From positions 1,984,001 through 2,048,000 of the forward strand of contig NZ_JAFBBQ010000001.1 of the NCBI RefSeq assembly GCF_016907255.1: 64,000 nucleotides of DNA, read 5' to 3'. Below are positions 1 to 64,000 of this stretch, in pieces. A model generated the notes under the pieces. It did not search any database, was not told where the DNA came from, and was given only the letters and a program-made list of their open reading frames with translations. Source of the stretch: Microbacterium keratanolyticum. Its GTDB lineage: Bacteria; Actinomycetota; Actinomycetes; Actinomycetales; Microbacteriaceae. The position numbers and the translations under genes were made by a program. The stretch's first letter is position 1. Each line of letters begins with the position of its first letter.

Positions 1-2
1 AC

Positions 3-356
3 GCGGCGGAGACGACGTGGTTTCTCTCCCGCGATGACTATGCGCGCGCCGACGCAGACGGTTTCGCCTGGGATGAGTTCGAGGTTCTCAGCAGGGACGC
101 GGCCGACGATCCCGAGAGCCTCGCCGCGGTGGCGGCGTTCTGGCGGTCGCATCTGCCGATCCTTCAGTCGGTTGACGGCGCGTACGTGTATCTGGCCGTT
201 CGCTCTGATGGTGCTGTCGTCTGCGGAGAGGAGCCCGAGTTCGAAGAGACGACCGTCGTCGCGGACAGCATCGGGCACCTGCTGGACCGGATCATCGCGG
301 AACCCGTGGTGCCGGGCGACATCATCGACCGGCTGTTCTTTCGCAGCGCGGTGTAG
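3..356 (+). CDS. SMI1/KNR4 (SUKH)-like protein, C-terminal part
   Basis: The reading frame is open from the window edge and ends at a TAG at 354-356, giving 117 residues without a start, so the 5' part lies outside the window. An acidic, aromatic-rich stretch with F-W-R-S-H, then a tyrosine/valine strand pair (Y-V-Y-L-A-V) and a conserved G-E-E-P-E-F, resembles the SUKH fold of SMI1/KNR4 proteins, where a chain like this ends with a helix before the C-terminus. SUKH proteins are often immunity or regulatory proteins, but no toxin gene is visible here. The assignment rests on overall look only; a plain hypothetical protein is the alternative. Confidence 0.55.
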   Translation, partial: AAETTWFLSRDDYARADADGFAWDEFEVLSRDAADDPESLAAVAAFWRSHLPILQSVDGAYVYLAVRSDGAVVCGEEPEFEETTVVADSIGHLLDRIIAEPVVPGDIIDRLFFRSAV

Positions 357-377
357 GGCACGCGCTCGCTCCGGAGA

Positions 378-719
378 TCAGCGCCCCGCTGCCGCCGAAA
401 CCACCGCGAAGAGGGCGACGGCGCCGACAGCGACCGAGAACAGCACGCTCACGAGCAGCAACCGCGCATCGGGCAGTCGAGAGGCATCCTCCACCGGTTC
501 CAGCGCCCGATACGCTGCCCGGTAGCGCGCTCGTGCGGCAACCCACAGCAGCGCGGAGACGATGAGCCCGATGACCCCGGCGATGATCCACAGCGCCGAG
601 TCGAGCATGACCGGAAGGATCCGCATGCTCACGAGCGACCCCACCGCGATGGCGAGAGCCGTCCGGCGCCAGGCGAGCTCGGTGCGCTCAGGCTGCAGGC
701 CGACGTCGTAGAGAGCCAT
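378..719 (-). CDS. DUF202 membrane protein
   Basis: The product is a 113-residue membrane protein. The N-terminus carries the DUF202 signature: a short soluble head with E-R-T-E-L-A-W-R-R-T-A-L, followed by three hydrophobic segments at about residues 20-38, 42-62 and 85-108. The family is widespread in bacteria and of unknown function (YidH-like proteins belong to it). The ATG at 717-719 overlaps the stop of the upstream gene in a TGATG arrangement, so the two DUF202 genes are translationally coupled. The frame stays open far upstream, but that extension only shadows the preceding gene. Confidence 0.8.
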   Translation of the reverse strand: MALYDVGLQPERTELAWRRTALAIAVGSLVSMRILPVMLDSALWIIAGVIGLIVSALLWVAARARYRAAYRALEPVEDASRLPDARLLLVSVLFSVAVGAVALFAVVSAAAGR

Positions 720-1078
720 CAGAGCAGAGTCGCGATGACGATCAGGATGCCTGCGACGGTGACGGCGATGCCCACGGCGGGGGCGAGCAGCGACGCCGGC
801 AGGGGAGTGTTCAGGCGCATCGCCTTCTCGCTGCGGATCCACCCGATCCACGCAAGCGCCGGGGTGATGATGCCGGCGATGATCAGCACGAGAGAAGCCG
901 CGAACTTCAGGTCGGGCTGCAGATCGAGCCCAAGCAGTTCGAGGGCGACGCCACCGGCGATCAACGCGAGCGCGGTGCGGGTCCACGCGAGGAACGTGCG
1001 CTCGTTCGCGAAGGTGAAGCGGGCGTCGGGCTCGGTGCCGTGACGGTAGACGGCCTGCGGGAATCGGCGGTCAGACAT
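719..1078 (-). CDS. DUF202 membrane protein (YidH-like)
   Basis: The product has 119 residues. The soluble N-terminus ends in the family motif F-A-N-E-R-T-F-L-A-W-T-R-T-A-L, followed by three transmembrane segments (about 33-50, 58-80 and 96-118). It is a paralogue of the next gene downstream, whose start overlaps its stop; the pair may form a heteromeric membrane complex, which is inference. A GGGAG ribosome site sits about five bases before the ATG. The function of the family is unknown. Confidence 0.85.
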   Translation of the reverse strand: MSDRRFPQAVYRHGTEPDARFTFANERTFLAWTRTALALIAGGVALELLGLDLQPDLKFAASLVLIIAGIITPALAWIGWIRSEKAMRLNTPLPASLLAPAVGIAVTVAGILIVIATLL

Positions 1079-1098
1079 AGGTCTCCCATCGGTGGTCC

Positions 1099-2079
1099 TC
1101 AGAGCGCGACGGTACGGAAACCGGCGTTGCCCATCGAGGAATCGGGGGTGTTCTGCGAGCGCGCCGAGTTGCGGTAGCGGTTGCAGTAGGAGATGTGGCA
1201 GAGGAAGCTGCCGCCGCGCAGGACGCGGGAGGTTCCGGATGCTGCGCCTGTCGGGTTCGCGGATTCGGAACGCTCATAGTACGTGGGGTCGTACCAGTCA
1301 GCGCACCACTCCCACACGTTGCCGACGGTCTGCCACAGGCCGTAGCCGTTGGGCTCGAAGGTGCGCACGGGGGCCGTGGTGAGGAAGCCGTCGTCGAGCG
1401 TGTTCTCGCGGGGGAAGGTTCCCTGCCAGATGTTGACTCGCCATCCGCCGTCGTCGACCTCTGCGTCGCCCCACGGATACTTGGCGGCGTGCAGTCCGCC
1501 GCGGGAGGCGTACTCCCACTCGGCCTCCGTGGGCAGACGGCGGCCTGCCCACTCGCAGTAGGCCATCGCATCGTTCCAGCTCACGTGCACGACCGGGTGG
1601 TCACCGAGTCCTTCGATCGATGATTCGCTGCCGCCGGGATGTGCCCAGTCAGCGCCCCGTACGCCGAGCCACCATGGCGTTCCCGGGGGCTGGCCGAGGA
1701 TGTCTTCCTGCGGAGCAGCGAGTGCGAGGTGGAAGACAGCGGAGAATCCGAACGTCTCGGCCTCCGTGCGGTAGCCGGTCGCCGCCACGAAGGCGGCGAA
1801 GGCGTCGTTCGTGACGGAGGTCGCATCGATCGAGAAGGCGTCGATCGCGACCTCGTGCAGTGGGGTCTCGCCGTCACCGGGGTTGCGGTCGCCGGACGAG
1901 TCGCCCATGAGGAACGTGCCTGCGGGGATCTGCACCTGCTCGATCGAGTGGGTGCTGCCTGCCTGCGGGACCGGGGCTGCTTCTGCCGGGCGGGGCTGCA
2001 GGGTGAGGAACTGTTCGCGTCCGGGCGCGCCGCAGGCGCAGTGGGGGCCGCAGCCCTCGCCCTCAATCGGTTCAGTCAT
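1099..2079 (-). CDS. formylglycine-generating enzyme (FGE/SUMF1 family)
   Basis: A protein of 326 residues with the full FGE-sulfatase fold: I-P-A-G-T-F-L-M-G-D, L-P-T-E-A-E-W-E-Y-A, a W-E-W-C-A-D-W motif and the C-terminal R-G-G-S-F-L-C-H-x-S-Y-C-x-R-Y-R. Cys294 and Cys299, spaced five apart, correspond to the copper-binding active-site pair of actinobacterial FGEs. These enzymes oxidise the Cys of a C-x-P-x-R motif in sulfatases to formylglycine. The N-terminus has an extra cysteine cluster (Cys10, 14, 16). I chose the ATG at 2079 because earlier starts would run toward the divergent gene at 2160. No sulfatase or C-x-P-x-R protein is encoded in this window, so its client is elsewhere. Confidence 0.9.
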   Translation of the reverse strand: MTEPIEGEGCGPHCACGAPGREQFLTLQPRPAEAAPVPQAGSTHSIEQVQIPAGTFLMGDSSGDRNPGDGETPLHEVAIDAFSIDATSVTNDAFAAFVAATGYRTEAETFGFSAVFHLALAAPQEDILGQPPGTPWWLGVRGADWAHPGGSESSIEGLGDHPVVHVSWNDAMAYCEWAGRRLPTEAEWEYASRGGLHAAKYPWGDAEVDDGGWRVNIWQGTFPRENTLDDGFLTTAPVRTFEPNGYGLWQTVGNVWEWCADWYDPTYYERSESANPTGAASGTSRVLRGGSFLCHISYCNRYRNSARSQNTPDSSMGNAGFRTVAL

Positions 2080-2147
2080 CGGAAACGATTCTACCGAGAG
2101 GCTCCCGGGAGGGAGATTCCGCGGGACCGGGCGCTCCACAGGAGAGC

Positions 2148-2153
2148 TACGAT
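2148..2153 (+). promoter_or_regulatory. -10 element TACGAT, leaderless start
   Basis: TACGAT ends exactly six bases before the ATG at 2160, which places transcription start at or next to the A of the start codon. No ribosome site fits that ATG. Confidence 0.55.
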
Positions 2154-2159
2154 TCTGAG

Positions 2160-2387
2160 ATGGCCAGCGAAGAGCAGATCGACGACGTCTCCATCGGGGG
2201 CGATGTCATTCGCCTCGGGCAGTTCCTGAAGTTCGCAGGACTGATCGACTCCGGCGGCGACGCGAAAGAGGCCATCATCGACGGCTATGTGCTGGTGAAC
2301 GGCGAAGCCGATCGCCGCCGCGGACGGCAGCTGCACGACGGCGACATCGTCAGCTTCGAAGGTCGTTCCGCGCGCGTGCGCCCCTGA
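2160..2387 (+). CDS. S4-domain RNA-binding protein
   Basis: A 75-residue protein that consists of little more than one S4 RNA-binding domain: I-R-L-G-Q-F-L-K-F at the start, then A-K-E-A-I-I-D-G-Y-V-L-V-N-G-E and a C-terminal G-D-I-V-S-F strand. Stand-alone S4 proteins of this size (YbcJ/YaaA type) bind structured RNA, often in connection with ribosomes, but the exact target is not known. It is transcribed divergently from the FGE gene and appears to be a single-gene unit. Confidence 0.85.
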   Translation: MASEEQIDDVSIGGDVIRLGQFLKFAGLIDSGGDAKEAIIDGYVLVNGEADRRRGRQLHDGDIVSFEGRSARVRP

Positions 2388-2396
2388 CCGGACGGG

Positions 2397-2885
2397 TCAG
2401 AAGCCCACGGAGAAGACGACGTGCTCCTTCGCTGATGCCGCATCCGCGAAGAACGTGCGCACACCGGCGAGCCAACCGAGCGCGTACCCCTCCTCATCGG
2501 GGCCGTACTCGGGGTTGCGAAGCTCTTCCGGCATGACGGCATAGGCGCGCGAGAACTCCTCGTCGCTGAGCACCGCGAGGTACTCGGCGACCTCCGCGAC
2601 CTCAGCCGGATCGAGGTGCGTCACCCAGGATTCGTCGTCATCCTCCTGCAGCTTTCGAGCGCCGCCGATCACGCCGCGGGCGGGCCAGGCGGCCTCATCG
2701 CCCTCGGGCGCGATCGCGCAGTGGATCGGATCCCACGCCTTGTCGGTCTCACACGCGCGCGAGTACACCTCTTCGTTCTCTTCCAGAGCCGACAGCGCCG
2801 CTCCCAGAGCCTCATCGTCGCCCGTGCAGGCGAGGACCGCCGCTGCCTGTTCCGCCGTCAGCCGCATGTGCAATCCGAGTTCCAT
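2397..2885 (-). CDS. DUF1877 family protein (YfbM-like)
   Basis: An acidic 162-residue soluble protein with the DUF1877 pattern: an N-terminal helix (L-T-A-E-Q-A-A-A-V-L), the central D-K-A-W-D-P-I-H-C motif, H-L-D-P-A-E-V-A-E-V-A and a C-terminal aromatic helix. DUF1877/YfbM proteins have no assigned biochemical role. The ATG at 2885 has no ribosome site but follows a -10 element by six bases. The gene converges on the S4 gene with nine bases between their stops. Confidence 0.8.
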   Translation of the reverse strand: MELGLHMRLTAEQAAAVLACTGDDEALGAALSALEENEEVYSRACETDKAWDPIHCAIAPEGDEAAWPARGVIGGARKLQEDDDESWVTHLDPAEVAEVAEYLAVLSDEEFSRAYAVMPEELRNPEYGPDEEGYALGWLAGVRTFFADAASAKEHVVFSVGF

Positions 2886-2891
2886 GGGGAC

Positions 2892-2897
2892 AAGATA
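2892..2897 (-). promoter_or_regulatory. -10 element TATCTT, leaderless start
   Basis: Read on the minus strand, TATCTT ends six bases before the DUF1877 start codon at 2885. It fills most of the 29-base gap after the esterase gene. Confidence 0.5.
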
Positions 2898-2914
2898 GCG
2901 CGGACGCCGCGGCT

Positions 2915-4012
2915 CTATGGCTGCGTGGTGTGAGCGTTCAGGAAGTCGATGGTCTTCTGCAACGCGGTCTGCGCATCCGGCATGTCGAGGTGGAACTGGT
3001 ACTCGTGCGGCAGTGCAGGTTCGTGATCGGCGGGCCAGAACTGCGTCGTCAGATCGACGCCGAGCGCATCCAGGCGCTGGGCCATCGGGATCGACTGCAG
3101 CCAGGTGAGTCCGTCGCCGTTTCCACCGGAGATGTAGGTCGTGGGGAAGTCCTCGTTCACGAAGTCGATCGTCGACATCATCGCGCCGGTGGAGCCCACC
3201 GCCCAGTTCTTCGTGCCGCTGTACGCCCACATCGACGTCTTCAGCCCCCAACCCAGGATGCCGTCGAGTGCCGCGAGAGCCGAGAGGTCGTAGACGCCGC
3301 AGTTGAGAACGGTGGCGACGAGCTGGGATGACGTGAGCGCGGGCGTCATGTCCATCAGAGCGGCATAGTCGGGGTTCGTGACGATCGTTGCGACCTGGCT
3401 CGCGAGCTGTGCGCCAGCGGAATCTCCGGCAAGCACGATCTGCGAGGGATCGACGCCCAGGTCGTCGGCGTTGTCGACGATGTAGGCGAGCGCCTCGTTG
3501 ATCTGGTGAACGGCGAGGGGATAGACGCCCTCGGGCCCGCGCGTGTAGTCCACGGCGATCATCGTGTAGCCCTCGCCGGCGAGGATCTGCATGTACGGAT
3601 CGACGTCTTCCTTCGATCCGGAGATCCAGGCACCACCGTGGATCCACACCACGGTCGGGAGCGGCTCCGTGGCGGAGGCCGGGGTGAAGACATCCATCGT
3701 CGTATCGTCATCGCCGGTGAGTCCGTCGGAGCCGTAGGCGATGTCGCGCGTCGCCGTGACGGGCGTGTCGGGGACGTGCCGTTTCATCTCGGCCGCCGTC
3801 GCCTCACCGCCCTGTGTGAATACCGCGCGGATGAGCATCGCGGACGGCCAGGACGTGATCGATCCGACCAGAGCCACGATCACGCCGACCGCGAGGATCA
3901 CGCCGATCGTGATGCGGGTGCGATGCCACGGACGGTGCCGCTTCTTCGATGTCGTCGACGCCGGGGGAGCCGTGGACTCATCGTGCTGGGCGGTGTCTGC
4001 GGGGTTGGTCAT
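2915..4012 (-). CDS. membrane-anchored alpha/beta-hydrolase (esterase/lipase)
   Basis: 365 residues. A basic, proline-rich head is followed by one transmembrane helix at about 33-56 and then an alpha/beta-hydrolase domain. The oxyanion motif W-I-H-G-G-A-W and the nucleophile elbow G-D-S-A-G are intact, and W-P-A-D-H plus L-P-H-E-Y-Q near the C-terminus supply candidate acid and base residues. This is the HGG/GDSAG esterase (hormone-sensitive-lipase or BD-FAE) type; the substrate is unknown. An ideal GGAGGG ribosome site lies seven bases before the ATG at 4012, so the GTG five codons upstream is rejected. It probably acts at the outer face of the membrane. Confidence 0.85.
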   Translation of the reverse strand: MTNPADTAQHDESTAPPASTTSKKRHRPWHRTRITIGVILAVGVIVALVGSITSWPSAMLIRAVFTQGGEATAAEMKRHVPDTPVTATRDIAYGSDGLTGDDDTTMDVFTPASATEPLPTVVWIHGGAWISGSKEDVDPYMQILAGEGYTMIAVDYTRGPEGVYPLAVHQINEALAYIVDNADDLGVDPSQIVLAGDSAGAQLASQVATIVTNPDYAALMDMTPALTSSQLVATVLNCGVYDLSALAALDGILGWGLKTSMWAYSGTKNWAVGSTGAMMSTIDFVNEDFPTTYISGGNGDGLTWLQSIPMAQRLDALGVDLTTQFWPADHEPALPHEYQFHLDMPDAQTALQKTIDFLNAHTTQP

Positions 4013-4084
4013 CGTCCCTCCTCGCACTCAGTGTGGCAGGAGAGGCGTCGGTGAGGCCAGCACCAGTATTCCGGGGGCGACGGC

Positions 4085-5023
4085 TCAGCGGGCGGCGTGG
4101 ACGACCGCGAGGTTGCGCTCCGCCGTCGTCACGATCGCATCCACGGTGACGTCGTCGGGGCGTCGTGCCACCTTGACCGAGAGCCAGGGCACATCGCCCG
4201 CCGCGGCGAGAGCAGCCGACACGTGCGCTGCGTCGAGCAGAGACTCTGATTCGGGGAACGTCTCGGCGATCGGCAGATGCGCGTCGAGCCAGGCCGGGCC
4301 GTAGGCCCCGGAGACGGCAGATGCTCCGGAGAACGCCAGCCCTGCGAGGTGGCCGCTCGCGGCCGCATCCGCGATCTGTGCGGTCACCGCATCGGCATCC
4401 TGCAGCTCGATCGCGGAGCGGCCCCAGTTGATCCACATGCCGACGGGAGCCTTCGATGCCTCGATCGCTTCGAGCTCGGCGGCCATCGAGAGGAAGCGCT
4501 TCTCACCGGCCCGCCCCGCGACGAACGCGTCGCAGTGCTCGATGACCAGCTGTGCTCCCGACCAGTCCCAGCTGCCGATCTCGGCGAGGGAGCGTGCGAG
4601 CGCGTCGATGCTGTCCTGCCCGTAGGCCGCAGCGTTCTGCGGGGCGCTGTGCAGCGTCACGATCGCGACGGATGCCGCGCTCTCCGCGCGGACGCGCGCG
4701 ACATCGGCCGCCACGCGGCGCAGATCGGTGAGAGCCTTCGCGCGACCGGTCTCGTCAGGGGAGGCGATGCCGTAGGAGGCGTCTGCGGCGCAGCTCTTCA
4801 TGACCCACGGAATCGCCGTCAGCGCGAGCTGCGCGCCGGCGGGGACGTGGGCAAGGAACCACGCCTCGTCGTGCGGATGCAGCCCGTCGACCCAGGGAAC
4901 CTCAAGACCGGTGACGCCCGGCAGTGCGAACAGCGCGGGAAGCAGTTCGGCTTCCAGAGTCGGATCCCACTGCGCGTGTGCCGGAGAGAGTGGGTACGAG
5001 CTCAGGAGGATGGGCGTACTCAT
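4085..5023 (-). CDS. DUF4862 family protein of sialic-acid operon
   Basis: 312 residues, soluble, with no signal peptide. The alternating hydrophobic strand/helix pattern and motifs such as G-L-E-V-P-W, V-T-L-H-S-A-P, L-V-I-E-H-C-D and G-L-A-F-S-G-A suggest a TIM-barrel fold like sugar isomerases of the xylose-isomerase type. I recognise it as DUF4862, a family of unknown function. It is the last gene of the sialic-acid operon; its ATG overlaps the nanE stop as ATGA. The position argues for a role in sialic-acid or amino-sugar breakdown, for example acting on a modified sialic acid or an epimer. No function should be assigned beyond that. Confidence 0.75.
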   Translation of the reverse strand: MSTPILLSSYPLSPAHAQWDPTLEAELLPALFALPGVTGLEVPWVDGLHPHDEAWFLAHVPAGAQLALTAIPWVMKSCAADASYGIASPDETGRAKALTDLRRVAADVARVRAESAASVAIVTLHSAPQNAAAYGQDSIDALARSLAEIGSWDWSGAQLVIEHCDAFVAGRAGEKRFLSMAAELEAIEASKAPVGMWINWGRSAIELQDADAVTAQIADAAASGHLAGLAFSGASAVSGAYGPAWLDAHLPIAETFPESESLLDAAHVSAALAAAGDVPWLSVKVARRPDDVTVDAIVTTAERNLAVVHAAR

Positions 5024-5715
5024 TCGTTCGCTTCCTTGGCGATGGCGGCGACGAACCACGAGGTGATCGTCGACGGGTGGGTGATCGCTGTGCCCACGCA
5101 TACCGAATCGGCGCCGGCCGCGAGCGCTGCCGCCGCCTGTGCCGGGCTGTGCACACGGCCCTCCGCGACGATCGGGCGCGAGCAGTGCTCCGCGAACTGG
5201 GCGATCAGCTCAAGGTCAGGGCCCTCGGTCTTCGGGCGCTCGCCGGTGTAGCCCGAGAGCGTCGTGCCGAGGATGTCGGCTCCCGCTGCTTCGGCGGCGA
5301 TCGCGTCGTCGAGCGAACCGCAGTCGGCCATGATGAGCACATCGCTGTGCGCGCGGATCTGCGCGATCGTCTCGGTGAGCGTCAGTCCGTCGGGACGCGG
5401 GCGACGGGTGCCGTCGATCGCCACGATGTCGGCGCCGGCGTCGGCGACGGCGCGGGCGTGCTCCGCCGTCGGAGTGATGAACACCTCGTCGTCACCGTCC
5501 TTCCAGAGTCCGATGATCGGCACAGGGAGTTCGGACACGGCGCGGATGTCGGCGATGCCCTGCACGCGGATCGCGGCGGCACCGCCCACGATCGCAGCCT
5601 GGGCGACCTGTGCCATGGTGCGCGGGTCGCGCATCGCTTCGCCGGGGTAGGCCTGGCAGGACACAGTGAGGCCGCCGCGCAGGCGGTCGACGATCTCGGC
5701 GGGGGTGAATCTCAT
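5020..5715 (-). CDS. nanE: N-acylmannosamine-6-phosphate 2-epimerase
   Basis: 231 residues, the usual length of NanE. It converts ManNAc-6-phosphate to GlcNAc-6-phosphate, the third step of sialic-acid breakdown, in the cytosol. The N-terminal G-G-L-T-V-S-C-Q-A, the G-L-W-K-D catalytic-lysine region (Lys72), V-A-I-D-G-T-R-R-P-R-P, D-C-G-S and V-A-E-G-R-V-H are all family hallmarks of this TIM barrel. The start at 5715 overlaps the nanK stop by four bases. It lies between nanK and the DUF4862 gene. Confidence 0.95.
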   Translation of the reverse strand: MRFTPAEIVDRLRGGLTVSCQAYPGEAMRDPRTMAQVAQAAIVGGAAAIRVQGIADIRAVSELPVPIIGLWKDGDDEVFITPTAEHARAVADAGADIVAIDGTRRPRPDGLTLTETIAQIRAHSDVLIMADCGSLDDAIAAEAAGADILGTTLSGYTGERPKTEGPDLELIAQFAEHCSRPIVAEGRVHSPAQAAAALAAGADSVCVGTAITHPSTITSWFVAAIAKEANE

Positions 5716-6671
5716 GGGGTGACCTCTCCGGCGTCGACAGCATCCCAGGCGGATGCGGCCGCGCCGCGCAGCGGTGCGTCGTTGCCGAGAGCACCGGGAA
5801 GAAGGGGGATTGTCTGCAGGGCGTCGATGACCTCGGCGCGGAAGGCCTGCTCCATCGGCTGCCACCAGGCGTCGCCGATGTGCGGCACGCCGCCGGTGAT
5901 CACGATGCGCTCGGGATCGAGCAGCGTGGCTGCTCCTGCCAGCGCGCGGCCGACGGCGGCGGCGGATTCCCGCATCGCGCGGAGGGAGAGGGCATCACCG
6001 GATGCCGCAGCGGCGGCGATCCCGCGGGCATCGCGGATCTCAGGAGACCCGCCGATGGCGAGGTAGTGCGCGTGCATGCCGATGCCGGAGCCGATGGCCT
6101 CCAGGTGGCCCAGGCGACCGCAGGGACAGCGCAGATGCTCGGCACCGGGAGTGGGGACGTGCGCGATCTCGCCAGCGACGTGGTGCGCACCGCGCACGGC
6201 TCGCCCGTCGAGGATGAGTCCGGAGCCGACGCCCGTGCCGACGGCGACGATGAGGGCGCTGCGCGCGCCCGATGCAGCGCCGTGACGGAACTCTCCGGCG
6301 GCATGTGCGTCGACGTCGTTCTGCACGGCGACGGGGGAGTCGCCATTCAGATGGACCGAGAGCCCCGCGCGTACGAGATCGGCCAGGGGCGTGCCTGGCC
6401 AGTCGGTGAAGGTGTCGGTCGAAGAGACGATGCGGCCGTGTGCCGCATCCACGACGCCTGCCGTGCCGATGCCGACGGCACGCAGGCGCGCGCCGTCGGC
6501 ATCAGCGAGGAGCTGTTCGGCGAGGGAGATCACCGTCGCCACGACCGCCGCCGGCCCCTGCAGCGCAGGGGTCGGGGCGGTCATGGTGAACAGCGGAACA
6601 TCGTCGCGGCCAGCGAGCGCGGCAGCGGTCTTCGTGCCGCCGATATCGACAGCCAGGACGACGTCAGTCAT
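5712..6671 (-). CDS. nanK: N-acetylmannosamine kinase (ROK family)
   Basis: 319 residues with the ROK architecture: the phosphate loop D-I-G-G-T-K-T at residues 9-15, G-T-G-V-G-S-G, and the zinc region E-I-A-H-...-C-P-C-G-R-L-G-H-L-E. The usual ROK zinc motif is C-x-C-G-x-x-G-C-x-E; here the third cysteine is replaced by His, a tolerable zinc ligand. In this context it should phosphorylate ManNAc at the 6-position, upstream of NanE. Its ATG shares one base with the TGA of nanA (TGATG). A glucokinase or a ROK repressor is unlikely, since no helix-turn-helix is present. Confidence 0.9.
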   Translation of the reverse strand: MTDVVLAVDIGGTKTAAALAGRDDVPLFTMTAPTPALQGPAAVVATVISLAEQLLADADGARLRAVGIGTAGVVDAAHGRIVSSTDTFTDWPGTPLADLVRAGLSVHLNGDSPVAVQNDVDAHAAGEFRHGAASGARSALIVAVGTGVGSGLILDGRAVRGAHHVAGEIAHVPTPGAEHLRCPCGRLGHLEAIGSGIGMHAHYLAIGGSPEIRDARGIAAAAASGDALSLRAMRESAAAVGRALAGAATLLDPERIVITGGVPHIGDAWWQPMEQAFRAEVIDALQTIPLLPGALGNDAPLRGAAASAWDAVDAGEVTP

Positions 6672-7618
6672 CAGGCGCTGACGCCCGCAGGAAGCAGCTC
6701 GTGTGCGGCGAGGATGCCGCGGATCTTCTCCACAGCGTTCGCGTCGAGCGACTGCACGCCGGCAGCCATCGTCGCGTGGTCGATGATGCCGCGTGCGTGC
6801 ATCGCCGCCTTGAACGCGCCGACACCCGTGGCGTCGCCTGAGAGGCCCTTGGGCTGGAACACGATGTCGAAGATGCTGTTGATGCGCTCCTGCTCGGTGC
6901 GCGCAGCATCCCAGTCGCCGCGCTCTGCGGCATCCCACAGACGCACGTAGCCTTCGGCCTCGACGTTCGCGAGACCGGGAACCACGCCGTCGGCGCCCGC
7001 GAGCGCCATCGCGTCGACCACCATCTCGTGGCCGGTCAGCAGCTGCAGCGGGTGTCCGGCGGCGTTGTTGGCGGCGAGGAGGCGGCGGAAGCCCACGTCG
7101 TCACCCGAGGAGTCCTTCACACCGTGAATCGTACCGTCGAGTGCGAGCTCCATGAGCAGGTCGAGGCTCAGCTTGGAGTGCACGCGCACCGGGATGTCGT
7201 AGGCCCAGAGCGGCGCATCGATCGCGGCGGCGATGGTGCGGAAATGCGCAGCGTGCTCGGCCACGGAGTTCAGCGTGTAGAGCGGCGTCGTGGTGACGAC
7301 TGCGTCTGCGCCTGCGGCGACGAGCTGGCGTGCGAGCGCAGCCGTGCGTGCCGAGGTGAGGTCGATCGCACCGGCGATGATCGGCGCGCGGCCGGCGGCT
7401 GCGCTCTTGATCGTGGCGAGGATCTCCAGACGCTGTGCGTCGGTGAAGTACGCGGTCTCACCCGTCGAGCCCAGCGCGAACAGGCCCTTCACTCCCGCGG
7501 TGATGAGGTAGTCGACCAGGCGCTCCAGCGATGCGTGGTCGATCTCGCCGCTGGGGAGCAGGGGAGTGGCGACGGGAGGGACAACCCCGGTGAAGACGGG
7601 GGCAGAGGTGGCAGTCAT
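6671..7618 (-). CDS. nanA: N-acetylneuraminate lyase (DapA/NanA family)
   Basis: 315 residues of the DHDPS/NAL TIM-barrel family. The substrate-carboxylate motif G-S-T-G-E is at 50-54, the catalytic Tyr at 140 (W-A-Y-D-I-P) and the Schiff-base Lys at 168 (G-V-K-D-S-S-G-D). It splits N-acetylneuraminate into ManNAc and pyruvate. Sequence alone cannot separate NanA from other family members such as dihydrodipicolinate synthase; the neighbours nanK and nanE decide. The ATG at 7618 has an AGGAAAG ribosome site, so the longer frame start is rejected. A 19-base gap separates it from the ATPase gene. Confidence 0.9.
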   Translation of the reverse strand: MTATSAPVFTGVVPPVATPLLPSGEIDHASLERLVDYLITAGVKGLFALGSTGETAYFTDAQRLEILATIKSAAAGRAPIIAGAIDLTSARTAALARQLVAAGADAVVTTTPLYTLNSVAEHAAHFRTIAAAIDAPLWAYDIPVRVHSKLSLDLLMELALDGTIHGVKDSSGDDVGFRRLLAANNAAGHPLQLLTGHEMVVDAMALAGADGVVPGLANVEAEGYVRLWDAAERGDWDAARTEQERINSIFDIVFQPKGLSGDATGVGAFKAAMHARGIIDHATMAAGVQSLDANAVEKIRGILAAHELLPAGVSA

Positions 7619-7637
7619 TTTCTTTCCTGTGTGATCT

Positions 7638-8444
7638 CTAGAGCGAAGTGTGAGGTTCAAGCAGCGAGGGCGCGGCGCCCAGCAGGGTGCGCGTGTACTC
7701 GTCGGAGGGGTTGTCGAAGACCTGGGCTGCGTCGCCGAACTCGACGACGCGACCCTTGTTCATGACGGCGATCTCATCCGACAGGTAGCGCACCGTCTGG
7801 ATGTCGTGCGAGATGAACACCATGCCGAGACCCAGCTGCTCCTTGAGGTCGGTGAGCAGGTTGAGGATCTGCGCACGCACCGACACATCGAGGGCGGAGG
7901 TGGGCTCATCGGCGATGATCACCTGCGGATCCAGCACCAGGGCGCGGGCGATCGCCACACGCTGGCGCTGACCGCCGGAGAGCTGACCGGGCAGCGCATC
8001 CAGAGCGGATGCCGGCAGCCCGACCATTCCGATGAGGTCGCGCACCTTGCGCTGGCGGCTCGCCGGTGTGCCGAGGTGGTGCACCTGCATCGGGTCGATG
8101 AGAGCATCGCGCACCGTCATGCGGGCATTGAGCGCCGTGGCGGGGTCCTGGAACACGACCGAGAGGATGCGCCCGAGACGCTTGCGCACCGACGGCGTGA
8201 AGGACCGCACGGATTCGCCGTCGAAGACGACCTCGCCGCTCGTGGGCTGCTCAAGGCCGATCAGGACCTTCGCCGACGTGGACTTACCCGAGCCGGACTC
8301 GCCCACGATGCCGAGCGTCTGTCCCCGCTTCACGGTGAGGGAGACACCGGCGAGCGCGTCGACGTAGTTGCGCTGGAACAGGGACGAGTTGCGCGTCTTG
8401 TAGCGGACGTGCACATCCTTCAGCTCGATGACTGCATCGCTCAT
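7638..8444 (-). CDS. sialic-acid/oligopeptide-type ABC transporter ATPase
   Basis: 268 residues, one ABC ATPase domain of the OppF/DppF class: Walker A G-E-S-G-S-G-K-S-T at 48-56, signature L-S-G-G-Q-R-Q-R-V-A-I-A, Walker B V-I-I-A-D-E-P, and the oligopeptide-type C-terminal R-T-L-L-G-A-A-P tail. The operon position next to nanA makes it the second ATPase of a sialic-acid importer like Haemophilus ducreyi Sat or Corynebacterium glutamicum Sia; that substrate is inferred from context. Its ATG overlaps the stop of the fused permease-ATPase by four bases. Confidence 0.9.
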   Translation of the reverse strand: MSDAVIELKDVHVRYKTRNSSLFQRNYVDALAGVSLTVKRGQTLGIVGESGSGKSTSAKVLIGLEQPTSGEVVFDGESVRSFTPSVRKRLGRILSVVFQDPATALNARMTVRDALIDPMQVHHLGTPASRQRKVRDLIGMVGLPASALDALPGQLSGGQRQRVAIARALVLDPQVIIADEPTSALDVSVRAQILNLLTDLKEQLGLGMVFISHDIQTVRYLSDEIAVMNKGRVVEFGDAAQVFDNPSDEYTRTLLGAAPSLLEPHTSL

Positions 8445-10495
8445 CGTCCGGCCCCGATCGCTTCGACGGGCGCATCGTCGGGATGCGCGGAGTAATAGTG
8501 TTCAGTGCCCTCGATCTGGCGGCGCACCGGGGTGACACCGCGGTAGCGCGCGGGGTTCGAGGAGCGCGGCGCGAAGCGGTCACCCTCCGGGAAGTCCCGC
8601 GGCGACGGGACGACGCCGGTGACCTGGTGCAGGCGGTCAGAGCCTGCCTCGATCGACAGCACGGCGCCCAGCAGGCCCTGCGTGTACTCGTGGACGGGCT
8701 GGGTGAGCACCTCTCGGGTCGTGCCCTGCTCGACGACCTGCCCCGCGTACATCACGGTGATGCGGTGGGTCAGCTCGGCGACGAGTGCCAGGTCGTGCGA
8801 GACGAAGATCATCGCGAAGCCGAGCTCGCGCTGCAGACGCATGAGCAGTTCGACGACCTGCGCCTGCACTGTCACGTCGAGCGCTGTGGTGGGCTCGTCG
8901 GCGATGACCAGTCGCGGATTGCGGGTGAGCGCCATGGCGATCAGGACGCGCTGGCGCTGTCCGCCGGAGAGTTCGTGCGGGTACGACGCGAGCGTGCGCT
9001 TCGGGTCGAGGCCCACGAGCTCCAGCAGTTCCTCTGCGGTGCGGGTGCCGCCGCGCGAGGTGAGCTGCTTCATCTGCGAGCGGATGAGCATGGCCGGGTT
9101 CAGGGAGCTGAGTGCGTCCTGGTAGATCATCGCGATGTCGTGGCCGCGCAGCGCGTTGCGCTCGCTCGCCGACATCGTGAGCAGATCCTTGCCGTCGTAG
9201 AGGATGCGGCCGGTGACCTTGGCCTTCGGGTCCAGCAGGCCCATGATCGCGAGCGAGGTGATCGACTTTCCGCAGCCGGACTCGCCCACGAGCGACATGG
9301 TCTCGCCGGGGCGCACCGTGAAGCTGACATGGTCGACGACGTTCACATCGCCGTGACGCGGGAACGCGATCGACAGGTCCTGGACCTCGAGCAGCGGTGC
9401 GGCGTCACCCGTGTAGACCATGCGGTCAGTGCGCTGCAGCTCGCGCTCACGCAGCTGCGCGAGACGCTCCTCGAGCGGAACCGTCGAGGTCTGCGGCACG
9501 AGGATGTCGCGCACGCCGTCGGGAACGGTGACGTTGACGCTCGTGTCGATCGTGGTGATCACGTTCGTCGCGTCGGGGCCCGCCATCGCGGTCTCGAGGT
9601 CGTGCGTGGACTCTTCCGTGTTGGCCGCATCCGCCGTCACCCGACGTGCACGCGGGGAGACCATCGCGTCCGTCATGCTCTCCGAGAGGATGTTCAGGGC
9701 GAGCACCGTGAGCAGGATCAGCAGACCCGGGAAGAACGTCGCCCACCAGGCGCCGCTCATCACGAGGTTGCGACCGGCGGCGATCACGTTGCCCCACGAG
9801 GGCTCCGGGTCCGGAACACCGGCTTGGATGAACGACAGCGATGCCTCGAAGACGATCGCATCTGCGACCAGCACCGTCGTGAAAACCAGCACGGGGGCGA
9901 TCGAGTTGCGCACGACGTGCTTGATGATGATGCGCGGCGTGGATGCGCCCATCACTCGGACGGCGGAGACGTAGTCCTCGCCGTACTGGTCGAGGATGTT
10001 CGCACGCACCACACGCGTCAGCTGCGGCGTGTACAGGAAGGCGATCGTGAGCACGAGCACCGGCAGGGACTGCCCGAAGACGGCCACGAAGACGGCGGCG
10101 AGGGCGATGCCGGGGAACGACATCACGATGTCGAGCACGCGCATCACGGTCTCGGAGATCCACTTGGGAGCGGTCGCTGCGATCGTGCCGAGCACCGCGG
10201 CGGCGGCGAGGGCGACGAGGGTCGCGCCCAGGCCGATCACGAGCGAGTAGCGGGCGCCGAACAGCAGGCGAGACAGGATGTCGCGACCCTGGCGGTCGGT
10301 CCCGAACCAGTGCTCGGGGCTTGGGGGCTGCACGGGCGCGCCGGAGGCGAGCGGGTCGTAGGGGCTGATCAGCGGCGCGAAGATCGCGGCCAGGGCGATC
10401 AGTGCGACGACGGCGAGGCCGACCTTCGCGCTGATGCTGAGTCCACCCAGGCGCAGGCCCGGGACGGAGAGGCGTTCTGTCAGTTTGCGTCGCAT
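8441..10495 (-). CDS. fused ABC permease (OppC-like) and ATPase (OppD-like)
   Basis: 684 residues holding two proteins in one chain. Residues 1-280 are an OppC/DppC permease with the H-W-F-G-T-D-x-x-G-R-D-I-L-S-R entry motif and about six membrane spans. Residues 281-365 form a polar linker. Residues 368-684 are an OppD-type ATPase with Walker A G-E-S-G-C-G-K-S at 404-411, signature L-S-G-G-Q-R-Q-R-V, L-V-I-A-D-E-P-T and the oligopeptide C-terminal extension. The same permease-ATPase fusion occurs in known sialic-acid importers (C. glutamicum SiaG), which supports the assignment. One base separates its start from the stop of the upstream permease. Confidence 0.93.
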   Translation of the reverse strand: MRRKLTERLSVPGLRLGGLSISAKVGLAVVALIALAAIFAPLISPYDPLASGAPVQPPSPEHWFGTDRQGRDILSRLLFGARYSLVIGLGATLVALAAAAVLGTIAATAPKWISETVMRVLDIVMSFPGIALAAVFVAVFGQSLPVLVLTIAFLYTPQLTRVVRANILDQYGEDYVSAVRVMGASTPRIIIKHVVRNSIAPVLVFTTVLVADAIVFEASLSFIQAGVPDPEPSWGNVIAAGRNLVMSGAWWATFFPGLLILLTVLALNILSESMTDAMVSPRARRVTADAANTEESTHDLETAMAGPDATNVITTIDTSVNVTVPDGVRDILVPQTSTVPLEERLAQLRERELQRTDRMVYTGDAAPLLEVQDLSIAFPRHGDVNVVDHVSFTVRPGETMSLVGESGCGKSITSLAIMGLLDPKAKVTGRILYDGKDLLTMSASERNALRGHDIAMIYQDALSSLNPAMLIRSQMKQLTSRGGTRTAEELLELVGLDPKRTLASYPHELSGGQRQRVLIAMALTRNPRLVIADEPTTALDVTVQAQVVELLMRLQRELGFAMIFVSHDLALVAELTHRITVMYAGQVVEQGTTREVLTQPVHEYTQGLLGAVLSIEAGSDRLHQVTGVVPSPRDFPEGDRFAPRSSNPARYRGVTPVRRQIEGTEHYYSAHPDDAPVEAIGAGR

Positions 10496-10496
10496 G

Positions 10497-11453
10497 TCAC
10501 ACCGACCGGATTCGGGGGTTGATGAGGACGTACAGGAGGTCGACGATGATGTTGATGACCACGAAGGCCATCGCGACCGCGAGCGTCACGCCCTGCACGA
10601 GGTTGGGTTCGTTGTTGGTGACGCCGTTGAGGATCAGCGTTCCCATGCCCGGGAGGGCGAAGATGATCTCGATCACGACGGCGCCGCCGAGCAGGTAGCC
10701 GACGCGCAGACCCAGCACCGTCACGGGGGTGATCAGGGCGTTGCGCAGCACGTTGCGGCCGACGACGACGCGGCGGGGGATGCCGAAGCCGAGCGCGGTG
10801 CGCACGTAGTCGCGATCGAGTTCCTCGACCATGGCGGTGCGGACGACGCGCGAGAGCTGGCCGATCACGGGGACGGCGAGGGCGAGAGCGGGCAGCGTCA
10901 TTCGGGCGAGCCAGCCGGCGGGATCTTCGCTGAATTCAGGGAGCTTGCCGGAGGAGGGGAGCAGCCCCAGCTGCAGGGTCACCAGCTGGATGAGCAGGAT
11001 CGCAAGCCAGAACGAAGGCGTCGACAGCGACGCGATCGAGACGATGCGGATGACCTGGTCGGGCCAGCGGTCACGGTAGACAGCGGCCACGATGCCGAGG
11101 ATGGCGGCGCCGATGACGGCGATGATCAGGCCGAGGAACGTGAGCTGGAGGGTGATCGGGAACGCGCGGGCGACCTCGTCGATCACGGGGAGCTGACGGG
11201 CAGAGTAGGTTCCGAGATCTCCCTGGAGCAGGCCGAGGAGGAAGCTGAAGTAGCGCACCAGCAGCGGATCATTGAGACCGTGGGCTTCGCGGTACGCCTC
11301 GCGGCTCTCCAGCGATGCGCCTTCGCCGAGCGCGGTGAGTGCCGGGTCGACCGGCGAGAACGACATCACGACGAACACGAGGAACGTGATGCCGAGGATC
11401 ATCAGAGGCAGCTGCAGGAGTCTGCGTCCGATGAGGCTGAGCGTGTTGGACAC
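10497..11453 (-). CDS. ABC transporter permease (OppB-like)
   Basis: 318 residues with six predicted membrane helices. The N-terminal R-R-L-L-Q-L-P-L-M-I-L-G-I-T-F-L segment and the cytoplasmic loop E-L-D-R-D-Y-V-R-T-A-L-G-F-G are typical of OppB/DppB permeases. It pairs with the permease half of the next gene to form the channel of the proposed sialic-acid importer. It follows the binding-protein gene after a 65-base gap, the largest within this operon, which may set the higher expression of the binding protein. Confidence 0.9.
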   Translation of the reverse strand: MSNTLSLIGRRLLQLPLMILGITFLVFVVMSFSPVDPALTALGEGASLESREAYREAHGLNDPLLVRYFSFLLGLLQGDLGTYSARQLPVIDEVARAFPITLQLTFLGLIIAVIGAAILGIVAAVYRDRWPDQVIRIVSIASLSTPSFWLAILLIQLVTLQLGLLPSSGKLPEFSEDPAGWLARMTLPALALAVPVIGQLSRVVRTAMVEELDRDYVRTALGFGIPRRVVVGRNVLRNALITPVTVLGLRVGYLLGGAVVIEIIFALPGMGTLILNGVTNNEPNLVQGVTLAVAMAFVVINIIVDLLYVLINPRIRSV

Positions 11454-11518
11454 GAGGTCGGGCCTTCCTGGGGAGGAAGCCGGGGGCGCGGACAGGGATC
11501 CGCGCCCCCGGCAGGGGA

Positions 11519-13120
11519 CTACTTGGCGGCTACGCCGACGTCCAGGAACGAGAGTCCCGTGGTCGGAACCGGAGCGAAGCCGACAAGGCTGTCAGCGTCC
11601 CAGCCGGTGGGCAGCTTGCGGTGGAACAGCGGGTACAGCGGAACCTCGTCGGAGAGGAGGTCGAATGCCTCGTTCCACGACTTCTGCTGTGCGTCGCCGG
11701 TCTCGCGAACCGCGGCGTCCATCAGGGAGGTCAGCTCTGCGTACTCGGCGCTGTCTGCCCAGTTGTAGCGGGTGTTGGGCCACACGTTGTCGCCGTACCA
11801 CCAGCGCATCAGCACGTCGGGGTCGTTGCCGAAGACCGAGGGGTCACCGGGGGCGACCATGACCTGGTAGTCACCGGCGTCGACCTTCGTGTACTGCGCA
11901 CCGGACTGGCCGATGTCGAGCGTGGTGTTGATGCCGACAGCATCCAGCGACTCCTTGATGAGCGGAGCAACCTCGCGCACCCAGCCGGTGTCGGTCGTGA
12001 GAAGCGTGAGGTCCATGCCGTCGACGCCCGCTTCCTTCAGCAGCGCTTCAGCCTTCTTCGGGTCGTAGGTGTAGACCGTCGATGCCTCGTTGTAGTTCGG
12101 GTGCGACTTCGGGAGGAACGACGTGGCTGCCTCAGCGTTGCCGAGCAGGCCGGTGCCGAGGATCTTCTCCATGTCCAGTGCGTAGAAGAGCGCCTGGCGC
12201 ACACGCACGTCGTCGAAGGGGGCCATCTTCGTGTTGAACATCATGAAGAGCAGGCCGAAGGACTGCACGCTCTCGACATCTGCGGTCGCGGCGAGGCCGT
12301 CGACGTCGATGTAGGGCACGTCTTCCATGGCCTGGATGGTGCCGCTCGACAGCGCCGTGACGCGAGCTGCGGCATCCGAGAGCAGGTTCCAGTTCATGCC
12401 GGCTGCGAGCGCGGGGCGCGGACCGGTGTAGTCGTCGAAGCGCTCGAAGACGATCTTGTCGTCAGGAACAGCCGAGACGAGCGAGTACGGGCCGGTGCCG
12501 ATCGGCTGCGAGCCGAAGGCCTCAGCTCCTGCCTCGACGACGGCCTTGGGGACGATCTTGACGACGCCGAGGCGCTCGTTGACGAGCGAGAACGGGTAGT
12601 CGGTGGTGATGCGCACGGTGTCTTCGTCAACGGCGGTGACGGTGTCGACGAAGTCGATGAAGCTCGTGAACAGACTGTTGTTCGCCGGGTCGAGGACGCG
12701 CTCGTAGCTGTAGACGACGTCTTCGGAGGTCACCGGGTCGCCGTTGTGGAAGACGGCGCCGTCGCGGAGGGTGACCTCGTAGGTGGTGTCGTCGATCTTC
12801 TCGGGCATTTCGGCGGCCAGTGCGGCGTAGGGCTCGCGGGTCACGGGGTCGAGGTCGACCAGACCTTCGAAGACGTGCCAGTTGACGGCCTGCGTGACAG
12901 CGCCCGAGGCGAGCATCGGGTCGAAGCTGCCGCTCAGCGAGTAGGAGATACCCGCTTCGATGATGGCGTCTTTGTCGATTTCTGCTGCTGCGCTGCCACC
13001 GTCGGCAGGCTTCTCGGCGGCGGGTGCGCCACAGCCGGCAAGTGCGACCGCGGCGGCAACGGTGCCAGCCAGCGCGATCGCGATACGTCCCGCGCCTCGG
13101 CGGGAAGTGTTGCGGTACAT
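11519..13120 (-). CDS. solute-binding lipoprotein of sialic-acid importer (family 5)
   Basis: 533 residues. A twin-basic N-terminus and hydrophobic stretch end in the lipobox L-A-G-C with Cys30 as lipid anchor. The rest is a family-5 extracellular solute-binding protein (peptide/nickel type), with D-P-V-T-R-E-P, V-F-H-N-G-D-P-V-T-S-E-D-V and V-R-Q-A-L-F-Y-A-L-D as hallmarks. It is the first gene of the operon. The ATG at 13120 has a GGAG site about eight bases ahead, so the 25-residue frame extension is rejected. The family normally binds peptides; sialic acid is inferred from the downstream nanAKE genes. Confidence 0.9.
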   Translation of the reverse strand: MYRNTSRRGAGRIAIALAGTVAAAVALAGCGAPAAEKPADGGSAAAEIDKDAIIEAGISYSLSGSFDPMLASGAVTQAVNWHVFEGLVDLDPVTREPYAALAAEMPEKIDDTTYEVTLRDGAVFHNGDPVTSEDVVYSYERVLDPANNSLFTSFIDFVDTVTAVDEDTVRITTDYPFSLVNERLGVVKIVPKAVVEAGAEAFGSQPIGTGPYSLVSAVPDDKIVFERFDDYTGPRPALAAGMNWNLLSDAAARVTALSSGTIQAMEDVPYIDVDGLAATADVESVQSFGLLFMMFNTKMAPFDDVRVRQALFYALDMEKILGTGLLGNAEAATSFLPKSHPNYNEASTVYTYDPKKAEALLKEAGVDGMDLTLLTTDTGWVREVAPLIKESLDAVGINTTLDIGQSGAQYTKVDAGDYQVMVAPGDPSVFGNDPDVLMRWWYGDNVWPNTRYNWADSAEYAELTSLMDAAVRETGDAQQKSWNEAFDLLSDEVPLYPLFHRKLPTGWDADSLVGFAPVPTTGLSFLDVGVAAK

Positions 13121-13151
13121 GTGTACTCCAGTTGGGTGTGGGGAGAACTTC

Positions 13152-13180
13152 TTGAAGACATCAGATGTCTGACGTAATAT
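13152..13180 (+). promoter_or_regulatory. promoter of GntR regulator gene
   Basis: The -35 box TTGAAG (13152-13157) and -10 box TAATAT (13175-13180) are separated by the ideal 17 bases. The spacer is almost filled by the palindrome at 13156-13170, so a bound repressor would block polymerase. It drives the regulator gene. Confidence 0.75.
13156..13172. promoter_or_regulatory. palindromic operator, likely for the adjacent GntR/FCD regulator
   Basis: A perfect inverted repeat AGACATC-A-GATGTCT occupies 13156-13170. A second, shorter symmetric reading, TCAGA-TG-TCTGA, covers 13161-13172. FadR/FCD-type GntR proteins bind short palindromes of this size. It lies inside the spacer of the rightward promoter and just downstream of the -10 box of the leftward one, so one bound dimer could repress both the regulator and the sialic-acid operon. 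Confidence 0.7.
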
Positions 13181-13205
13181 AAACATGTGGATCAAGAATT
13201 CACAA
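13177..13205 (-). promoter_or_regulatory. promoter of sialic-acid operon
   Basis: On the minus strand, -35 TTGTGA (13200-13205) and -10 TTATAT (13177-13182) have a 17-base spacer. The -10 box overlaps the TAATAT of the opposing promoter, so the two promoters are face to back over the same AT-rich patch. Transcription would begin near 13170, inside the operator, leaving a leader of roughly 50 bases with a ribosome site. Confidence 0.7.
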
Positions 13206-13212
13206 GAGTGGG

Positions 13213-13974
13213 ATGATCATGCCAAGCACATCGATACAGGAGCGAGATTTCGTGAGAACCACGGGACCGGGGCGTCAGGCCCGCATGCGTCGATCCACGA
13301 CGGCGGATCAGATCAAGCAGTTGATCCTTACGCGCGGGCTCCGCCCGGGCGATCCGCTGCCGACGGAGGCTGAGCTCTGCGACATCCTCGAGGTGTCTCG
13401 TTCCTCTGTCCGCGAAGCGATCCGTACGCTCTCCACGTTGGACATCGTCGATGTGCGCCATGGCCACGGCACCTATGTCGGCGCCATGTCGCTGGATCCC
13501 ATGGTGGAGGCGCTCGTCTTCCGCGGCGTTCTCGCGCCCGAGGGGTCTCTCAACGCACTGCGTGAGGTCGTCGAGGTGCGCCTCGCCCTCGACCTCGCCA
13601 TGGCTGACCGTGTCGTCGCTGCCGTCAGCGCTGCGAGCGCAGATGATCTGAACGAGCTGGCGGCCCTCGTCGACGAGATGGTCGACAACGCCGGCCGCGG
13701 TGAGAACTTCCTCGACGCGGATCGCGCCTTCCACACGAAGCTGTTCGCGGAGGCGTCCAATCACCTCGCGACGCAGCTCGTCGGAGCGTTCTGGGATGTG
13801 CACACCGCGGTCCTCCCGCAGCTCGGCATCGCTCCGCCTGCCGACATCCAGCTCACTGCCAAGGCGCACGGTGACATGCTCGACGCGGCGCGGAGCGGCG
13901 ACATCGATGCGTATCGGCGCGCGGTGATCGAGCATTACCAGCCGCTGCAGCGGGTTCTCGCTCAGGCGGGCTGA
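13213..13974 (+). CDS. GntR-family (FCD) regulator, NanR-like
   Basis: 253 residues. A winged helix at about 25-90 carries the GntR signature L-P-T-E-A-E-L-C-D-I-L-E-V-S-R-S-S-V-R-E-A-I-R-T-L and the wing G-H-G-T-Y-V-G. The C-terminal all-helical FCD domain keeps the metal-binding set: Asp/His in A-D-R-A-F-H, His in K-A-H-G-D and His in I-E-H-Y. It is divergent from the sialic-acid operon and by context senses a pathway intermediate, as NanR does in C. glutamicum. ATG 13213, ATG 13219 or GTG 13252 could be the start; GTG 13252 has the best ribosome site (CAGGAG, nine bases away). Confidence 0.88.
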   Translation: MIMPSTSIQERDFVRTTGPGRQARMRRSTTADQIKQLILTRGLRPGDPLPTEAELCDILEVSRSSVREAIRTLSTLDIVDVRHGHGTYVGAMSLDPMVEALVFRGVLAPEGSLNALREVVEVRLALDLAMADRVVAAVSAASADDLNELAALVDEMVDNAGRGENFLDADRAFHTKLFAEASNHLATQLVGAFWDVHTAVLPQLGIAPPADIQLTAKAHGDMLDAARSGDIDAYRRAVIEHYQPLQRVLAQAG

Positions 13975-13988
13975 CTCGGCGGGCAGGG

Positions 13989-14549
13989 CTACGCGGTTTC
14001 GCTGTCCGTGATGCCCGCGATGATGTGCGCGAGGGCGTACTCGAAGGCGGCGTCGACATCGCCCCCGAGCCGGAAGGCCCCCGCGATCTCCATCGACAGG
14101 AAGCCGGTGGCCCAGGCGGTGAACATGCGAGCGGCGTGCAGAGCTGCTTCGGATTCGCCCACCTTTGCGGCACAGCTGCTGATCACCGGTGCCGCTGCGC
14201 GCTGGAGGGCATCAAGCGGTGCCAGTGGGCTGGACAGCAGGCGAAAGCCCTCGGGGTTCGCGTGACCAAAGCCGCGGAAGGCGACGGCGAGTGATCGCAG
14301 GTCGCCCGTGTGTGGGCTCAGTGCCGATCCGAGGTCGTCGATGACATCCTCGACGATCGCGGTGAGCAGGGCGTCGCGATCGGCGATGCGCTTGTAGAGC
14401 GACGGGGCGCGGACGCCCACATGGTCGGCGACCGCTCGCATCGTGACCCCCGACGGGCCTTCGCGCTCGAGGAGGAAGCGGCCAGCGGCGATGATTTCGC
14501 TCCGTGAGGTGCGGTCGGGGGTGGGCATCGTCGTGCTCCGGCTCTTCAT
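13989..14549 (-). CDS. TetR-family repressor
   Basis: 186 residues. The N-terminal helix-turn-helix (S-R-S-E-I-I-A-A-G-R-F-L-L-E-R-E-G ... A-V-A-D-H-V-G-V-R-A-P-S-L-Y-K-R-I) is a clear TetR domain with the C-terminal ligand-binding half of the WHG/TetR_C type (A-A-R-M-F-T-A-W-A-T-G-F). It is divergent from the hydrolase gene at 14624, across two tandem palindromes that are probably its operators. Either ATG 14549 or ATG 14528 could be used. The ligand is unknown. Confidence 0.9.
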   Translation of the reverse strand: MKSRSTTMPTPDRTSRSEIIAAGRFLLEREGPSGVTMRAVADHVGVRAPSLYKRIADRDALLTAIVEDVIDDLGSALSPHTGDLRSLAVAFRGFGHANPEGFRLLSSPLAPLDALQRAAAPVISSCAAKVGESEAALHAARMFTAWATGFLSMEIAGAFRLGGDVDAAFEYALAHIIAGITDSETA

Positions 14550-14551
14550 CG

Positions 14552-14572
14552 ATGGCTATTGACAGTAGCCAT
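14552..14572. promoter_or_regulatory. TetR operator 1
   Basis: A perfect inverted repeat, ATGGCTA and TAGCCAT, is separated by the seven bases TTGACAG. The spacer itself provides the -35 box of the rightward promoter. The centre is at 14562. Confidence 0.72.
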
Positions 14573-14588
14573 GATAGCTAACTAACGT
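14559..14588 (+). promoter_or_regulatory. promoter of hydrolase gene
   Basis: A consensus -35 TTGACA (14559-14564) is followed after 18 bases by a TAACGT (14583-14588) that could serve as -10. Both boxes fall inside the two operators, the usual layout for TetR repression. The -10 is the weak part of this call. Confidence 0.5.
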
Positions 14589-14594
14589 AGCTAT
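14574..14594. promoter_or_regulatory. TetR operator 2
   Basis: A perfect inverted repeat, ATAGCTA and TAGCTAT, is separated by seven bases, matching operator 1 in arm length, spacer length and core (GCTA-N7-TAGC). The centre at 14584 is 22 bp from that of operator 1, about two helical turns, so two dimers could sit on the same face. Confidence 0.72.
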
Positions 14595-14623
14595 GTCATC
14601 TCCTCGCACTCGGAAAGCTCCTG

Positions 14624-15331
14624 ATGAAACTCGCACCGCACCTGCACCGCCTTGGCAACGACATCGTCGCGTCCTATCTGATCGACCTGCCCGAGGGCGT
14701 CACCCTGATCGACGCAGGGCTGCCGGGGCATTGGAAAGATCTGCACAGTGAACTCGCCGCAATCGGGCGCTCGCTCAGCGACGTGCGCGGAGTCATCCTG
14801 ACCCACGGCGACTCCGACCACATCGGATTCGCTGAACGACTGCGACAGGAGGCCGGGGTCCCCGTGTTCATTCACGCGGCCGACGAGGAGCGCGCCCGCA
14901 CGGGCAGGAAGCCGAAGACGGGCGGCGAGCGGATGGCTCTTGCCGGCGTCGTGTCGTTCTTCACCTACGCCCTCGGCAAGGGAGGTCTCCGTGCGAAGTA
15001 CGTGCAGGAGATGAGCGTCGTCGCCGACGGCGATGTGCTGGATCTCCCCGGCTCCCCGGTGATCGTGGGCATTCCTGGGCATTCCCCGGGCAGCATCGCC
15101 GTGCACGTCCCCGCGGTGGACGCGCTGTTCGTCGGAGATGCGCTCACGACGCGGCACGTGCTGACCGGAGAGCTCGGGCCGCAGGCGGCGCCGTTCACGG
15201 ACGATCCCGCCGGCGCGGATGCATCCCTCGATCGCCTCAAGAACCTCTCGGCATCGTGGGTGCTGCCGGGCCACGGGGAGGCCTGGCAGGGCTCGCCGGC
15301 CGTGCTCGTCGATGCCCTTCGTGCTCGCTAG
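14624..15331 (+). CDS. metallo-beta-lactamase-fold hydrolase
   Basis: 235 residues with the binuclear-metal motif T-H-G-D-S-D-H (His61, Asp63, Asp65, His66), a second His in I-P-G-H-S-P-G-S, Asp in F-V-G-D-A-L and a final His in L-P-G-H-G. These are the ligands of glyoxalase-II-like MBL hydrolases. The substrate is unknown; thioester or lactone hydrolysis are common activities. A GGAAAG ribosome site lies about seven bases before the ATG. Its expression is probably controlled by the divergent TetR protein, which suggests a role in removing a compound that the repressor senses. Confidence 0.88.
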   Translation: MKLAPHLHRLGNDIVASYLIDLPEGVTLIDAGLPGHWKDLHSELAAIGRSLSDVRGVILTHGDSDHIGFAERLRQEAGVPVFIHAADEERARTGRKPKTGGERMALAGVVSFFTYALGKGGLRAKYVQEMSVVADGDVLDLPGSPVIVGIPGHSPGSIAVHVPAVDALFVGDALTTRHVLTGELGPQAAPFTDDPAGADASLDRLKNLSASWVLPGHGEAWQGSPAVLVDALRAR

Positions 15332-15342
15332 CGCGACGGTCT

Positions 15343-15357
15343 CGGGGTTCGACCCCG
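15343..15357. terminator. short hairpin between convergent genes
   Basis: CGGGGT and ACCCCG form a six-base stem with a three-base loop in the 35-base gap between two convergent genes. There is no T-run on either side, as is common in actinobacteria, so it is only a probable terminator. Confidence 0.45.
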
Positions 15358-15366
15358 CGGCGCGCG

Positions 15367-15969
15367 TCAGTGAGACGCGAGTACCTTCGCGGTGTCGCTG
15401 ATCGTGATCTGCGGTGGGTACAGGCCCATGACGTGGAGCGCGGCCGCGTGATTCTCGGCGGTCGATCCCGCGCAGGCATCGGCGGCGACCGTGACGTACG
15501 CCCCGGCATCGGCTGCCGCGAGAGCAGTGGAGATCACGCAGCAGTCGGTGCTGACACCCGCCAGCACGACGTGCGCGCCGTGACCGACGATCGCCGCCAG
15601 CTCGGGCCCCCACTTGCCGAAGGTGGGAAGGTCGAGAGTCGGGTGCGGGCTCAGCGCGGCAGCATCCGGCACCAGCGAGAACAGCGGGTCATCCGCGGGC
15701 TGATCCGCGAACGGCCAGTCCGCGAAGTACGCCCCCCATGACGTTGAGCGATCCGCCGTGGGCATCCATCGCGTCACGAGCACGCGCTCACCGAAGGCCT
15801 CGGCGAGCCGCGTGATCTGAGGCATCGCCGCGGCGAAGAAGGGCGAGCCCCACGCGGAATCCGGGGCCGCGAAGATGTTCTGCGGGTCGATCACGACGAG
15901 CCACGGCTGCGGCGTGGTCGGTTCGGATGCGGCGAGGTTCTTCGCGTTCTCGACGACCGGGTTCGTCAT
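15367..15969 (-). CDS. isochorismatase-family cysteine hydrolase
   Basis: 200 residues with the cysteine-hydrolase triad: Asp28 in V-V-I-D-P-Q, Lys119 in F-G-K-W-G-P-E and Cys144 in G-V-S-T-D-C-C-V. The family includes nicotinamidases, N-carbamoylsarcosine amidase, biuret hydrolase and ureidoacrylate hydrolase. The ATG at 15969 overlaps the stop of an NCS1 (cytosine/purine/hydantoin-type) permease by four bases, so the two are co-expressed and probably share a substrate: the enzyme likely hydrolyses an amide or ureido group of the imported nucleobase derivative. The exact compound cannot be read from sequence. Confidence 0.85.
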   Translation of the reverse strand: MTNPVVENAKNLAASEPTTPQPWLVVIDPQNIFAAPDSAWGSPFFAAAMPQITRLAEAFGERVLVTRWMPTADRSTSWGAYFADWPFADQPADDPLFSLVPDAAALSPHPTLDLPTFGKWGPELAAIVGHGAHVVLAGVSTDCCVISTALAAADAGAYVTVAADACAGSTAENHAAALHVMGLYPPQITISDTAKVLASH

Positions 15970-17417
15970 CCGTTCTCCTGTGCGCGGATCTTCGCCGCAC
16001 GGGCGAAGTACGTCACGAGGAACGAGAGCACCAGGGCGAAGAAGACGCCGAGGTTCGCGTAGGCCCAGTCGCCGTCCGCACCGCCCACGAGGCCGAGGAA
16101 GTAGCCCTGCCAGTTGTTCCACGGGGCGGCGTCCGCGAAGCCGTTGAGGACGAAGCCCCAGCCGATGATCGAGGCGACGACCAGGGTGCCGACGGACGTC
16201 CAGTCCCACGCGCCATAGCGGCCGTTGGCGTCGAAGAGCCCGTCTTCGTCGTATGCCTTCCTGCGGCGCAGGATGTCGGCGATCAGAATGCCCGCCCAGG
16301 AGGCGAGCGGCACTCCGAGCGTGATCAGGAAGCTCTGGAACGGGCCGAGGAAGTCAGCGGAGAAGAACACGACGTAGATCGTGCCGAGCGTCAGGATGAC
16401 GCCGTCGATCGCCGCCGCCGAAGGACGGGGGATGCGGATGCCGAGGCTGATGAGCGTGAGGCCCGAGGAGTAGATGCCGAGCACCGCGCCGGAGACGAGT
16501 GCGAGGACGGCGGTGAGCAGGAACGGCACCAGCACCCAGACCGGCAGGATCGACGCGAGTGCGCCGATCGGGTCGGCGCCGACGGCGTCCATGAGCTCCT
16601 GGTCGGAGCCGGCGAGGAGCAGACCGAAGACGACGAGGATGACAGGGGCGATCGCGCCGCCGAAGGTGTTCCAGCCGACGATCGCGGCATCCGATGCCGT
16701 GCGCTTCTGATACCGCGACCAGTCTGCGGCGATGTTGATCCAGCCGAGACCGAAGCCGGTCATGACCATGACGAGCGCGCCGATGACCTGGCCGATTCCT
16801 CCATCGGGGCGAGCGAGGACCGCCGCGAAGTCGATGTGCGGCACGGCGAGGATCACGTAGAGGATCGTGACCGCGCCGGTGATCCACGTGAGGACCGACT
16901 GCATCTTCATGATCGTGTGATAGCCGAGCACGGAGGCTGCGACGATGAGCGCGGCCACGATGACCGTCGCGATGATCTTGAGCACGATACTGTCGCCGTC
17001 GCCGCCCAGCTGCGTGATGACGGTCGCTGTGGCGAGCACCGCCATGATCGCGAGGAACGTCTCCCAGCCGATCGAGGTCAGCCACGAGACGATGCCCGGG
17101 ATCTTCTGCCCGTGCACGCCGAACGCGGCGCGCGACAGCACCATCGTGGGAGCGGAACCGCGTTTTCCGGCGATCGCGATGAGCCCACAGAGGAAGAACG
17201 AGACCACGATGCCGATGACCGACACGAGGGTCGCCTGCCAGAACGAGATGCCGAAACCGAGCACGAAGGATCCGTACGACATGCCGAACACCGAGACGTT
17301 CGCCGCGAACCACGGCCAGAACAGGTCGCGCGGCTTCGCCGTACGCTCGGACTCGGGGATGATCTCGATTCCGGCGCGCTCGATGAGAGTCGACGTCGTC
17401 GTGCTGGTTTCGCTCAT
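15966..17417 (-). CDS. NCS1-family nucleobase permease (CodB-like)
   Basis: 483 residues with about twelve transmembrane helices. The N-terminal I-E-I-I-P-E-S-E-R-T-A-K-P-R-D-L-F-W-P-W-F-A-A-N segment and the later S-R-A-A-F-G-V-H-G-Q-K loop are typical of NCS1 transporters for cytosine, purines, allantoin or hydantoins. Cation symport is the known family mechanism. No ribosome site is evident before the ATG; a CAATAT six bases upstream could act as a weak -10 for a leaderless message. It forms a two-gene unit with the cysteine hydrolase. Confidence 0.88.
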   Translation of the reverse strand: MSETSTTTSTLIERAGIEIIPESERTAKPRDLFWPWFAANVSVFGMSYGSFVLGFGISFWQATLVSVIGIVVSFFLCGLIAIAGKRGSAPTMVLSRAAFGVHGQKIPGIVSWLTSIGWETFLAIMAVLATATVITQLGGDGDSIVLKIIATVIVAALIVAASVLGYHTIMKMQSVLTWITGAVTILYVILAVPHIDFAAVLARPDGGIGQVIGALVMVMTGFGLGWINIAADWSRYQKRTASDAAIVGWNTFGGAIAPVILVVFGLLLAGSDQELMDAVGADPIGALASILPVWVLVPFLLTAVLALVSGAVLGIYSSGLTLISLGIRIPRPSAAAIDGVILTLGTIYVVFFSADFLGPFQSFLITLGVPLASWAGILIADILRRRKAYDEDGLFDANGRYGAWDWTSVGTLVVASIIGWGFVLNGFADAAPWNNWQGYFLGLVGGADGDWAYANLGVFFALVLSFLVTYFARAAKIRAQENG

Positions 17418-17474
17418 ACGCCCATATTGGCACCGGCGGGACCCGCGGGGCGGGAATCTGCGCGGTCTGCGGCG

Positions 17475-18764
17475 TCAGCGCGTGAAGAACGCCTCCGCGA
17501 CCCGCGCGAGGTCGTGCAGGTCGGTCACCCCGGCAAGCTCACGGGCCGAGTGCATCGAGAGGATCGGGATGCCCACATCGACCGTGCGGATGCCCAGACG
17601 CGTCGCCGTGATCGGTCCGATCGTCGAACCACAGGGAACCGAGTTGTTCGACACGAACTCCTGTGAGGCGACGCCCGCGCTCTCGCACCACTCCGCCCAC
17701 GCGGCAGCACCGACGGCGTCGGTGGCGTAGCGCTGGTTCGCGTTGATCTTCAGGATCGGGCCTGAGCCGAGCAGCGGCTGCACCACCGGGTCGTGCTTCG
17801 CAGCGTAGTTCGGGTGCACGGAGTGCCCCACGTCGCTCGACAGGCACCAGGATGCCGCGTAGGCGCGGTGCTTCTCGGAGATGTCTGCGCCGAGGCCGGC
17901 GTAGATGCGCTCGAGGATGTCTTCGAGGAAGGGACCGGCGGCACCGGATCGCGACGCGGACCCGAGCTCTTCGTGGTCGAACGCGGCCAGCACGGGGATG
18001 ACATCGCCCGTGATCGGCGTGGCGGCGAGCTCGGCGAGGGCCACGACCCCCGCGTGCACGGAGGCCAGGTCGTCGAGGCGGCCGCTCGCGAAGAACGCGG
18101 AATCTTTGCCGAAGACGGCCCCCGGCGCGGCATCCGCCACGACCGCATCGAAACCGCGGATGTCTGCGGCGTTCACCCCTGCGGCATCCGCGAGCTCGGC
18201 CAGCAGGTCGGCGTCGCTCGGGTCGCCGAGGCCCCACACCGGCTGCGTCTCGAACTGCTTGTCGAGCGAGAGGCCGTTGTTCGCGCCGCGGTCGAGGTGG
18301 ATCGCCAGCTGCGGCAGACGCAGCAGCGCATCGGTCGCGGCCAGCACGACGCTGCCGTCGGCCATCGCGAGGCGTCCGGCCAAGCGCAGCTCACGATCGA
18401 GCCACGAGTTCAGGAGCGGGCCGCCGTAGATCTCGACACCGGCCTGCAGCCAGCCCTTGTGACCGGTCGTCGGCTGCGGCTTGAGCTTGAAGCCGGGGGA
18501 GTCCGTGTGTGCGCCGAAGATACGCGTTCCGGTCGTCGCCGTGGCATCCGCGGGCACCGCCCAGGCGATCGCCGCACCGTCGCGAACCACCACGAAGCGC
18601 CCACCGACCTGCGTCGGCCACTCTGCGGTCTCGTCGAGACGGACGAAGCCCGCGGCTTCGAGGCGGCGCGCGACCTCTTCCGCGGCGTGGTAGCTCGAGG
18701 GCGATGCGGCGACGAAGTCCGCAAGGTCTTCGGCGTGGCTGAGGGCTGCGGGGGTGGGGGTCAT
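17475..18764 (-). CDS. apeB: M18-family aspartyl aminopeptidase
   Basis: 429 residues, the usual length of M18 peptidases. The two-zinc site is complete: G-A-H-T-D-S-P-G near the N-terminus, the central Asp region, D-H-E-E-L-G-S with the catalytic Glu pair, and S-S-D-V-G-H-S-V-H-P-N-Y near the end. It removes acidic N-terminal residues from peptides in the cytosol, forming a large tetrahedral oligomer in known members. An AAGGA ribosome site precedes the ATG at 18764. It seems to be a single-gene unit placed after the kynurenine operon. Confidence 0.92.
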   Translation of the reverse strand: MTPTPAALSHAEDLADFVAASPSSYHAAEEVARRLEAAGFVRLDETAEWPTQVGGRFVVVRDGAAIAWAVPADATATTGTRIFGAHTDSPGFKLKPQPTTGHKGWLQAGVEIYGGPLLNSWLDRELRLAGRLAMADGSVVLAATDALLRLPQLAIHLDRGANNGLSLDKQFETQPVWGLGDPSDADLLAELADAAGVNAADIRGFDAVVADAAPGAVFGKDSAFFASGRLDDLASVHAGVVALAELAATPITGDVIPVLAAFDHEELGSASRSGAAGPFLEDILERIYAGLGADISEKHRAYAASWCLSSDVGHSVHPNYAAKHDPVVQPLLGSGPILKINANQRYATDAVGAAAWAEWCESAGVASQEFVSNNSVPCGSTIGPITATRLGIRTVDVGIPILSMHSARELAGVTDLHDLARVAEAFFTR

Positions 18765-18827
18765 CGACCGGCCTTCCTTGTGGGAGCAGACCCTTCGATC
18801 GTATCGAGGGTGGCGGAGGCATCCCTG

Positions 18828-18886
18828 TTCAAGGGACGATGTTCACCCTGTTTTCGCGGATTCTCGGGTGAACATCGCTCCTTGAA
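18828..18886. repeat. 59-base inverted repeat at the 3' end of the PaaX gene
   Basis: The arms 18828-18848 and 18866-18886 are complementary at 19 of 21 positions (outer TTCAAGG/CCTTGAA, inner GTTCACCC/GGGTGAAC), with a 17-base loop. The right arm, loop and innermost part of the left arm are coding sequence of the last PaaX codons; the stop is at 18843-18845. It can fold as a strong hairpin at the operon end, so it may be a terminator without T-run, or a binding site. It separates the kynurenine operon from the M18 gene. Confidence 0.7.
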
Positions 18887-19709
18887 CGGAGGAAGTGACC
18901 GCTCGCACGTGGCTCAGGGCGGGACCGGCCCAGCGTGACGACAGCTTCTCGAAGAGCGCGAAGCTGCGCATGCCGGGCCAATCGGCGGGAAGCAGAGACG
19001 ACGGCAGGCCGGGGTCGATGTAGGGCAGAACGCGCCAGCTGTCGATCAGGTGCACGTAGGAGTGAAAAGCCGTCCCGCTGTCGAGCGAATCGAGTGTGGA
19101 CTGAAATCGCTCGTGCTCGGCGCGCAAGGCGTCGAGGTCCCACCACTTCGTCACGGCCTCGGTGAGCGGTGTTCCCGGCCGTGGGTCTTGGGTGCGGAAG
19201 AGGGTCGCGAAGGCGCGAGCATCCAGCTCTTCCAGGATCTGCTCGACCTCGGCGGCGAGATGATCGGGGCAGGTCCAGAGTCCGGGCGCGACGGCGCCGC
19301 ATCCGATCCACTGCAGACGTCGTCGCAGCTGGTGGCGCAGGTCGCGTCGCGACTCCGGAACGGTGAACGACACGAGACACCACGGATCGCCGGCGCTCAT
19401 CTGCCGGATCTCGAAGATGCGGCGGTCGCCGCGTTCGAGCATCGGCAGAGCCGCAGGATTGAGCGCGTAGTCGCCCGCGTCCGTGAGCAGCAGCCCCTTC
19501 TGCTTCAGGCGCGTGATGCCGGTGCGGGCACGCGGTGCGGGAATGCCGGCATCGCCTGCAAGCCGCACGAGCGCTGGGGCGCTGATCCGACCGCCCAGCG
19601 GGCGCAGATAGAGGCCGATGATCGTGCGCAGCAGCGACGTCGTGCTGCCGGGACGGGCGTCGAGATCATCCAGCACCGCGGGCACCGGAGCGTCGTGGCT
19701 ATCGGGCAT
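18843..19709 (-). CDS. PaaX-family transcriptional regulator
   Basis: 288 residues. An N-terminal winged helix (L-L-R-T-I-I-G-L-Y-L-R-P-L-G-G-R-I-S-A-P-A-L-V-R-L) is followed by the PaaX central and C-terminal domains (P-W-C-L-V-S-F-T-V-P-E, G-L-W-T-C-P, R-V-L-P-Y-I-D-P-G-L-P, W-P-G). PaaX of E. coli represses phenylacetate genes and responds to phenylacetyl-CoA. Here it is the last gene of the kynurenine operon and its start lies 11 bases inside kynU, so it probably senses a pathway compound such as kynurenine or an anthranilate derivative. The ligand is inference. Confidence 0.88.
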   Translation of the reverse strand: MPDSHDAPVPAVLDDLDARPGSTTSLLRTIIGLYLRPLGGRISAPALVRLAGDAGIPAPRARTGITRLKQKGLLLTDAGDYALNPAALPMLERGDRRIFEIRQMSAGDPWCLVSFTVPESRRDLRHQLRRRLQWIGCGAVAPGLWTCPDHLAAEVEQILEELDARAFATLFRTQDPRPGTPLTEAVTKWWDLDALRAEHERFQSTLDSLDSGTAFHSYVHLIDSWRVLPYIDPGLPSSLLPADWPGMRSFALFEKLSSRWAGPALSHVRAVTSSVQGAMFTRESAKTG

Positions 19710-20928
19710 CAAGCGCCTCGCGCACGGCGAGCACACCGCGGGCGACTTCTTCGAACGAGGTGCTGAGCGGGGAGAGACCCAGGCGGATGCCGTCGGGGAA
19801 GCGGAAGTCCGGGATCACGCCGTCGGCCCAGAGTGTCTGGGTGACCTCGCGGAAGGAGGGGTGGCCGATCGTGACATGGCTGCCGCGTTGCGTGGCGTCC
19901 CTCGTGCTGAGCAGTCGCACACCGGCCGGTGCGAGCATCTCGTCGTAAGCGCGCACCGCGAAGTCGGTCAGGGCGATCGACTTCGCGCGCACCGCGTCGA
20001 TGCCGACGCTGTCGATGAGGTCGAGCATCCCCTGCATCGCGAGCATCGAGATGACCGGCGGAGTGCCGCTCAGCAGCTGGCGGATGTCGGCGGAGGGTGC
20101 GTACTCGGGGCCCATCGCGAAGATGTCAGCGGCGCCCCACCAGCCCTGGATCGGCTGGCGCAGCGTGCCGAGCAGCTCACGCCGCACATAGGCGAAGGCG
20201 GGGGAGCCGGGGCCGCCGTTGAGGTACTTGTAGGTGCATCCGACCGCGAGGTCGACGCCCCAGGCATCCAGCTGCATGGGGATCACGCCGACGGAGTGGC
20301 ACAGGTCCCACATCATCAGCGCACCCGCGTTCTTCACGGTCGCGGTGATCGCGGGCATGTCGGCGAGGGCGCCCGAGCGGTAGTCGACGTGGCTGAGGGC
20401 GACGAGCGCGGTGCGCTCGGAGAGGACGGATGCCACGTCTTCGGCCGTCACACCCCGCACTGCATCCGGCTCCAGCCAGCGCAGGGTCATGCCTGCTTCG
20501 GCAGCGACGCCCTCGGCGATGAAACGGTCAGTGGGGAAGTTGCCGCGCTCGATCACGATCTCGGTGCGGCTCGCGTGACGCCCCGCGGCGGCACGCATGA
20601 GCTTGTAGATGAGCACGCTCGTCGAGTCGGCGACGACCGTCTGGCCGGGCGCGGCGCCCAGCGCCACGGCGCCGATGCGGTCGCCGAGCACCATCGGCAG
20701 ATCCATCCACTGCTCATCCCATGAGCGGATCAGACGCGTGCCCCAGTCGTGGCGCACGAACGCGGCGATCTTCTCGGCGGTATCGCGGAGCGGGCGGCCG
20801 AGGGAGTTGCCGTCGAGGTACGCGTCGACCCCCGGTGCATCCGCGAAGGCAGCGAGATGCGGGTGCAGGGGATCAGCTGCGTCCAGAGCGCGGGCGTCGT
20901 CGAGCAGGGCAGTGGCGAGGGCGGTCAT
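19699..20928 (-). CDS. kynU: kynureninase
   Basis: 409 residues of the PLP-dependent aminotransferase-V fold. The cofactor lysine is Lys234 in C-T-Y-K-Y-L-N-G-G-P-G, with Asp208 and His211 in M-W-D-L-C-H-S-V-G and the substrate motif L-D-G-N-S-L-G-R-P at 38-46. It cleaves kynurenine to anthranilate and alanine. Its start overlaps the amidohydrolase stop by four bases and its end overlaps the PaaX gene, so all four genes are tightly coupled. Confidence 0.95.
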   Translation of the reverse strand: MTALATALLDDARALDAADPLHPHLAAFADAPGVDAYLDGNSLGRPLRDTAEKIAAFVRHDWGTRLIRSWDEQWMDLPMVLGDRIGAVALGAAPGQTVVADSTSVLIYKLMRAAAGRHASRTEIVIERGNFPTDRFIAEGVAAEAGMTLRWLEPDAVRGVTAEDVASVLSERTALVALSHVDYRSGALADMPAITATVKNAGALMMWDLCHSVGVIPMQLDAWGVDLAVGCTYKYLNGGPGSPAFAYVRRELLGTLRQPIQGWWGAADIFAMGPEYAPSADIRQLLSGTPPVISMLAMQGMLDLIDSVGIDAVRAKSIALTDFAVRAYDEMLAPAGVRLLSTRDATQRGSHVTIGHPSFREVTQTLWADGVIPDFRFPDGIRLGLSPLSTSFEEVARGVLAVREALDAR

Positions 20929-21908
20929 GGCAGCTCCACGGTGAGGGCGGTGACGAGGTCGGTCGGGGCGAGAGGTGCAGCAGTGAGGGGATCGAAGACG
21001 CCCGCTGCGGGCTGAGGGACGCGGAGCAGGACAGCACCGGGTGTCCGCGGGTCAACGGGGGCGAGTGTGGCGATGAGGGCTGCGCCGTCGATTCCGGCTG
21101 CGCGCATTGCCTCGACCTCTTCGGCGCGGAGGTCGATCGGGGTGGGGCCGTTGCCCATGTCGGTGCCGTAGAGCACGGTGCCGCCCACCGCGGCGAAGCG
21201 ACGGAGATTGTCGATCGCAATGGACAGCGGCTCGCCCTCGTGAATCGCGAGGGTCGTGATCCAGGCGGCGGATGCTGCCTGCCGTGCGATCTCGCCGTCG
21301 TCGAGTCGTTCGGTGAAGGGGGTGTGCACGAGGCCTGTCGCGCCGAGGCGCACCGCGCGCTCGGCTTCGCCAGGGCCCTCGGCGTGGGCGTAGACGGGGA
21401 TCCCATGCTCTGCTGCGGATGCGACGATCGCGGCGAACACGGCATCGTCGAACACGGGGCCTGCCTCGCTGTTGCTCATGACCTTGATGCAGGATGCTCC
21501 GGCATCGGCCATCTCGGCGACGGCGAGCGCTGCGGCATCCGCATCCGCGATCTCGCGCACCGAACCTTCTCGCGCCCACCAGCGGTCGGAGGGATAGCCG
21601 CCGGGAGGCGTGAGAAACGCCCCGGCGAAGTCGATCTGCACGGGGAGCTTCGGCGCCCATTCGCGCAGCCGGGCGAACGGTGCACCGAGGTCGAGAACGC
21701 GACCGAGCCGTGAGGAAGTGAGCGGAGAAGGGTCGACGAGCATCAGGTGCACGTGGTGGTCGGTGAAGCCGCCGACGATCGCGTGCGGGAAGCGCGGGAG
21801 CGAAGCATCCGGCGTCTCGTCGTGCACGACGGGGCGTCCCTCTTCGAGAGCCAGAACCCCCTCGCGCCAGGTCGTGCCGTCGAAATAGGTGGCAGCGGAC
21901 GAGGTCAT
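20925..21908 (-). CDS. amidohydrolase in the formamidase slot of the kynurenine operon
   Basis: 327 residues of the amidohydrolase superfamily. The metal site is complete: His52-x-His54 after F-T-D, Lys142 (S-C-I-K-V-M-S), His175 (Y-A-H-A-E-G), His195 (L-V-H-T-P-F) and Asp250 (Y-G-T-D-M-G-N-G). It is wedged between tryptophan 2,3-dioxygenase and kynureninase with ATGA overlaps on both sides. The step between those two enzymes is N-formylkynurenine deformylation, normally done by KynB or an alpha/beta-hydrolase, neither of which is in this operon. I infer that this enzyme may be the formamidase; an alternative is action on a side product. Confidence 0.85.
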   Translation of the reverse strand: MTSSAATYFDGTTWREGVLALEEGRPVVHDETPDASLPRFPHAIVGGFTDHHVHLMLVDPSPLTSSRLGRVLDLGAPFARLREWAPKLPVQIDFAGAFLTPPGGYPSDRWWAREGSVREIADADAAALAVAEMADAGASCIKVMSNSEAGPVFDDAVFAAIVASAAEHGIPVYAHAEGPGEAERAVRLGATGLVHTPFTERLDDGEIARQAASAAWITTLAIHEGEPLSIAIDNLRRFAAVGGTVLYGTDMGNGPTPIDLRAEEVEAMRAAGIDGAALIATLAPVDPRTPGAVLLRVPQPAAGVFDPLTAAPLAPTDLVTALTVELP

Positions 21909-22780
21909 GAGGCACCGATCTCCGTGCGCACCGAGTACAGCTCGGGGAAGAAGGTCAGCGACAGCGCGCGCTGCAGGAAGTCGACTCCGCTCGATCCGCC
22001 GGTGCCCTTCTTCATGCCGATCGTGCGGGTGACGGTGCGGAGGTGACGGAAGCGCCAGAACTGGAAGTTGTCCTCCACATCGACGAGCTCTTCGCACGCC
22101 TCGTACAGATCCCAGTGCTCGCGCGGGTTCTCGTAGATTTCGCGGATCACCGCAACCAGCTCCGGCGTCTCACGGTACGCCTCACGCACGTCGCGCTCCA
22201 GAATCGAGGGCGGAACCGGCAGGCCACGTCGCGCGACGAGGCGAAGGAACTCGTCGTAGAGGGTCGGGCGCTCCCACTCGGCGGTCAGCAGCGCGAGGTT
22301 TTCGGGGTGCGTCTTGAAGACGCTCAGCATCCGCTCGTTCTTGTTGCCGAGTGCGAACTCGACGGCCCGATACTGCACCGACTGGAAGCCGGAGGAGTTG
22401 CCCAGCTCGCCGCGGAACTCGGCGTACTCGGTGGGCGTGAGAGTCGCCAGCACCGACCACTGCTGCGTCAGCACCTCCTGGATGTGCTTGACGCGAGCGA
22501 CGTGCTTCAGTGCGGCGCGCAGATCATCGTCGGCCAGACGATCGCGGGCGGTGCCGAGCTCGTGCAGCACGAGTTTCAGCCACAGCTCGGTGGTCTGGTG
22601 CTGAATGATGAACAGCATCTCGTCGTGGTGCTCGGGGGAGCTGACCGGATGCTGCGCCGAGAGCAGCCGGTCGAGGTCGAGGTAGCCGCCATAGGTCATG
22701 CGGTCGCGAAGGTCGGTGACGATTCCCTCTTCGAGGGCGCGTTCGTTGCCCGTGGTCGTCGGCTCGGCTTCACTGCTCAT
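21905..22780 (-). CDS. kynA: tryptophan 2,3-dioxygenase
   Basis: 291 residues, matching bacterial heme-dependent TDO. Motifs include M-T-Y-G-G-Y-L-D-L-D-R-L-L, H-H-D-E-M-L-F-I-I-Q-H-Q-T-T-E-L-W (active-site His and Arg region), S-S-G-F-Q-S-V-Q-Y-R and the heme-ligand His246 in F-R-H-L-R-T-V-T-R-T-I-G, then K-G-T-G-G-S-S-G-V-D. It opens the indole ring of tryptophan to N-formylkynurenine and is the first gene of the operon. No ribosome site is present; a well-formed promoter places the message start at the ATG. Confidence 0.96.
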   Translation of the reverse strand: MSSEAEPTTTGNERALEEGIVTDLRDRMTYGGYLDLDRLLSAQHPVSSPEHHDEMLFIIQHQTTELWLKLVLHELGTARDRLADDDLRAALKHVARVKHIQEVLTQQWSVLATLTPTEYAEFRGELGNSSGFQSVQYRAVEFALGNKNERMLSVFKTHPENLALLTAEWERPTLYDEFLRLVARRGLPVPPSILERDVREAYRETPELVAVIREIYENPREHWDLYEACEELVDVEDNFQFWRFRHLRTVTRTIGMKKGTGGSSGVDFLQRALSLTFFPELYSVRTEIGAS

Positions 22781-22786
22781 GCAGCG

Positions 22787-22815
22787 AACATAACACTTTC
22801 GTGGCGATCGTCACA
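22787..22815 (-). promoter_or_regulatory. promoter of kynurenine operon, leaderless
   Basis: On the minus strand, -35 TGTGAC (22810-22815), 17-base spacer and -10 TATGTT (22787-22792) end six bases before the kynA ATG. This is the most complete promoter among the leaderless ones in the window. Confidence 0.72.
22801..22814. promoter_or_regulatory. near-palindrome in kynA promoter, possible PaaX operator
   Basis: GTGGCGATCGTCAC is symmetric apart from one base pair and is centred on CGATCG. It covers the -35 box and part of the spacer of the kynA promoter, a position where a repressor would block polymerase. PaaX binding is a guess from operon content. Confidence 0.4.
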
Positions 22816-22964
22816 GATATGAAATGAATGCGGCGGCTGTGACGGGGGGGTCTGTGTCTCTGTGTGACCCTCGATGAAGCGGCATGTCGACCCCAGATGA
22901 CGCCGCGCGCTGCGACGCGGATTCTTGGTAGCACACCAACGCTGCCATCACCGTGAGGAGTGCC

Positions 22965-23864
22965 ATGACCGTCCTGTCTTCCGGTGCGCCGCGGTGCGCG
23001 AATCTCATCTCGCCACAGGAGCTCGCGGCGGCGCAGGAGGCCGCGGCGAACGGAACCGGGCCGACGGTTCGCCTTCTGGACGTGCGGTGGCGCTTGGACC
23101 GCCCGGAAGGCCGGCCGGAGTATCTGCGCGCGCACCTGCCGGGAGCGGTCTACGTCGACCTCGACCACGAACTCGCTCGCAAGGGCGATCCGGCAGAGGG
23201 GCGGCATCCGATCCCTCTTCTCGACGACCTGCAGCGATCCGTGCGGGGATGGGGCGTGAACGAGGGGGATCTTCTCGTCGCGTACGACGACATCCGCAGC
23301 GTCGCCGCCGCCCGACTGTGGTGGCTCCTCTCCCGCGCGGGAGTCGCTGTGCGCGTGCTGGATGGAGGGCTGCGGGCATGGATCGGCGCCGGCTTCGGCC
23401 TGGAGAGCGGCGACGTGCGACCGGTCGCCGGCGCCATCACGCTCTCGAGCTTCGACTCCGGGGTGCTGACGATCGATCAGGCGGCGGTGTTCCCGGCGGA
23501 CGGGGTGCTGCTCGATGTGCGCTCTCCTGAGCAGTACCGGGGGGACCGGGCGCCGCTCGATCCGGTGGGAGGGCACATCCCCGGAGCCGTCAACCTGCCG
23601 ACGATGGCGCATGTCGCCGACGACGGTCGCCTGCACGCACCCGACGTCCTGCGCCGCATCTTCCAGACCGCGGGAGTCACAGAGAAGATCTCCGTCGGGG
23701 TGTACTGCGGATCCGGGATCGCCGCGTCGCACACGGCGCTGGCGCTCGCCGAGGCGGGAATCGCCGCACGCGTCTTTCCCGGTTCGTGGAGCCAGTGGTC
23801 GAACACGAAGGGGCGGCCCGTCGCCGTGGGCATCCTGCCGAGCGGCCGCATCGAGGCGGTGTGA
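22965..23864 (+). CDS. sseA: sulfurtransferase with tandem rhodanese domains (SseA-like)
   Basis: 299 residues, two rhodanese domains at about 18-145 and 165-295. The first lacks a catalytic cysteine; the second has it in V-Y-C-G-S-G-I-A-A. The C-G-S-G loop is that of 3-mercaptopyruvate sulfurtransferases rather than the C-R-K-G loop of thiosulfate-specific enzymes. It transfers sulfane sulfur from 3-mercaptopyruvate to thiols or cyanide in the cytosol. A GAGGAG site lies about six bases before the ATG at 22965, so the upstream ATG is rejected. Confidence 0.9.
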   Translation: MTVLSSGAPRCANLISPQELAAAQEAAANGTGPTVRLLDVRWRLDRPEGRPEYLRAHLPGAVYVDLDHELARKGDPAEGRHPIPLLDDLQRSVRGWGVNEGDLLVAYDDIRSVAAARLWWLLSRAGVAVRVLDGGLRAWIGAGFGLESGDVRPVAGAITLSSFDSGVLTIDQAAVFPADGVLLDVRSPEQYRGDRAPLDPVGGHIPGAVNLPTMAHVADDGRLHAPDVLRRIFQTAGVTEKISVGVYCGSGIAASHTALALAEAGIAARVFPGSWSQWSNTKGRPVAVGILPSGRIEAV

Positions 23865-23914
23865 ACGCGGCAACAGCGACCGAAGCGCGAACCGCCGCCG
23901 TGTAGGGTGAAAGC

Positions 23915-24056
23915 GATAGCGCCTAGGGTTCCGGAGTCTCACTCGACTGGTCCGAGCGGCGCCACGGTCCGCCTCCGCAGGCGGAGCGTCATCTGACAGG
24001 ACAAAAGCCCGGAGGAACCTCGTTCGGCATGCCGTCATGTCGTCCGGAAGGTTCTT
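23915..24056 (+). ncRNA. ykkC-class riboswitch (guanidine-I-like) with expression platform
   Basis: The conserved blocks of ykkC RNAs occur in order: CTAGGGTTCCG (23923-23933), GACTGGTCCGAG (23944-23955), an ACGG followed by the hairpin CCGCCT/AGGCGG (23969-23984), and GGACAAAAGCCCGG (23999-24012). GCGCC at 23919 can pair with GGCGC at 23958. Downstream, 24013-24020 pairs with 24049-24056 over eight bases, covering half of the GGAAGG ribosome site at 24046-24051. The same 24014-24020 segment can instead pair with AGGGTTCC at 23925-23932 in the aptamer. Ligand binding should therefore free the ribosome site. Guanidine is favoured by the exporter downstream; ppGpp, PRPP or ADP variants are possible. 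Confidence 0.85.
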
Positions 24057-24057
24057 C

Positions 24058-24924
24058 GTGTCTCTTCTCGCATTCGTTCTCGTCTTCGGCGCAGCGCTCG
24101 CTCACGCGGCGTGGAACATCATCGCGCACGGCGTCAGCCGTGCCGGTCTCCCCTTTCTCTGGTGGGGCGCAGTGGCGAGCACGGTGCTCTGGGCGTTCGC
24201 CGTCCCCTTCACGGGAGGACTCGGCACCGACGACCTGTGGGGCGTCGGGATCGGCGTTCTCGTCTCGGGTGTGCTGCACGTCGCCTACATGCTGGTGCTG
24301 CAGCACGGGTATCGGGTCGGCAACCTCTCGACCGTCTACGCGACTGCGCGCGGCACCGGTCCGTTCCTGGCGGTGCTCATCGCGATCGTCCTGCTGGGGG
24401 AGCGGCCCACACCTCTCGCACTCGTGGGCGTCGCCGCCATCATCGTGGGCGTCGTGGCGATCGGGTTCGTCGACCGCGGAGCATCCGGATCCCCTCGTCG
24501 CGGAATCGACCCCGCGTTGCTTTTCGGCCTGCTCACGGGCGTCGCGATCGCCGTCTACACGATCTGGGACGCCCACGCCGTGCGCACCTGGAACCTCTCA
24601 CCGGTCGCCTTCATGGTCGGGACGACCCTCGTGCAGATCCCGTTCTACTCCTTCGCCGTGCGCCGGCAGTGGGGCGCGGTGCGAGAGCTTGGTCGTCGCC
24701 AGTGGCGGCGCATCCTCGCGTTCGGGATCCTCTCGCCGCTGTCGTACATTCTCGTGCTCACCGCGATCACAATGGCCCCCGTCGCGCTCGTCGCGCCGCT
24801 GCGTGAAGTGAGCGTTGTGCTCGTGAGCCTCTTCGGCGCGTTCGTGCTGAAAGAGTCGCGACCGGGGTGGCGCGTGGCGGCGTCGGTCGTCGTGCTCGCC
24901 GGGGTCATACTGCTGGCCGTCTGA
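24058..24924 (+). CDS. DMT/EamA-family transporter under riboswitch control
   Basis: 288 residues with about ten transmembrane helices arranged as two five-helix EamA repeats (about 4-140 and 152-288), including the H-A-A-W-N motif in helix 1 and P-L-R-E-V-S-V-V near the end. I chose GTG 24058 because GGAAGG ends six bases before it; the in-frame ATG at 24037 has no proper ribosome site. The ykkC RNA upstream implies a role in guanidine or related-metabolite export. Known guanidine exporters are four-helix SMR proteins; DMT proteins belong to the same superfamily but are double the size. Confidence 0.88.
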   Translation: MSLLAFVLVFGAALAHAAWNIIAHGVSRAGLPFLWWGAVASTVLWAFAVPFTGGLGTDDLWGVGIGVLVSGVLHVAYMLVLQHGYRVGNLSTVYATARGTGPFLAVLIAIVLLGERPTPLALVGVAAIIVGVVAIGFVDRGASGSPRRGIDPALLFGLLTGVAIAVYTIWDAHAVRTWNLSPVAFMVGTTLVQIPFYSFAVRRQWGAVRELGRRQWRRILAFGILSPLSYILVLTAITMAPVALVAPLREVSVVLVSLFGAFVLKESRPGWRVAASVVVLAGVILLAV

Positions 24925-24935
24925 GGCGGATGCTG

Positions 24936-24968
24936 CGCGGGGCTCCATTCTGTGAGCGGAGCCCCGCG
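24936..24968. terminator. bidirectional terminator hairpin
   Basis: An 11-base perfect stem (CGCGGGGCTCC with GGAGCCCCGCG) and an 11-base loop lie in the 54-base gap between two convergent genes. There is no T-run. Confidence 0.8.
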
Positions 24969-24978
24969 TGCCCTGGCG

Positions 24979-25227
24979 CTAAGGCCGCTGGTACGGCGAA
25001 CCCGGAGCGGACGGTGGCGCTGCGTATCCGCCTCGCGGTGGCGTCATCGCCGGATAGCCGCGTCGCGCGCGTTCCTCGTCTGCTTTGAGGATGCCGTTCT
25101 TCACCGCCGTGCGGATGATCAGGTACGTGATCCACAGCGACAGCGCGAGGATGCCGAGGTAGATCACCGCTACCAGCAGGAACATTCCGATGCCGAGTCC
25201 TGCGGCCCAGCCATAGTCGTCGTTCAT
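24979..25227 (-). CDS. small membrane protein, function unknown
   Basis: 82 residues. A long hydrophobic stretch (about 10-40) can form one or two membrane helices. It is followed by a charged segment (K-A-D-E-E-R-A-R-R-G) and a Gly/Pro/Tyr-rich tail. A GGGGGAAG ribosome site precedes the ATG closely. It resembles the short membrane proteins common in Microbacteriaceae; I recognise no named family. Confidence 0.72.
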   Translation of the reverse strand: MNDDYGWAAGLGIGMFLLVAVIYLGILALSLWITYLIIRTAVKNGILKADEERARRGYPAMTPPRGGYAAPPSAPGSPYQRP

Positions 25228-25345
25228 GACTTCCCCCTTCGTGGGCGACGATCGCGCTCCTCGGAGCGGATGCCGCGTCGATGTGTGGTCAGTGTAGTGG
25301 TCGTCGGACGAGCCGCTTCAGGCGTTGTGCACACGCTGCCGTCAG

Positions 25346-25351
25346 TAGGGT
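25346..25351 (+). promoter_or_regulatory. -10 element TAGGGT, leaderless start
   Basis: TAGGGT ends seven bases before the ATG at 25359, and that ATG has no ribosome site. The rest of the 131-base gap shows nothing else I can name. Confidence 0.45.
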
Positions 25352-25358
25352 GGGTCGC

Positions 25359-26087
25359 ATGGGAGACTCTGGCCTTCGCGTGCGCACCTTCGGTGATCCC
25401 AGCGGTGAGCCGCTGCTGCTCCTGCACGGCGGTGGCGTGGCTGGATGGATGTGGAATCCGCTCCTCGAGCACCTCGATCCGCGCTTCCACGTCATCGTGC
25501 CCGACCTGCCTGGTCACGACGTCGACTCCGACGAGCACTATCGCTCCCACGTGGCGACGATCGAGGCGCTGGCGCCGCTGCTCGCACCGGGGACGACGGT
25601 CGTCGGCTTCTCGCTCGGCGCCCAGCTCGCGGTGCTGCTGGCCGCGCAGCATCCGGATCTCGTCGCCCGTGTCGTCGTGATCAGCGCGCAGACGATCCCG
25701 ACCCGCGCGCCTGGCGCCACGCTCGCAATGCTCAGAGCCGCCGCGCCCCTCGCCCGCTACGAGTGGTTCGCGCGCCTGCAGGCGAAGGAGCTCTTCGTCC
25801 CCGACACCCTGATCGACGAGTATCTGCGCACCTCGCGCCGCATCTCCGTGGAGACGCTCACGCACGCGGTCGGCGAGAACATCCGCTTCACGATCCCGGA
25901 AGGCTGGGCGCAGTTCCCGGGAATGGCCGTGATCCTCGCCGGATCCCGCGAGAAGGCAGTGATGCGCGCCTCCGCCTGGCGGCTGCACGAGGCTCTTCCG
26001 GGCAGTGAGTTCGCACTCGTCGCCGACTGCGGCCACGGCATCCCTCTGCAGAAGCCCGAAGGGCTCGCGCAGATGCTGAACGGCTGA
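25359..26087 (+). CDS. alpha/beta-hydrolase
   Basis: 242 residues of the alpha/beta-hydrolase fold. The oxyanion region L-L-L-L-H-G-G-G, the nucleophile elbow G-F-S-L-G-A (Ser), the Asp region before the last strand and the final His in D-C-G-H-G-I-P form the usual set. No lid domain is obvious beyond a short helical insert. The substrate is unknown. It faces the HutC-type regulator gene tail to tail with only three bases between the stops. Confidence 0.85.
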   Translation: MGDSGLRVRTFGDPSGEPLLLLHGGGVAGWMWNPLLEHLDPRFHVIVPDLPGHDVDSDEHYRSHVATIEALAPLLAPGTTVVGFSLGAQLAVLLAAQHPDLVARVVVISAQTIPTRAPGATLAMLRAAAPLARYEWFARLQAKELFVPDTLIDEYLRTSRRISVETLTHAVGENIRFTIPEGWAQFPGMAVILAGSREKAVMRASAWRLHEALPGSEFALVADCGHGIPLQKPEGLAQMLNG

Positions 26088-26090
26088 CGC

Positions 26091-26837
26091 TCACCCGCCC
26101 ACGGCGCGCAGGTACTGGCCCTCGGCGGAGATGCCGGATGCCGCCACCGTGAAGCGCACGATGGTGGAGAGGTAGCGGTCTTCGGATGCTTCGAAGACAC
26201 GGCCCTCCGCATCGCGGGACGTGCGGGTGAGGCGCAGAATCGGTGACGCGACGGGCACGCGCAGCAGCGCCGCGTCCTGATCGTCGGCGGCGACCGCGTC
26301 GATCTCGTGCTGCAGCCCGACGATCGGATGCCCGTGGGCGCCGAGGTACTCGGTGATCGAGATGGCGTCGGTGTCGGCGTCGAGCAGCAGGCGGCCGACG
26401 GATTCGATGTAGTTGAGGCGCTCCAGCATCGCCGGGCGTCCGTCGAGCAAGCGCAGGCGCACGACGCTCACGATCGTGTCGCCGACCGCGACATCGAGGG
26501 CGGCGGCCAGCGAGGCATCCGCGCGCCGCAGGCTCAGCTCCTGCGTCTGCGCTCCCGGAACCACGCCGAGATCGCGCGCCCAGCGTGTGAACGGCACCGA
26601 CACGTCGACGGCCTGCGTCGCCTTGGGCGCGGTCACCCGGGCCGGGCGTCCACGGGCCGTCTCGATCAGCCCCTCGCCCCGCAACAGCGCGAACGCGTTG
26701 CGGATCGGCCCGCGGGACGTCTTCCACCGCTCTGCCAACTCGGCCTCGGTCGGAACCGCTTCACCCGGGCGCAGCTCACCCGACGAGATCCGGGTGCGCA
26801 GATCGTCGGCGATCTGTAAGTAGACAACATCGCTCAC
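26091..26837 (-). CDS. GntR/HutC-family (UTRA) regulator of phosphonate cluster
   Basis: 248 residues. The GntR winged helix lies at about 5-72 (I-A-D-D-L-R-T-R-I-S-S-G-E-L-R-P-G, P-T-E-A-E-L-A-E-R-W-K-T-S-R-G-P-I-R-N-A) and the UTRA ligand domain at about 90-245. It starts with GTG. It is divergent from the phosphonate import operon, the place taken by PhnF in other bacteria, so it likely represses that operon and itself, responding to a phosphonate or a catabolite. The latter is inference. Confidence 0.87.
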   Translation of the reverse strand: MSDVVYLQIADDLRTRISSGELRPGEAVPTEAELAERWKTSRGPIRNAFALLRGEGLIETARGRPARVTAPKATQAVDVSVPFTRWARDLGVVPGAQTQELSLRRADASLAAALDVAVGDTIVSVVRLRLLDGRPAMLERLNYIESVGRLLLDADTDAISITEYLGAHGHPIVGLQHEIDAVAADDQDAALLRVPVASPILRLTRTSRDAEGRVFEASEDRYLSTIVRFTVAASGISAEGQYLRAVGG

Positions 26838-26843
26838 ATAGGC

Positions 26844-26871
26844 ATACTACTTCGCCGGTATATCTCCACAA
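26844..26871 (-). promoter_or_regulatory. promoter of HutC-type regulator, leaderless
   Basis: On the minus strand, -35 TTGTGG (26866-26871), 16-base spacer and -10 TAGTAT (26844-26849) end six bases before the GTG start at 26837. Confidence 0.6.
26857..26867. promoter_or_regulatory. GGTATA half-site in regulator promoter
   Basis: GGTATATCTCC falls in the spacer of the regulator promoter. It resembles the GGTATACATCTC found near the phnD gene at 26938, so both may be recognised by the HutC-type regulator. Confidence 0.4.
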
Positions 26872-26931
26872 GGCGCGTTCTCGCGATGTTCACGCGTATG
26901 GCCAGCGGGTGAACAGCCTGCGAACAGTGCC

Positions 26932-26949
26932 GAGATAGGTATACATCTC
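26932..26949. promoter_or_regulatory. inverted repeat upstream of phnD, possible operator
   Basis: GAGAT and ATCTC flank the eight bases AGGTATAC. PhnF-type GntR regulators bind palindromes with a GGTATA core, so this is the best operator candidate for the phosphonate operon. TATACA inside it could be the -10 box. Confidence 0.5.
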
Positions 26950-27011
26950 GCGGAAATCGCTGGAAGAGTGCTCTCGGATCATCCGAATCCCACACACAGC
27001 GAAAGGTCCTC

Positions 27012-27935
27012 ATGAAGCTTCGTGCTCTCCCCGTATTGGCAGGCGCCGCCGTGCTCGCCCTCGGTCTCGCCGCCTGCTCGGGCAACGCCAGCGCCGCCCC
27101 CGGAGAAGACAGCGCCGCCGCGACCAGCGGCTACGCCGTAGACGATCACACCCTCGTCTTCGGCGTCGTGCCGGACTCGGTCGACACCGAGACCAACTAC
27201 CAGCCGCTCATGGACTACATCGCCGAGGTCACCGGCAAGGACGTCGAGTACCACGAGTCGACCGACTACGCCGCACTCATCGAGGCTGCGATCGCCGGCA
27301 AGATCGATGTCGCATCGTTCTCGGGCTTCACCTACGTCACGGCGACCAACAACGGCGCCGAGCTCACCCCGATCTCCTCCATCGTCACGAAGGAAGGCCA
27401 GGAGCCCGGCTACTACTCGGTCGCCATCGCGCCGAAGGACAGCGCCGTCAAGACGATCGAGGACTTCGCTGGCAAGAAGGTCTGCTTCGTCGACCCGTCG
27501 TCGACCTCGGGCTACCTGTTCCCGTCCTACAACCTGCTCGAGGCGGGCATCGACCCGAAGACCGACATCACCCCGGTCTTCGCCGGAAAGCACGACGTGA
27601 GCGTGCTCAAGACAGGTGAAGGTGTCGAGTGCGAGGTCGGCTTCGCCGAGGACTCTGAGGTCGCCAAGTCCGAGGATGTCAAGATCATCGCCGAGACCAT
27701 GGTTCCCGGAGCGCCGCTCGTCGTCTCGACGAAGCTTCCGAAGGACGTCGCCTCGGTGATCACCGACGCGCTCGCCGAGGTCACGATCGACGACATCATC
27801 GCCGCCGGCATCACCAGCGCCGACAGCGAAGGGTTCCGCAGCGTCTTTTACGCCACCAAGCCGGTCGACGACACCTACTACGACCTGATCCGCGACATCT
27901 GCAAGAAGACCGAAGCCGAGCAGTGCAAGGGCTGA
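27012..27935 (+). CDS. phnD: phosphonate-binding lipoprotein
   Basis: 307 residues. The signal peptide ends in the lipobox L-A-A-C (Cys at about 22). The PhnD/Phosphonate-bd domain follows, with F-G-V-V-P-D-S-V-D-T, Y-Q-P-L-M-D-Y-I, the anion-binding F-S-G-F-T-Y and V-D-P-S-S-T-S-G-Y-L-F-P. It delivers phosphonate to the PhnCE importer. An AAAGG ribosome site precedes the ATG. It is the first gene of a six-gene operon. Confidence 0.93.
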   Translation: MKLRALPVLAGAAVLALGLAACSGNASAAPGEDSAAATSGYAVDDHTLVFGVVPDSVDTETNYQPLMDYIAEVTGKDVEYHESTDYAALIEAAIAGKIDVASFSGFTYVTATNNGAELTPISSIVTKEGQEPGYYSVAIAPKDSAVKTIEDFAGKKVCFVDPSSTSGYLFPSYNLLEAGIDPKTDITPVFAGKHDVSVLKTGEGVECEVGFAEDSEVAKSEDVKIIAETMVPGAPLVVSTKLPKDVASVITDALAEVTIDDIIAAGITSADSEGFRSVFYATKPVDDTYYDLIRDICKKTEAEQCKG

Positions 27936-28003
27936 CCCGCCCGCCGCTACTGAACGCAGCCCGCTGAACACTGCAGCCCACTGAGATCCCGGAGAGCCCA
28001 GCC

Positions 28004-28861
28004 ATGAGCACCACCACCGATTCCCTCATCCGCCTGGACGGCGTGACCAAGACCTTCGGGTCGACGACAGCGCTGCGGGATGCTTCGCTGCGGGTGTCGC
28101 GCGGAGAGATCGTCGTGCTGCTCGGGCTCTCCGGATCCGGAAAGTCGACACTGCTGCGTCACCTCGACGGGCTGGAGGTTCCGACCTCCGGCTCCGTTGA
28201 GGTGCTCGGCGCCGACGTCCCGCGCCTGCGCGGACGGGCGCTTCGTCGCCTGCGCAGCCGGGTCGGCTTCATCTTCCAGCAGTTCGAGCTGGTGCCCTCG
28301 CTGACGGTTCTGGAGAACGTCCTCACTGGATCCCTCTCTGGCATCCGCGGCCCGCGCCTCGGCCTCTGGGGGTACAGCAAGGCCGCCAAGCTTCGCGCTC
28401 TGGAGCACCTCGACCGCGTGGGCCTGCTCGACCGCGCCTACCAGCGCAGCGACACCCTCTCCGGCGGCCAGCAGCAGCGGGTGGCGATCGCCCGCGCTCT
28501 CATGCAGAAGCCCGAGATTCTGCTCGCCGACGAGCCGGTCGCCTCGCTCGACCCCGAGTCGAGCGACCAGGTGATGGCGCTCATCCGCGAGATCGCCCGC
28601 GACGAGGGGCTGACCGTCGTGTGCAGCCTGCACCAGGTGGATCTCGCGATCTCCTGGGCGGACCGCATCGTGGGCCTTCGCCACGGCGAGGTCGTGCTCA
28701 ACATGGCGACTGAGCATCTCACCAAGGCCGAAGTCATGGAGATCTACGGCCGGGTCGCCACGACGACGGCAGAGCTCGCGATGGTCTCCGACCTCGAGAG
28801 CGCTCCGACGGATGCTGCCGCTGCCGCCACGCCCGCGCGCACCCCGGAGCCCGTCGCATGA
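28004..28861 (+). CDS. phnC: phosphonate ABC importer ATPase
   Basis: 285 residues. ABC ATPase with Walker A G-L-S-G-S-G-K-S-T at 41-49, signature L-S-G-G-Q-Q-Q-R-V-A-I-A, Walker B I-L-L-A-D-E-P-V-A-S-L-D and the PhnC-type L-H-Q-V-D-L-A switch. The C-terminal 35 residues are an Ala/Pro-rich extension. Its stop overlaps the start of the permease gene by four bases. Confidence 0.93.
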   Translation: MSTTTDSLIRLDGVTKTFGSTTALRDASLRVSRGEIVVLLGLSGSGKSTLLRHLDGLEVPTSGSVEVLGADVPRLRGRALRRLRSRVGFIFQQFELVPSLTVLENVLTGSLSGIRGPRLGLWGYSKAAKLRALEHLDRVGLLDRAYQRSDTLSGGQQQRVAIARALMQKPEILLADEPVASLDPESSDQVMALIREIARDEGLTVVCSLHQVDLAISWADRIVGLRHGEVVLNMATEHLTKAEVMEIYGRVATTTAELAMVSDLESAPTDAAAAATPARTPEPVA

Positions 28862-30606
28862 CGCTCACCACCGAACGTCCCCGTGCGGCCCGCGTGCCGT
28901 CGCACCTCGCCGACCTCGAACACCGCGCGCCGCGTCCGCGGCGTTCGCCGGAGCGCATCGCCGCGGGCCTCACCCTGATCGTCCTCGTCGTCCTCGGCAT
29001 CGCCGCCGTGAACGAGACCGGCATCTCCCTCGGCGGGATGCTGGAGAGCTGGGGCAACGCCGAGCGGTTCTTCGCCCGCGTCGGTGCGCTGCAGTTCCCG
29101 GAGCCCGCCGAACTCGCCGGCCTCATCGCACTGACCGTCGGCCTCGTGCTGGTCGGCACCCTGCTCGCCGCGCTCATGTCGGTGCCGATCGCATACCTGG
29201 CGGCATCCAACACGACGCCCGGACCCGGATGGCGTGCCGCCGCCCGCTTCATCGGCGTCTTCACCCGCGCCCTTCCCGACGTCGTTCTCGCCATGGCGTT
29301 CGTGCTGATCTTCTCGCTGGGCACCCTGCCGGGCATTCTCGCGATCGCGATCCACTCGATCGGCATGATCTCGAAGATGTTCGCCGACGCGATCGAGCAG
29401 ATCGACGAGGGGCCGCGTCTCGCCATCCGTGCGGCGGGCGGCACCAAGATGCAGGAGTTCGTCTCGGGCATCCTGCCGCAGGTGCTGCCCAGCTGGGTGG
29501 CGACCGTGCTGCACCGCAACGACATCAACCTCCGCGGCAGTGTCGTGCTCGGCTACGTGGGGGTCGCGGGCCTGGGCTTGGAGATGTCCTACGCCTTCAA
29601 GTCGCTCAACTACGGCCTCGGGCTCGGCATCGCGCTCGTCATCTTCCTGCTCTGCATCGCGATGGAGATCGTCTCCAGCACAGTGCGCGGCGCCATGCTC
29701 GGACGCACCGCCCAGACGCGGTCCTGGATCGACCGGATCCTGCACCCGCGGATGGCGAAGGCGGATGCTGCGAAGACACCTGTCGTGTCGGCGAAGCCGG
29801 CCTGGGCGCAGACTCCCGAGACGGCCCTGCGGCGCCCCTGGACGGGGGCACGCGTGCGCGGCAACCTCGGCGGCATCATCGCCGTGCTCGTCGTGATCGG
29901 CAGCGTGGTCGTGAGCAACATCACCTGGAACGACTTCTTCACCGTCTGGGCGAAGATCCCCGCGATGGCCGTCCAGTTCTGGCCGCCGACCTTCGGCACC
30001 TACGAGGCCGACGCCATGATCGACGCGATGCGCGACACCATCGCGATCGCGCTCGCCGCCACGGTTCTCACCCTGCTGCCCTCGCTGATCCTCGGATCCC
30101 TCGCGGCACGCAACGTCGCTCCGACTCCGGGTATCCGCAGCGGAGCACGCTTCCTGCTCGTCGGCATCCGCGGCATCCCGGAGCTGATCCTCGCGATCGT
30201 GCTCATCGTCGTGACCGGCCTCGGTGCCCAGGCGGGCGTCATCGCCCTTGCCATCGGCGGGATCGGGCTGCTCGGCAAGCTCATCGCCGATTCGTTCGAA
30301 GAGGTCGACGCCGGCCCCGAGCGCGCACTGTCGGCGGTCGGCGCGACGCGTCTGCAGCGCTACAGCTCGGCCACCCTGCCCCAGGGCATGCGCGCGCTCA
30401 TCGGACACAGCTTCTACATGCTCGACACCAACATCCGCGCCGCCACCGTGCTGGGCATCGTCGGCGGAGGTGGCGTCGGCTACTACCTGCTGAACGCGGG
30501 CCAGGGCGCCCGATACGGCACGGTCACCGCGATCGTGCTCATGATCCTCGCCACCGTCCTCGTGGTCGAAGGCCTCGCGATGTGGATGCGGCGGGTGTAC
30601 CGATGA
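28858..30606 (+). CDS. phnE: phosphonate ABC permease, two PhnE units fused
   Basis: 582 residues, twice the usual PhnE length. Two homologous six-helix permease units lie at about 30-285 and 325-580, each with its own conserved loop near D-A-I-E-Q-I-D-E-G-P and D-S-F-E-E-V-D-A-G-P followed by A-I-R-A-x-G and A-L-S-A-V-G. Between them is a polar linker of about 40 residues. Many bacteria encode the two halves as separate phnE genes; here a single chain forms the whole channel. It overlaps both neighbours by four bases. Confidence 0.92.
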   Translation: MTLTTERPRAARVPSHLADLEHRAPRPRRSPERIAAGLTLIVLVVLGIAAVNETGISLGGMLESWGNAERFFARVGALQFPEPAELAGLIALTVGLVLVGTLLAALMSVPIAYLAASNTTPGPGWRAAARFIGVFTRALPDVVLAMAFVLIFSLGTLPGILAIAIHSIGMISKMFADAIEQIDEGPRLAIRAAGGTKMQEFVSGILPQVLPSWVATVLHRNDINLRGSVVLGYVGVAGLGLEMSYAFKSLNYGLGLGIALVIFLLCIAMEIVSSTVRGAMLGRTAQTRSWIDRILHPRMAKADAAKTPVVSAKPAWAQTPETALRRPWTGARVRGNLGGIIAVLVVIGSVVVSNITWNDFFTVWAKIPAMAVQFWPPTFGTYEADAMIDAMRDTIAIALAATVLTLLPSLILGSLAARNVAPTPGIRSGARFLLVGIRGIPELILAIVLIVVTGLGAQAGVIALAIGGIGLLGKLIADSFEEVDAGPERALSAVGATRLQRYSSATLPQGMRALIGHSFYMLDTNIRAATVLGIVGGGGVGYYLLNAGQGARYGTVTAIVLMILATVLVVEGLAMWMRRVYR

Positions 30607-31733
30607 ACCGGTTTGACGTGATCGTGGTCGGGTCGGGCATCGTCGGACTCGGTGCCGCCTACGCGGCCGTCCGCCGTGGACTGCGTGTCGCGGTCGTCGA
30701 TCGCACCGAAGCCCCCGTCGGCGCGAGCATCCGCAACTTCGGACACCTCTGCATCGGCGCGCAGACCGGTGAGGCGCGCCGCTACGCGGACATCGCGCGG
30801 GAACTGTGGCTGCGGCTCTCTCGCGACGCCGACTTCTGGCTGCGTCCGTCGGGCACGCTGATCGCCGCACGCCACCGTGATGAGCTCAAGGTGCTGGAAG
30901 CCGCAACGCGCGACGGCGGAGAGCTGCGGATGCTGGAGGCGGATGAGCTTCGCAGGCGCGCCCCGCTGCGGGCCGACGGGCTGCTCGGCGGTGCGCTCAT
31001 CCCCACCGACCTGCAGACGAACCCGCGCACGGCGGGCGCGGCGATCGCCCGGCATCTGGCCACGCTCGGTGCCGACTTCCGCTGGCGGACGGCCGTCACA
31101 GGCGTGCGCTCGGGCGTCGTCGAGACGACGCGCGGCACGCTGACCGCTGCGCAGATCGTGCTCGCCGTGAACCACGACATCGACCAGCTGCTCCCGGAGC
31201 TCGCCGCGCAGCGCGGCGTCATGCGCTGCGCGCTGGACATGATGCGCGTCGCCGTCTCGCTGCCGACGCCGCTGAGCGCGCCGCTGCTGACCGGCTGGTC
31301 CCTGGTGCGCTACGGACGCTTCGCGGCGCTGCCTGAGATCGACGCGGTGCGTGCGCGACTGCATGCCGAGCGCCCGGACCTTGCCGCGATCGACCTCAAC
31401 CAGATGTACACGCAGCTGCCGGACGGCACGCTCATCATCGGCGACTCGCACGTCGGCGCTGTGCAGCCGGATCCGTTCCAGTCGGAGGTCGCCTTCGATG
31501 CGTTCCTCGACGAGGCCCAGGCGCTCTTCGACATGCCACGTCCTCGCGTGCTCGAGCGCTGGCAGGGCGTGTACGCCAAGGGGCCGGGCGACTTCCTGAT
31601 CGAACAGATCGACGACGGTGTGCTGGCGCTCGCCGCGACCACCGGCATCGGCATGACGACGGGCCTCGGCCTCGCAGAAGACTCTCTCACCACCGCCTTC
31701 GGGTGGGAATCCGCTTTGGAAGGAACATCATGA
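30603..31733 (+). CDS. FAD-dependent oxidoreductase of phosphonate clusters (TIGR03364-like)
   Basis: 376 residues of the DAO/glycine-oxidase fold. The FAD loop V-V-G-S-G-I-V-G-L-G-A-A at 8-19 is intact, with the R-N-F-G-H substrate-side motif and the C-terminal G-I-G-M-T-T-G-L-G-L-A-E FAD-binding end. Related proteins are repeatedly found beside phosphonate importers and PhnX-like hydrolases, and oxidative deamination of an aminophosphonate has been proposed for them. That role is inferred here from operon position. The ATG at 30603 overlaps the phnE stop; the frame is open further upstream, but only as a shadow of phnC/phnE. Confidence 0.87.
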   Translation: MNRFDVIVVGSGIVGLGAAYAAVRRGLRVAVVDRTEAPVGASIRNFGHLCIGAQTGEARRYADIARELWLRLSRDADFWLRPSGTLIAARHRDELKVLEAATRDGGELRMLEADELRRRAPLRADGLLGGALIPTDLQTNPRTAGAAIARHLATLGADFRWRTAVTGVRSGVVETTRGTLTAAQIVLAVNHDIDQLLPELAAQRGVMRCALDMMRVAVSLPTPLSAPLLTGWSLVRYGRFAALPEIDAVRARLHAERPDLAAIDLNQMYTQLPDGTLIIGDSHVGAVQPDPFQSEVAFDAFLDEAQALFDMPRPRVLERWQGVYAKGPGDFLIEQIDDGVLALAATTGIGMTTGLGLAEDSLTTAFGWESALEGTS

Positions 31734-32431
31734 ACACCCCCATCGAACTCGTCGTCCTCGACATGGCAGGAACCACGATCACGGATGACGGCATCGTCGA
31801 GCAGGCATTCCAGCGCGCTGCTGAGCGCACCGGGATCGCCGAGCGGATGCCCTGGGACGAGGCGATCGACTACGTGCGCGTCACGATGGGGCAGTCGAAG
31901 ATCGACGTCTTCACACACCTCGGCGGCGGCGATGTCGCGGCCGCCGAGCGCGCGACCGCCGCGTTCGAAGGCGCGTACGCCGAGATCGTCGCCGAGCAGG
32001 GCGTGGAGGAGATCCCCGGGGCGGCAGCGACCATCACTGCGCTCCGCGACGCGGGGCTCAAAGTGGTGCTGACCACGGGTTTCGCCCCGGTCACGCGCGA
32101 CGCCCTGATCGACGCCCTCGGCTGGCACGACCTCGTCGACCTCGCACTCTCGCCGGTCGATGCGGGCCGCGGACGTCCGGCGCCCGACCTCGTTCTCACC
32201 GCCGCACTGCGCATGCAGGTCAGCGCCATGTCGGCCGTCGCGGTCGCCGGTGACACCGCGAGCGATGTCGCCACCGGACGCAACGCCGGCGCGGGCTTCG
32301 TCGCGGGAGTGTTGAGCGGTGCGCACGAGCGGGACGCACTCGCATCCGCGGATGCGGTGCTGAGCAGCGTCGTCGAACTGCCCGACGCCCTCACCGCTCG
32401 CGACCTGCTGCGCTGTGCCGCGGCGGTCTGA
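31730..32431 (+). CDS. PhnX-like HAD hydrolase (phosphonatase-like, TIGR03351-like)
   Basis: 233 residues of the HAD superfamily with a small helical cap. Motif I is D-M-A-G-T-T with Asp11 as nucleophile; motif II is L-T-T-G-F; motif III/IV is V-A-G-D-T-A-S-D. In the cap, M-G-Q-S-K-I-D places Lys57 close to where phosphonoacetaldehyde hydrolase has its Schiff-base lysine, so C-P cleavage is plausible. It is co-translated with the oxidoreductase and has its own GGAAGGA site. The substrate may be phosphonoacetaldehyde or a relative made by the oxidoreductase; this is inference. Confidence 0.87.
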   Translation: MNTPIELVVLDMAGTTITDDGIVEQAFQRAAERTGIAERMPWDEAIDYVRVTMGQSKIDVFTHLGGGDVAAAERATAAFEGAYAEIVAEQGVEEIPGAAATITALRDAGLKVVLTTGFAPVTRDALIDALGWHDLVDLALSPVDAGRGRPAPDLVLTAALRMQVSAMSAVAVAGDTASDVATGRNAGAGFVAGVLSGAHERDALASADAVLSSVVELPDALTARDLLRCAAAV

Positions 32432-32432
32432 C

Positions 32433-33518
32433 GTGCGACTGCCGCTGCTGCGACGCCCCCAGACGCACCGCGACGTCGTCCTGCGCCCGCCGGCCACTGC
32501 CATGGTGTGGCTCGGCGAAGGCCAGCCGCACGAGACGGTCGCCGTGCCGGGCGTCGCCCTCGCCACCGGCGATGTCCTCGTCGCGGTGGAGATGTCGACG
32601 ATCTGCGGGTCGGATGTGCATACGGTGCACGGACGGCGTTCAGCACCCGTGCCGCTCGTCCTCGGACATGAAAGCGTCGGACGCGTCATCGCGGTCGGTG
32701 ATGACGGAGCATCCGCCGTCGACGGCGCACCGGTCCGCATCGGCGACCGCATCGTCTGGTCCGTCGCAGTCACCTGCGGCACGTGCGACCGCTGCGTCGC
32801 CGGTCTCACCCAGAAGTGCCGCACGCTCTCGAAGTACGGCCACGAGCGCATCGGATCGCACCGTGAGCTCACCGGCGGATTCGCCAGCCACGTACAGCTG
32901 CGGGCGGGTACCGCGATCGTCCGAGTGCCCGAGTCTTTGCCCGCCCAGACGCTCGCCCCGGCCGGCTGCGCGACCGCGACCGCATGGGCGGCCGTCGCCC
33001 GTGCGGGACGCGACCGTGATCTGCGGGGGTCCAGGGTGCGTGTCTACGGTGCGGGTCTCGTCGGGCTCTCCGCCGCGGCGATCGCGACGGCCCAGGGCGC
33101 TGTCGTGGACGTGCACGATCCGCACCCCGGCCGTGCCACGCTTGCGGCGTCCTTCGGTGCGACTGGACTGGATCGCGAGCCGGATGTCGTGATCGAGGCA
33201 TCCGGGCATGCCGTGTCCGATGCGCTCGACACCGTCGCCATCGGGGGAACCGTCGTGCTCATCGGCAGCGTGTTCCCTGCACCTCCGGTTCCGCTGGACG
33301 CCGAGAGCGTCGTCCGGCGGATGATCACGATCACGGGCGTGCACAACTACACCGCGGCTGACCTCGCCGCTGCCGTCGACTTCCTCGGGGGCGCCGGACG
33401 CGACTATCCCTTCGCCGACATGGTGGGCCGCGTGCGGACACTCACCGATCTCGATGAGGCGCTCGACGACGCATCCGCTCCTGACGCTCCACTGCGCGTC
33501 GGGCTCGTGGCGCGGTAG
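32433..33518 (+). CDS. zinc alcohol dehydrogenase of phosphonate cluster (TIGR03366-like)
   Basis: 361 residues of the medium-chain dehydrogenase family. Catalytic zinc ligands are in I-C-G-S-D-V-H and G-H-E-S-V-G; the structural zinc lobe C-x2-C-x2-C-x7-C is complete; the Rossmann motif is V-Y-G-A-G-L-V-G-L-S. The family is found beside phosphonate genes and may oxidise or reduce the aldehyde product. The start is uncertain: GTG 32433 is one base past the previous stop, GTG 32415 lies inside that gene, and ATG 32502 would shorten the protein by 23 residues. Confidence 0.85.
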   Translation: MRLPLLRRPQTHRDVVLRPPATAMVWLGEGQPHETVAVPGVALATGDVLVAVEMSTICGSDVHTVHGRRSAPVPLVLGHESVGRVIAVGDDGASAVDGAPVRIGDRIVWSVAVTCGTCDRCVAGLTQKCRTLSKYGHERIGSHRELTGGFASHVQLRAGTAIVRVPESLPAQTLAPAGCATATAWAAVARAGRDRDLRGSRVRVYGAGLVGLSAAAIATAQGAVVDVHDPHPGRATLAASFGATGLDREPDVVIEASGHAVSDALDTVAIGGTVVLIGSVFPAPPVPLDAESVVRRMITITGVHNYTAADLAAAVDFLGGAGRDYPFADMVGRVRTLTDLDEALDDASAPDAPLRVGLVAR

Positions 33519-33577
33519 CGCGAAGCCGCGGGCGCGCCGAATTGCCAGGCGAGCGATCGCGGGTACAGGCTGGAGGG

Positions 33578-34516
33578 GTGCACGCCCCCTCCACCTCACG
33601 CCCGGCCATCGGCGTCGCGCTCGTCATCGGCTCCTGCCTCTCGCTGCCGTTCGGTGCGGCCATCGCCGTGCAGCTCTTCCCCGCGCTCGGATCCTGGGGC
33701 GTCGCGTCACTGCGCATCACGATCGCGGCGCTCGTGGTCATGCTGCTCGTGCGTCCGCGCCTGCGACGCTGGAACCGGCAGCAGTGGGGGGCGGCCACGC
33801 TCTTCGGCCTGACGCTGGCGGGGATGAACGGCTTCTTCTACGCGGCCATCGAGCGCATCCCGCTCGGCCCCGCCGTGGCGATCGAGTTCATCGGGCCCCT
33901 CGTTCTCGCCGCCGTGCTCACCCGTCGCCGGGCAGACGCGATCTGGGTGGGGGTCGCCATCATCGGCATCGCCCTGCTCGGCATCGACGGCATGATCGGG
34001 CAGGACCCGCTGGACCTGCTCGGAGTGCTCTTCGTGCTCGTCGCGGCCGGATTCTGGGTGCTCTACATCCGCATGAGCGCCCGCGTGGGTGCACTGATCC
34101 CGGGGGCGGGCGGTCTTGCCGTGGCGCTCGCGGTGGCGGCCGTCGTACTGCTGCCGTTCGGCATCCCGGCCACGATCACCGCTGTCAGCGACATGAATCT
34201 GCTGCTGCTCGCCGCACTCACCGCACTGCTGGCATCGGTGATTCCGTACACGTTCGAGCTCGCGGCGCTCCGGCGCATTCCCCAGCGCGTGTTCGGTGTG
34301 CTGCTGAGCCTGGAGCCCGCGTTCGCGACGCTCGCCGGGTTCATCATGCTCGGTCAGCTCGTGTCGCCGCTGAAGCTCCTCGCGATCGCGCTGGTGATCG
34401 CGGCGAGCGTGGGCACGACGCTCACGTTGCGCAAGAAGAAGGGGGCGGATGCATCGCAGCAGCCACCTCCTCCGGTCACGGCCTACACGGGCTCGATTCC
34501 GGTCGTCCCCGACTGA
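33578..34516 (+). CDS. EamA/RhtA-like DMT transporter
   Basis: 312 residues, about ten membrane helices in two EamA repeats, with P-L-G-P-A-V-A-I-E-F-I-G-P and I-P-Y-T-F-E-L-A-A-L-R-R-I-P typical of RhtA (threonine/homoserine exporter) relatives. The C-terminus is a short polar tail with a proline run. I take GTG 33578 as start; a CAGGCT six bases upstream could be its -10 in a leaderless message. It follows the phosphonate operon at 59 bases and may be independent of it. Confidence 0.85.
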   Translation: MHAPSTSRPAIGVALVIGSCLSLPFGAAIAVQLFPALGSWGVASLRITIAALVVMLLVRPRLRRWNRQQWGAATLFGLTLAGMNGFFYAAIERIPLGPAVAIEFIGPLVLAAVLTRRRADAIWVGVAIIGIALLGIDGMIGQDPLDLLGVLFVLVAAGFWVLYIRMSARVGALIPGAGGLAVALAVAAVVLLPFGIPATITAVSDMNLLLLAALTALLASVIPYTFELAALRRIPQRVFGVLLSLEPAFATLAGFIMLGQLVSPLKLLAIALVIAASVGTTLTLRKKKGADASQQPPPPVTAYTGSIPVVPD

Positions 34517-34543
34517 CCGAGCCGAGGCATGCGCTGTGGGGCG

Positions 34544-34549
34544 TAGCCT
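34544..34549 (+). promoter_or_regulatory. -10 element TAGCCT, leaderless start
   Basis: TAGCCT ends six bases before the ATG at 34556; that ATG has no ribosome site. Confidence 0.5.
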
Positions 34550-34555
34550 CGAAGA

Positions 34556-35599
34556 ATGAGTGATCTGCGCGCCCTGTTCGGAGTGGATGTTCCCGTCGTG
34601 CTCGGTCCGTTCGGCGGGCTGTCCTCCGTCGCTCTCACCGCCGCCGTGAGTGATGCAGGCGGCCTCGGATCCTACGGCCTGTACGGATACGACGGCGAGC
34701 GGATTCGCGCCACCGCCGCGGCCCTGCGCGAGGCGACGAGCAAGCCTTTCGCGTTCAACATCTGGCTGCCGATGGGAGACGAGGTCGAGCCAGGTGCGCA
34801 GCACTCCGTCTTCGCGCAGGCTCTCCAGCCGTTCTATGAGGCCGTCGGCGTGGATGTTCCGGCCAAGCCCGACCGCTACCTCCCGCCTCTCGAAGAGCAG
34901 CTCGACGCGATCTGGGACGCGCGTCCCGCTGTGCTGAGCGTCGTCTACGGTGTGCCGGCGCCGGAGGTCATCGAAGAAGCGCATCGCCGCGGCATCCGCG
35001 TGGTGGGAACCGCCACGACCGTGGCCGAAGCCGTCGCGTTGAACGAAGGCGGCGTGGATGCCATCGTCGCGACGGGGTTCGAAGCAGCCGGTCACCGGGT
35101 GTCGTTCCTGGGCAAGGCGGAGGAGTCCCTGGTCGGCAGCTTCGCGCTGATTCCTCAGGTCGTCGATGCGGTCTCGGTGCCGGTGATCGCCGCCGGCGGT
35201 ATCTCGGATCGTCGCGGGGTCGCCGCAGCGTTCGCGCTCGGCGCCCAGGGTGTGCAGGTGGGCACCGCGTTCCTCGCCACGGCCGAGTCTGCAGCGAACG
35301 ATGCGCACCGCGCGGCCATCCGAACGACACCAGCCGAGGCGACGGTGCTGACACGGGCGATGAGTGGACGCCTCGCGCGCGGAGTGCGCAATCGCACGGT
35401 GCGCGCGATCGAGGCATCCGGATTCATCGCGCCGTTCCCCGCGCAGAACTGGCTCACCGGGCGCTTCCGCCCCGCCGCCGGAGAACAGGGCCTGCGCGAG
35501 ATGCAGTCGCTGTGGCTCGGACAGGCCGCGCCGCTCGCGCGGTGGGATGCCGCCGCCGACGTGTTCGCGGAGCTCGCGGCGGGCGTTCCTACAGAATGA
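34556..35599 (+). CDS. nitronate monooxygenase (2-nitropropane dioxygenase family)
   Basis: 347 residues, an FMN-binding TIM barrel. Hallmarks are P-V-V-L-G-P-F-G-G-L at the start, G-G-L-G-S-Y-G, the catalytic His in G-F-E-A-A-G-H-R, V-I-A-A-G-G-I-S-D and G-A-Q-G-V-Q-V-G-T-A-F-L. It oxidises alkyl nitronates such as propionate-3-nitronate. The last 11 bases overlap the end of the convergent purU gene. Confidence 0.9.
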   Translation: MSDLRALFGVDVPVVLGPFGGLSSVALTAAVSDAGGLGSYGLYGYDGERIRATAAALREATSKPFAFNIWLPMGDEVEPGAQHSVFAQALQPFYEAVGVDVPAKPDRYLPPLEEQLDAIWDARPAVLSVVYGVPAPEVIEEAHRRGIRVVGTATTVAEAVALNEGGVDAIVATGFEAAGHRVSFLGKAEESLVGSFALIPQVVDAVSVPVIAAGGISDRRGVAAAFALGAQGVQVGTAFLATAESAANDAHRAAIRTTPAEATVLTRAMSGRLARGVRNRTVRAIEASGFIAPFPAQNWLTGRFRPAAGEQGLREMQSLWLGQAAPLARWDAAADVFAELAAGVPTE

Positions 35600-36440
35600 C
35601 GGTCGAGCGGCCGTGCACGATCACGCGGTCTTCCGCGTGCCACTGCACGGCGCGCGCCAGCACCTGACGCTCGACGTCCGCGCCGCGGCTCTGCAGCTCG
35701 GCGGCGTTCTCGGCGTGCGTGACGCGGGTGACGTCCTGTTCGATGATCGGACCCTCGTCGAGATCGGCGGTCGCATAGTGCGCCGTCGCCCCGATCAGCT
35801 TCACACCACGGTCCTTCGCGCGGGCATAGGGGTTCGCGCCGATGAAAGCGGGCAGGAAGGAGTGGTGGATGTTGATGACCGGCGCGCCGAGCTGCTGGAT
35901 GAAGTCGTCCGAGAGGATCTGCATGTAACGGGCGAGCACGACGAGGTCGACGTTGCCCTGCAGCAGCTCCAGCTGGCGGGTCTCCATGGCAGCCTTGTCG
36001 GCCGAGGGGATGTGCACGAACGGCACACCGAAGGAGCGCACGGATTCGGCGAGGTCGGGGTGGTTGGAGACGACCATGGTGATATCGACGTCAAGCTGGC
36101 CGCGCTGCGTGCGCCAGAGCAGCTCCATCAGGCAGTGGTCGTACTTCGAGACGAAGATCGCCACGCGCTTGCGCTTGGAGACGTCGTGCAGCGACCACTC
36201 CATGCCGAACCGTTCGGCGACGTCCTGGATGCTCGCCTCGAGCGCCGGCCGTGCTGCGGCGAGGCCGTCCAGATGGATCACGGTGCGCTGGAAGAAGCGC
36301 CCACCCTCGGAGTCCGTGGAGTGCTGATCGAGCGAGATGATGTTCGCTCCGTGCTCGGCGAGGACGCCGGCGACAGCGGCGACGATGCCAGGCTGGTCGT
36401 CGCAGGCGATCAGCAGGCGCGCGGTATCAGGCTGATTCAT
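35589..36440 (-). CDS. purU: formyltetrahydrofolate deformylase
   Basis: 283 residues. An N-terminal ACT domain (about 5-85) is followed by a formyltransferase domain with V-I-N-I-H-H-S-F-L-P-A-F and the D-L-D-E-G-P-I-I motif, the Asn/His/Asp catalytic set. It hydrolyses 10-formyl-THF to formate and THF, balancing the one-carbon pool. An AAGGAG ribosome site lies before the ATG at 36440, so the long frame extension upstream is rejected. Confidence 0.95.
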   Translation of the reverse strand: MNQPDTARLLIACDDQPGIVAAVAGVLAEHGANIISLDQHSTDSEGGRFFQRTVIHLDGLAAARPALEASIQDVAERFGMEWSLHDVSKRKRVAIFVSKYDHCLMELLWRTQRGQLDVDITMVVSNHPDLAESVRSFGVPFVHIPSADKAAMETRQLELLQGNVDLVVLARYMQILSDDFIQQLGAPVINIHHSFLPAFIGANPYARAKDRGVKLIGATAHYATADLDEGPIIEQDVTRVTHAENAAELQSRGADVERQVLARAVQWHAEDRVIVHGRSTVIL

Positions 36441-36538
36441 GGATGCTCCTTGCAGGGGGTCTTGCTCGATTCTGCCGCTCCGAGCGCCGTCCCCGCGAAT
36501 CGACGGCGATCTGGGCGGACGAGGGAGCGCAGGATCGC

Positions 36539-36544
36539 TACCCT
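36539..36544 (+). promoter_or_regulatory. -10 element TACCCT, leaderless start
   Basis: TACCCT ends six bases before the GTG at 36551, in the 110-base gap to the divergent purU. Confidence 0.5.
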
Positions 36545-36550
36545 GAATGC

Positions 36551-37744
36551 GTGACTCCCAACGATGCCGCGCTCGTGCTGATCCCCGCGCTCGCGGTGGT
36601 CGCACCACTGCTGGCGCGGATGCTGCGCCCGCTGCTGCGCGTGCCGATCGTCGTGTTCGAGCTCCTCCTCGGCATCCTCGTGGGCCCGGCGGTCCTCGGC
36701 TGGATCGCACCGCATGACGTCATCGACACGCTCGCAGACTTCGGGCTCGCGATGCTGTTCTTCATCGCGGGCACCGAGATCGTCTTCGCCGGCATCCGCC
36801 GAGCCACACTCGCTCGGGCGTCACTCGGCTGGCTGCTGAGTCTCGCGGCGGGCATCGGGATCGGACTCTTCTTCGCCCCCGGAGAGGGGATGGTCGTCGT
36901 CGGCATCGCGCTGAGTTCGACAGCACTCGGCACGCTGCTCCCGATCCTGCGCGACACGGGCGATCTGCCGACCCCCTTCGGTGTGGCGGTCACCGCGATC
37001 GGGGCGGTTGGCGAGTTCCTTCCGCTCGTCGCGATCTCGATCTTCCTCAGCACCCGCACAACGCTGACCGCAGCACTCGTGCTCGTCGGATTCGTCGTGC
37101 TCTCGATCGTCGCGATCGTGATCGCGCGTCGTGCGCCCCACGGTCAGCTGCACGGGATCGTGCGCGCGACGCTGCACACCTCGGAGCAGTTCGGGGTGCG
37201 CTTCGTGCTCATGCTGATCGCCGCGCTGGTGGTGCTCAGCCTCGTGCTCGATCTCGACATGCTGCTGGGCGCCTTCGTGGCGGGGATCGTCTGGCGTCTG
37301 GTCATGGCCCGCGCGCCGGAGGCGGATGGCGAGGCGATCGAGAGCAAGGTCGAGGCGATCGCCTTCGGCTTCCTCGTGCCGATCTTCTTCCTCTCCACGG
37401 GCGTGAACTTCGACCTCGACGCGCTCGTGAGCGACCCCGCGGTGCTCGCGCTCGTGCCGATCTTCCTGGTCGCTCTGCTCGTGATCCGGGGCGCTGCGGC
37501 GCAGCTGTCGGCGCCGACAGGTTCCTCGGTGCGGGATCGGGGCGCGCTCGGGCTCTTCGCGGCCACCGGCCTTCCGATCATCGTGGCGGTCACCGCAATC
37601 GGCGTCGAGCAGCAGATGCTGGATTCCGGCGTCGCCGCAGCGCTCGTCGGTGCCGGGATGCTCTCGGTGCTGCTGTTCCCCGTGCTGGCGATGTCGCTGC
37701 GCGGCGAGCGGGTTCCCGCCGCCGTACCTCAGGGGGAGCTGTGA
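36551..37744 (+). CDS. CPA2-family cation/proton antiporter
   Basis: 397 residues with about twelve membrane helices. The Na+/H+-exchanger (CPA2/KefB-type) pattern is visible: V-F-E-L-L-L-G-I-L-V-G-P, F-I-A-G-T-E-I, the unwound-helix P-T-P-F-G-V-A-V-T-A region, L-G-A-F-V-A-G and F-F-L-S-T-G-V-N-F-D. No TrkA regulatory domain follows. It likely exchanges K+ or Na+ for protons. The stop overlaps the GTG of the next gene (GTGA). Confidence 0.88.
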   Translation: MTPNDAALVLIPALAVVAPLLARMLRPLLRVPIVVFELLLGILVGPAVLGWIAPHDVIDTLADFGLAMLFFIAGTEIVFAGIRRATLARASLGWLLSLAAGIGIGLFFAPGEGMVVVGIALSSTALGTLLPILRDTGDLPTPFGVAVTAIGAVGEFLPLVAISIFLSTRTTLTAALVLVGFVVLSIVAIVIARRAPHGQLHGIVRATLHTSEQFGVRFVLMLIAALVVLSLVLDLDMLLGAFVAGIVWRLVMARAPEADGEAIESKVEAIAFGFLVPIFFLSTGVNFDLDALVSDPAVLALVPIFLVALLVIRGAAAQLSAPTGSSVRDRGALGLFAATGLPIIVAVTAIGVEQQMLDSGVAAALVGAGMLSVLLFPVLAMSLRGERVPAAVPQGEL

Positions 37745-38208
37745 CGACAACGCGCACACTCATCGCCGACGCCCGCCGCATCCTCTCGGACGTGCCTCAG
37801 GAGGCGCTCGGAGTCGACAAGATCTCGCGGTGGCGGGCTCCCCGCATCGTGCGGGTGGGTGCGGCCTGGCACATCGGGGTGCTGCTGATCGACGAGTCCC
37901 GGGTGCTGGCCACCGCAGAGGTACTGCGAGCTGCGGACCCCGGACGCCGCGGATACACGGCCGAGTCGGCGCGTGCCAGAGCGGAGCGCCGCGCGCAGGC
38001 GCTGCGCGGAGGCTTCACAGCGGGGGAGACGGTGCACGTCGGGTGGGAGGAGATCGACGTGGATGCCGTCGACCGGGGCTCCTCGTCGGGTCCGCTCGCA
38101 CTCATCGACGGAGTGCCGTCGGTGCGGTGGTCATCGACCGGCGGCTACATGCCGTTGGAGGGCTACCTGCGCGAACGCATCGCGCTGCTGCGCGGCGACG
38201 GGCTCTGA
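37741..38208 (+). CDS. conserved hypothetical protein coupled to antiporter
   Basis: 155 residues, soluble, slightly basic. An N-terminal helix (A-D-A-R-R-I-L-S-D-V-P) leads to strands with W-H-I-G-V-L-L-I-D and a C-terminal G-G-Y-M-P-L-E-G-Y-L-R-E-R. Similar proteins occur next to transporters in Microbacteriaceae and are sometimes named glutaminase without support. It starts with GTG inside the antiporter stop, so it is translationally coupled and could modulate the antiporter. I do not recognise a functional motif. Confidence 0.7.
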   Translation: MTTTRTLIADARRILSDVPQEALGVDKISRWRAPRIVRVGAAWHIGVLLIDESRVLATAEVLRAADPGRRGYTAESARARAERRAQALRGGFTAGETVHVGWEEIDVDAVDRGSSSGPLALIDGVPSVRWSSTGGYMPLEGYLRERIALLRGDGL

Positions 38209-38212
38209 GCCC

Positions 38213-38938
38213 TCACACGGCGAACGTCTGCGCGAACCGACGCAGCAGCTGCGGCGGTTCGGTGACATCGGCCTGAAGCACGGCGGCGGCCACGGCGTCG
38301 AAAGCGGTGGGGTCGAAGTACCCGGTCGAACGGTAGAAGTGCATGCGATCAGCGAAGTCTCGCGGCGTTGGTTCCGGATGGAACTGCGTCGCATACAGAC
38401 GGTCACCGACCCGGTACGCCTGCACCGGACACGCGTCGTTCGTGCCGAGCAGCACCGCACCGGGAGGCACGGCGCGAGATCCTTCTTTGTGCGCGGTGAG
38501 GGCCGAATAGGAGGCCCCCGCTGGTCCGAAGATCGGGTCGGTCGCCGCATCCGCCGTCGCTGAGACCTGCGACGCACTCGTCGGCTCTGGGGTGTCGAGG
38601 CCGACCGTGCCGCCCAGCATGCGGGTCACGACGCCGATGCCGTAGCAGGTGAAGAACGCCGCCGTGCGGCCGTCGAGCGCCGCTCGCGCGATGCGCTCCA
38701 GGTCGCGTTCGACGCGCACCTGCACGTCGGACTTGGCCGCGTCGGTGACGTTGAAGGGGGAGCCGCCGATGACGAATCCGGCGTAGGAGTCGAGGGCGCG
38801 CTCGGGCAGCTCATCGCTCAGCAGGTCGATGCGATCGAGGTCGCCCGTGCTCACGCCGAGGGCGCGCTGGAACGACGCGTGCTCGGCCGTCGCTGCTTCC
38901 AGCTCAGGGCGCACGCAGACATAGGCAAGCGGCGGCAT
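38213..38938 (-). CDS. class-I glutamine amidotransferase-like protein
   Basis: 241 residues with the class-I GATase triad: Cys98 in F-F-T-C-Y-G-I-G, His187 and Glu189 in Q-F-H-P-E-P. The oxyanion strand G-F-V-I-G-G-S-P is present. Stand-alone proteins of this type resemble the glutaminase part of GMP synthase or gamma-glutamyl hydrolases; the acceptor is unknown. It converges with the gene at 37741, four bases apart. Confidence 0.86.
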   Translation of the reverse strand: MPPLAYVCVRPELEAATAEHASFQRALGVSTGDLDRIDLLSDELPERALDSYAGFVIGGSPFNVTDAAKSDVQVRVERDLERIARAALDGRTAAFFTCYGIGVVTRMLGGTVGLDTPEPTSASQVSATADAATDPIFGPAGASYSALTAHKEGSRAVPPGAVLLGTNDACPVQAYRVGDRLYATQFHPEPTPRDFADRMHFYRSTGYFDPTAFDAVAAAVLQADVTEPPQLLRRFAQTFAV

Positions 38939-38944
38939 CCCGCG

Positions 38945-38950
38945 ATTCTA
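38945..38950 (-). promoter_or_regulatory. -10 element TAGAAT, leaderless start
   Basis: On the minus strand, TAGAAT ends six bases before the ATG at 38938. It sits in the 42-base gap after the LysR-like gene. Confidence 0.55.
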
Positions 38951-38980
38951 AGCGAGGGGGATCGTGGGCCGGAAAACGGG

Positions 38981-39760
38981 TCAGCGCGACGAGTTCGCGG
39001 TGCGTCCGCGGATGATGCCGATGAACGTCTCGACATCCGCTGTCGTCCGTGCCGCAGGCCACGCGAAGCCGACGGGGGCGCGGGGACCACCGCGCAGCAC
39101 TCGGTACCCGGCGTCCTTGCGGTGATGCAGTCGGGCGAGCGACATCGGCACGACCACGATGCCGACCCCGGCGGCGACCGTCGCGATCGCATCCTGCGTG
39201 GTGTTCAGGGGCTGCACGGTGCTCGGCCGCGTGCCGGGAAGATCCAGCGGCCCGAGCACGTCCTCGTGTGTCGTCAGCACGACTTCACCCGCGAGGTCGG
39301 CGATGTCGAGTTCCTCGGCCGCCATGAGGTGAGACTCGGCCGAGGCGACGACGACAGGAAGCTCCTCGTACAGCGGGATGACCTGGAGCTCGGGATCCGT
39401 CAGCGGAAGACGGACGAGCGCCGCATCGATCCGTTCATCGGCGAACGCCTGCTCCTGCGCCTGCGCGCTCAGCTCGACGATCTCGATCGCGACGTGCGGC
39501 ATCCGCTGCTTCCAGGTGTCGACCCAGCGGCCGACCGTGGCTCCGGGCACGATGCCCAGACGGAAAACGCGCGGCTCCTCTTCGACCACGTCCGGGCGCT
39601 GATCGAAGACGACAGGCGCCTTCTTTGCGGGCGCCTTCGCGCGCGAGCCTGACGGACTCTTCCCGGATCGGCCGCCCCCGGCCTTCTTGGGGCTGCCTGC
39701 GCCCGACTTCCGCGCAGGAGGTCGCCCCGAGCGGCGCGGTCGGTTTCCGGAGCTGGCCAT
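38981..39760 (-). CDS. LysR-type effector domain without DNA-binding domain
   Basis: 259 residues. Residues 1-50 are a disordered Lys/Arg/Ser/Pro/Gly tail. Residues 62-255 are a LysR substrate-binding domain: R-L-G-I-V-P-G-A-T-V, the M-P-H-V-A-I-E-I-V-E strand, D-A-A-L-V-R-L-P and the T-V-A-A-G-V-G-I-V-V-V-P turn. The winged helix that LysR regulators carry before this domain is absent and the gene starts cleanly at a leaderless ATG, so it is not a 5' truncation in this window. It may bind a small ligand and use the basic tail for nucleic-acid or protein contact. Confidence 0.8.
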   Translation of the reverse strand: MASSGNRPRRSGRPPARKSGAGSPKKAGGGRSGKSPSGSRAKAPAKKAPVVFDQRPDVVEEEPRVFRLGIVPGATVGRWVDTWKQRMPHVAIEIVELSAQAQEQAFADERIDAALVRLPLTDPELQVIPLYEELPVVVASAESHLMAAEELDIADLAGEVVLTTHEDVLGPLDLPGTRPSTVQPLNTTQDAIATVAAGVGIVVVPMSLARLHHRKDAGYRVLRGGPRAPVGFAWPAARTTADVETFIGIIRGRTANSSR

Positions 39761-39766
39761 GATTCG

Positions 39767-39772
39767 AGCGTA
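39767..39772 (-). promoter_or_regulatory. -10 element TACGCT, leaderless start
   Basis: On the minus strand, TACGCT ends six bases before the ATG at 39760. Confidence 0.55.
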
Positions 39773-39805
39773 CTCGTCGTGGCGTCCGCGCTTCGGCGGG
39801 AACGA

Positions 39806-40213
39806 TCAGGCGGCGAGCCAGAGCCCGCGACGGTCCGTCGCGATCGCGGCACCCGCCGGCACGGTCTCGTCGTCTCCGATGCGCGCACCGCGGGCGATGC
39901 GCGCTCCTGCACCGACGTCCGTGCGGACACCGACGTGCGCGCCATCCGCGATCACTGCGCCCTCGCCGATGCGCGCGTGCGCTTCGACGCGTGCGCCGAC
40001 GCCGACGGCCGCGTTCGGTTCGATCCAGGCACCGCGTCCGATGAATGCGTGCGCGCCGATCTTGGCGCCCGGTTCGACATAGGCGCCTGCTTCGACAACC
40101 GCCTGCGGGTGCACCTTGGCACCGTGCGCGATGAAGCCACGCCCGTTGGCGTGTTTGCGGTATCGCAGCACGTCGCCGCGGTCGTCTTCGATGTCGATGT
40201 AGTTCTTACCCAC
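39806..40213 (-). CDS. hexapeptide-repeat left-handed beta-helix protein
   Basis: 135 residues. After a short head (D-I-E-D-D-R-G-D-V-L-R-Y) the chain is a run of about fourteen hexapeptide turns of the type G-A-x-V-x-x / A-x-I-G-x-G, which form a left-handed beta-helix as in acyl/acetyltransferases and carbonic anhydrases. No catalytic loop or His is inserted, so it may be a structural or binding protein. The start is GTG 40213 with a perfect GGAGG site; the frame is open further upstream only as a shadow. Confidence 0.8.
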   Translation of the reverse strand: MGKNYIDIEDDRGDVLRYRKHANGRGFIAHGAKVHPQAVVEAGAYVEPGAKIGAHAFIGRGAWIEPNAAVGVGARVEAHARIGEGAVIADGAHVGVRTDVGAGARIARGARIGDDETVPAGAAIATDRRGLWLAA

Positions 40214-40317
40214 GAAATCCTCCCGTGCCCGGAATCCTCCGGCACTAGAAGGTAACGACAGACCTAGGTGGGGTATTCCAGGGATCGCAGATGCGGATGA
40301 GGGCGGGCGTGTCGGAG

Positions 40318-41091
40318 TTACCGCTGGCAGCGGGGACACCAGAAGGTGATCCGCTCCTCGGTCTCGACAGCGCCGAGTTCGCCGGTCTCGATGAGCGTTC
40401 CGCACCGGCGGCACGCGCGGTGTGCGCGGCCGTAGACCCACGTGCGATGCCCAGGGCGGGCAATGCCGGTGAAGGTGCGCTCGCTGCGTTCGATGTTGGC
40501 GCGGATCGTGCGCGCCCCGAGATCGACCAGTGCCCGTGCATCGACATCCGACGCGGGAGCCGTGGGCAGCACCCCGCGCAGAAAGAGAAGCTCGGCGGCG
40601 TACTCGTTGCCGAACCCCGCGACGTTGCGCTGATCGAGGAGGGCGACGTGGATGCTGCGCGCGTCGGAGTTCACGCGGCGGGCGGCCTCCGCCGGATCCC
40701 AGTCGTCCTGCAGCGGATCGGGGCCGAGATGGCCGATCAGCGATTCTTCTTCGCGGGTGGGAACGAGCGCCAGCATGGACACCTCGAATCCCACGGTCTC
40801 GGCGTGGTCTGTGGCGATGACGGCCCGCGCCTGGTGGGCCGGCGCTCGCCACCGCTCACCCGGGCGGTACACATGCCAGGACCCGTCCATGCGCAGGTGC
40901 GAACGGAGCGTCATGTCGCCGATGCGGTGCAGCAGGTGCTTACCGCGAGGGACGACCTCATGCACGATCTCACCGCGCAGATCCGCCGTCGCGAGCGCCG
41001 GCACGCGCAGGTCGAAGCGCGTGACTTCATCGCCCTGCAGCGCCCGATTCAGGCGTCGCGCGGCCCGGAAGACGGTGTCACCCTCAGGCAT
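40318..41091 (-). CDS. nei: Fpg/Nei-family DNA glycosylase
   Basis: 257 residues. It begins M-P-E-G-D-T, where Pro2 is the catalytic nucleophile and Glu3 the acid, and ends with a zinc finger (C-x2-C ... C-x2-C in C-R-R-C-G-T and W-C-P-R-C). H-L-R-M-D-G-S-W and F-G-N-E-Y-A-A-E-L are family motifs. It excises oxidised pyrimidines and nicks the strand. The long frame extension upstream is rejected because the enzyme needs Pro2 next to the initiator. It overlaps the end of the EI24 gene by eight bases and belongs to the lhr operon. Confidence 0.94.
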   Translation of the reverse strand: MPEGDTVFRAARRLNRALQGDEVTRFDLRVPALATADLRGEIVHEVVPRGKHLLHRIGDMTLRSHLRMDGSWHVYRPGERWRAPAHQARAVIATDHAETVGFEVSMLALVPTREEESLIGHLGPDPLQDDWDPAEAARRVNSDARSIHVALLDQRNVAGFGNEYAAELLFLRGVLPTAPASDVDARALVDLGARTIRANIERSERTFTGIARPGHRTWVYGRAHRACRRCGTLIETGELGAVETEERITFWCPRCQR

Positions 41092-41902
41092 CCGCACTCT
41101 GATCTGTGGGCGATGGCGATGGTGCTCCGGAGGTGGCGTCACTCGATGTGGGGGAAGGGGCGGATGCAGCGCGATCGAGTATGCTCCGGGCGAGCATCGT
41201 CGCCCCCGCGACGGCGGCCGGCATCGTGAGCACAGCGCCGAGTGGCACCAGGAAGCAAAGCTGCGTCGCAACACCGAATCCGAGCACCCGTGCCCGTGAG
41301 GCGCGCAGCAGGTCGCCGCGGACCGTGCCGGCGAGATCGCGTGCGTCGAACGCGCGGCCCGTGAGCTCGCGGGCGAGGACACGACCGGTGAGGAAGACGC
41401 CGCCGACAGCCGCGAGTGCACCGCCGACGACGGGAACGAGGCCGATCAGCAGCACGAGCACCGCGACGAGTGTGCCGGTCAGCACCAGGCGGATGCCCTC
41501 GTTGACGGTCGACCAGAACGAGCCCTCGCCTGTGGGCAGCGGGGCACCCAGGTCGCCTTCGACGGCGCGCCAGATGCGCTGGTAGAACGGGTCGCCGATG
41601 ATCAGTGCGAGCGCGCTGAAGAGCGCAGCCGACAGTGCGAGCGCGGCGACGAAGACCACGAATCCGACCGCGATGCGCAGGGCGGTCCGCCAGCCGATGA
41701 TCCAGCCGTCTGCGAAGGGCGTGATCGCATCGGACAGCGGACCGAGGTTCAGCGTCAGGGGGACGAGCGCTGTGACGAGCGCGGCGAAGGCGATCGCTGC
41801 GGGCAGGAGCCCGAGCGCCATGAGGGCGGGGCGCTGCTTCCAGTACGCGAAGCCGCGCAGCAGCATCCGCACTCCGGCGAAGAACTCGGTGATGAGCGTC
41901 AT
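41084..41902 (-). CDS. EI24-domain (CysZ-like) membrane protein
   Basis: 272 residues with about five membrane helices. The EI24/CysZ pattern is present: F-F-A-G-V-R-M-L-L-R-G at the start, the I-I-G-D-P-F-Y-Q-R-I region, and V-P-V-V-G-G-A-L-A-A-V-G-G. The C-terminal 30 residues are Ser/Pro/Asp-rich and disordered. CysZ imports sulfate in E. coli; actinobacterial relatives are uncharacterised. It sits between lhr and nei, coupled to lhr by TGATG, a curious place for a membrane protein. Confidence 0.85.
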   Translation of the reverse strand: MTLITEFFAGVRMLLRGFAYWKQRPALMALGLLPAAIAFAALVTALVPLTLNLGPLSDAITPFADGWIIGWRTALRIAVGFVVFVAALALSAALFSALALIIGDPFYQRIWRAVEGDLGAPLPTGEGSFWSTVNEGIRLVLTGTLVAVLVLLIGLVPVVGGALAAVGGVFLTGRVLARELTGRAFDARDLAGTVRGDLLRASRARVLGFGVATQLCFLVPLGAVLTMPAAVAGATMLARSILDRAASAPSPTSSDATSGAPSPSPTDQSADA

Positions 41903-44900
41903 CACACGCCCTTTCTCAGGGTGAACCCTCGCGGCGTGGCGACGAACCCAGCCTCCTGCAGTACGCGGCTCAGCGCCGCGCCCTGTTCGGTGCCGTACAT
42001 GCCCTCGCCGTTGACCTTCTCGACCGTCAGGGTATCGAGCCGGTAGGCGCGGGCTGTGGTGGCGAGGTCGGATGCTGCGGCGCGCAGCGTCTCGTCGTCG
42101 TCGTCGAACGCCAGCACGGTGCGGCCGCCGCGCTCCAGATACAGCACGAGCCTTCCGTCGACGAGCACGACGAGCCCACCGGCCTTGCGCCCCGGGCGGT
42201 GGGATACGCCGTCGATGCGAGGCCAGGTGAGGGCGGCGCCGTAGGGGTTCGCGGGATCGGTGGCGGCGAGGGTGATGGCCTTGCGCGGCGGAGGGTCGCT
42301 CAGGCCGGAGTACTCGCGCAGCCGGTCGACGGTCGCTGACGCGGCGAACTGGGCGGCACCGAGTTTCTCGATGACGTAGCCGCGGCGACAGTGTCCGGCC
42401 TCTTCGAATCCGGCGAGCACGCGGTAGACCTGCGCGAAGCCGCCCGGCACGCTCTCGGCCTGCACCGCGCCGCGGGTGACGACGCCGTAGCGATCGAGGA
42501 GCAGTCCCGCGGTGACGGTGGCGCGCCGAGCCGGATCGCTGTCGGGTGGGGGAAGCAGCGACCAGCGCCCGCCGGGCGCGGTCGGCCGGGGAGCCGTGAC
42601 GGCCGAGCCCAGGGTGACGCCTCGGTAGGTGCGGGTGCGGGGTGCACGGCGTGTGACCTTGTGGGCCTGCGATCCGCCCGAGAGAAGCGCACGGATCGGA
42701 GCGAACGTGTCGTTGGTGACGTGTCCGGCCCACGCCAGGTTCCAGAGCGCCTCGGTGACACTCAGGTCGTTCTCGGCGCCGGTCATCGCGCGGAGCTGGC
42801 TGGCGAAGTATGCACCACCGGCGTCGAGCGCGGCCAGAAGCTGCGCCTCCAGGGAACCGGCGGCGGGCTGCTCCTCGGGCTCGGGGCGGGTGAAGGCAGA
42901 GAGATCAGTGGGGTGAAGGGAGATCCATCCGTCTCGCCCGGGCATCGATCCGTGGCCGGCCCAGATCACCTCGCCCGTGGAGGTGAGCTCGTCGAGCATC
43001 GCGGGGGTGTAGTCGCGCACGCGCCGAGGGAGGATCAGCGACTCCCAGGCGCTCGCCGGAATCGGCACACCCGCGAGCTGTTCGATCACGGTGAGCACCC
43101 CGTCAAGACCTTCGAGCGGGCGCGTGAGGTGCTGCCAGGAGGGCAGGAATCGTGCGAATGCCTCGGGAGCGACGGGTTCGACGCTGCCGCGAATCGCCGC
43201 GAGCGAGCGCATCCGCAGTCGTCGCATGACCTCGGCGTCGCACCATTCGGTCTCGGAGGCGGATCCCGCTGCCTCCGGCAGGAAGTATCCGCTCGTCAGG
43301 CGACCCTGCTGCTCAAGCCGCTGCAGCGTGTGACGGGCGACGGCGGTGCCGATGCCGAAGCGGGTGGCCGGAGCATTCGCCACGAAAGGACCGTGGGTGC
43401 GCGCGAACCGCGCGAGCAGATCACCGAGGGGATCCGCGATCGGCTCGAGGAAGGCCACGGGAATGCCCACCGGCAGGGGGACTCCGAGCGCATCGCGCAA
43501 GCGTCCCGCGTCTTCGATCGCGGCGACGCGAGGAACGCCGCCGATCGTGACCTCGATCGCGCGGCGCGCGTCGACCAGTGCCTGCAGATGGATGGCCGCC
43601 TCGGCGACCGTCGCGTGCGCTTCCGAGGCTTCGTCGCCGGTCGCGGGGGGCGGTGCGTCTGCCGCGAGCCGCTCCGCGACCTCCGTCGCGTCCAGGGGGC
43701 CGAGCAGACGCAGCAGATCTGCCACGCCCTCCAGCCCGCGGGCTCTGCGGGCCGGGTCGAGGCGCTGGGCTTCCCGTTCGAACTGCGCGATGACTCCGGG
43801 ATCGAGCAGCTCGCGCAGCTCGATCGTGCCGAGCAGCTCACCGAGCAGCGCCGGGTCGACCGAGAGTGCCGCTGCCCGTCGTTCGGCGAGGGGCGAGTCG
43901 CCCTCGTACATGAACGCCCCGACATAGCCGAAGAGGAGATCGCGCGCGTATGGGGACGGCTGCGCGGGGGCGGTCTCGACCAGACGCACCTTGCGATCCG
44001 CGATCGACGTCGCCAGCCGCCGCAACGCAGGCAGATCGTAGACATCCTGCAGGACCTCGCGCAGGGTCTCGAGGATGATCGGGAACGTCGGGTACTTGCG
44101 GGCGACCTCCAGAAGTTGCGCGGAGCGCTGCCGCTGCTGCCACAGCGGCGTTCGGCGCTGCGGGTTCGTGCGTGGCATGAGCAGGGCGCGTGCGGCGCAC
44201 TCGCGGAAGCGCGAGGCGAACAGCGCGGAGCCGCCGACCTCGGTCGTGACGATCTGCTCCAGCTCGTCGGGGTCGAAGACGAAGAGCTCAGCACCCGGAG
44301 GTTCGGCGTCGGCATCGGGGATGCGCACGATGATGCCGTCGTCGCTGCCGACGGCCGAGCCCTCGACGCCCAGACGCTCGCGAACCCGCGCGTTGACCGC
44401 CAGCGCCCAGGGCGCGTGCACCTTCATGCCGTACGGGGAATGCAGGATGAGACGCCAGTCGCCGATCTCGTCGCGAGAGCGTTCGACCGTGAGGGAGCGG
44501 TCGGTCGGCAGCGTTCCCGTGGCCTCGCGCTGCTCGTGCAGGTAGGCGATCAGATTGGTCTGCGCGTGCTCGTCGAGCCCGGCCTCCGTGAGTCGCGCGC
44601 GGGCGTCCTCCGCCGGGGCGGCGTGAACCTCGCGGGCGAAGCGGCCGAGTGCCTCGCCGAGCTCGAACGGGCGGCCGATGCCGTCGCCGTGCCAGAAGGG
44701 CACCTTGCCCGGCTGGCCGTAGGCTGGGATCACATTCACGCGGTCGTGGGTGATCTCGGCGATGCGCCAGCTTGTGGTTCCCAGAGTGAAGACATCGCCC
44801 ACGCGTGACTCGTAGACCATCTCTTCGTCGAGTTCACCGACCCTGGCGCCGGTCGTCTCTCCTGCGACGAACACACCGAAGAGCCCGCGATCGGGGATCG

Positions 44901-46587
44901 TGCCGCCGCTCGTGACGGCGATGCGCTGCGCGCCGGGTCGGCCGGTGAGCGTGCCCGCATCGCGGTCCCACACCAGGCGCGGCCGCAGTTCCGCGAACTC
45001 ATCCGAGGGGAAGCGCCCCGCCAGGAGGTCGAGCGTCGCCTCATAGGCCGAGCGCGGCAGCGACGCGAACGGCGCGCTGCGTCGTACCGTCTCGAACCAC
45101 GACTCGACCTCGATGGGGGCCAGCGCACAGGCGGCGACCGTCTGCTGCGCGAGGATGTCGAGCGGATTCCGGGGGACGGAGATCGCCTCGATCTTGCCCG
45201 CCAGCATCCGCTCGGTCACGATGGCCGTGTGCAGCACGTCGCTGCGGTGCTTGGGGAAGAGCGCGGCACGACTGATCTCGCCGACCTGGTGACCGGCGCG
45301 TCCGATGCGCTGCAATCCGGAGGCCGCGGATGGCGGGGCCTCGACCTGGATCACGAGGTCGACCGCACCCATGTCGATGCCGAGTTCCAGGCTGCTCGTC
45401 GCCACGACGCAGCGCAGCACGCCGGACTTCAGCTCTTCCTCGACCTGGGCGCGCTGCTCTTTCGAGACGGAACCGTGGTGCGCTTTCGCGAGCACAGGAT
45501 CCGCACCCGCGGTCGTACCCGCCTGCGCCATCATCTGCGCGGGGACGCTCGGCGCAGGGAGGTCGAGGCCGATCCGCTCGCTGTAGATCTCGTTGAGACG
45601 CCCGGTCAGTCGCTCGGCGAGCCGGCGGGAGTTCGCGAACACGATGGTCGAGCGGTTCTCGAGAATGCGATCGACGATCGCCTCCTCGACGTGCGGCCAC
45701 ACGGATCCGGTGATCTCTGTGTTCTCGAATCGGCCTTCGGGATCGTCGTCGATGGCGCTGACACCGGGCGGAGGCGGCGGGTTCAGCATGTCTTCGATCG
45801 GCACGACGACAGACAGATCGAAGGTCTTGGATGCGGGAGGGGCGACGATCTCAACCGGCTGGGCACCGCCCAGGAACCGCGCCACCTCGTCGATCGGTCG
45901 GACCGTCGCCGACAGCCCCACCCGCTGCACGGGGGCGCGGTCGGGGTCATCGGCTCGACGCAGTGCATCGAGACGTTCGAGCGTCACGGCCAGATGCGCG
46001 CCACGCTTGGTCGCGGCCACGGCGTGCACTTCGTCGATGATGACCGTGTGCACATCGCGGAGAGTCTCGCCCGCACGACTCGTGAGCATGAGATACAGCG
46101 ACTCAGGGGTCGTGATGAGGATATCCGGCGGTGAGGCGACGAGCTTGCGCCGATCACTCGAGGTTGTATCGCCCGAGCGCACGCCGACACTGACCTCGGG
46201 GGCGGGAAGCCCGAGTCGGCGGGCCGACTGTCCGATGCCGATGAGTGGCGAGCGCAGGTTCCGCTCGACGTCGACGCCCAGCGCCTTGAGCGGCGAGATA
46301 TAGAGGATGCGCGTGCGTGCAGCATCCGCCGCCGCCTTCTTCGCGCCCCGTTTGGGGGGATCGACCGGGGCGGATGCTGCGCGCTCCGACCGCTCCCGAA
46401 AGACACTGTCGATCGCCCAGAGGAACGCGGACAGCGTCTTGCCGGATCCGGTCGGCGCGACGACGAGGGCATTCTTGCCGGCAGAGATCGTCTCCCACGC
46501 GCCGGTCTGAGCGGACGTGGGCGCGGTGAACGCCCCGCGGAACCAGTCTTGGGTTGCGGGGGTGAAGCGGTCGAGCACGTCGCTCAT
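41902..46587 (-). CDS. lhr: Lhr-family ATP-dependent helicase
   Basis: 1561 residues, the size of long-form Lhr. The core helicase covers about 1-480: Walker A A-P-T-G-S-G-K-T at 44-51, D-E-V-H box, S-A-T motif III, and motif VI Q-R-I-G-R-A-G-H. A winged-helix and the Lhr-specific domains follow (about 480-860), then the long C-terminal part with winged-helix repeats. Lhr is a 3'-5' DNA translocase and RNA:DNA helicase of the mycobacterial damage response. In Mycobacterium tuberculosis lhr and nei are neighbours too. The ATG at 46587 is chosen because it begins the conserved domain. Confidence 0.95.
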   Translation of the reverse strand: MSDVLDRFTPATQDWFRGAFTAPTSAQTGAWETISAGKNALVVAPTGSGKTLSAFLWAIDSVFRERSERAASAPVDPPKRGAKKAAADAARTRILYISPLKALGVDVERNLRSPLIGIGQSARRLGLPAPEVSVGVRSGDTTSSDRRKLVASPPDILITTPESLYLMLTSRAGETLRDVHTVIIDEVHAVAATKRGAHLAVTLERLDALRRADDPDRAPVQRVGLSATVRPIDEVARFLGGAQPVEIVAPPASKTFDLSVVVPIEDMLNPPPPPGVSAIDDDPEGRFENTEITGSVWPHVEEAIVDRILENRSTIVFANSRRLAERLTGRLNEIYSERIGLDLPAPSVPAQMMAQAGTTAGADPVLAKAHHGSVSKEQRAQVEEELKSGVLRCVVATSSLELGIDMGAVDLVIQVEAPPSAASGLQRIGRAGHQVGEISRAALFPKHRSDVLHTAIVTERMLAGKIEAISVPRNPLDILAQQTVAACALAPIEVESWFETVRRSAPFASLPRSAYEATLDLLAGRFPSDEFAELRPRLVWDRDAGTLTGRPGAQRIAVTSGGTIPDRGLFGVFVAGETTGARVGELDEEMVYESRVGDVFTLGTTSWRIAEITHDRVNVIPAYGQPGKVPFWHGDGIGRPFELGEALGRFAREVHAAPAEDARARLTEAGLDEHAQTNLIAYLHEQREATGTLPTDRSLTVERSRDEIGDWRLILHSPYGMKVHAPWALAVNARVRERLGVEGSAVGSDDGIIVRIPDADAEPPGAELFVFDPDELEQIVTTEVGGSALFASRFRECAARALLMPRTNPQRRTPLWQQRQRSAQLLEVARKYPTFPIILETLREVLQDVYDLPALRRLATSIADRKVRLVETAPAQPSPYARDLLFGYVGAFMYEGDSPLAERRAAALSVDPALLGELLGTIELRELLDPGVIAQFEREAQRLDPARRARGLEGVADLLRLLGPLDATEVAERLAADAPPPATGDEASEAHATVAEAAIHLQALVDARRAIEVTIGGVPRVAAIEDAGRLRDALGVPLPVGIPVAFLEPIADPLGDLLARFARTHGPFVANAPATRFGIGTAVARHTLQRLEQQGRLTSGYFLPEAAGSASETEWCDAEVMRRLRMRSLAAIRGSVEPVAPEAFARFLPSWQHLTRPLEGLDGVLTVIEQLAGVPIPASAWESLILPRRVRDYTPAMLDELTSTGEVIWAGHGSMPGRDGWISLHPTDLSAFTRPEPEEQPAAGSLEAQLLAALDAGGAYFASQLRAMTGAENDLSVTEALWNLAWAGHVTNDTFAPIRALLSGGSQAHKVTRRAPRTRTYRGVTLGSAVTAPRPTAPGGRWSLLPPPDSDPARRATVTAGLLLDRYGVVTRGAVQAESVPGGFAQVYRVLAGFEEAGHCRRGYVIEKLGAAQFAASATVDRLREYSGLSDPPPRKAITLAATDPANPYGAALTWPRIDGVSHRPGRKAGGLVVLVDGRLVLYLERGGRTVLAFDDDDETLRAAASDLATTARAYRLDTLTVEKVNGEGMYGTEQGAALSRVLQEAGFVATPRGFTLRKGV

Positions 46588-46743
46588 GCCTCTATCTTTG
46601 CGGAGGCCGCCGACATCCGCCTGACGGTTATAGCCGCGTTCCTCGGACGGCACAGCGACACGAGCGAACCAAGTGCAGTGTCACGCTGTTGATAACCGCG
46701 GATCGCCTTCGCGCGACTGGTAGAAAGAGCGGCGGAGGATCGC

Positions 46744-47724
46744 ATGAAACCGCAGGACGAACCCACGCTCGAAGCGCCTGCGGCGCGCCGTCGCTGGCTT
46801 CTTCCCGGCGCGCTCGCGGCAGTCGTCACCGCGGTCTCCCTCGGCATCGTCGCTCTCGTGTACGCCCACGCGCCCCAGGCCGTCGCCGAACGCTACCTCG
46901 GACACATCGCGTCCGGCGATGCGACGTCCGCCGCCGCGCTGTTGGCTCCGTCGCATCCGGGCGTCGCCGGGTTCCGTGATGACGCTCTGCTCACGGACGA
47001 GGTGCTGCAGTCCGCGGTCGAGCGGATCAGCGACGTGTCCATCGCGCGGCATCCGGCCTCCGACGTCGACGTCGCGAACTTCGACATCACCTTCACTCTT
47101 GCCGGAGAGAAGTACGACGAGCGCCTCGATCTCATCGCCGGACCGCCGCTGTGGGGCGTGATCCCGACCTGGCAGGTGCGGGCGCCCTTCTCGGTGGCCT
47201 TCCTGCTCGAAGCATCCGGTCCTGCACCAGTGACGATCGCGGGAGTCCCGATCTCCGCACCCGCTCGCGGAGACGTGGCGTGGGTGACGATGTACCCCGC
47301 CGTCTACCGGCTCGGCGTCGATGGCGACTACTACACGACGACCTCCGACACGATCACCGTCGGCATCGACAACTCTCCCGGCACGGTCGACCTCCGACCG
47401 ACGGAACGCCTCCAACAGGCCGTGCAGGAAGAGGTCGAGGCAGTGCTGGCCGGATGCATGGCGCAGGCGACGATGGCGCCCGAGGGGTGCCCGTTCCAGG
47501 CCAGCGCGGATGCGGCGGGTGTCCCGGTGTCCTGGGGGATGGACGCACCACCCACCGTGGTCCTCGACGAGACCGGCACACGGTTCTCCTTCGATGACGG
47601 GTGGATCCGCGCCGTGTACACACCGGCGCCCGCCTCCGGTGAGACGCAGGAAGAAGCCGCGCTGTGGCTCAGCGGGACCGTCTCCGTACGCGGCAGCGAC
47701 GTCGAGGTGCGCTTCGGCGCCTGA
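46744..47724 (+). CDS. membrane-anchored conserved hypothetical protein
   Basis: 326 residues. A short cytosolic head is followed by one transmembrane helix at about 20-42 and a large external domain. The external part has two halves of mixed beta strands, with W-G-V-I-P-T-W-Q-V and P-V-T-I-A-G-V-P-I and two cysteines (G-C-M-A-Q and E-G-C-P-F) that could form a disulfide. A GGAGGA site lies before the ATG. No family is recognised. It is divergent from the lhr operon, with 156 bases between the starts in which I see no clear promoter. Confidence 0.7.
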   Translation: MKPQDEPTLEAPAARRRWLLPGALAAVVTAVSLGIVALVYAHAPQAVAERYLGHIASGDATSAAALLAPSHPGVAGFRDDALLTDEVLQSAVERISDVSIARHPASDVDVANFDITFTLAGEKYDERLDLIAGPPLWGVIPTWQVRAPFSVAFLLEASGPAPVTIAGVPISAPARGDVAWVTMYPAVYRLGVDGDYYTTTSDTITVGIDNSPGTVDLRPTERLQQAVQEEVEAVLAGCMAQATMAPEGCPFQASADAAGVPVSWGMDAPPTVVLDETGTRFSFDDGWIRAVYTPAPASGETQEEAALWLSGTVSVRGSDVEVRFGA

Positions 47725-47739
47725 GACGGCCCTGCTGCG

Positions 47740-49332
47740 TCAGCCGATGGCACGGAGTCCCTCGTGGTCGAGCTCGAGGGTGAGATCGAGATCGAGCCGG
47801 TCGAGGAACGCATCATCGTGGCTGACGACGAGCACGGCGCCGCGATAGGCACGCAGCGCTTCGACGAGCTGATCGACCGTGTCCAGGTCGAGGTTGTTCG
47901 TCGGCTCGTCCAGAACAACGAGATGCGGCACGGGCTCGGCGAGCAGCAACTGCGCGAGTGCCGCACGGAAGCGCTCGCCGCCGGAAAGTGCCCCCACCGG
48001 GCGGTCCACCGTGGACCCTCGCAGCAGGAAGCGCGCCAGGCGGTTGCGGAGTTCCTTGTCCGGGACGTGCGGCGCTGCCGTGGTGACGTTCTCCAGAACC
48101 GTTCGCTCGTCATCCAGGCCGTCGACGCGCTGCGACAGGTACCCGATGCGGTCGGTGTGCGGTTCGCACCTCCTCAGATCGTGCTCACCTCCGTCCACCA
48201 GCGTCCGCAGCAGTGTCGTCTTCCCGACCCCGTTGGCGCCGATCAACGCCACCCGCTCGGGACCCTGGATGATCCACTCGCGCTCGCCGTCACGCAGCGT
48301 CGCCACGCGTCGCGACGGGGAGAGTCCGGGGTCGGGCAGCTCGATCTTCATGCTGTCGTCGCTGCGCACCCGATGCCCGGCTTCATCGAGCGCGCTTCGC
48401 GCTGCGGACTCCCGCGACTGCATGTCGCCACGCAGCTTGCTCGCAGACAGCTCCGCTGAGTTCTTCAGATGGTTGGCGATGATCTTCGGCATGTTCTGCT
48501 CACGCTGAATGCGCTTCGCCGTGCGCGCGCGTCGGGCCAGCTTCGTCTCGGCCTCGATGCGCTCGCGCTTCTCCCGTCTCACGGCTTGCGCGGCGGTCCG
48601 CTCCGCCTGACGTGCGGCATCCTGCTCCGAGTCAAGCCAGGTGCGCCACTGCGAATAGGGCCCGCCGAAGACGGTCAGTTCCGTGCCGTAGATCTCCGCG
48701 GTCGCATCCATGAGCTCGAGCAGCGCCGTGTCGTGGCTGACGATGATCAGAGTCCCGCGCCAGCTCCGCACCATGTCGCCGAGCCGTACCCGCGCATCAC
48801 GGTCGAGGTTGTTGGTCGGCTCGTCGAGAAGTGTGATCGGTGCGCGGCGCAGGCGGATGCCGGCGACCGCCACGAGCACAGCTTCGCCTCCCGACAGCTC
48901 GCCGACGGTGCGGTCGAGGAACGAGGGGTCGAGTCCGGCGTCGGCGAGCGCCACCTGCGCGCGCGCCTCGACGTCCCAGTCGTCGCCGACGGCGTCGAAG
49001 TGCGCGGGGTCGACGTCACCGGCGGTGATCGCTCGTACAGCGTCCAGCGCGTCGGCGACGCCGAGCAGCGTGGCCACCCGGGCGGTTGTGTCGAGCGTCA
49101 GCTGCTGTGGCAGGTAGGCGGCTTCGCCGCTGCGCGCGACGGCTCCCGTCGTCGGCGTGAGTTCGCCGGCGATGAGGCGCAGCAGCGTGGACTTGCCCGA
49201 GCCATTGCGGCCGACGAGACCCGTGCGCCCGGCGGCGAAGGCGCCAGAGAGCGCGTCGAGGGCGACGGAGCCATCGGGCCAGACGAAGGTGAGCTGGTCG
49301 AGAACGACTGAGGAGGAAGAGGGTGTGAACAT
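47740..49332 (-). CDS. ABC-F ATPase
   Basis: 530 residues with two ABC ATPase domains and no membrane part, the ABC-F layout. Walker A1 G-R-N-G-S-G-K-S-T is at 41-49, the second is G-A-N-G-V-G-K-T-T; both halves keep L-S-G-G-E and L-D-E-P-T-N-N-L-D. The linker between them (about 230-300) is a long Arg/Lys/Glu-rich helical pair that in the family reaches the peptidyl-transferase centre. ABC-F proteins rescue or protect ribosomes; some confer resistance to ribosome-targeting drugs. The exact role is unknown. A GGGAG site precedes the ATG. Confidence 0.92.
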   Translation of the reverse strand: MFTPSSSSVVLDQLTFVWPDGSVALDALSGAFAAGRTGLVGRNGSGKSTLLRLIAGELTPTTGAVARSGEAAYLPQQLTLDTTARVATLLGVADALDAVRAITAGDVDPAHFDAVGDDWDVEARAQVALADAGLDPSFLDRTVGELSGGEAVLVAVAGIRLRRAPITLLDEPTNNLDRDARVRLGDMVRSWRGTLIIVSHDTALLELMDATAEIYGTELTVFGGPYSQWRTWLDSEQDAARQAERTAAQAVRREKRERIEAETKLARRARTAKRIQREQNMPKIIANHLKNSAELSASKLRGDMQSRESAARSALDEAGHRVRSDDSMKIELPDPGLSPSRRVATLRDGEREWIIQGPERVALIGANGVGKTTLLRTLVDGGEHDLRRCEPHTDRIGYLSQRVDGLDDERTVLENVTTAAPHVPDKELRNRLARFLLRGSTVDRPVGALSGGERFRAALAQLLLAEPVPHLVVLDEPTNNLDLDTVDQLVEALRAYRGAVLVVSHDDAFLDRLDLDLTLELDHEGLRAIG

Positions 49333-49434
49333 GAGCGGCTCCCGGAGGGTATGCGGGTGCGCTGCACGACGAGACGGTCGTCGAAGACGTCGAAAGGACC
49401 GGATGCCGGAGCAGAGACGCTCAGGGCGGGAAGG

Positions 49435-49475
49435 GTCGTCGGGTCAGCGCGTGGACAGAACGCGGAGGCGACGAC
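49435..49475 (-). promoter_or_regulatory. leader hairpin of ABC-F gene
   Basis: The outer stem GTCGTCG/CGACGAC (49435-49441 with 49469-49475) and inner stem CGCGT/ACGCG (49448-49452 with 49460-49464) are separated by a small interior loop. It lies in the 179-base untranslated leader. A seven-codon frame, GTG at 49499 to TGA at 49476, ends directly against the hairpin, so translation of it could alter folding. The region 49333-49434 between hairpin and gene shows no further strong structure. Confidence 0.5.
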
Positions 49476-49517
49476 TCAGATCAAGGGACTTCCCCACACG
49501 GCGGACAGGACTGAACG

Positions 49518-49546
49518 AGACTATCGACCGGCGACGGTTCGTGCAA
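49518..49546 (-). promoter_or_regulatory. promoter of ABC-F gene
   Basis: On the minus strand, -35 TTGCAC (49541-49546) and -10 TAGTCT (49518-49523) have a 17-base spacer. Transcription would start near 49511, giving a leader of about 179 bases, long for this genome. Confidence 0.7.
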
Positions 49547-49600
49547 CCCGGGCGTGTCGCGCACGTGCCCGCTGGTGGCCGGAGGCGAAGGGGGACTTCG

Positions 49601-50278
49601 TCAGAAGCTGGCCAGTCCCTTGCCGATCACCTGCGCGCCCAGCACGAGGAGGACGACCGTCATGATCGCCGCGTTGTGCTCGGCGAGCCAGACGCGCACG
49701 CTGGCGAGGACGCTCGCCGCCTTCTTCGGGGCGAAGACAGCGAGGAGCACCGGTATGGCGACGGTCAGCGCTGCGATGACGGTGAAGAGTCCGATCGTCG
49801 CGAGCTGACCTCCGATCGCCAACTCCGCGGCACGCCCGATCACGGTGCCCGCCGCGGCGGCCATCAGCAGGTTCTTCGGATTGACCGCGGCCAGCGCGAA
49901 GCCCAGCGCGAGCGCCGCCATGGGGCGCATCGCGTCGATCTTGGACATCCACGCCGGAAGCTCCGCTTCCTCGCCCGGCTTCGGCCGGGACTTCCACTGC
50001 CGCACTCCGAGCAGCACGAGGAGTGCACCGAGAACAAGCTGAATCACGGCAATCACCGGACGTGATCCCCCGGAGGAGTCCGGCTCCGGGATGACGCCCG
50101 CAAGCAGAGTGAACACGGTCGTCGCCGCGGAGACGCCGATGACCCAGCCGAGCAGGAATCCGACCCCGAGCTGTCGTGCGCGCGGCGACATCAGCATGAG
50201 GATCACGGCGATGATCGGCAGGGGGCTGATCGCGATCGCAACAGCGTTCGGCAGCACGCTGCCAAGGGATTCCAGCAT
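49601..50278 (-). CDS. GAP-family (LysE-like) membrane protein
   Basis: 225 residues, about six membrane helices. The N-terminal A-I-A-I-S-P-L-P-I-I-A-V-I-L-M-L and the A-V-N-P-K-N-L-L-M-A motif are signatures of the GAP (Sap/LysE-like) family, thought to export small molecules or lipids; mycobacterial members act in glycopeptidolipid transport. A GGAG ribosome site is present. It is the last gene of a four-gene operon led by the DUF1254 gene, after a 43-base gap. Confidence 0.82.
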   Translation of the reverse strand: MLESLGSVLPNAVAIAISPLPIIAVILMLMSPRARQLGVGFLLGWVIGVSAATTVFTLLAGVIPEPDSSGGSRPVIAVIQLVLGALLVLLGVRQWKSRPKPGEEAELPAWMSKIDAMRPMAALALGFALAAVNPKNLLMAAAAGTVIGRAAELAIGGQLATIGLFTVIAALTVAIPVLLAVFAPKKAASVLASVRVWLAEHNAAIMTVVLLVLGAQVIGKGLASF

Positions 50279-50321
50279 TCGATTTCTCCTTGCTGCGCGG
50301 GTGCTTCACACCCGGATGGAC

Positions 50322-50657
50322 TCAGGACGAGAGCAGCTGCTGCTTCGCGAGGGCGAACTCTTCGGCGGACAGAAGTCCCTGCTGGTGCAGCTCGCCGAGC
50401 TGCTGCAGGCGGGCGACGACATCGTTCACCGGTGCCGGTGCCGGTGCCGGAGCGACCGGAGCGACCGGAGCGGATGCGGCCGCAGCCTGCGCGTAGGCGG
50501 CTGCCTGCTGCTGCTCCATCGCCTGGTGCTCAGCCGCACGCGCGTGCTGACGCTGGGCGACGGCGCCGCTCACGGCGGTCGCGGTGCCGGCGACGACGGC
50601 CGTGCGGGCCGCCATCCCGAGGAGGCCGGGACGACCGGCGCGTCGGAGGATGGGCAT
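50322..50657 (-). CDS. SHOCT-domain protein
   Basis: 111 residues. A positively charged head, an Ala/Gln-rich helix (Q-A-M-E-Q-Q-Q-A-A-A-Y-A-Q-A) and an Ala/Pro linker lead to a C-terminal SHOCT domain (V-V-A-R-L-Q-Q-L-G-E-L-H-Q-Q-G-L-L-S-A-E-E-F-A-L-A-K). SHOCT is a small helical oligomerisation motif. Repeatedly in actinobacteria a DUF6325 gene lies just upstream, as here with one base between stop and start. A possible N-terminal membrane helix (A-A-R-T-A-V-V-A-G-T-A-T) is weak. Confidence 0.82.
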   Translation of the reverse strand: MPILRRAGRPGLLGMAARTAVVAGTATAVSGAVAQRQHARAAEHQAMEQQQAAAYAQAAAASAPVAPVAPAPAPAPVNDVVARLQQLGELHQQGLLSAEEFALAKQQLLSS

Positions 50658-50658
50658 C

Positions 50659-51105
50659 TCAGACCTCTTCCTGAGCAGGGGCGCCCAGAGCGAGGGCGAC
50701 CAGTTCGTTGACGACGGGCGCGGGGATGCGCTCGGCACGGACGACGCGTCCCCCTGCGTCGGCGACGCGGGAGGCGAGCGTTCTCGCCCAACGCATCTCG
50801 AGGGCCAGAATGGCGACGCCGGATCCGGCCGGGGTCTCGGCGATCGCCTCTGCGATGTCGTCCTCGCCGATGACGCCCTCGAGGTCCATCACGAGTTCCG
50901 AGATCACACCGCTGGCGCTCTCGCGCATCTCGGTGATCTGCACGGAGTCGTCTGAGCGCCGCACAGCGATGACGAGGTCGAGCACACGCACCGTGTCGGA
51001 GACGGCGAGGTCGGCGACGGCGGCGAGCACACCCGCATCCGGGGCGTCGCCGTCGAATTCGACGACGAAGACCTCGACGGGGCCGAAGGCGAACTCCGCA
51101 GACAT
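50659..51105 (-). CDS. DUF6325 family protein
   Basis: 148 residues, acidic, soluble. The fold repeats a strand-helix-strand unit: G-P-V-E-V-F-V-V-E-F at the start and G-V-A-I-L-A-L-E-M-R-W-A-R later, with V-R-V-L-D-L-V-I-A-V-R-R in the middle; ferredoxin-like halves seem likely. The family is unnamed (DUF6325) and commonly paired with SHOCT genes. It starts two bases after the DUF1254 stop. Confidence 0.8.
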   Translation of the reverse strand: MSAEFAFGPVEVFVVEFDGDAPDAGVLAAVADLAVSDTVRVLDLVIAVRRSDDSVQITEMRESASGVISELVMDLEGVIGEDDIAEAIAETPAGSGVAILALEMRWARTLASRVADAGGRVVRAERIPAPVVNELVALALGAPAQEEV

Positions 51106-51107
51106 CG

Positions 51108-52055
51108 TCAGCGACCTCCGATGGTCGGGAACGTCCATGAGCCGTCGAGGATCTCGGGACGCGGACGATACAGGCGGACGAGGTAGTTCCAGCCCTCCAT
51201 GATCGGCAGGGTGTTCGGGCGGTGGGGGTCGCCGCCGAAGCGCACGGTCACCGTCCCGTCCTCGTTGTGGGCGGCGGTGATGTTGTTGATGCTGTAGGCG
51301 TTCGTGGAGTTGGGCTCGAGGTACCCCTCTGCGTTGTAGAGGGTGATCGACCAGAAGCCGTCGACGGGCACGTCGCCGACGACGAGCTCGTACTCGCCGA
51401 CGGGCAGCTCAGGATTGACGTTGATGTAGGACGCCTCTTCGACAGGAAGACCGCCCCATGCCGAGGCCGTGCCGAGCAGGTGGCGGATCGGATCGACGTC
51501 TTCCTTTCGCCCGAAGCATCCCTCCATGCCGCCCAGGCCCTTGGCGAGCTCGATGAGGGCGGCACGGGTCGCCGTGAAGGAGGTCTCCTCCCAGACCGTC
51601 GGCGTGAAGATCGTTCCGCCCGCCGAGGTGGCTGCGAACTGCCGCTGGAGCTCGTTGACCGTCGCGATGTCGTCGGGGTTCTCGGGGTCGACCAGGATGC
51701 GGCCTGCGGCGAGGACGAAGTCGCTGCCGACCTCTTCCGCGGTCAGCTCGTAGGTCCCGCCGCTGTGCAGCACGCGGGGGATGTAGTGATCCTGGCTGAC
51801 GAGCATGACCGACACGTACCGATCTCCGGCATCGGGGATCGTGATCGTGGCCCCGCGCGAGACATCCAGGATGATGGCGCTGTAGAGGGTGTCGCGGTTC
51901 ATGCGGATCACCGTCTGCTGGTCGACCGGCGTCGGTGAGAAGTAGTGATTCCACGTGTTCGGTGCGGGTGCTGCGGCGGCGATGCCGGCGAACATCCGGT
52001 CACTCTCCGCGCGAACGAAGTTCGCGAACGTGACGGGGATCGGTGCGGTCGTCAT
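51108..52055 (-). CDS. DUF1254/DUF1214 family protein
   Basis: 315 residues. The N-terminal DUF1254 part has N-R-D-T-L-Y-S and D-V-S-R-G-A-T-I-T-I-P-D-A-G-D-R-Y; the C-terminal DUF1214 part has G-F-W-S-I-T-L-Y-N and L-E-P-N-S-T-N-A-Y-S-I-N-N. The family has a beta-sandwich fold of unknown function and is usually secreted, but no signal peptide is visible here, so this copy is probably cytosolic. It is the first gene of the DUF1254-DUF6325-SHOCT-GAP operon, with an AAAGG ribosome site. Confidence 0.85.
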   Translation of the reverse strand: MTTAPIPVTFANFVRAESDRMFAGIAAAAPAPNTWNHYFSPTPVDQQTVIRMNRDTLYSAIILDVSRGATITIPDAGDRYVSVMLVSQDHYIPRVLHSGGTYELTAEEVGSDFVLAAGRILVDPENPDDIATVNELQRQFAATSAGGTIFTPTVWEETSFTATRAALIELAKGLGGMEGCFGRKEDVDPIRHLLGTASAWGGLPVEEASYINVNPELPVGEYELVVGDVPVDGFWSITLYNAEGYLEPNSTNAYSINNITAAHNEDGTVTVRFGGDPHRPNTLPIMEGWNYLVRLYRPRPEILDGSWTFPTIGGR

Positions 52056-52111
52056 GGGGATGCCCTTTCTGCACAGGTCCTGCCATCCTCGCCGGGAGAA
52101 CGCGCGGGCGC

Positions 52112-52164
52112 ATCATCCTCTGCGGATGATTTCTCGGCGCTGACCCTGTCGAGCAGGCCGGTAC
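52112..52164. promoter_or_regulatory. shared LAL-type promoter element, copy 1
   Basis: ATCATCC and GGATGAT (52112-52118, 52124-52130) form a seven-base inverted repeat around TCTGC. To the right come TCGGCG (52134), a CCCT and AGGCCGG, all matched in order by copy 2 at 55973. GGATGA agrees with the GGA(T/G)GA box bound by MalT, the prototype of LAL regulators. It lies between the divergent DUF1254 operon and HerA-like gene; the conserved part extends toward the latter. Confidence 0.65.
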
Positions 52165-52207
52165 TCGCGAGAGGATCGGAACGATCCGGAACGACGAAGG
52201 GAAGACG

Positions 52208-53305
52208 ATGACCGAGGTGACGATCGGCTCTGTGCTGGGGGATGCGGAAGCACCGGTGCGCCTGGACGCCCGCCGGTTCAACCGGCACACGTTCTGGTGC
52301 GGGCAGAGCGGCAGCGGAAAGACCTACGCGCTCGGCGTCGTTTTGGAGCAGTTGCTGCTGCACACGGAACTGCCGATCCTGATCCTCGATCCCAACGCCG
52401 ACTTCGTGCACCTCCCCGAGGCGCGGGAGACCGCGAGTGCCGAGGATGCGCAGCGTCTGGCAGAGACCGACATCCGCGTCTTCCGCTCGTCTGCGGGTGT
52501 GGGCGAGCCCCTGCACGTGCGTTATCTGGATCTGTCCACGGCGTCCAAGGCGGCGCTGCTGCAGCTTGATCCGATCGCGGATGCAGACGAGTACAACGTC
52601 CTCCTGCATTCGGACGAGCGCGCAGAGACTTTCAGTGCCGCGGAGATGCTGGCGCGACTGCGCGGGTCCGGTGATCCGGGACAGGTTCGTCTGGCCAACC
52701 GCATCGATAATCTGGAGGTACTCCGCTGGGATCTCTGGTCGCGCGGCGAATCCTCCGTCGTGGATGTGATCGATGAGCGCCCGCGGGGAACAGTTCTCGA
52801 CCTCGGCGGATTCACGCACCCCGCGGAATCCAAGGTCGCGGCTCTGGCTGTGCTCGAGCATCTGTGGGCGCGGCGAGAGGAGCGGCGACCGATCCTGATC
52901 GTGATCGATGAGGCGCACAATCTCTGCTCCCCTCATCCGCGCACCGATGTCGAACGCGCTCTGACGGAGCAGCTCGTGCAGATCGCCGCGGAGGGGCGCA
53001 AGTTCGGGTTGTGGCTGCTGCTGTCGACGCAGCGTCCGACGAAGATCCACCCGAACGTGCTGTCGCAGTGCGACAACCTCGGACTCATGCGCGTCAATGC
53101 CCCGCGCGACCTGCTGGAGCTCTCGGAGGTGTTCGGGTTCGCCGGGGAGGAGGAGGTGCGGCGCTCCGCGAGCTTCGGCCTCGGGCAGGCGCTCTTCGCG
53201 GGAGGGTTCGTCGCCGAACCGACCTTCGTGCAGATGGGGGAGCGCGTGACGGAGGAGGGCGGCGGCGACGTGCGTGTGCCGCTGCGGGGCACGCCGTCGG
53301 CCTGA
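52208..53305 (+). CDS. HerA-like (DUF87) ATPase
   Basis: 365 residues. Walker A G-Q-S-G-S-G-K-T at 32-39, then D-P-N-A-D-F after the second strand, Walker B P-I-L-I-V-I-D-E-A-H-N, sensor L-L-S-T-Q-R-P and the arginine region near the end are those of HerA/DUF87 hexameric ATPases of the FtsK-HerA group. HerA usually works with the nuclease NurA in end resection, but no nuclease is adjacent. A GAAGGGAAG site precedes the ATG. It is shorter than archaeal HerA and lacks the N-terminal HAS barrel. It ends four bases from the convergent LAL gene. Confidence 0.87.
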   Translation: MTEVTIGSVLGDAEAPVRLDARRFNRHTFWCGQSGSGKTYALGVVLEQLLLHTELPILILDPNADFVHLPEARETASAEDAQRLAETDIRVFRSSAGVGEPLHVRYLDLSTASKAALLQLDPIADADEYNVLLHSDERAETFSAAEMLARLRGSGDPGQVRLANRIDNLEVLRWDLWSRGESSVVDVIDERPRGTVLDLGGFTHPAESKVAALAVLEHLWARREERRPILIVIDEAHNLCSPHPRTDVERALTEQLVQIAAEGRKFGLWLLLSTQRPTKIHPNVLSQCDNLGLMRVNAPRDLLELSEVFGFAGEEEVRRSASFGLGQALFAGGFVAEPTFVQMGERVTEEGGGDVRVPLRGTPSA

Positions 53306-53309
53306 CCGC

Positions 53310-55889
53310 TCAGGTGCGGAAGCGGATGGCCTCGCGGCGGTTCGCGACGCCGAGCTTTCGGTAGATCGCGCGTTGGTGCGTGCGAATCGTGTTCACGGAG
53401 ACGAACAGCGCCTGGGCGATCTCCTCGGCTGTCATGGTCGTGCACAGATAGCCGAAGATCTCGCGCTCGCGCGCCGAGAGCGGCAGGCCGACAGCAGCGC
53501 CGTCGGGCGCGGCGGCATCGAAGGCGGTGATTCGCGCCGCGATGAATGCTCCGTGGGCGGTCCCTGCCGCTGCGTGATCGGCGAGAAGGGCTCGGTACCG
53601 GGCGTCGCGTTTCGTGAAAGGCTGCAGGATCCCCTCGGGGATGGCGGCGTCGAGTGCTCGCTCGAACAGTCTCCGACTCTGCGTCGCATCGCCCTGCTCA
53701 TGAGCGATGAGCGCGGATGTGAGGTACCCGGAGGAGGCCACGAGTGAGACCCGGCGTGCCTGCGGTGAGATCCGGGCGAGGACGCGGATGGCTTCGGCGG
53801 AGCGCCCGGCGTTGCGGAGCACTTCTGCGGCGATGACGCTGACGAGGGGGACGTCATCCATGTCGGTGATCGTTGCCAGCATCGCAAGGGCGCGCTCGTG
53901 ATCTCCGCTCGCGGAGAGCAGCCGCGCGTCGGCGATGGCCCGGTACGTGGGCCAGGGAAGTCCGTGCACGCGCTGCGCGCTGATGCCGTCGAGCTGGGCC
54001 CGGGCGGCCTCCCACTCGTCGGGGTTCCCGTCCTCGGCCGCGCTGAGCGCCGTGTAGACGCGGGCGAGCGCCGCGTAGGACGCATCGTGACCGCCCTGCG
54101 CGAGGAGGGCACGGAACGCAGCGCGTGCGTCTCCTGTCCGCCCCTGCCAGTAGTCGACGAAGCCTCTCGCGAAAAGGGCGATCCCACCGTCGTAGTGGAA
54201 CCAGTCCTCCGCATGATCGGCGGCGTCGTCGACATCGTCGAGCAGGCGACGAGCATGCTCGAGGCGCCCGCCGTAGCTCAGGGCGAAGGCGAGGTTGCCA
54301 CGGGCTCGTCGGGCAAGGATCGGACGTGCGGCGGCATCGGCTTCGAGAACGGCCGACTGCAGCAGTCGTACAGCCGACGGCGGGTCGCGCCGAAGGCGCA
54401 GCTCCACCCATCCGAGCAGGAACACCCGATACGCGTTCAGAGACGGATCGGATGACGCGTGCGTCATCACGGTCCGTGCGCGATCGGCGGCCGACGCGAG
54501 GACAGTGGGATCATCGGTGAGGAACAGGGCGGCGAAGGCCTCTGTCGCGACGAAGTTCGGGTCTGACCCTCCCGTCGCCGTCGCCTGTGCGTGCAGCAGC
54601 GTCGCGCCGGTCGCGTCATCGAGCAGGTTGAGGCACGCGGCACGGATCACGAGGAGTTCGGGGTGGTTGCGCAGCTCAGGCGAGAGCCGCAGGCATTGCG
54701 CGTTGAGCTGTCTCGCGCCGGACTCGGTGATCACGCGCAGCCACATCGTGCGGATGATGTCGACGGCCACGTCATCCGCACCGGCGCGGAGGGCATGCGT
54801 GATCGCCTCCGCGGGGGAGTGCGGTGCGAGCCAGCGCGCTGCGAGCGTCTCCAGGGCGCGACGACGCACGCCGTTCGAGCGCGCCAGGATGTCACGGCAG
54901 CGAGTCGCGAACTCTTCGTTCCAGCGGAAGAGCGCGTTCCCTTCGGCATCCCGGTATCGCGTGAGGAAGAGTCCGTGCGCGATGCACTCCTCCAGGAAGC
55001 GCTCGCTGTCTGCTTCGCCCGTCAGCGCGTGCGCCAGCGCGGGTGTAAGCAGTGAGCAGGTGGTGGCGGAGAGGACGAACTCGGCGAGTGCGGGCGGAAG
55101 GCGTCCGAGGACGTGATCTGCGATGTAGTCGGTCAGCAGAGCCGCGTGTTCGGGCTCGGGAAACAGCTGTCCGCTCGTCGCTCCGTGGCTGTCTTGTGCG
55201 TGTGCGGTCAGCCGGTGCAGGCGCGCAGCGATGGGCCATCCGCTGCTCGACGCGATCAGCGCGCTCGCCTCGGCTTCGGTGATGTCGGCGTCCCAGTGGG
55301 CGTACTCCGCCATGACCTCCTCGACGGTGACCGCGAGGTCACCGGCGGAGAGCGCCGTCGCGCGGCGACTTGCCACGGCGCCGGCGAACCAGGTGAGGAG
55401 CACGGGGGCCCCGGCCGCGATGATGCGCACTCTTCCGTCGGTGCGCGCGATGAGGGTGTGGAGAACACGGGGTGTGAGTGTGGCACCCGCATGGTGGGCA
55501 TCGTCGATCACGAGCGTCACCGGTGCGCCGAGATCGTCGACCACGGCGATCAGCCGTTGCCAGGCATCCGCGGACGGCGCGGAGCCGGACGAGGAGAGCG
55601 CGATTCCGTCGAGCTGGAGCAGGGCGCTCCAGATGCCAGTGAGGAGATGCTCCTCATCCATGTCGTCATGGGCGGTGAGCGTGAGCCATGCCGTGTGTGC
55701 GGTGCTCCGCGGCGCCCAGGCGGAGAGGAGCGTCGTCTTGTCGTAGCCGGAGGGGGCGGCGAGCAGCGTCAGCGGGTAGTCCCGCACTGCGGCGTCGAGG
55801 TGGGCGAGCAGACGCGGCCGCGCGGGCGCGGTCATCGCCGACTCCGGCGGCGACATCAGAATCCACGGCGAGGCCCCCCGAACCCGCAT
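53310..55889 (-). CDS. LAL-type LuxR (MalT-like) regulator
   Basis: 859 residues. The N-terminal P-loop ATPase reads A-P-S-G-Y-D-K-T-T at 45-53, with Asp50 where the P-loop normally has Gly; Walker B is V-T-L-V-I-D-D-A-H-H. A long helical-repeat region follows (about 330-780, TPR-like), then a C-terminal LuxR helix-turn-helix (about 793-859: L-S-A-R-E-R-E-I-F-G-Y-L, T-A-E-E-I-A-Q-A-L-F-V-S-V-N-T-I-R-T-H). Such proteins are ATP- and ligand-controlled activators. ATG 55889 has an AGGGAG site; GTG 55904 could also start a near-leaderless message. Confidence 0.9.
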   Translation of the reverse strand: MRVRGASPWILMSPPESAMTAPARPRLLAHLDAAVRDYPLTLLAAPSGYDKTTLLSAWAPRSTAHTAWLTLTAHDDMDEEHLLTGIWSALLQLDGIALSSSGSAPSADAWQRLIAVVDDLGAPVTLVIDDAHHAGATLTPRVLHTLIARTDGRVRIIAAGAPVLLTWFAGAVASRRATALSAGDLAVTVEEVMAEYAHWDADITEAEASALIASSSGWPIAARLHRLTAHAQDSHGATSGQLFPEPEHAALLTDYIADHVLGRLPPALAEFVLSATTCSLLTPALAHALTGEADSERFLEECIAHGLFLTRYRDAEGNALFRWNEEFATRCRDILARSNGVRRRALETLAARWLAPHSPAEAITHALRAGADDVAVDIIRTMWLRVITESGARQLNAQCLRLSPELRNHPELLVIRAACLNLLDDATGATLLHAQATATGGSDPNFVATEAFAALFLTDDPTVLASAADRARTVMTHASSDPSLNAYRVFLLGWVELRLRRDPPSAVRLLQSAVLEADAAARPILARRARGNLAFALSYGGRLEHARRLLDDVDDAADHAEDWFHYDGGIALFARGFVDYWQGRTGDARAAFRALLAQGGHDASYAALARVYTALSAAEDGNPDEWEAARAQLDGISAQRVHGLPWPTYRAIADARLLSASGDHERALAMLATITDMDDVPLVSVIAAEVLRNAGRSAEAIRVLARISPQARRVSLVASSGYLTSALIAHEQGDATQSRRLFERALDAAIPEGILQPFTKRDARYRALLADHAAAGTAHGAFIAARITAFDAAAPDGAAVGLPLSAREREIFGYLCTTMTAEEIAQALFVSVNTIRTHQRAIYRKLGVANRREAIRFRT

Positions 55890-55911
55890 CGACTGCTCCC
55901 TCACAGGGCAG

Positions 55912-55917
55912 ATTCTA
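55912..55917 (-). promoter_or_regulatory. -10 element TAGAAT of LAL gene
   Basis: On the minus strand, TAGAAT lies seven bases before GTG 55904. No recognisable -35 box is 16-18 bases upstream, as expected for an activator-dependent promoter. Confidence 0.5.
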
Positions 55918-55972
55918 GTGAGCGGGCGTCGCGAGGGGGCGCATCGTCGGCGATCGATCGGCCGCAGCCACG

Positions 55973-56022
55973 GTCATCCTCTCCGGATGAGATCGGCGAC
56001 TGGCCCTTCCGGGAGGCCGGAC
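55973..56022. promoter_or_regulatory. shared LAL-type promoter element, copy 2
   Basis: TCATCC and GGATGA (55974-55979, 55985-55990) enclose TCTCC, the same six-base arms and five-base spacer as copy 1. TCGGCG (55993), CCCT and AGGCCGG follow in the same order. It lies between the LAL gene and the SulP gene, so autoregulation and control of both is possible. Nothing else is visible in the remaining 174-base gap. Confidence 0.65.
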
Positions 56023-56078
56023 GATGAGCCATGGTGAGAAGCGCGCTCCGTCCCTGGGTGCCAGAAGGAGGATGATCG

Positions 56079-57740
56079 ATGCGGCGACCGCTCGCGGGGC
56101 TGACCCGCCACAATGTCCTGCGTGAGGCGCTCTCCGGCGTGACTCTGCTGGCGATCTCGGTGCCGCTGAACATCGGCTACGCCCAGATCGCGGGACTTCC
56201 TGTGACCGCAGGACTCTACGCACTCGTCGTGCCGACGCTCGTCTACGCGCTTCTCGTCTCGTCCCGGCAACTGGTGGCCTCACCGGACGCGGCCGCCGCG
56301 GCACTCGTCTTCTCGTCTCTCACGGGCCTCGGCATCGCCGGAGCGGACTTCCCGACGATGGCGGCCGCGCAGGCGATCATCTGCGGGCTCGCCCTGTTGT
56401 TCGCGTCCTGGCTGAAGCTCGGCTTCCTCGCCAACTTCCTGTCGAAGCCGATCCTCGTGGGGTTCGTCGCGGGGCTCGCGCTCGAAGTCCTGCTCAGTCA
56501 GATCGCGAAGATGCTCGGCATCAGCCTCGAGAGCGGTGGCGAGTTCTTCGAGAACATCGCGTCGCTCATCACTCGTCTGGGCGAGACATCCGCGCTTTCG
56601 GCGGTGATGGCACTCGCGGCCCTCGCCCTGCTGCTGGCGGGAAGACGGTTCGCGCCGAAGATTCCCGCAGCGCTCGTCGTGCTCATCGTCGCAACCGTCG
56701 TCACGGTCGCCTTCGGGCTGGACGAGCGCGGGGTGGCCGTGCTGGGCTCGGTGCCGGCGGGACCGCCCCGGTTCGACCTGCCCTCGCTCTCGCTCTCGCA
56801 GTGGATGGCAATCATCCCCTCTGCGCTGGCGCTCGCGCTGATCACGATGGCGGAGGGAGTGCTCGTGTCGCGCTCGTACGCCGATCTGCGCGGCTACCGG
56901 GTCAACGCTGATCGCGACCTTGCCGCATTCGGCGCAGCGAACGTCGCCGCCGGACTGTCCCTCTCGTTCGCCGTGGGCTCTTCGACCTCGCGGACCGCGG
57001 CGATGGATCAGCTCGGCTCGCGCACGCAGCTGCCCAGCATCGTCCTTGCGCTCGGATCTCTGCTCCTGCTGCTCTTCGGGACGGGCCTGCTCGAGGGGAT
57101 TCCCTCCCCGGTGATCGGGGCGGTCGTGGCGGTCGCCGTGATCCGGCTCCTCGGCGTCGCGGAGCTGCGCCAGATCGCAAGGCAGTCCCGATATGAGGCA
57201 GCGATCGGCGGCGCGTGCGTGCTGGGCGTGCTGATCCTCGGCCCGATCGGCGGGCTGCTGCTGGCGTTCGTCCTCTCACTCGTCAACCTCGTGCGTCGTG
57301 CGGCGCATCCGGAGGTGGGGGCACTCTCGATCCCCGCGGATCCGGATGCTTCGCTCACGGACGTCACCGAGGACGCGCAGCCGGATGAGGCAGGAACTCT
57401 CGTCGTCCGTTTCGCGGCTCCGCTGTTCTTCGGGAACGGCGCCACCCTCGCCGGATACCTTGACGACGCCACCCGAGACAGCGATGGCCGTATCCGCACC
57501 GTCGTTCTCGATGCCGAGGCCATCACGGATGTCGACGTGACCGGGGCTGCGGCGCTGCGTCGGGCGATGGACGCGCTCGAGGCCAGGGGTATCGGGTTCA
57601 GCCTGTCGCGACTTCGGCCAGAGCTCCGCGCGCGGTTCGCTCGATTCGGGCTGCTGGATGAGGGCGTGGGGGAGTTCGCCACGACCCGTGAGGCCGTTCG
57701 GGTGCTGCGCGAGCGGTACGGGCCGCCCAGAGACAGCTGA
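56079..57740 (+). CDS. SulP-family anion transporter with STAS domain
   Basis: 553 residues. About 12-14 membrane helices (20-410) carry the SLC26/SulP pattern, including I-S-V-P-L-N-I-G-Y-A-Q-I-A-G-L-P and A-P-D/S-P-D-A-A-A region S-P-D-A-A-A-A-A-L-V-F. The cytosolic STAS domain is at about 425-545, with V-V-L-D-A-E-A-I-T-D-V-D-V-T-G-A-A-A-L. SulP proteins move sulfate, bicarbonate or dicarboxylates. A GGAGGATGATCG stretch before the ATG gives a ribosome site. It shares a control region with the divergent LAL gene. Confidence 0.92.
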   Translation: MRRPLAGLTRHNVLREALSGVTLLAISVPLNIGYAQIAGLPVTAGLYALVVPTLVYALLVSSRQLVASPDAAAAALVFSSLTGLGIAGADFPTMAAAQAIICGLALLFASWLKLGFLANFLSKPILVGFVAGLALEVLLSQIAKMLGISLESGGEFFENIASLITRLGETSALSAVMALAALALLLAGRRFAPKIPAALVVLIVATVVTVAFGLDERGVAVLGSVPAGPPRFDLPSLSLSQWMAIIPSALALALITMAEGVLVSRSYADLRGYRVNADRDLAAFGAANVAAGLSLSFAVGSSTSRTAAMDQLGSRTQLPSIVLALGSLLLLLFGTGLLEGIPSPVIGAVVAVAVIRLLGVAELRQIARQSRYEAAIGGACVLGVLILGPIGGLLLAFVLSLVNLVRRAAHPEVGALSIPADPDASLTDVTEDAQPDEAGTLVVRFAAPLFFGNGATLAGYLDDATRDSDGRIRTVVLDAEAITDVDVTGAAALRRAMDALEARGIGFSLSRLRPELRARFARFGLLDEGVGEFATTREAVRVLRERYGPPRDS

Positions 57741-57779
57741 CTCCGCCACGCGACGGATGCGTGCATGCCCAACCGGCTC

Positions 57780-57785
57780 TAGCGT
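57780..57785 (+). promoter_or_regulatory. -10 element TAGCGT, leaderless start
   Basis: TAGCGT ends six bases before the ATG at 57792. Confidence 0.5.
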
Positions 57786-57791
57786 GGACGT

Positions 57792-58115
57792 ATGGCACGC
57801 GATGAGATGAGCAGACACGAGGCGAAGCAGCGCATGAGCTGGGGCGTGGGCATCGCGCTCGGCATGGGCGTCGGAGTCGCCATGGGCGTCGCCACGAAAA
57901 ACATGGGGGTCGGCATCGGAGTGGGCATCGCGATCGGTCTCGTCTTCGCGATCGCGGTCAACGGGGCACCGCGCCGGCCGAAGGCGCAGCCGGGAGATGC
58001 GACACCGTCTGATGACGCGCCGTCTGATGACGCGCCGTCGGATGACGCGACGCCGTCGGATGCCGCGCCGTCGGATGCTCCGCCGAGGACGGAGAATTCC
58101 GACTCAGACCGGTAA
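57792..58115 (+). CDS. glycine-zipper membrane protein with Pro-Ser-Asp repeat tail
   Basis: 107 residues. A charged head is followed by two glycine-zipper membrane segments (about 17-35 and 37-56: G-I-A-L-G-M-G-V-G-V-A-M-G and G-V-G-I-G-V-G-I-A-I-G). Residues from about 72 on form an acidic tail with five copies of P-S-D-(D/A)-A. The gene end overlaps the convergent hydrolase by 12 bases. The gene is probably monocistronic. Function unknown. Confidence 0.75.
   Translation: MARDEMSRHEAKQRMSWGVGIALGMGVGVAMGVATKNMGVGIGVGIAIGLVFAIAVNGAPRRPKAQPGDATPSDDAPSDDAPSDDATPSDAAPSDAPPRTENSDSDR
58005..58082 (+). repeat. five 15-base tandem units
   Basis: Units start at 58005, 58020, 58035, 58053 and 58068, each near CCGTCNGATGACGCG; an extra ACG codon splits units three and four. 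They encode the P-S-D-(D/A)-A repeats. The first two units are identical, so the array is probably recent and may vary in copy number. Confidence 0.85.
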
Positions 58116-58763
58116 GTCCTCCGGGCGATCCCGCCATTTCGTGAGGAACACGTGCACGTCGTCGAGTTCATCTTCGGAGATGCTGTGAGTGAGCCCGGGG
58201 TAGACCCGACCCGAGAGCTCGCTGTGGTCGGGAAGCCACTGCGCCGTGTGCGCGATGAGCGCCGCCGGGATGACGTCGTCGTGTGAACCGCGCCCCCAGA
58301 AGACGGCGGGCTTCCGCTCCCGCAGTGCGGCGTCGCCGTCGAGGGCGCCAGGCGTCGCGTACCCGCTCAGCGCGACGACCGCGCCGAAGCGCTCGGGGGC
58401 CAGTCGCAACGCCTGCAACGACACCGCGGCGCCCTGTGAGAATCCCAGCAGGGCGACGCGCGACGCATCCGGAGCCTCGGCATCGAGCCAGTCGAGAACC
58501 GCCTGCGCAGCTGCCGTGACATCGGATGACGAACGACCGTTCAAGCCTTCGATCGGGTACCAGGAGCGCCCGGGCATGGGCCACGGCGGGGTCAGCGGAG
58601 CGGCGACGGATGCCACGGCGATGTCGGACGGGAGGTATCGGACGAGCCCGAACAGGTCGTTCTCATCGGCCCCGTATCCATGCAGGAGCACGAGCAGCGG
58701 AGCATCCGGGCCGCGGCCCGACCATCGGGTCGCCGACGCATCGAGCACAAGTGGAACAGTCAC
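58104..58763 (-). CDS. phospholipase/carboxylesterase-family hydrolase
   Basis: 219 residues. Alpha/beta-hydrolase of the LysoPL/carboxylesterase (YpfH-like) family: L-L-H-G-Y-G-A-D-E-N-D-L near the start, nucleophile in G-F-S-Q-G-A-A, Asp in G-S-H-D-D-V-I-P and His in G-L-T-H-S-I. It hydrolyses short esters or lysophospholipids. The GTG at 58763 is taken as start because the conserved domain begins right after it; a CAGGAT six bases upstream could be its -10. Confidence 0.88.
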   Translation of the reverse strand: MTVPLVLDASATRWSGRGPDAPLLVLLHGYGADENDLFGLVRYLPSDIAVASVAAPLTPPWPMPGRSWYPIEGLNGRSSSDVTAAAQAVLDWLDAEAPDASRVALLGFSQGAAVSLQALRLAPERFGAVVALSGYATPGALDGDAALRERKPAVFWGRGSHDDVIPAALIAHTAQWLPDHSELSGRVYPGLTHSISEDELDDVHVFLTKWRDRPEDLPV

Positions 58764-58858
58764 GATCCCATCCTGCCAGCGGCTGCCGACATCGACGTTC
58801 TCACAGAGTTTCTGCGCCCGCTCCTGTGTTCGTGGGCTTGCCCTGGTAGAACTGACAC

Positions 58859-59461
58859 ATGGCGGTACGCACACCAGATCCCGATCCGTCCGACTCCGGC
58901 GACGAGCTTCCCGAGTTCGGCAGCGACGGCGTCTCCGACGCCAGCAACCCGGGTTGGCTCAGCGAGTTCGAGCTCGCCGAGGCCCGTCGACGACTGCCCA
59001 TGCTGTACGTCGAGGCCGTCCCGGTGCGCACGGACGGATCCGGGCAGGTGACCGATATCGGCATCCTGCTGCGGGCGACCCCGTTGGGTGAGATGAAGCG
59101 GACGATCGTGTCGGGGCGCGTGCGATTCGGTGAGACCGTGCGTGATGCGCTCTTCCGCCACCTCGAGAACGACCTCGGACCGATGGCCTTCCCGCTGCTT
59201 CCGGCATCGCCCGCCCCGTTCACGGTCGCCGAGTATTTCCCGCTTCCCGGAGTCAGCGCGTTCCACGACGACCGCCAGCACGCGGTGTCACTCGCGTTCA
59301 TCGTGCCGGTCACCGGCACCTGCGAGCCACGGCAGGACGCGCTCGAGGTCACCTGGTTCTCGCCGGAGGAAGCGGTGTCGGATGCGCTCGCCGCAGAGAT
59401 GGAGGGCGGCCGCGGTGCGCTCGTGCGTCAGGCGGTCGCGCACCTCGGCCTCATCCGCTGA
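58859..59461 (+). CDS. NUDIX-like DUF4916 family protein
   Basis: 200 residues. A disordered acidic head (about 1-30) precedes an alpha/beta domain similar to NUDIX hydrolases (DUF4916): L-Y-V-E-A-V-P-V, V-S-G-R-V-R-F-G-E-T-V-R-D-A-L-F-R-H-L-E-N-D-L-G. In a true NUDIX box G-x5-E-x7-R-E-U-x-E-E-x-G, the R-E-x-x-E-E core is needed; here it is R-H-L-E-N-D, so pyrophosphatase activity is doubtful. The message may be leaderless (TAGAAC six bases upstream). It is divergent from the hydrolase and converges on the aldolase gene. Confidence 0.82.
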   Translation: MAVRTPDPDPSDSGDELPEFGSDGVSDASNPGWLSEFELAEARRRLPMLYVEAVPVRTDGSGQVTDIGILLRATPLGEMKRTIVSGRVRFGETVRDALFRHLENDLGPMAFPLLPASPAPFTVAEYFPLPGVSAFHDDRQHAVSLAFIVPVTGTCEPRQDALEVTWFSPEEAVSDALAAEMEGGRGALVRQAVAHLGLIR

Positions 59462-59479
59462 CAGCGGACGTCGCGACGC

Positions 59480-60544
59480 TCAGGCCGTGAGGCGCGCCAC
59501 TTCGGCGACGAGCGCATCGATGTCGGACTCCTGCGTGTCGAAGCTGCACATCCAGCGCACCTCGTTGCGTGCGGCATCCCAGTCGTAGAAGCGGAACTTC
59601 TCGCGCAGCGCATCCGCGACGCCGTCGGGGAGTGTGGCGAAGACGCCGTTGGACTGCGTGGCCTGCGTGAAGCCGACGCCGTTGATCGTGCCGGCGGCGA
59701 TGCCCTCTTCGAGCTCGCGGCGCAGGCGTGCGGCCATGGCATTCGCGTGGCTCGCGTTGCGCAGCCAGAGGTCGCCCTCGAGCAGAGCGATGAGCTGGGC
59801 CGAGACGAAGCGCATCTTCGACGCGAGCTGCATGTTGAACTTGCGCGAGTAGCGCAGACCGTCGGATGCCTCGGGATTGAGGACCACGATCGCCTCGCCG
59901 AGCATCGCGCCGTTCTTCGTGCCGCCGTAGCTGAGAACGTCGACGCCCGCGTCGGTGGTGACGGCGCGCAGCGGCAGGTCGAGCGCGGCGGCGGCGTTGG
60001 AGAGGCGCGCACCGTCGAGGTGCAGCTTCATGCCCCGCTCGTGCGCGTGATCCGCCAGGGCGCGGATCTCATCGACCGTGTAGAGAGTGCCGAGTTCGGT
60101 GGACTGCGTGATCGAGACGACGAGCGGCTGAGCGCGGTGCTCGTCGCCCCAGCCCCAGGCCTCCTGATCGACGAGCTCGGGCGTGAGCTTGCCGTCATCA
60201 GTGGGAACGTTGAGAATCTTGAAGGCGCCGATGCGCTCGGGGGCGCCGCCCTCGTCGACGTTGATGTGTGCGGTGGACGCGGCGATCACCGCGCCCCAGC
60301 GGGGGAGCATCGACTGAATGCCGGTGACATTGGCCCCGGTGCCGTTGAAGACGGGGAAGGCCTCGGCGTCCTCGCCGAAGTGCTGCTGGAAGACCTCCTG
60401 CAGTCGGGCCGTGTAGACGTCGCCGCCGTAAGCGCCCTGGTGGCCGTCATTGGCCGCCGCGATCGCCGCGAGCACCTCGGGGTGGATGCCGGAGTAGTTG
60501 TCTGATGCGAAGCCTCGTAGGCCGCTGTCATGCAGTGGGGTCAC
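59480..60544 (-). CDS. ltaE: low-specificity L-threonine aldolase
   Basis: 354 residues of the PLP-dependent beta-eliminating-lyase fold. F-A-S-D-N-Y-S-G-I-H-P, the K-L-H-L-D-G-A-R-L-S-N motif and the cofactor lysine in S-Y-G-G-T-K-N-G are diagnostic. It cleaves threonine to glycine and acetaldehyde. It starts with GTG after a leaderless -10. Confidence 0.93.
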   Translation of the reverse strand: MTPLHDSGLRGFASDNYSGIHPEVLAAIAAANDGHQGAYGGDVYTARLQEVFQQHFGEDAEAFPVFNGTGANVTGIQSMLPRWGAVIAASTAHINVDEGGAPERIGAFKILNVPTDDGKLTPELVDQEAWGWGDEHRAQPLVVSITQSTELGTLYTVDEIRALADHAHERGMKLHLDGARLSNAAAALDLPLRAVTTDAGVDVLSYGGTKNGAMLGEAIVVLNPEASDGLRYSRKFNMQLASKMRFVSAQLIALLEGDLWLRNASHANAMAARLRRELEEGIAAGTINGVGFTQATQSNGVFATLPDGVADALREKFRFYDWDAARNEVRWMCSFDTQESDIDALVAEVARLTA

Positions 60545-60550
60545 CAGATC

Positions 60551-60556
60551 AGCCTA
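60551..60556 (-). promoter_or_regulatory. -10 element TAGGCT, leaderless start
   Basis: On the minus strand, TAGGCT ends six bases before the GTG at 60544. The next gene's leaderless promoter points the other way 74 bases on. Confidence 0.5.
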
Positions 60557-60629
60557 GTTCGGGATGCTGACATCCGGCCTCGTTCGCCGTGCGCGGCATC
60601 CGCCACTATCCAATGTCCGAACCCCGAAC

Positions 60630-60635
60630 TACCCT
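60630..60635 (+). promoter_or_regulatory. -10 element TACCCT, leaderless start
   Basis: TACCCT ends six bases before the GTG at 60642. Confidence 0.5.
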
Positions 60636-60641
60636 TTTCCT

Positions 60642-62117
60642 GTGAACCAGGACGCACCGCATCCGTCCGCAGGTGAGGCTTCGCTTCCCCCTGCGGTGTC
60701 CACAGGCACGCACTCGATGCGCAGCTTCATCCAGGTGCTCATCAACACGGCGGTCGCCAACCTGACGACGAGCTTCCTCTGGTTCGGTCTGACGTTCTGG
60801 GTGTACCTCGAGACCGAGAACGTGATGGCGACCGGCATCGTCGGCGGTGCCTACATGCTGCTGATCGCGCTCTTCGCGATGGTGTTCGGCACCTTCGTCG
60901 ATCGCCATCGCAAGCGGGCCGTCTTCGTACTGTCGAGTGCGGTGACGGCCGTCGCGTTCGTGCTCGCACTGCTGCTGTACTTCTGGCAGCCCGAATCTGC
61001 ACTCCTCGATTTCGGCGGTCCGTGGTTCTGGCTGTTCGCGGGTGTCATCCTGCTCGGGGCGGTCGTCGAGCAGATGCGCAACATCGCCCTGTCGACGACG
61101 GTCACGCTGCTGGTTCCCGTCGAACGTCATGCGAACGCGAACGGGCTGGTCGGCACGGTGCAGGGCGTCGCCTTCATCGCGACGAGTGTGTTCAGCGGTC
61201 TCTCGATCGGCTTCCTGGGGATGCAGGGCACGCTTCTCATCGCGGTCGCGCTCACGGTGGTCTCGCTCGTGCACATCCTGTTCGTACAGATCCCCGAGAA
61301 GTCGCCGGAGGTCGATCCGGACGCTCCGTCCGCTCTGGACTTCCGAGGAAGCGTCTCTGCGATCCGTGCTGTGCCGGGCCTCTTCGTGCTGCTGTTCTTC
61401 GCGATGTTCAACAACTTCATCGGCGGCGTGTACATGGCGCTCATGGACCCCTACGGTCTTGAGCTCATGCCCGTGCAGTGGTGGGGAATCGTGTTCGGGG
61501 TCGCGTCGACAGGTTTCGTGATCGGCGGCATCGTGGTCGCCGCTCGCGGACTCGGACGCAATCCGATCCGCACGATGCTCTCACTCGTGATGGTCATGGG
61601 CGTGCTGGGCGCGCTTTTCACGATCCGTGACTGGTGGTGGGTCTACGCCCTCGGCATCTGGGTGTACATGATGCTGATCCCCGCAATCGAGGCGGCCGAG
61701 CAGACCGTGATCCAGAAGGCGGTTCCCTACGAGCGTCAGGGGCGCGTATTCGGTCTCGCATCCGCGATGGAGGCGTCCGCTGCGCCCGTCACGGCCTTCC
61801 TGATCGCGCCGCTCGCGCAGTACGTGATCATCCCGCATGTGGAGTCTCCTGCGGGAGTCGCCCAGTGGTCCTGGCTGGTCGGCGAGGGCGACGCCCGCGG
61901 TATCGCGGTCATCTTCTTCTTCGCTGGACTGGCGACGATCGCGCTGGGCGCGATCGCCTTCACGACGAAGGCGTATCGACGCTTGAGTGCACTGTTCGTG
62001 GAAGAGAAGCAGGCGGATTCCCAGCATGAGGGTCGCCCGGTGGGCTCACCCGAGCCGGTCGCTACCCACTCCGTTCAGGCCGCGGACGAGGACGGTCCCG
62101 ATATATTGTCCAGGTGA
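60642..62117 (+). CDS. MFS transporter
   Basis: 491 residues, about twelve membrane helices, with the MFS loop 2-3 motif G-T-F-V-D-R-H-R-K-R. The head (about 25 residues) and the C-terminal tail of about 40 residues are polar. The W-F-G-L-T-F-W-V-Y-L-E-T start and the central loop are those of the MFS_3 (enterobactin exporter EntS-like / macrolide) group; the substrate is unknown. I take GTG 60642; the frame extension upstream is unlikely because the promoter lies inside it. The stop overlaps the next gene's GTG. Confidence 0.88.
   Translation: MNQDAPHPSAGEASLPPAVSTGTHSMRSFIQVLINTAVANLTTSFLWFGLTFWVYLETENVMATGIVGGAYMLLIALFAMVFGTFVDRHRKRAVFVLSSAVTAVAFVLALLLYFWQPESALLDFGGPWFWLFAGVILLGAVVEQMRNIALSTTVTLLVPVERHANANGLVGTVQGVAFIATSVFSGLSIGFLGMQGTLLIAVALTVVSLVHILFVQIPEKSPEVDPDAPSALDFRGSVSAIRAVPGLFVLLFFAMFNNFIGGVYMALMDPYGLELMPVQWWGIVFGVASTGFVIGGIVVAARGLGRNPIRTMLSLVMVMGVLGALFTIRDWWWVYALGIWVYMMLIPAIEAAEQTVIQKAVPYERQGRVFGLASAMEASAAPVTAFLIAPLAQYVIIPHVESPAGVAQWSWLVGEGDARGIAVIFFFAGLATIALGAIAFTTKAYRRLSALFVEEKQADSQHEGRPVGSPEPVATHSVQAADEDGPDILSR
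62102..62107 (+). promoter_or_regulatory. -10 element TATATT inside the MFS gene end
   Basis: TATATT ends six bases before the GTG at 62114 and lies within the last codons of the MFS gene. It allows the lipoprotein to be made independently of the transporter, despite the GTGA overlap. Confidence 0.6.
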
Positions 62118-62707
62118 AGATTCGATACGTAACCGCTCTTGCACTCGGCTCCCTGCTGGTTCTGACGGGCTGCGCCGCTCAGGCGCCGCAGCGCCCCGCA
62201 GATCCAGACGGGGCTACCGATGCCGTCGCCGCTTCCGAGGGCGATGCGACCTCCGGGGCATCCGCCCTGGCATCGATCACCAGTTGCGACCAGGTCGCAG
62301 ATGCCGTCGCCCCGTTCATCGAGAACCTCGTTCCCATGGAAGACAACGCCGTCGACGAGTGGGGTGTGACCTGCTCGTGGGAGGCTGCGGAAGACGAGAC
62401 CGACTTCGCCAACAACCGTTCCGTCGAGGTGGGCATCGCTCCCAACGAGTCCGGCACGCCGATGCCAGATCCGTCGCTCGTCACGGCGATGGACGGCGGG
62501 GCGCTCATCGAAGACGCCTGGGTGTCCGACAACGACGGCGTCGCCTTCTCGCTGACCATGGGCATCGCCGTCGCCGGGGTTACCGCGACGACGGTCTGGT
62601 TCCCCGGCTTCCAGGCGAACATCACCGGCGGCACCTGGGGCGACTACCCGGCGCTGGACGGCCCCGCCGCCGTCCAGATCGTGAAGACCCTGCTCCCGAA
62701 CCCCTAG
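62114..62707 (+). CDS. lipoprotein, function unknown
   Basis: 197 residues. A signal peptide ends in the lipobox L-T-G-C with Cys20. The mature part has an Ala/Asp-rich linker and a compact domain with two further cysteines (S-C-D-Q and T-C-S-W) likely joined by a disulfide, plus W-F-P-G-F-Q-A-N. I recognise no family. It overlaps the MFS stop by four bases but has its own strong -10. A terminator follows at once. Confidence 0.78.
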   Translation: MKIRYVTALALGSLLVLTGCAAQAPQRPADPDGATDAVAASEGDATSGASALASITSCDQVADAVAPFIENLVPMEDNAVDEWGVTCSWEAAEDETDFANNRSVEVGIAPNESGTPMPDPSLVTAMDGGALIEDAWVSDNDGVAFSLTMGIAVAGVTATTVWFPGFQANITGGTWGDYPALDGPAAVQIVKTLLPNP

Positions 62708-62712
62708 TCCGC

Positions 62713-62746
62713 GAGTGTGCCCCTCCACTGTCAGAGGGGCACACTC
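62713..62746. terminator. bidirectional terminator hairpin
   Basis: A 13-base perfect stem (GAGTGTGCCCCTC with GAGGGGCACACTC) and an eight-base loop fill the gap between two convergent genes. Confidence 0.85.
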
Positions 62747-62756
62747 CGCATCATTG

Positions 62757-63536
62757 TCAGCTGCTGCGGCGGATCGCCCGCACGCCGACGATGAGGCCCA
62801 CGGCCGCGACCGCCACTGCCGCGAGCCATCCCCACAGCACCGTGATGTCGGCGAGGTCTCCTGCGAACAGTGCGCGTTCGGCCTGCACGATCCAGTTGAC
62901 CGGATTGACGGCGGCGACTCCGCGCATCCACTCAGGCGCGGCGTCCAGAGGCAGCAGCATCCCCGAGAGGATCAGCAAGGGGAAGATCAGCATCTGCTGC
63001 ACGCCCCAGAACAGCCATTCGCGCTCTTTCGAGGCGATCGCCAGCGCGTAGGACAGTGAGCCGAGCCCGATGCCGAACACCGCCAGCAGCGCCAGGCCGA
63101 TCACGAGTCCGAGCGGGTTGACCGCGAATCCGAATGTCCAGGCGATCGCCACGATCACGAGTGCCTGGATCACGATCGGCGCGACCTCCTTGAGCGCACG
63201 ACCCGTGAGCAGCGAGGAGCGGGCGAGAGGGGCGACCAGCGTGCGCTCGTGCGAGCCGGTCATCATCTCGTACTGCAGGTTCGAGCCCGTGGCACCGGTG
63301 CCGAAGAGCACGATCATGACGAGCACCCCGGGGACGAACCAGGCGAGGGTCTCCGCGGGCGGCTCTCCTGAGCTTCCGATCAGCAGCGGTCCGAAAAGCC
63401 CCAGGAAGACGAGCGGCTGCAGAAGGCTGAAGATCATCGTGAACGGATCGCGCAGCACCGGCTTGAGCTCGCGGGTGAGGACGTTCCTGGTATCGCGCAG
63501 CAGGTGCGGACGCACGAGCGTGTCGGGGGTGGTCAT
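62757..63536 (-). CDS. ABC-2 exporter permease (DrrB-like)
   Basis: 259 residues, about six membrane helices. The ABC-2 membrane pattern is present: a cytosolic head R-D-P-F-T-M-I-F-S-L-L-Q-P, F-V-P-G-V-L-V-M, the amphipathic loop G-S-H-E-R-T-L-V-A-P-L, and L-L-I-L-S-G-M-L-L-P-L-D. DrrB-type permeases export hydrophobic drugs or lipids. The ATG overlaps the ATPase stop by four bases. Confidence 0.9.
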   Translation of the reverse strand: MTTPDTLVRPHLLRDTRNVLTRELKPVLRDPFTMIFSLLQPLVFLGLFGPLLIGSSGEPPAETLAWFVPGVLVMIVLFGTGATGSNLQYEMMTGSHERTLVAPLARSSLLTGRALKEVAPIVIQALVIVAIAWTFGFAVNPLGLVIGLALLAVFGIGLGSLSYALAIASKEREWLFWGVQQMLIFPLLILSGMLLPLDAAPEWMRGVAAVNPVNWIVQAERALFAGDLADITVLWGWLAAVAVAAVGLIVGVRAIRRSS

Positions 63537-64000
63537 GAGCGGACTCCTGTCTCGGTGATGGCAGCGGGGACGGTGATGGTCGTGGCGTCGGATGCCGAAT
63601 CGACGGGCGCGGCATCGCCGCCCTCGCCCGCCTCCCGCAGCGTGCGTCCAGTGAGGGCGAGGAAGACGTCATCGAGAGTCGGCGGAACGCCGGTCGCGCG
63701 AACGACGCGGACATCCGCGGCATCCAGTTCCCGCAGCACGACGGGCAGCAGACGGGCTCCGTCCTGCGCCGTCAGCGACAATGACGTCCCGTCGATCGTG
63801 ATCTCGCCAGGGGTGAGGCGGCTCACGATGGTGTGTGCGTGCGCGGCCTCCGCCGCATCCGCGAAGCCGAACGTCAGCACGTCGCCGGCGAGCTGCGCCT
63901 TCAGCGCTGCGGCGTCGTCGTCGGCGATGATGCGGCCGCGATCCATGACCATGACTCGTTCGGCGTAGCGGTCGGCCTCTTCGAGATAGTGCGTCGTGAG
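63533..64000 (-). CDS. ABC exporter ATPase (DrrA-like), C-terminal part
   Basis: 155 residues are inside the window; the 5' part with the P-loop lies beyond 64000. It begins in T-T-H-Y-L-E-E-A-D, the switch-His motif of DrrA-type ATPases, followed by R-V-M-V-M-D-R-G-R-I-I-A and the C-terminal DUF4162 domain ending in P-P-T-L-D-D-V-F-L-A-L-T-G-R. It powers the permease of the next gene. Confidence 0.9.
   Translation of the reverse strand, partial: LTTHYLEEADRYAERVMVMDRGRIIADDDAAALKAQLAGDVLTFGFADAAEAAHAHTIVSRLTPGEITIDGTSLSLTAQDGARLLPVVLRELDAADVRVVRATGVPPTLDDVFLALTGRTLREAGEGGDAAPVDSASDATTITVPAAITETGVRS

Follow-up and report, generated by a model that had tools for sequence, protein, structure and literature searches.

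The window analysed here, a stretch of 64,000 nucleotides from Microbacterium keratanolyticum, whose genome is a single contig of 3.07 Mb, carries on its minus strand, at 22780-18843, an operon in which kynA is followed by an amidohydrolase gene, by kynU and by a gene for a PaaX-type regulator. The 327-aa amidohydrolase encoded at 20925..21908 (-) is referred to as AH throughout, and the four genes are as follows.

21905..22780, minus strand: kynA, tryptophan 2,3-dioxygenase, 291 aa (PF03301 at 217 bits; TIGR03036)
20925..21908, minus strand: AH, amidohydrolase-superfamily protein, 327 aa, proposed N-formylkynurenine formamidase (metal residues, barrel model, linkage to kynA)
19699..20928, minus strand: kynU, kynureninase, 409 aa (KYNU_C, TIGR01814)
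18843..19736, minus strand: PaaX-family regulator, 297 aa (three PaaX Pfam domains above cut-off)

The kynA product, which makes N-formylkynurenine, is the single match of its kind in the whole genome and scores 390.8 bits against TIGR03036 (cut-off 390.7). The kynU product scores 87.3 bits against Pfam KYNU_C (cut-off 27), again the single match in the genome, and 237.5 bits against TIGR01814, slightly below the cut-off of 246.4. An earlier note on this DNA had described an operon of tryptophan dioxygenase, amidohydrolase and kynureninase with ATGA overlaps at both joints, and this description held: TIGR03036 and KYNU_C confirm the two flanking genes, and the kynA/AH and AH/kynU junctions both read CATGAC, that is, 4-base ATGA overlaps. 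Such overlaps are not general among related loci, being present at 19 of 78 kynA/AH joints and 17 of 68 AH/kynU joints among the best 80 of 439 stretches with AH relatives, which were drawn from a collection of 84,980 species; because these 80 loci are the best of the 439, close relatives are favoured. The AH frame is open from 21908 to 20925 and gives the 327 residues when counted from its ATG, the longest ORF starting earlier, at a GTG at 22097. The PaaX gene overlaps the end of kynU, a gene that it also follows in 49 of the best 80 of the 439 relatives, and its product is a possible regulator of the operon; we know of no description of a PaaX-type regulator for a kynurenine operon.

In the amidohydrolase superfamily the metal ligands follow the pattern HxH, Lys, His, His, Asp, and AH displays this pattern in H52, H54, K142, H175, H195 and D250, each of them at the position at which the earlier note had placed a complete metal site. 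All six residues are invariant across 24 aligned sequences, taken from 35 loci after leaving out L009 and L018 (frameshift or start doubts), L016 (no usable start found), L008 (identical to the window) and, for the remainder, near-duplicates, and they are kept in 49 of 50 aligned relatives, the exception being L215, which has N instead of D250. The structure model of AH (pLDDT 92.7) is an amidohydrolase-superfamily barrel, with the (beta/alpha)8 architecture of metal-dependent hydrolases, and matches barrels of this superfamily over nearly the whole length. The structural matches, which we take to be amidohydrolases of the cog1228 type, include arginine carboxypeptidases (3be7/3mtw), an Xaa-Pro dipeptidase (2qs8) and a prolidase (3n2c), as well as ochratoxin A amidohydrolases (8ihq/8yak) and ochratoxinase (4c5y); AH is 16-21% identical to these proteins and some 70-110 residues shorter, and the results obtained show no kynurenine-pathway role for any of them. 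Against Pfam and NCBIfam, AH passes no family cut-off (Amidohydro_1 gives 23.7 bits against a cut-off of 25), and its relatives go in their sources by the names 'hydrolase', 'amidohydrolase family protein', 'imidazolonepropionase-like amidohydrolase' and 'hypothetical protein'.

According to the available part of a 2014 study of pathway evolution, two different, nonorthologous enzymes can catalyse the N-formylkynurenine step (PMC4217691). KynB is described, in the accessible text of its structural source, as unrelated by sequence to the eukaryotic enzyme or to any known amidase or amidohydrolase, with a binuclear zinc centre that recalls the sites of the amidohydrolase superfamily despite a different fold (PMC4243253), and excerpts of both papers have the Afmid class acting on N-formylkynurenine itself (PMC4243253, PMC4217691). 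With KynB (PF04199/TIGR03035; PDB 4COB, 4COG, 4CO9) AH would share the proposed reaction and metal-dependent hydrolysis, but it has no match to PF04199 or TIGR03035, the models of the KynB cyclase family, at E<=0.1. The proposed reaction is likewise that of Afmid/BNA7/KFase, and an Afmid-like gene stands in the same operon of six AH-less relatives; however, the Afmid-like proteins are alpha/beta-hydrolases with GHSAGG and HGG(F/Y)W motifs (HGGYY in L052, HGGYF in L187), whereas AH is a predicted metal-dependent barrel with no match to alpha/beta-hydrolase Pfam families at E<=0.1. The Afmid/KFase class is marked by the alpha/beta-hydrolase fold, an HGG motif and a Ser-His-Asp triad. As judged by sequence and by predicted fold, AH belongs to neither known formamidase class.

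No report of an N-formylkynurenine formamidase of the AH family was found in the literature, within a search limited to open-licence PMC papers. For the mycemycin clusters, hydrolysis of N-formylkynurenine has been assigned, as a proposal, to the amidohydrolase MymD/MyeD, which would act after TDO and before kynureninase, MymD being insoluble and not assayed according to the portion of the paper available (PMC5867642). MymD/MyeD has 513 aa and belongs to a biosynthetic cluster, as against the 327 aa of AH; it is set apart here by size and description rather than by sequence comparison, and MymD as the same enzyme as AH was rejected on size, its activity not being shown in the available text. 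We take the amidohydrolase CbxE to be a relative of MymD. Caboxamycin formation cannot do without CbxE, and the pathway concerned is assumed to begin with chorismate (PMC5481532).

The earlier note had regarded a kynB or Afmid-type gene at another place in the genome as contrary to its reading; such a gene was searched for and did not appear: PF04199 and TIGR03035 gave no KynB match in the 3.07 Mb, and an operon-linked Afmid-like query gave none at E<=1e-5, so that KynB, or a protein like this query, was ruled out as a second candidate. For the family survey, 249 Microbacteriaceae genomes were searched for AH, TDO, KYNU_C, PF04199, TIGR03035 and one Afmid-like protein. KynB exceeds the TIGR03035 cut-off in one of the 249 (G019), and G158 and G073 have weaker, two-piece KynB matches; in all three the KynB-like gene adjoins a KynU of another group (group support 94/79), and neither AH nor a TIGR03036 kynA is present. 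Some PF04199 protein occurs elsewhere in 41 of the 61 genomes that have both AH and kynA, none of them above the KynB cut-off, and the absence of KynB there therefore rests on the curated cut-off.

Strong AH matches, defined as at least 50 bits (G007, G101 and G203, at 26-28 bits, were dropped from 76 matches), are present in 73 of the 249 family genomes, and wherever kynA is present as well, the AH gene lies on its strand and within 4 kb (61 of 61). The co-occurrence of AH and kynA has an odds ratio of 31 with p 1e-25, a value to be read with related genomes not being independent, and the arrangement is far beyond chance. Among the best 80 of the 439 relatives in the wider survey, kynA lies upstream in 78 and kynU downstream in 68, and among 248 genomes drawn from the order, six that belong to other families have strong AH relatives, four arranged as kynA-AH-kynU and two as AH-kynU. 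The gene-neighbourhood survey of AH homologues that the earlier note had suggested has thus been run, with a strongly positive outcome. Twelve of the 73 genomes have AH but no kynA, which counts against a formamidase role; in 8 of them AH is beside kynU, and four g35 genomes have AH with neither kynA in the genome nor kynU nearby. AH-kynU pairs with no kynA in the locus are those of L056, L057, L058, L128, L140, L165 and L166; in the g5 and g36 genomes having such pairs kynA is absent from the whole genome too, and in L165 the pair is preceded by a luciferase-like monooxygenase gene. This arrangement suggests uptake of N-formylkynurenine or another first step.

In the family survey, 25 genomes have kynA without AH, 16 of them small and 9 with the usual kynA (at least 380 bits). 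An Afmid-like alpha/beta-hydrolase (PF20434/PF07859) reaches at least 50 bits in 8 of these 9. In six of them its gene adjoins kynA and/or kynU (G026, from which the query comes, G066, G093, G116, G155 and G205), and in G009 and G138 it is linked to neither; three of the eight matches, those of G009, G066 and G138, lie near the threshold at 55-61 bits, and G084 has kynA, no AH and an Afmid-like match of only 29 bits. Among the 61 genomes with AH and kynA, none has an Afmid-like match of at least 50 bits and 11 have weak ones of 26-36 bits; as 50 bits are reached in 19 of 163 genomes without kynA, about 7 would be expected among 61, and the chance of finding none is about 5e-4 if the genomes were independent. 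The mutual exclusivity of AH and the Afmid-like protein among 70 genomes has a Fisher p of 1e-9, which overstates the case because we estimate about 4 independent events and the 50-bit threshold was chosen after seeing the data. A single query, L043, was used, which may have failed to reveal other alpha/beta-hydrolases capable of the reaction, and it is called Afmid-like rather than a proven Afmid because its match to the solved kynurenine formamidase 4e11 (E 2e-4) ranks behind many esterases. One shared substrate would be the simplest account of the exchange of AH with an Afmid-like enzyme, and the pattern fits non-orthologous displacement at the formamidase step.

The kynureninases point in the same direction. 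In a KynU tree of 54 of 56 chosen loci (rows below 330 or above 480 aa or without kynU were dropped), the six rows with an Afmid-like gene in the operon form one clade (99/96), which lies within a 48-row group (97/95) of unresolved inner branching that also holds 35 AH-linked rows; a seventh Afmid-labelled row, L175 (G132), falls in none of the groups and has a very long branch to itself. The KynU of G138 is sister to that of G075 (99/97), a genome with AH, and G138, which has kynA-kynU-PaaX without AH and an Afmid-type protein elsewhere in its genome, presumably lost AH. One kynureninase lineage thus works with AH in some operons and with an Afmid-like enzyme in others, which speaks for kynurenine as the product of both. 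This sharing also bears on a scheme in which KynU cleaves N-formylkynurenine directly and AH afterwards deformylates N-formylanthranilate. AH would again be a deformylase there, the same linkage would be expected, and kynureninases can act on formylkynurenine; however, a KynU of the same supported group works beside an Afmid-like gene, of a class that the available source texts know for N-formylkynurenine, and we regard this order of steps as highly improbable.

On genomic grounds, we consider it very likely that AH is the kynurenine formamidase (EC 3.5.1.9) of the operon and represents a third, non-homologous class of this enzyme, based on a barrel. This was the interpretation of the earlier note, and the support for it is strong and entirely genomic. 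The analysis shows the genes and the order in which they stand, the conserved residues, the predicted fold, the linkage and the exchange with an Afmid-like gene, whereas the metals bound, the substrate, the product and the mode of regulation we infer from general knowledge of the superfamily and of the pathway. By analogy, H52 and H54 (HxH), K142 (carbamylated and bridging), H175 and H195 would hold one or two divalent metals, and D250 would activate a metal-bound water. This water might then attack the formyl carbon of N-formyl-L-kynurenine to give formate and L-kynurenine, the latter being released and passed to KynU. If true, the third class would account for this step in a large number of actinobacterial genomes (kynA-AH in 78 of the best 80 of 439) and would be a clear example of non-orthologous displacement within a single operon.

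In the 16 small genomes (0.7-1.7 Mb) kynA is diverged (169-258 bits), and AH, an Afmid-like match of at least 50 bits and a KynB above the cut-off are all absent, which implies that unrecognised solutions probably exist; small genome size alone is not the cause of the absence of AH, since AH occurs together with a kynA of the usual kind in seven genomes of 1.5-1.8 Mb. Together with the 12 of 73 genomes that have AH without kynA, the small genomes lend some weight to the view that the substrate of AH is some other compound of the tryptophan/kynurenine pathway, N-formylkynurenine being deformylated by an unrecognised or promiscuous hydrolase. However, this view leaves the replacement of AH by an Afmid-like enzyme in the same operon unexplained, and we give it very little credence. 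As for the neighbourhoods of the diverged kynA, kynU is close by in L048, L049, L050 and L051 (G067, G013, G104 and G010, respectively), in G013 a patatin-like gene (L049 5769-6620) separates kynU from kynA, and nearby genes in L049 and L051 resemble, by eye, those of one-carbon enzymes.

The genome of the window has seven PF07859 matches, of which the one closely examined is a 370-aa alpha/beta-hydrolase at window 2915-4027. In 13 of the best 80 loci, a gene for a relative of this protein (64-75% identical) precedes kynA on its strand, at no more than about 300 bases from it in 12 and at about 1.6 kb in one, which is in favour of a serine hydrolase, and this one in particular, as the deformylating enzyme, with another pathway role for AH. 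Such a role for the hydrolase is nevertheless highly unlikely, as the other 65 kynA loci gave no relative in front of kynA (though for some of them the sequence on that side is short), the gene lies about 18 kb from the kyn operon in its own genome, an N-terminal hydrophobic segment, preceded by basic residues, suggests a membrane-anchored protein with an outward-facing (extracytoplasmic) domain, and the solved structures that match it best belong to esterases and lipases, no kynurenine formamidase being in the best 60 of 163. Two further genes of the window, for an alpha/beta-hydrolase (25281-26087) and a rhodanese (22953-23864), were rejected as pathway members, each being found in 0 of the best 80 loci at E<=1e-10.

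In a phylum-wide search, 47 of 236 genomes had an AH relative at E<=1e-20, and 20 deep loci from these matching genomes were read. A kynureninase-like gene lies within 2 kb of the AH relative in 7 of the 20; the three of these seven that were scanned have TIGR01814 as best match, at 98-115 bits and thus below the cut-off of 246, and a KYNU_C domain above its cut-off. The stretches read of the 20 deep loci hold no kynA match, and TDO is present somewhere in 10 of 20 deep-relative genomes (15 of which are shared with the loci read, and several of which are incomplete); with ten such genomes lacking TDO, a shared activity of the deep proteins is not to be taken for granted. In the AH tree, a branch with support 100/100 separates the 30 rows from kyn loci, the two g35 rows among them, from all the others.

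A broader reading joins these observations: AH would be the standard formamidase of much of Actinomycetota, older than Microbacteriaceae and exchanged several times with Afmid-like enzymes, TDO-less AH-KynU pairs would scavenge external N-formylkynurenine, and the deep relatives that have a kynureninase-family gene close by (7 of 20 loci) would share the activity. We put this joint reading forward tentatively, and would sooner expect it to fail as a whole than to stand. Among the deep loci, the AH relatives of L199, L200, L201, L203 and L218 adjoin or lie near a uvrB-like gene, as read by eye from ORF starts, and a kynureninase-family PLP gene is often near the AH relative in these same loci.
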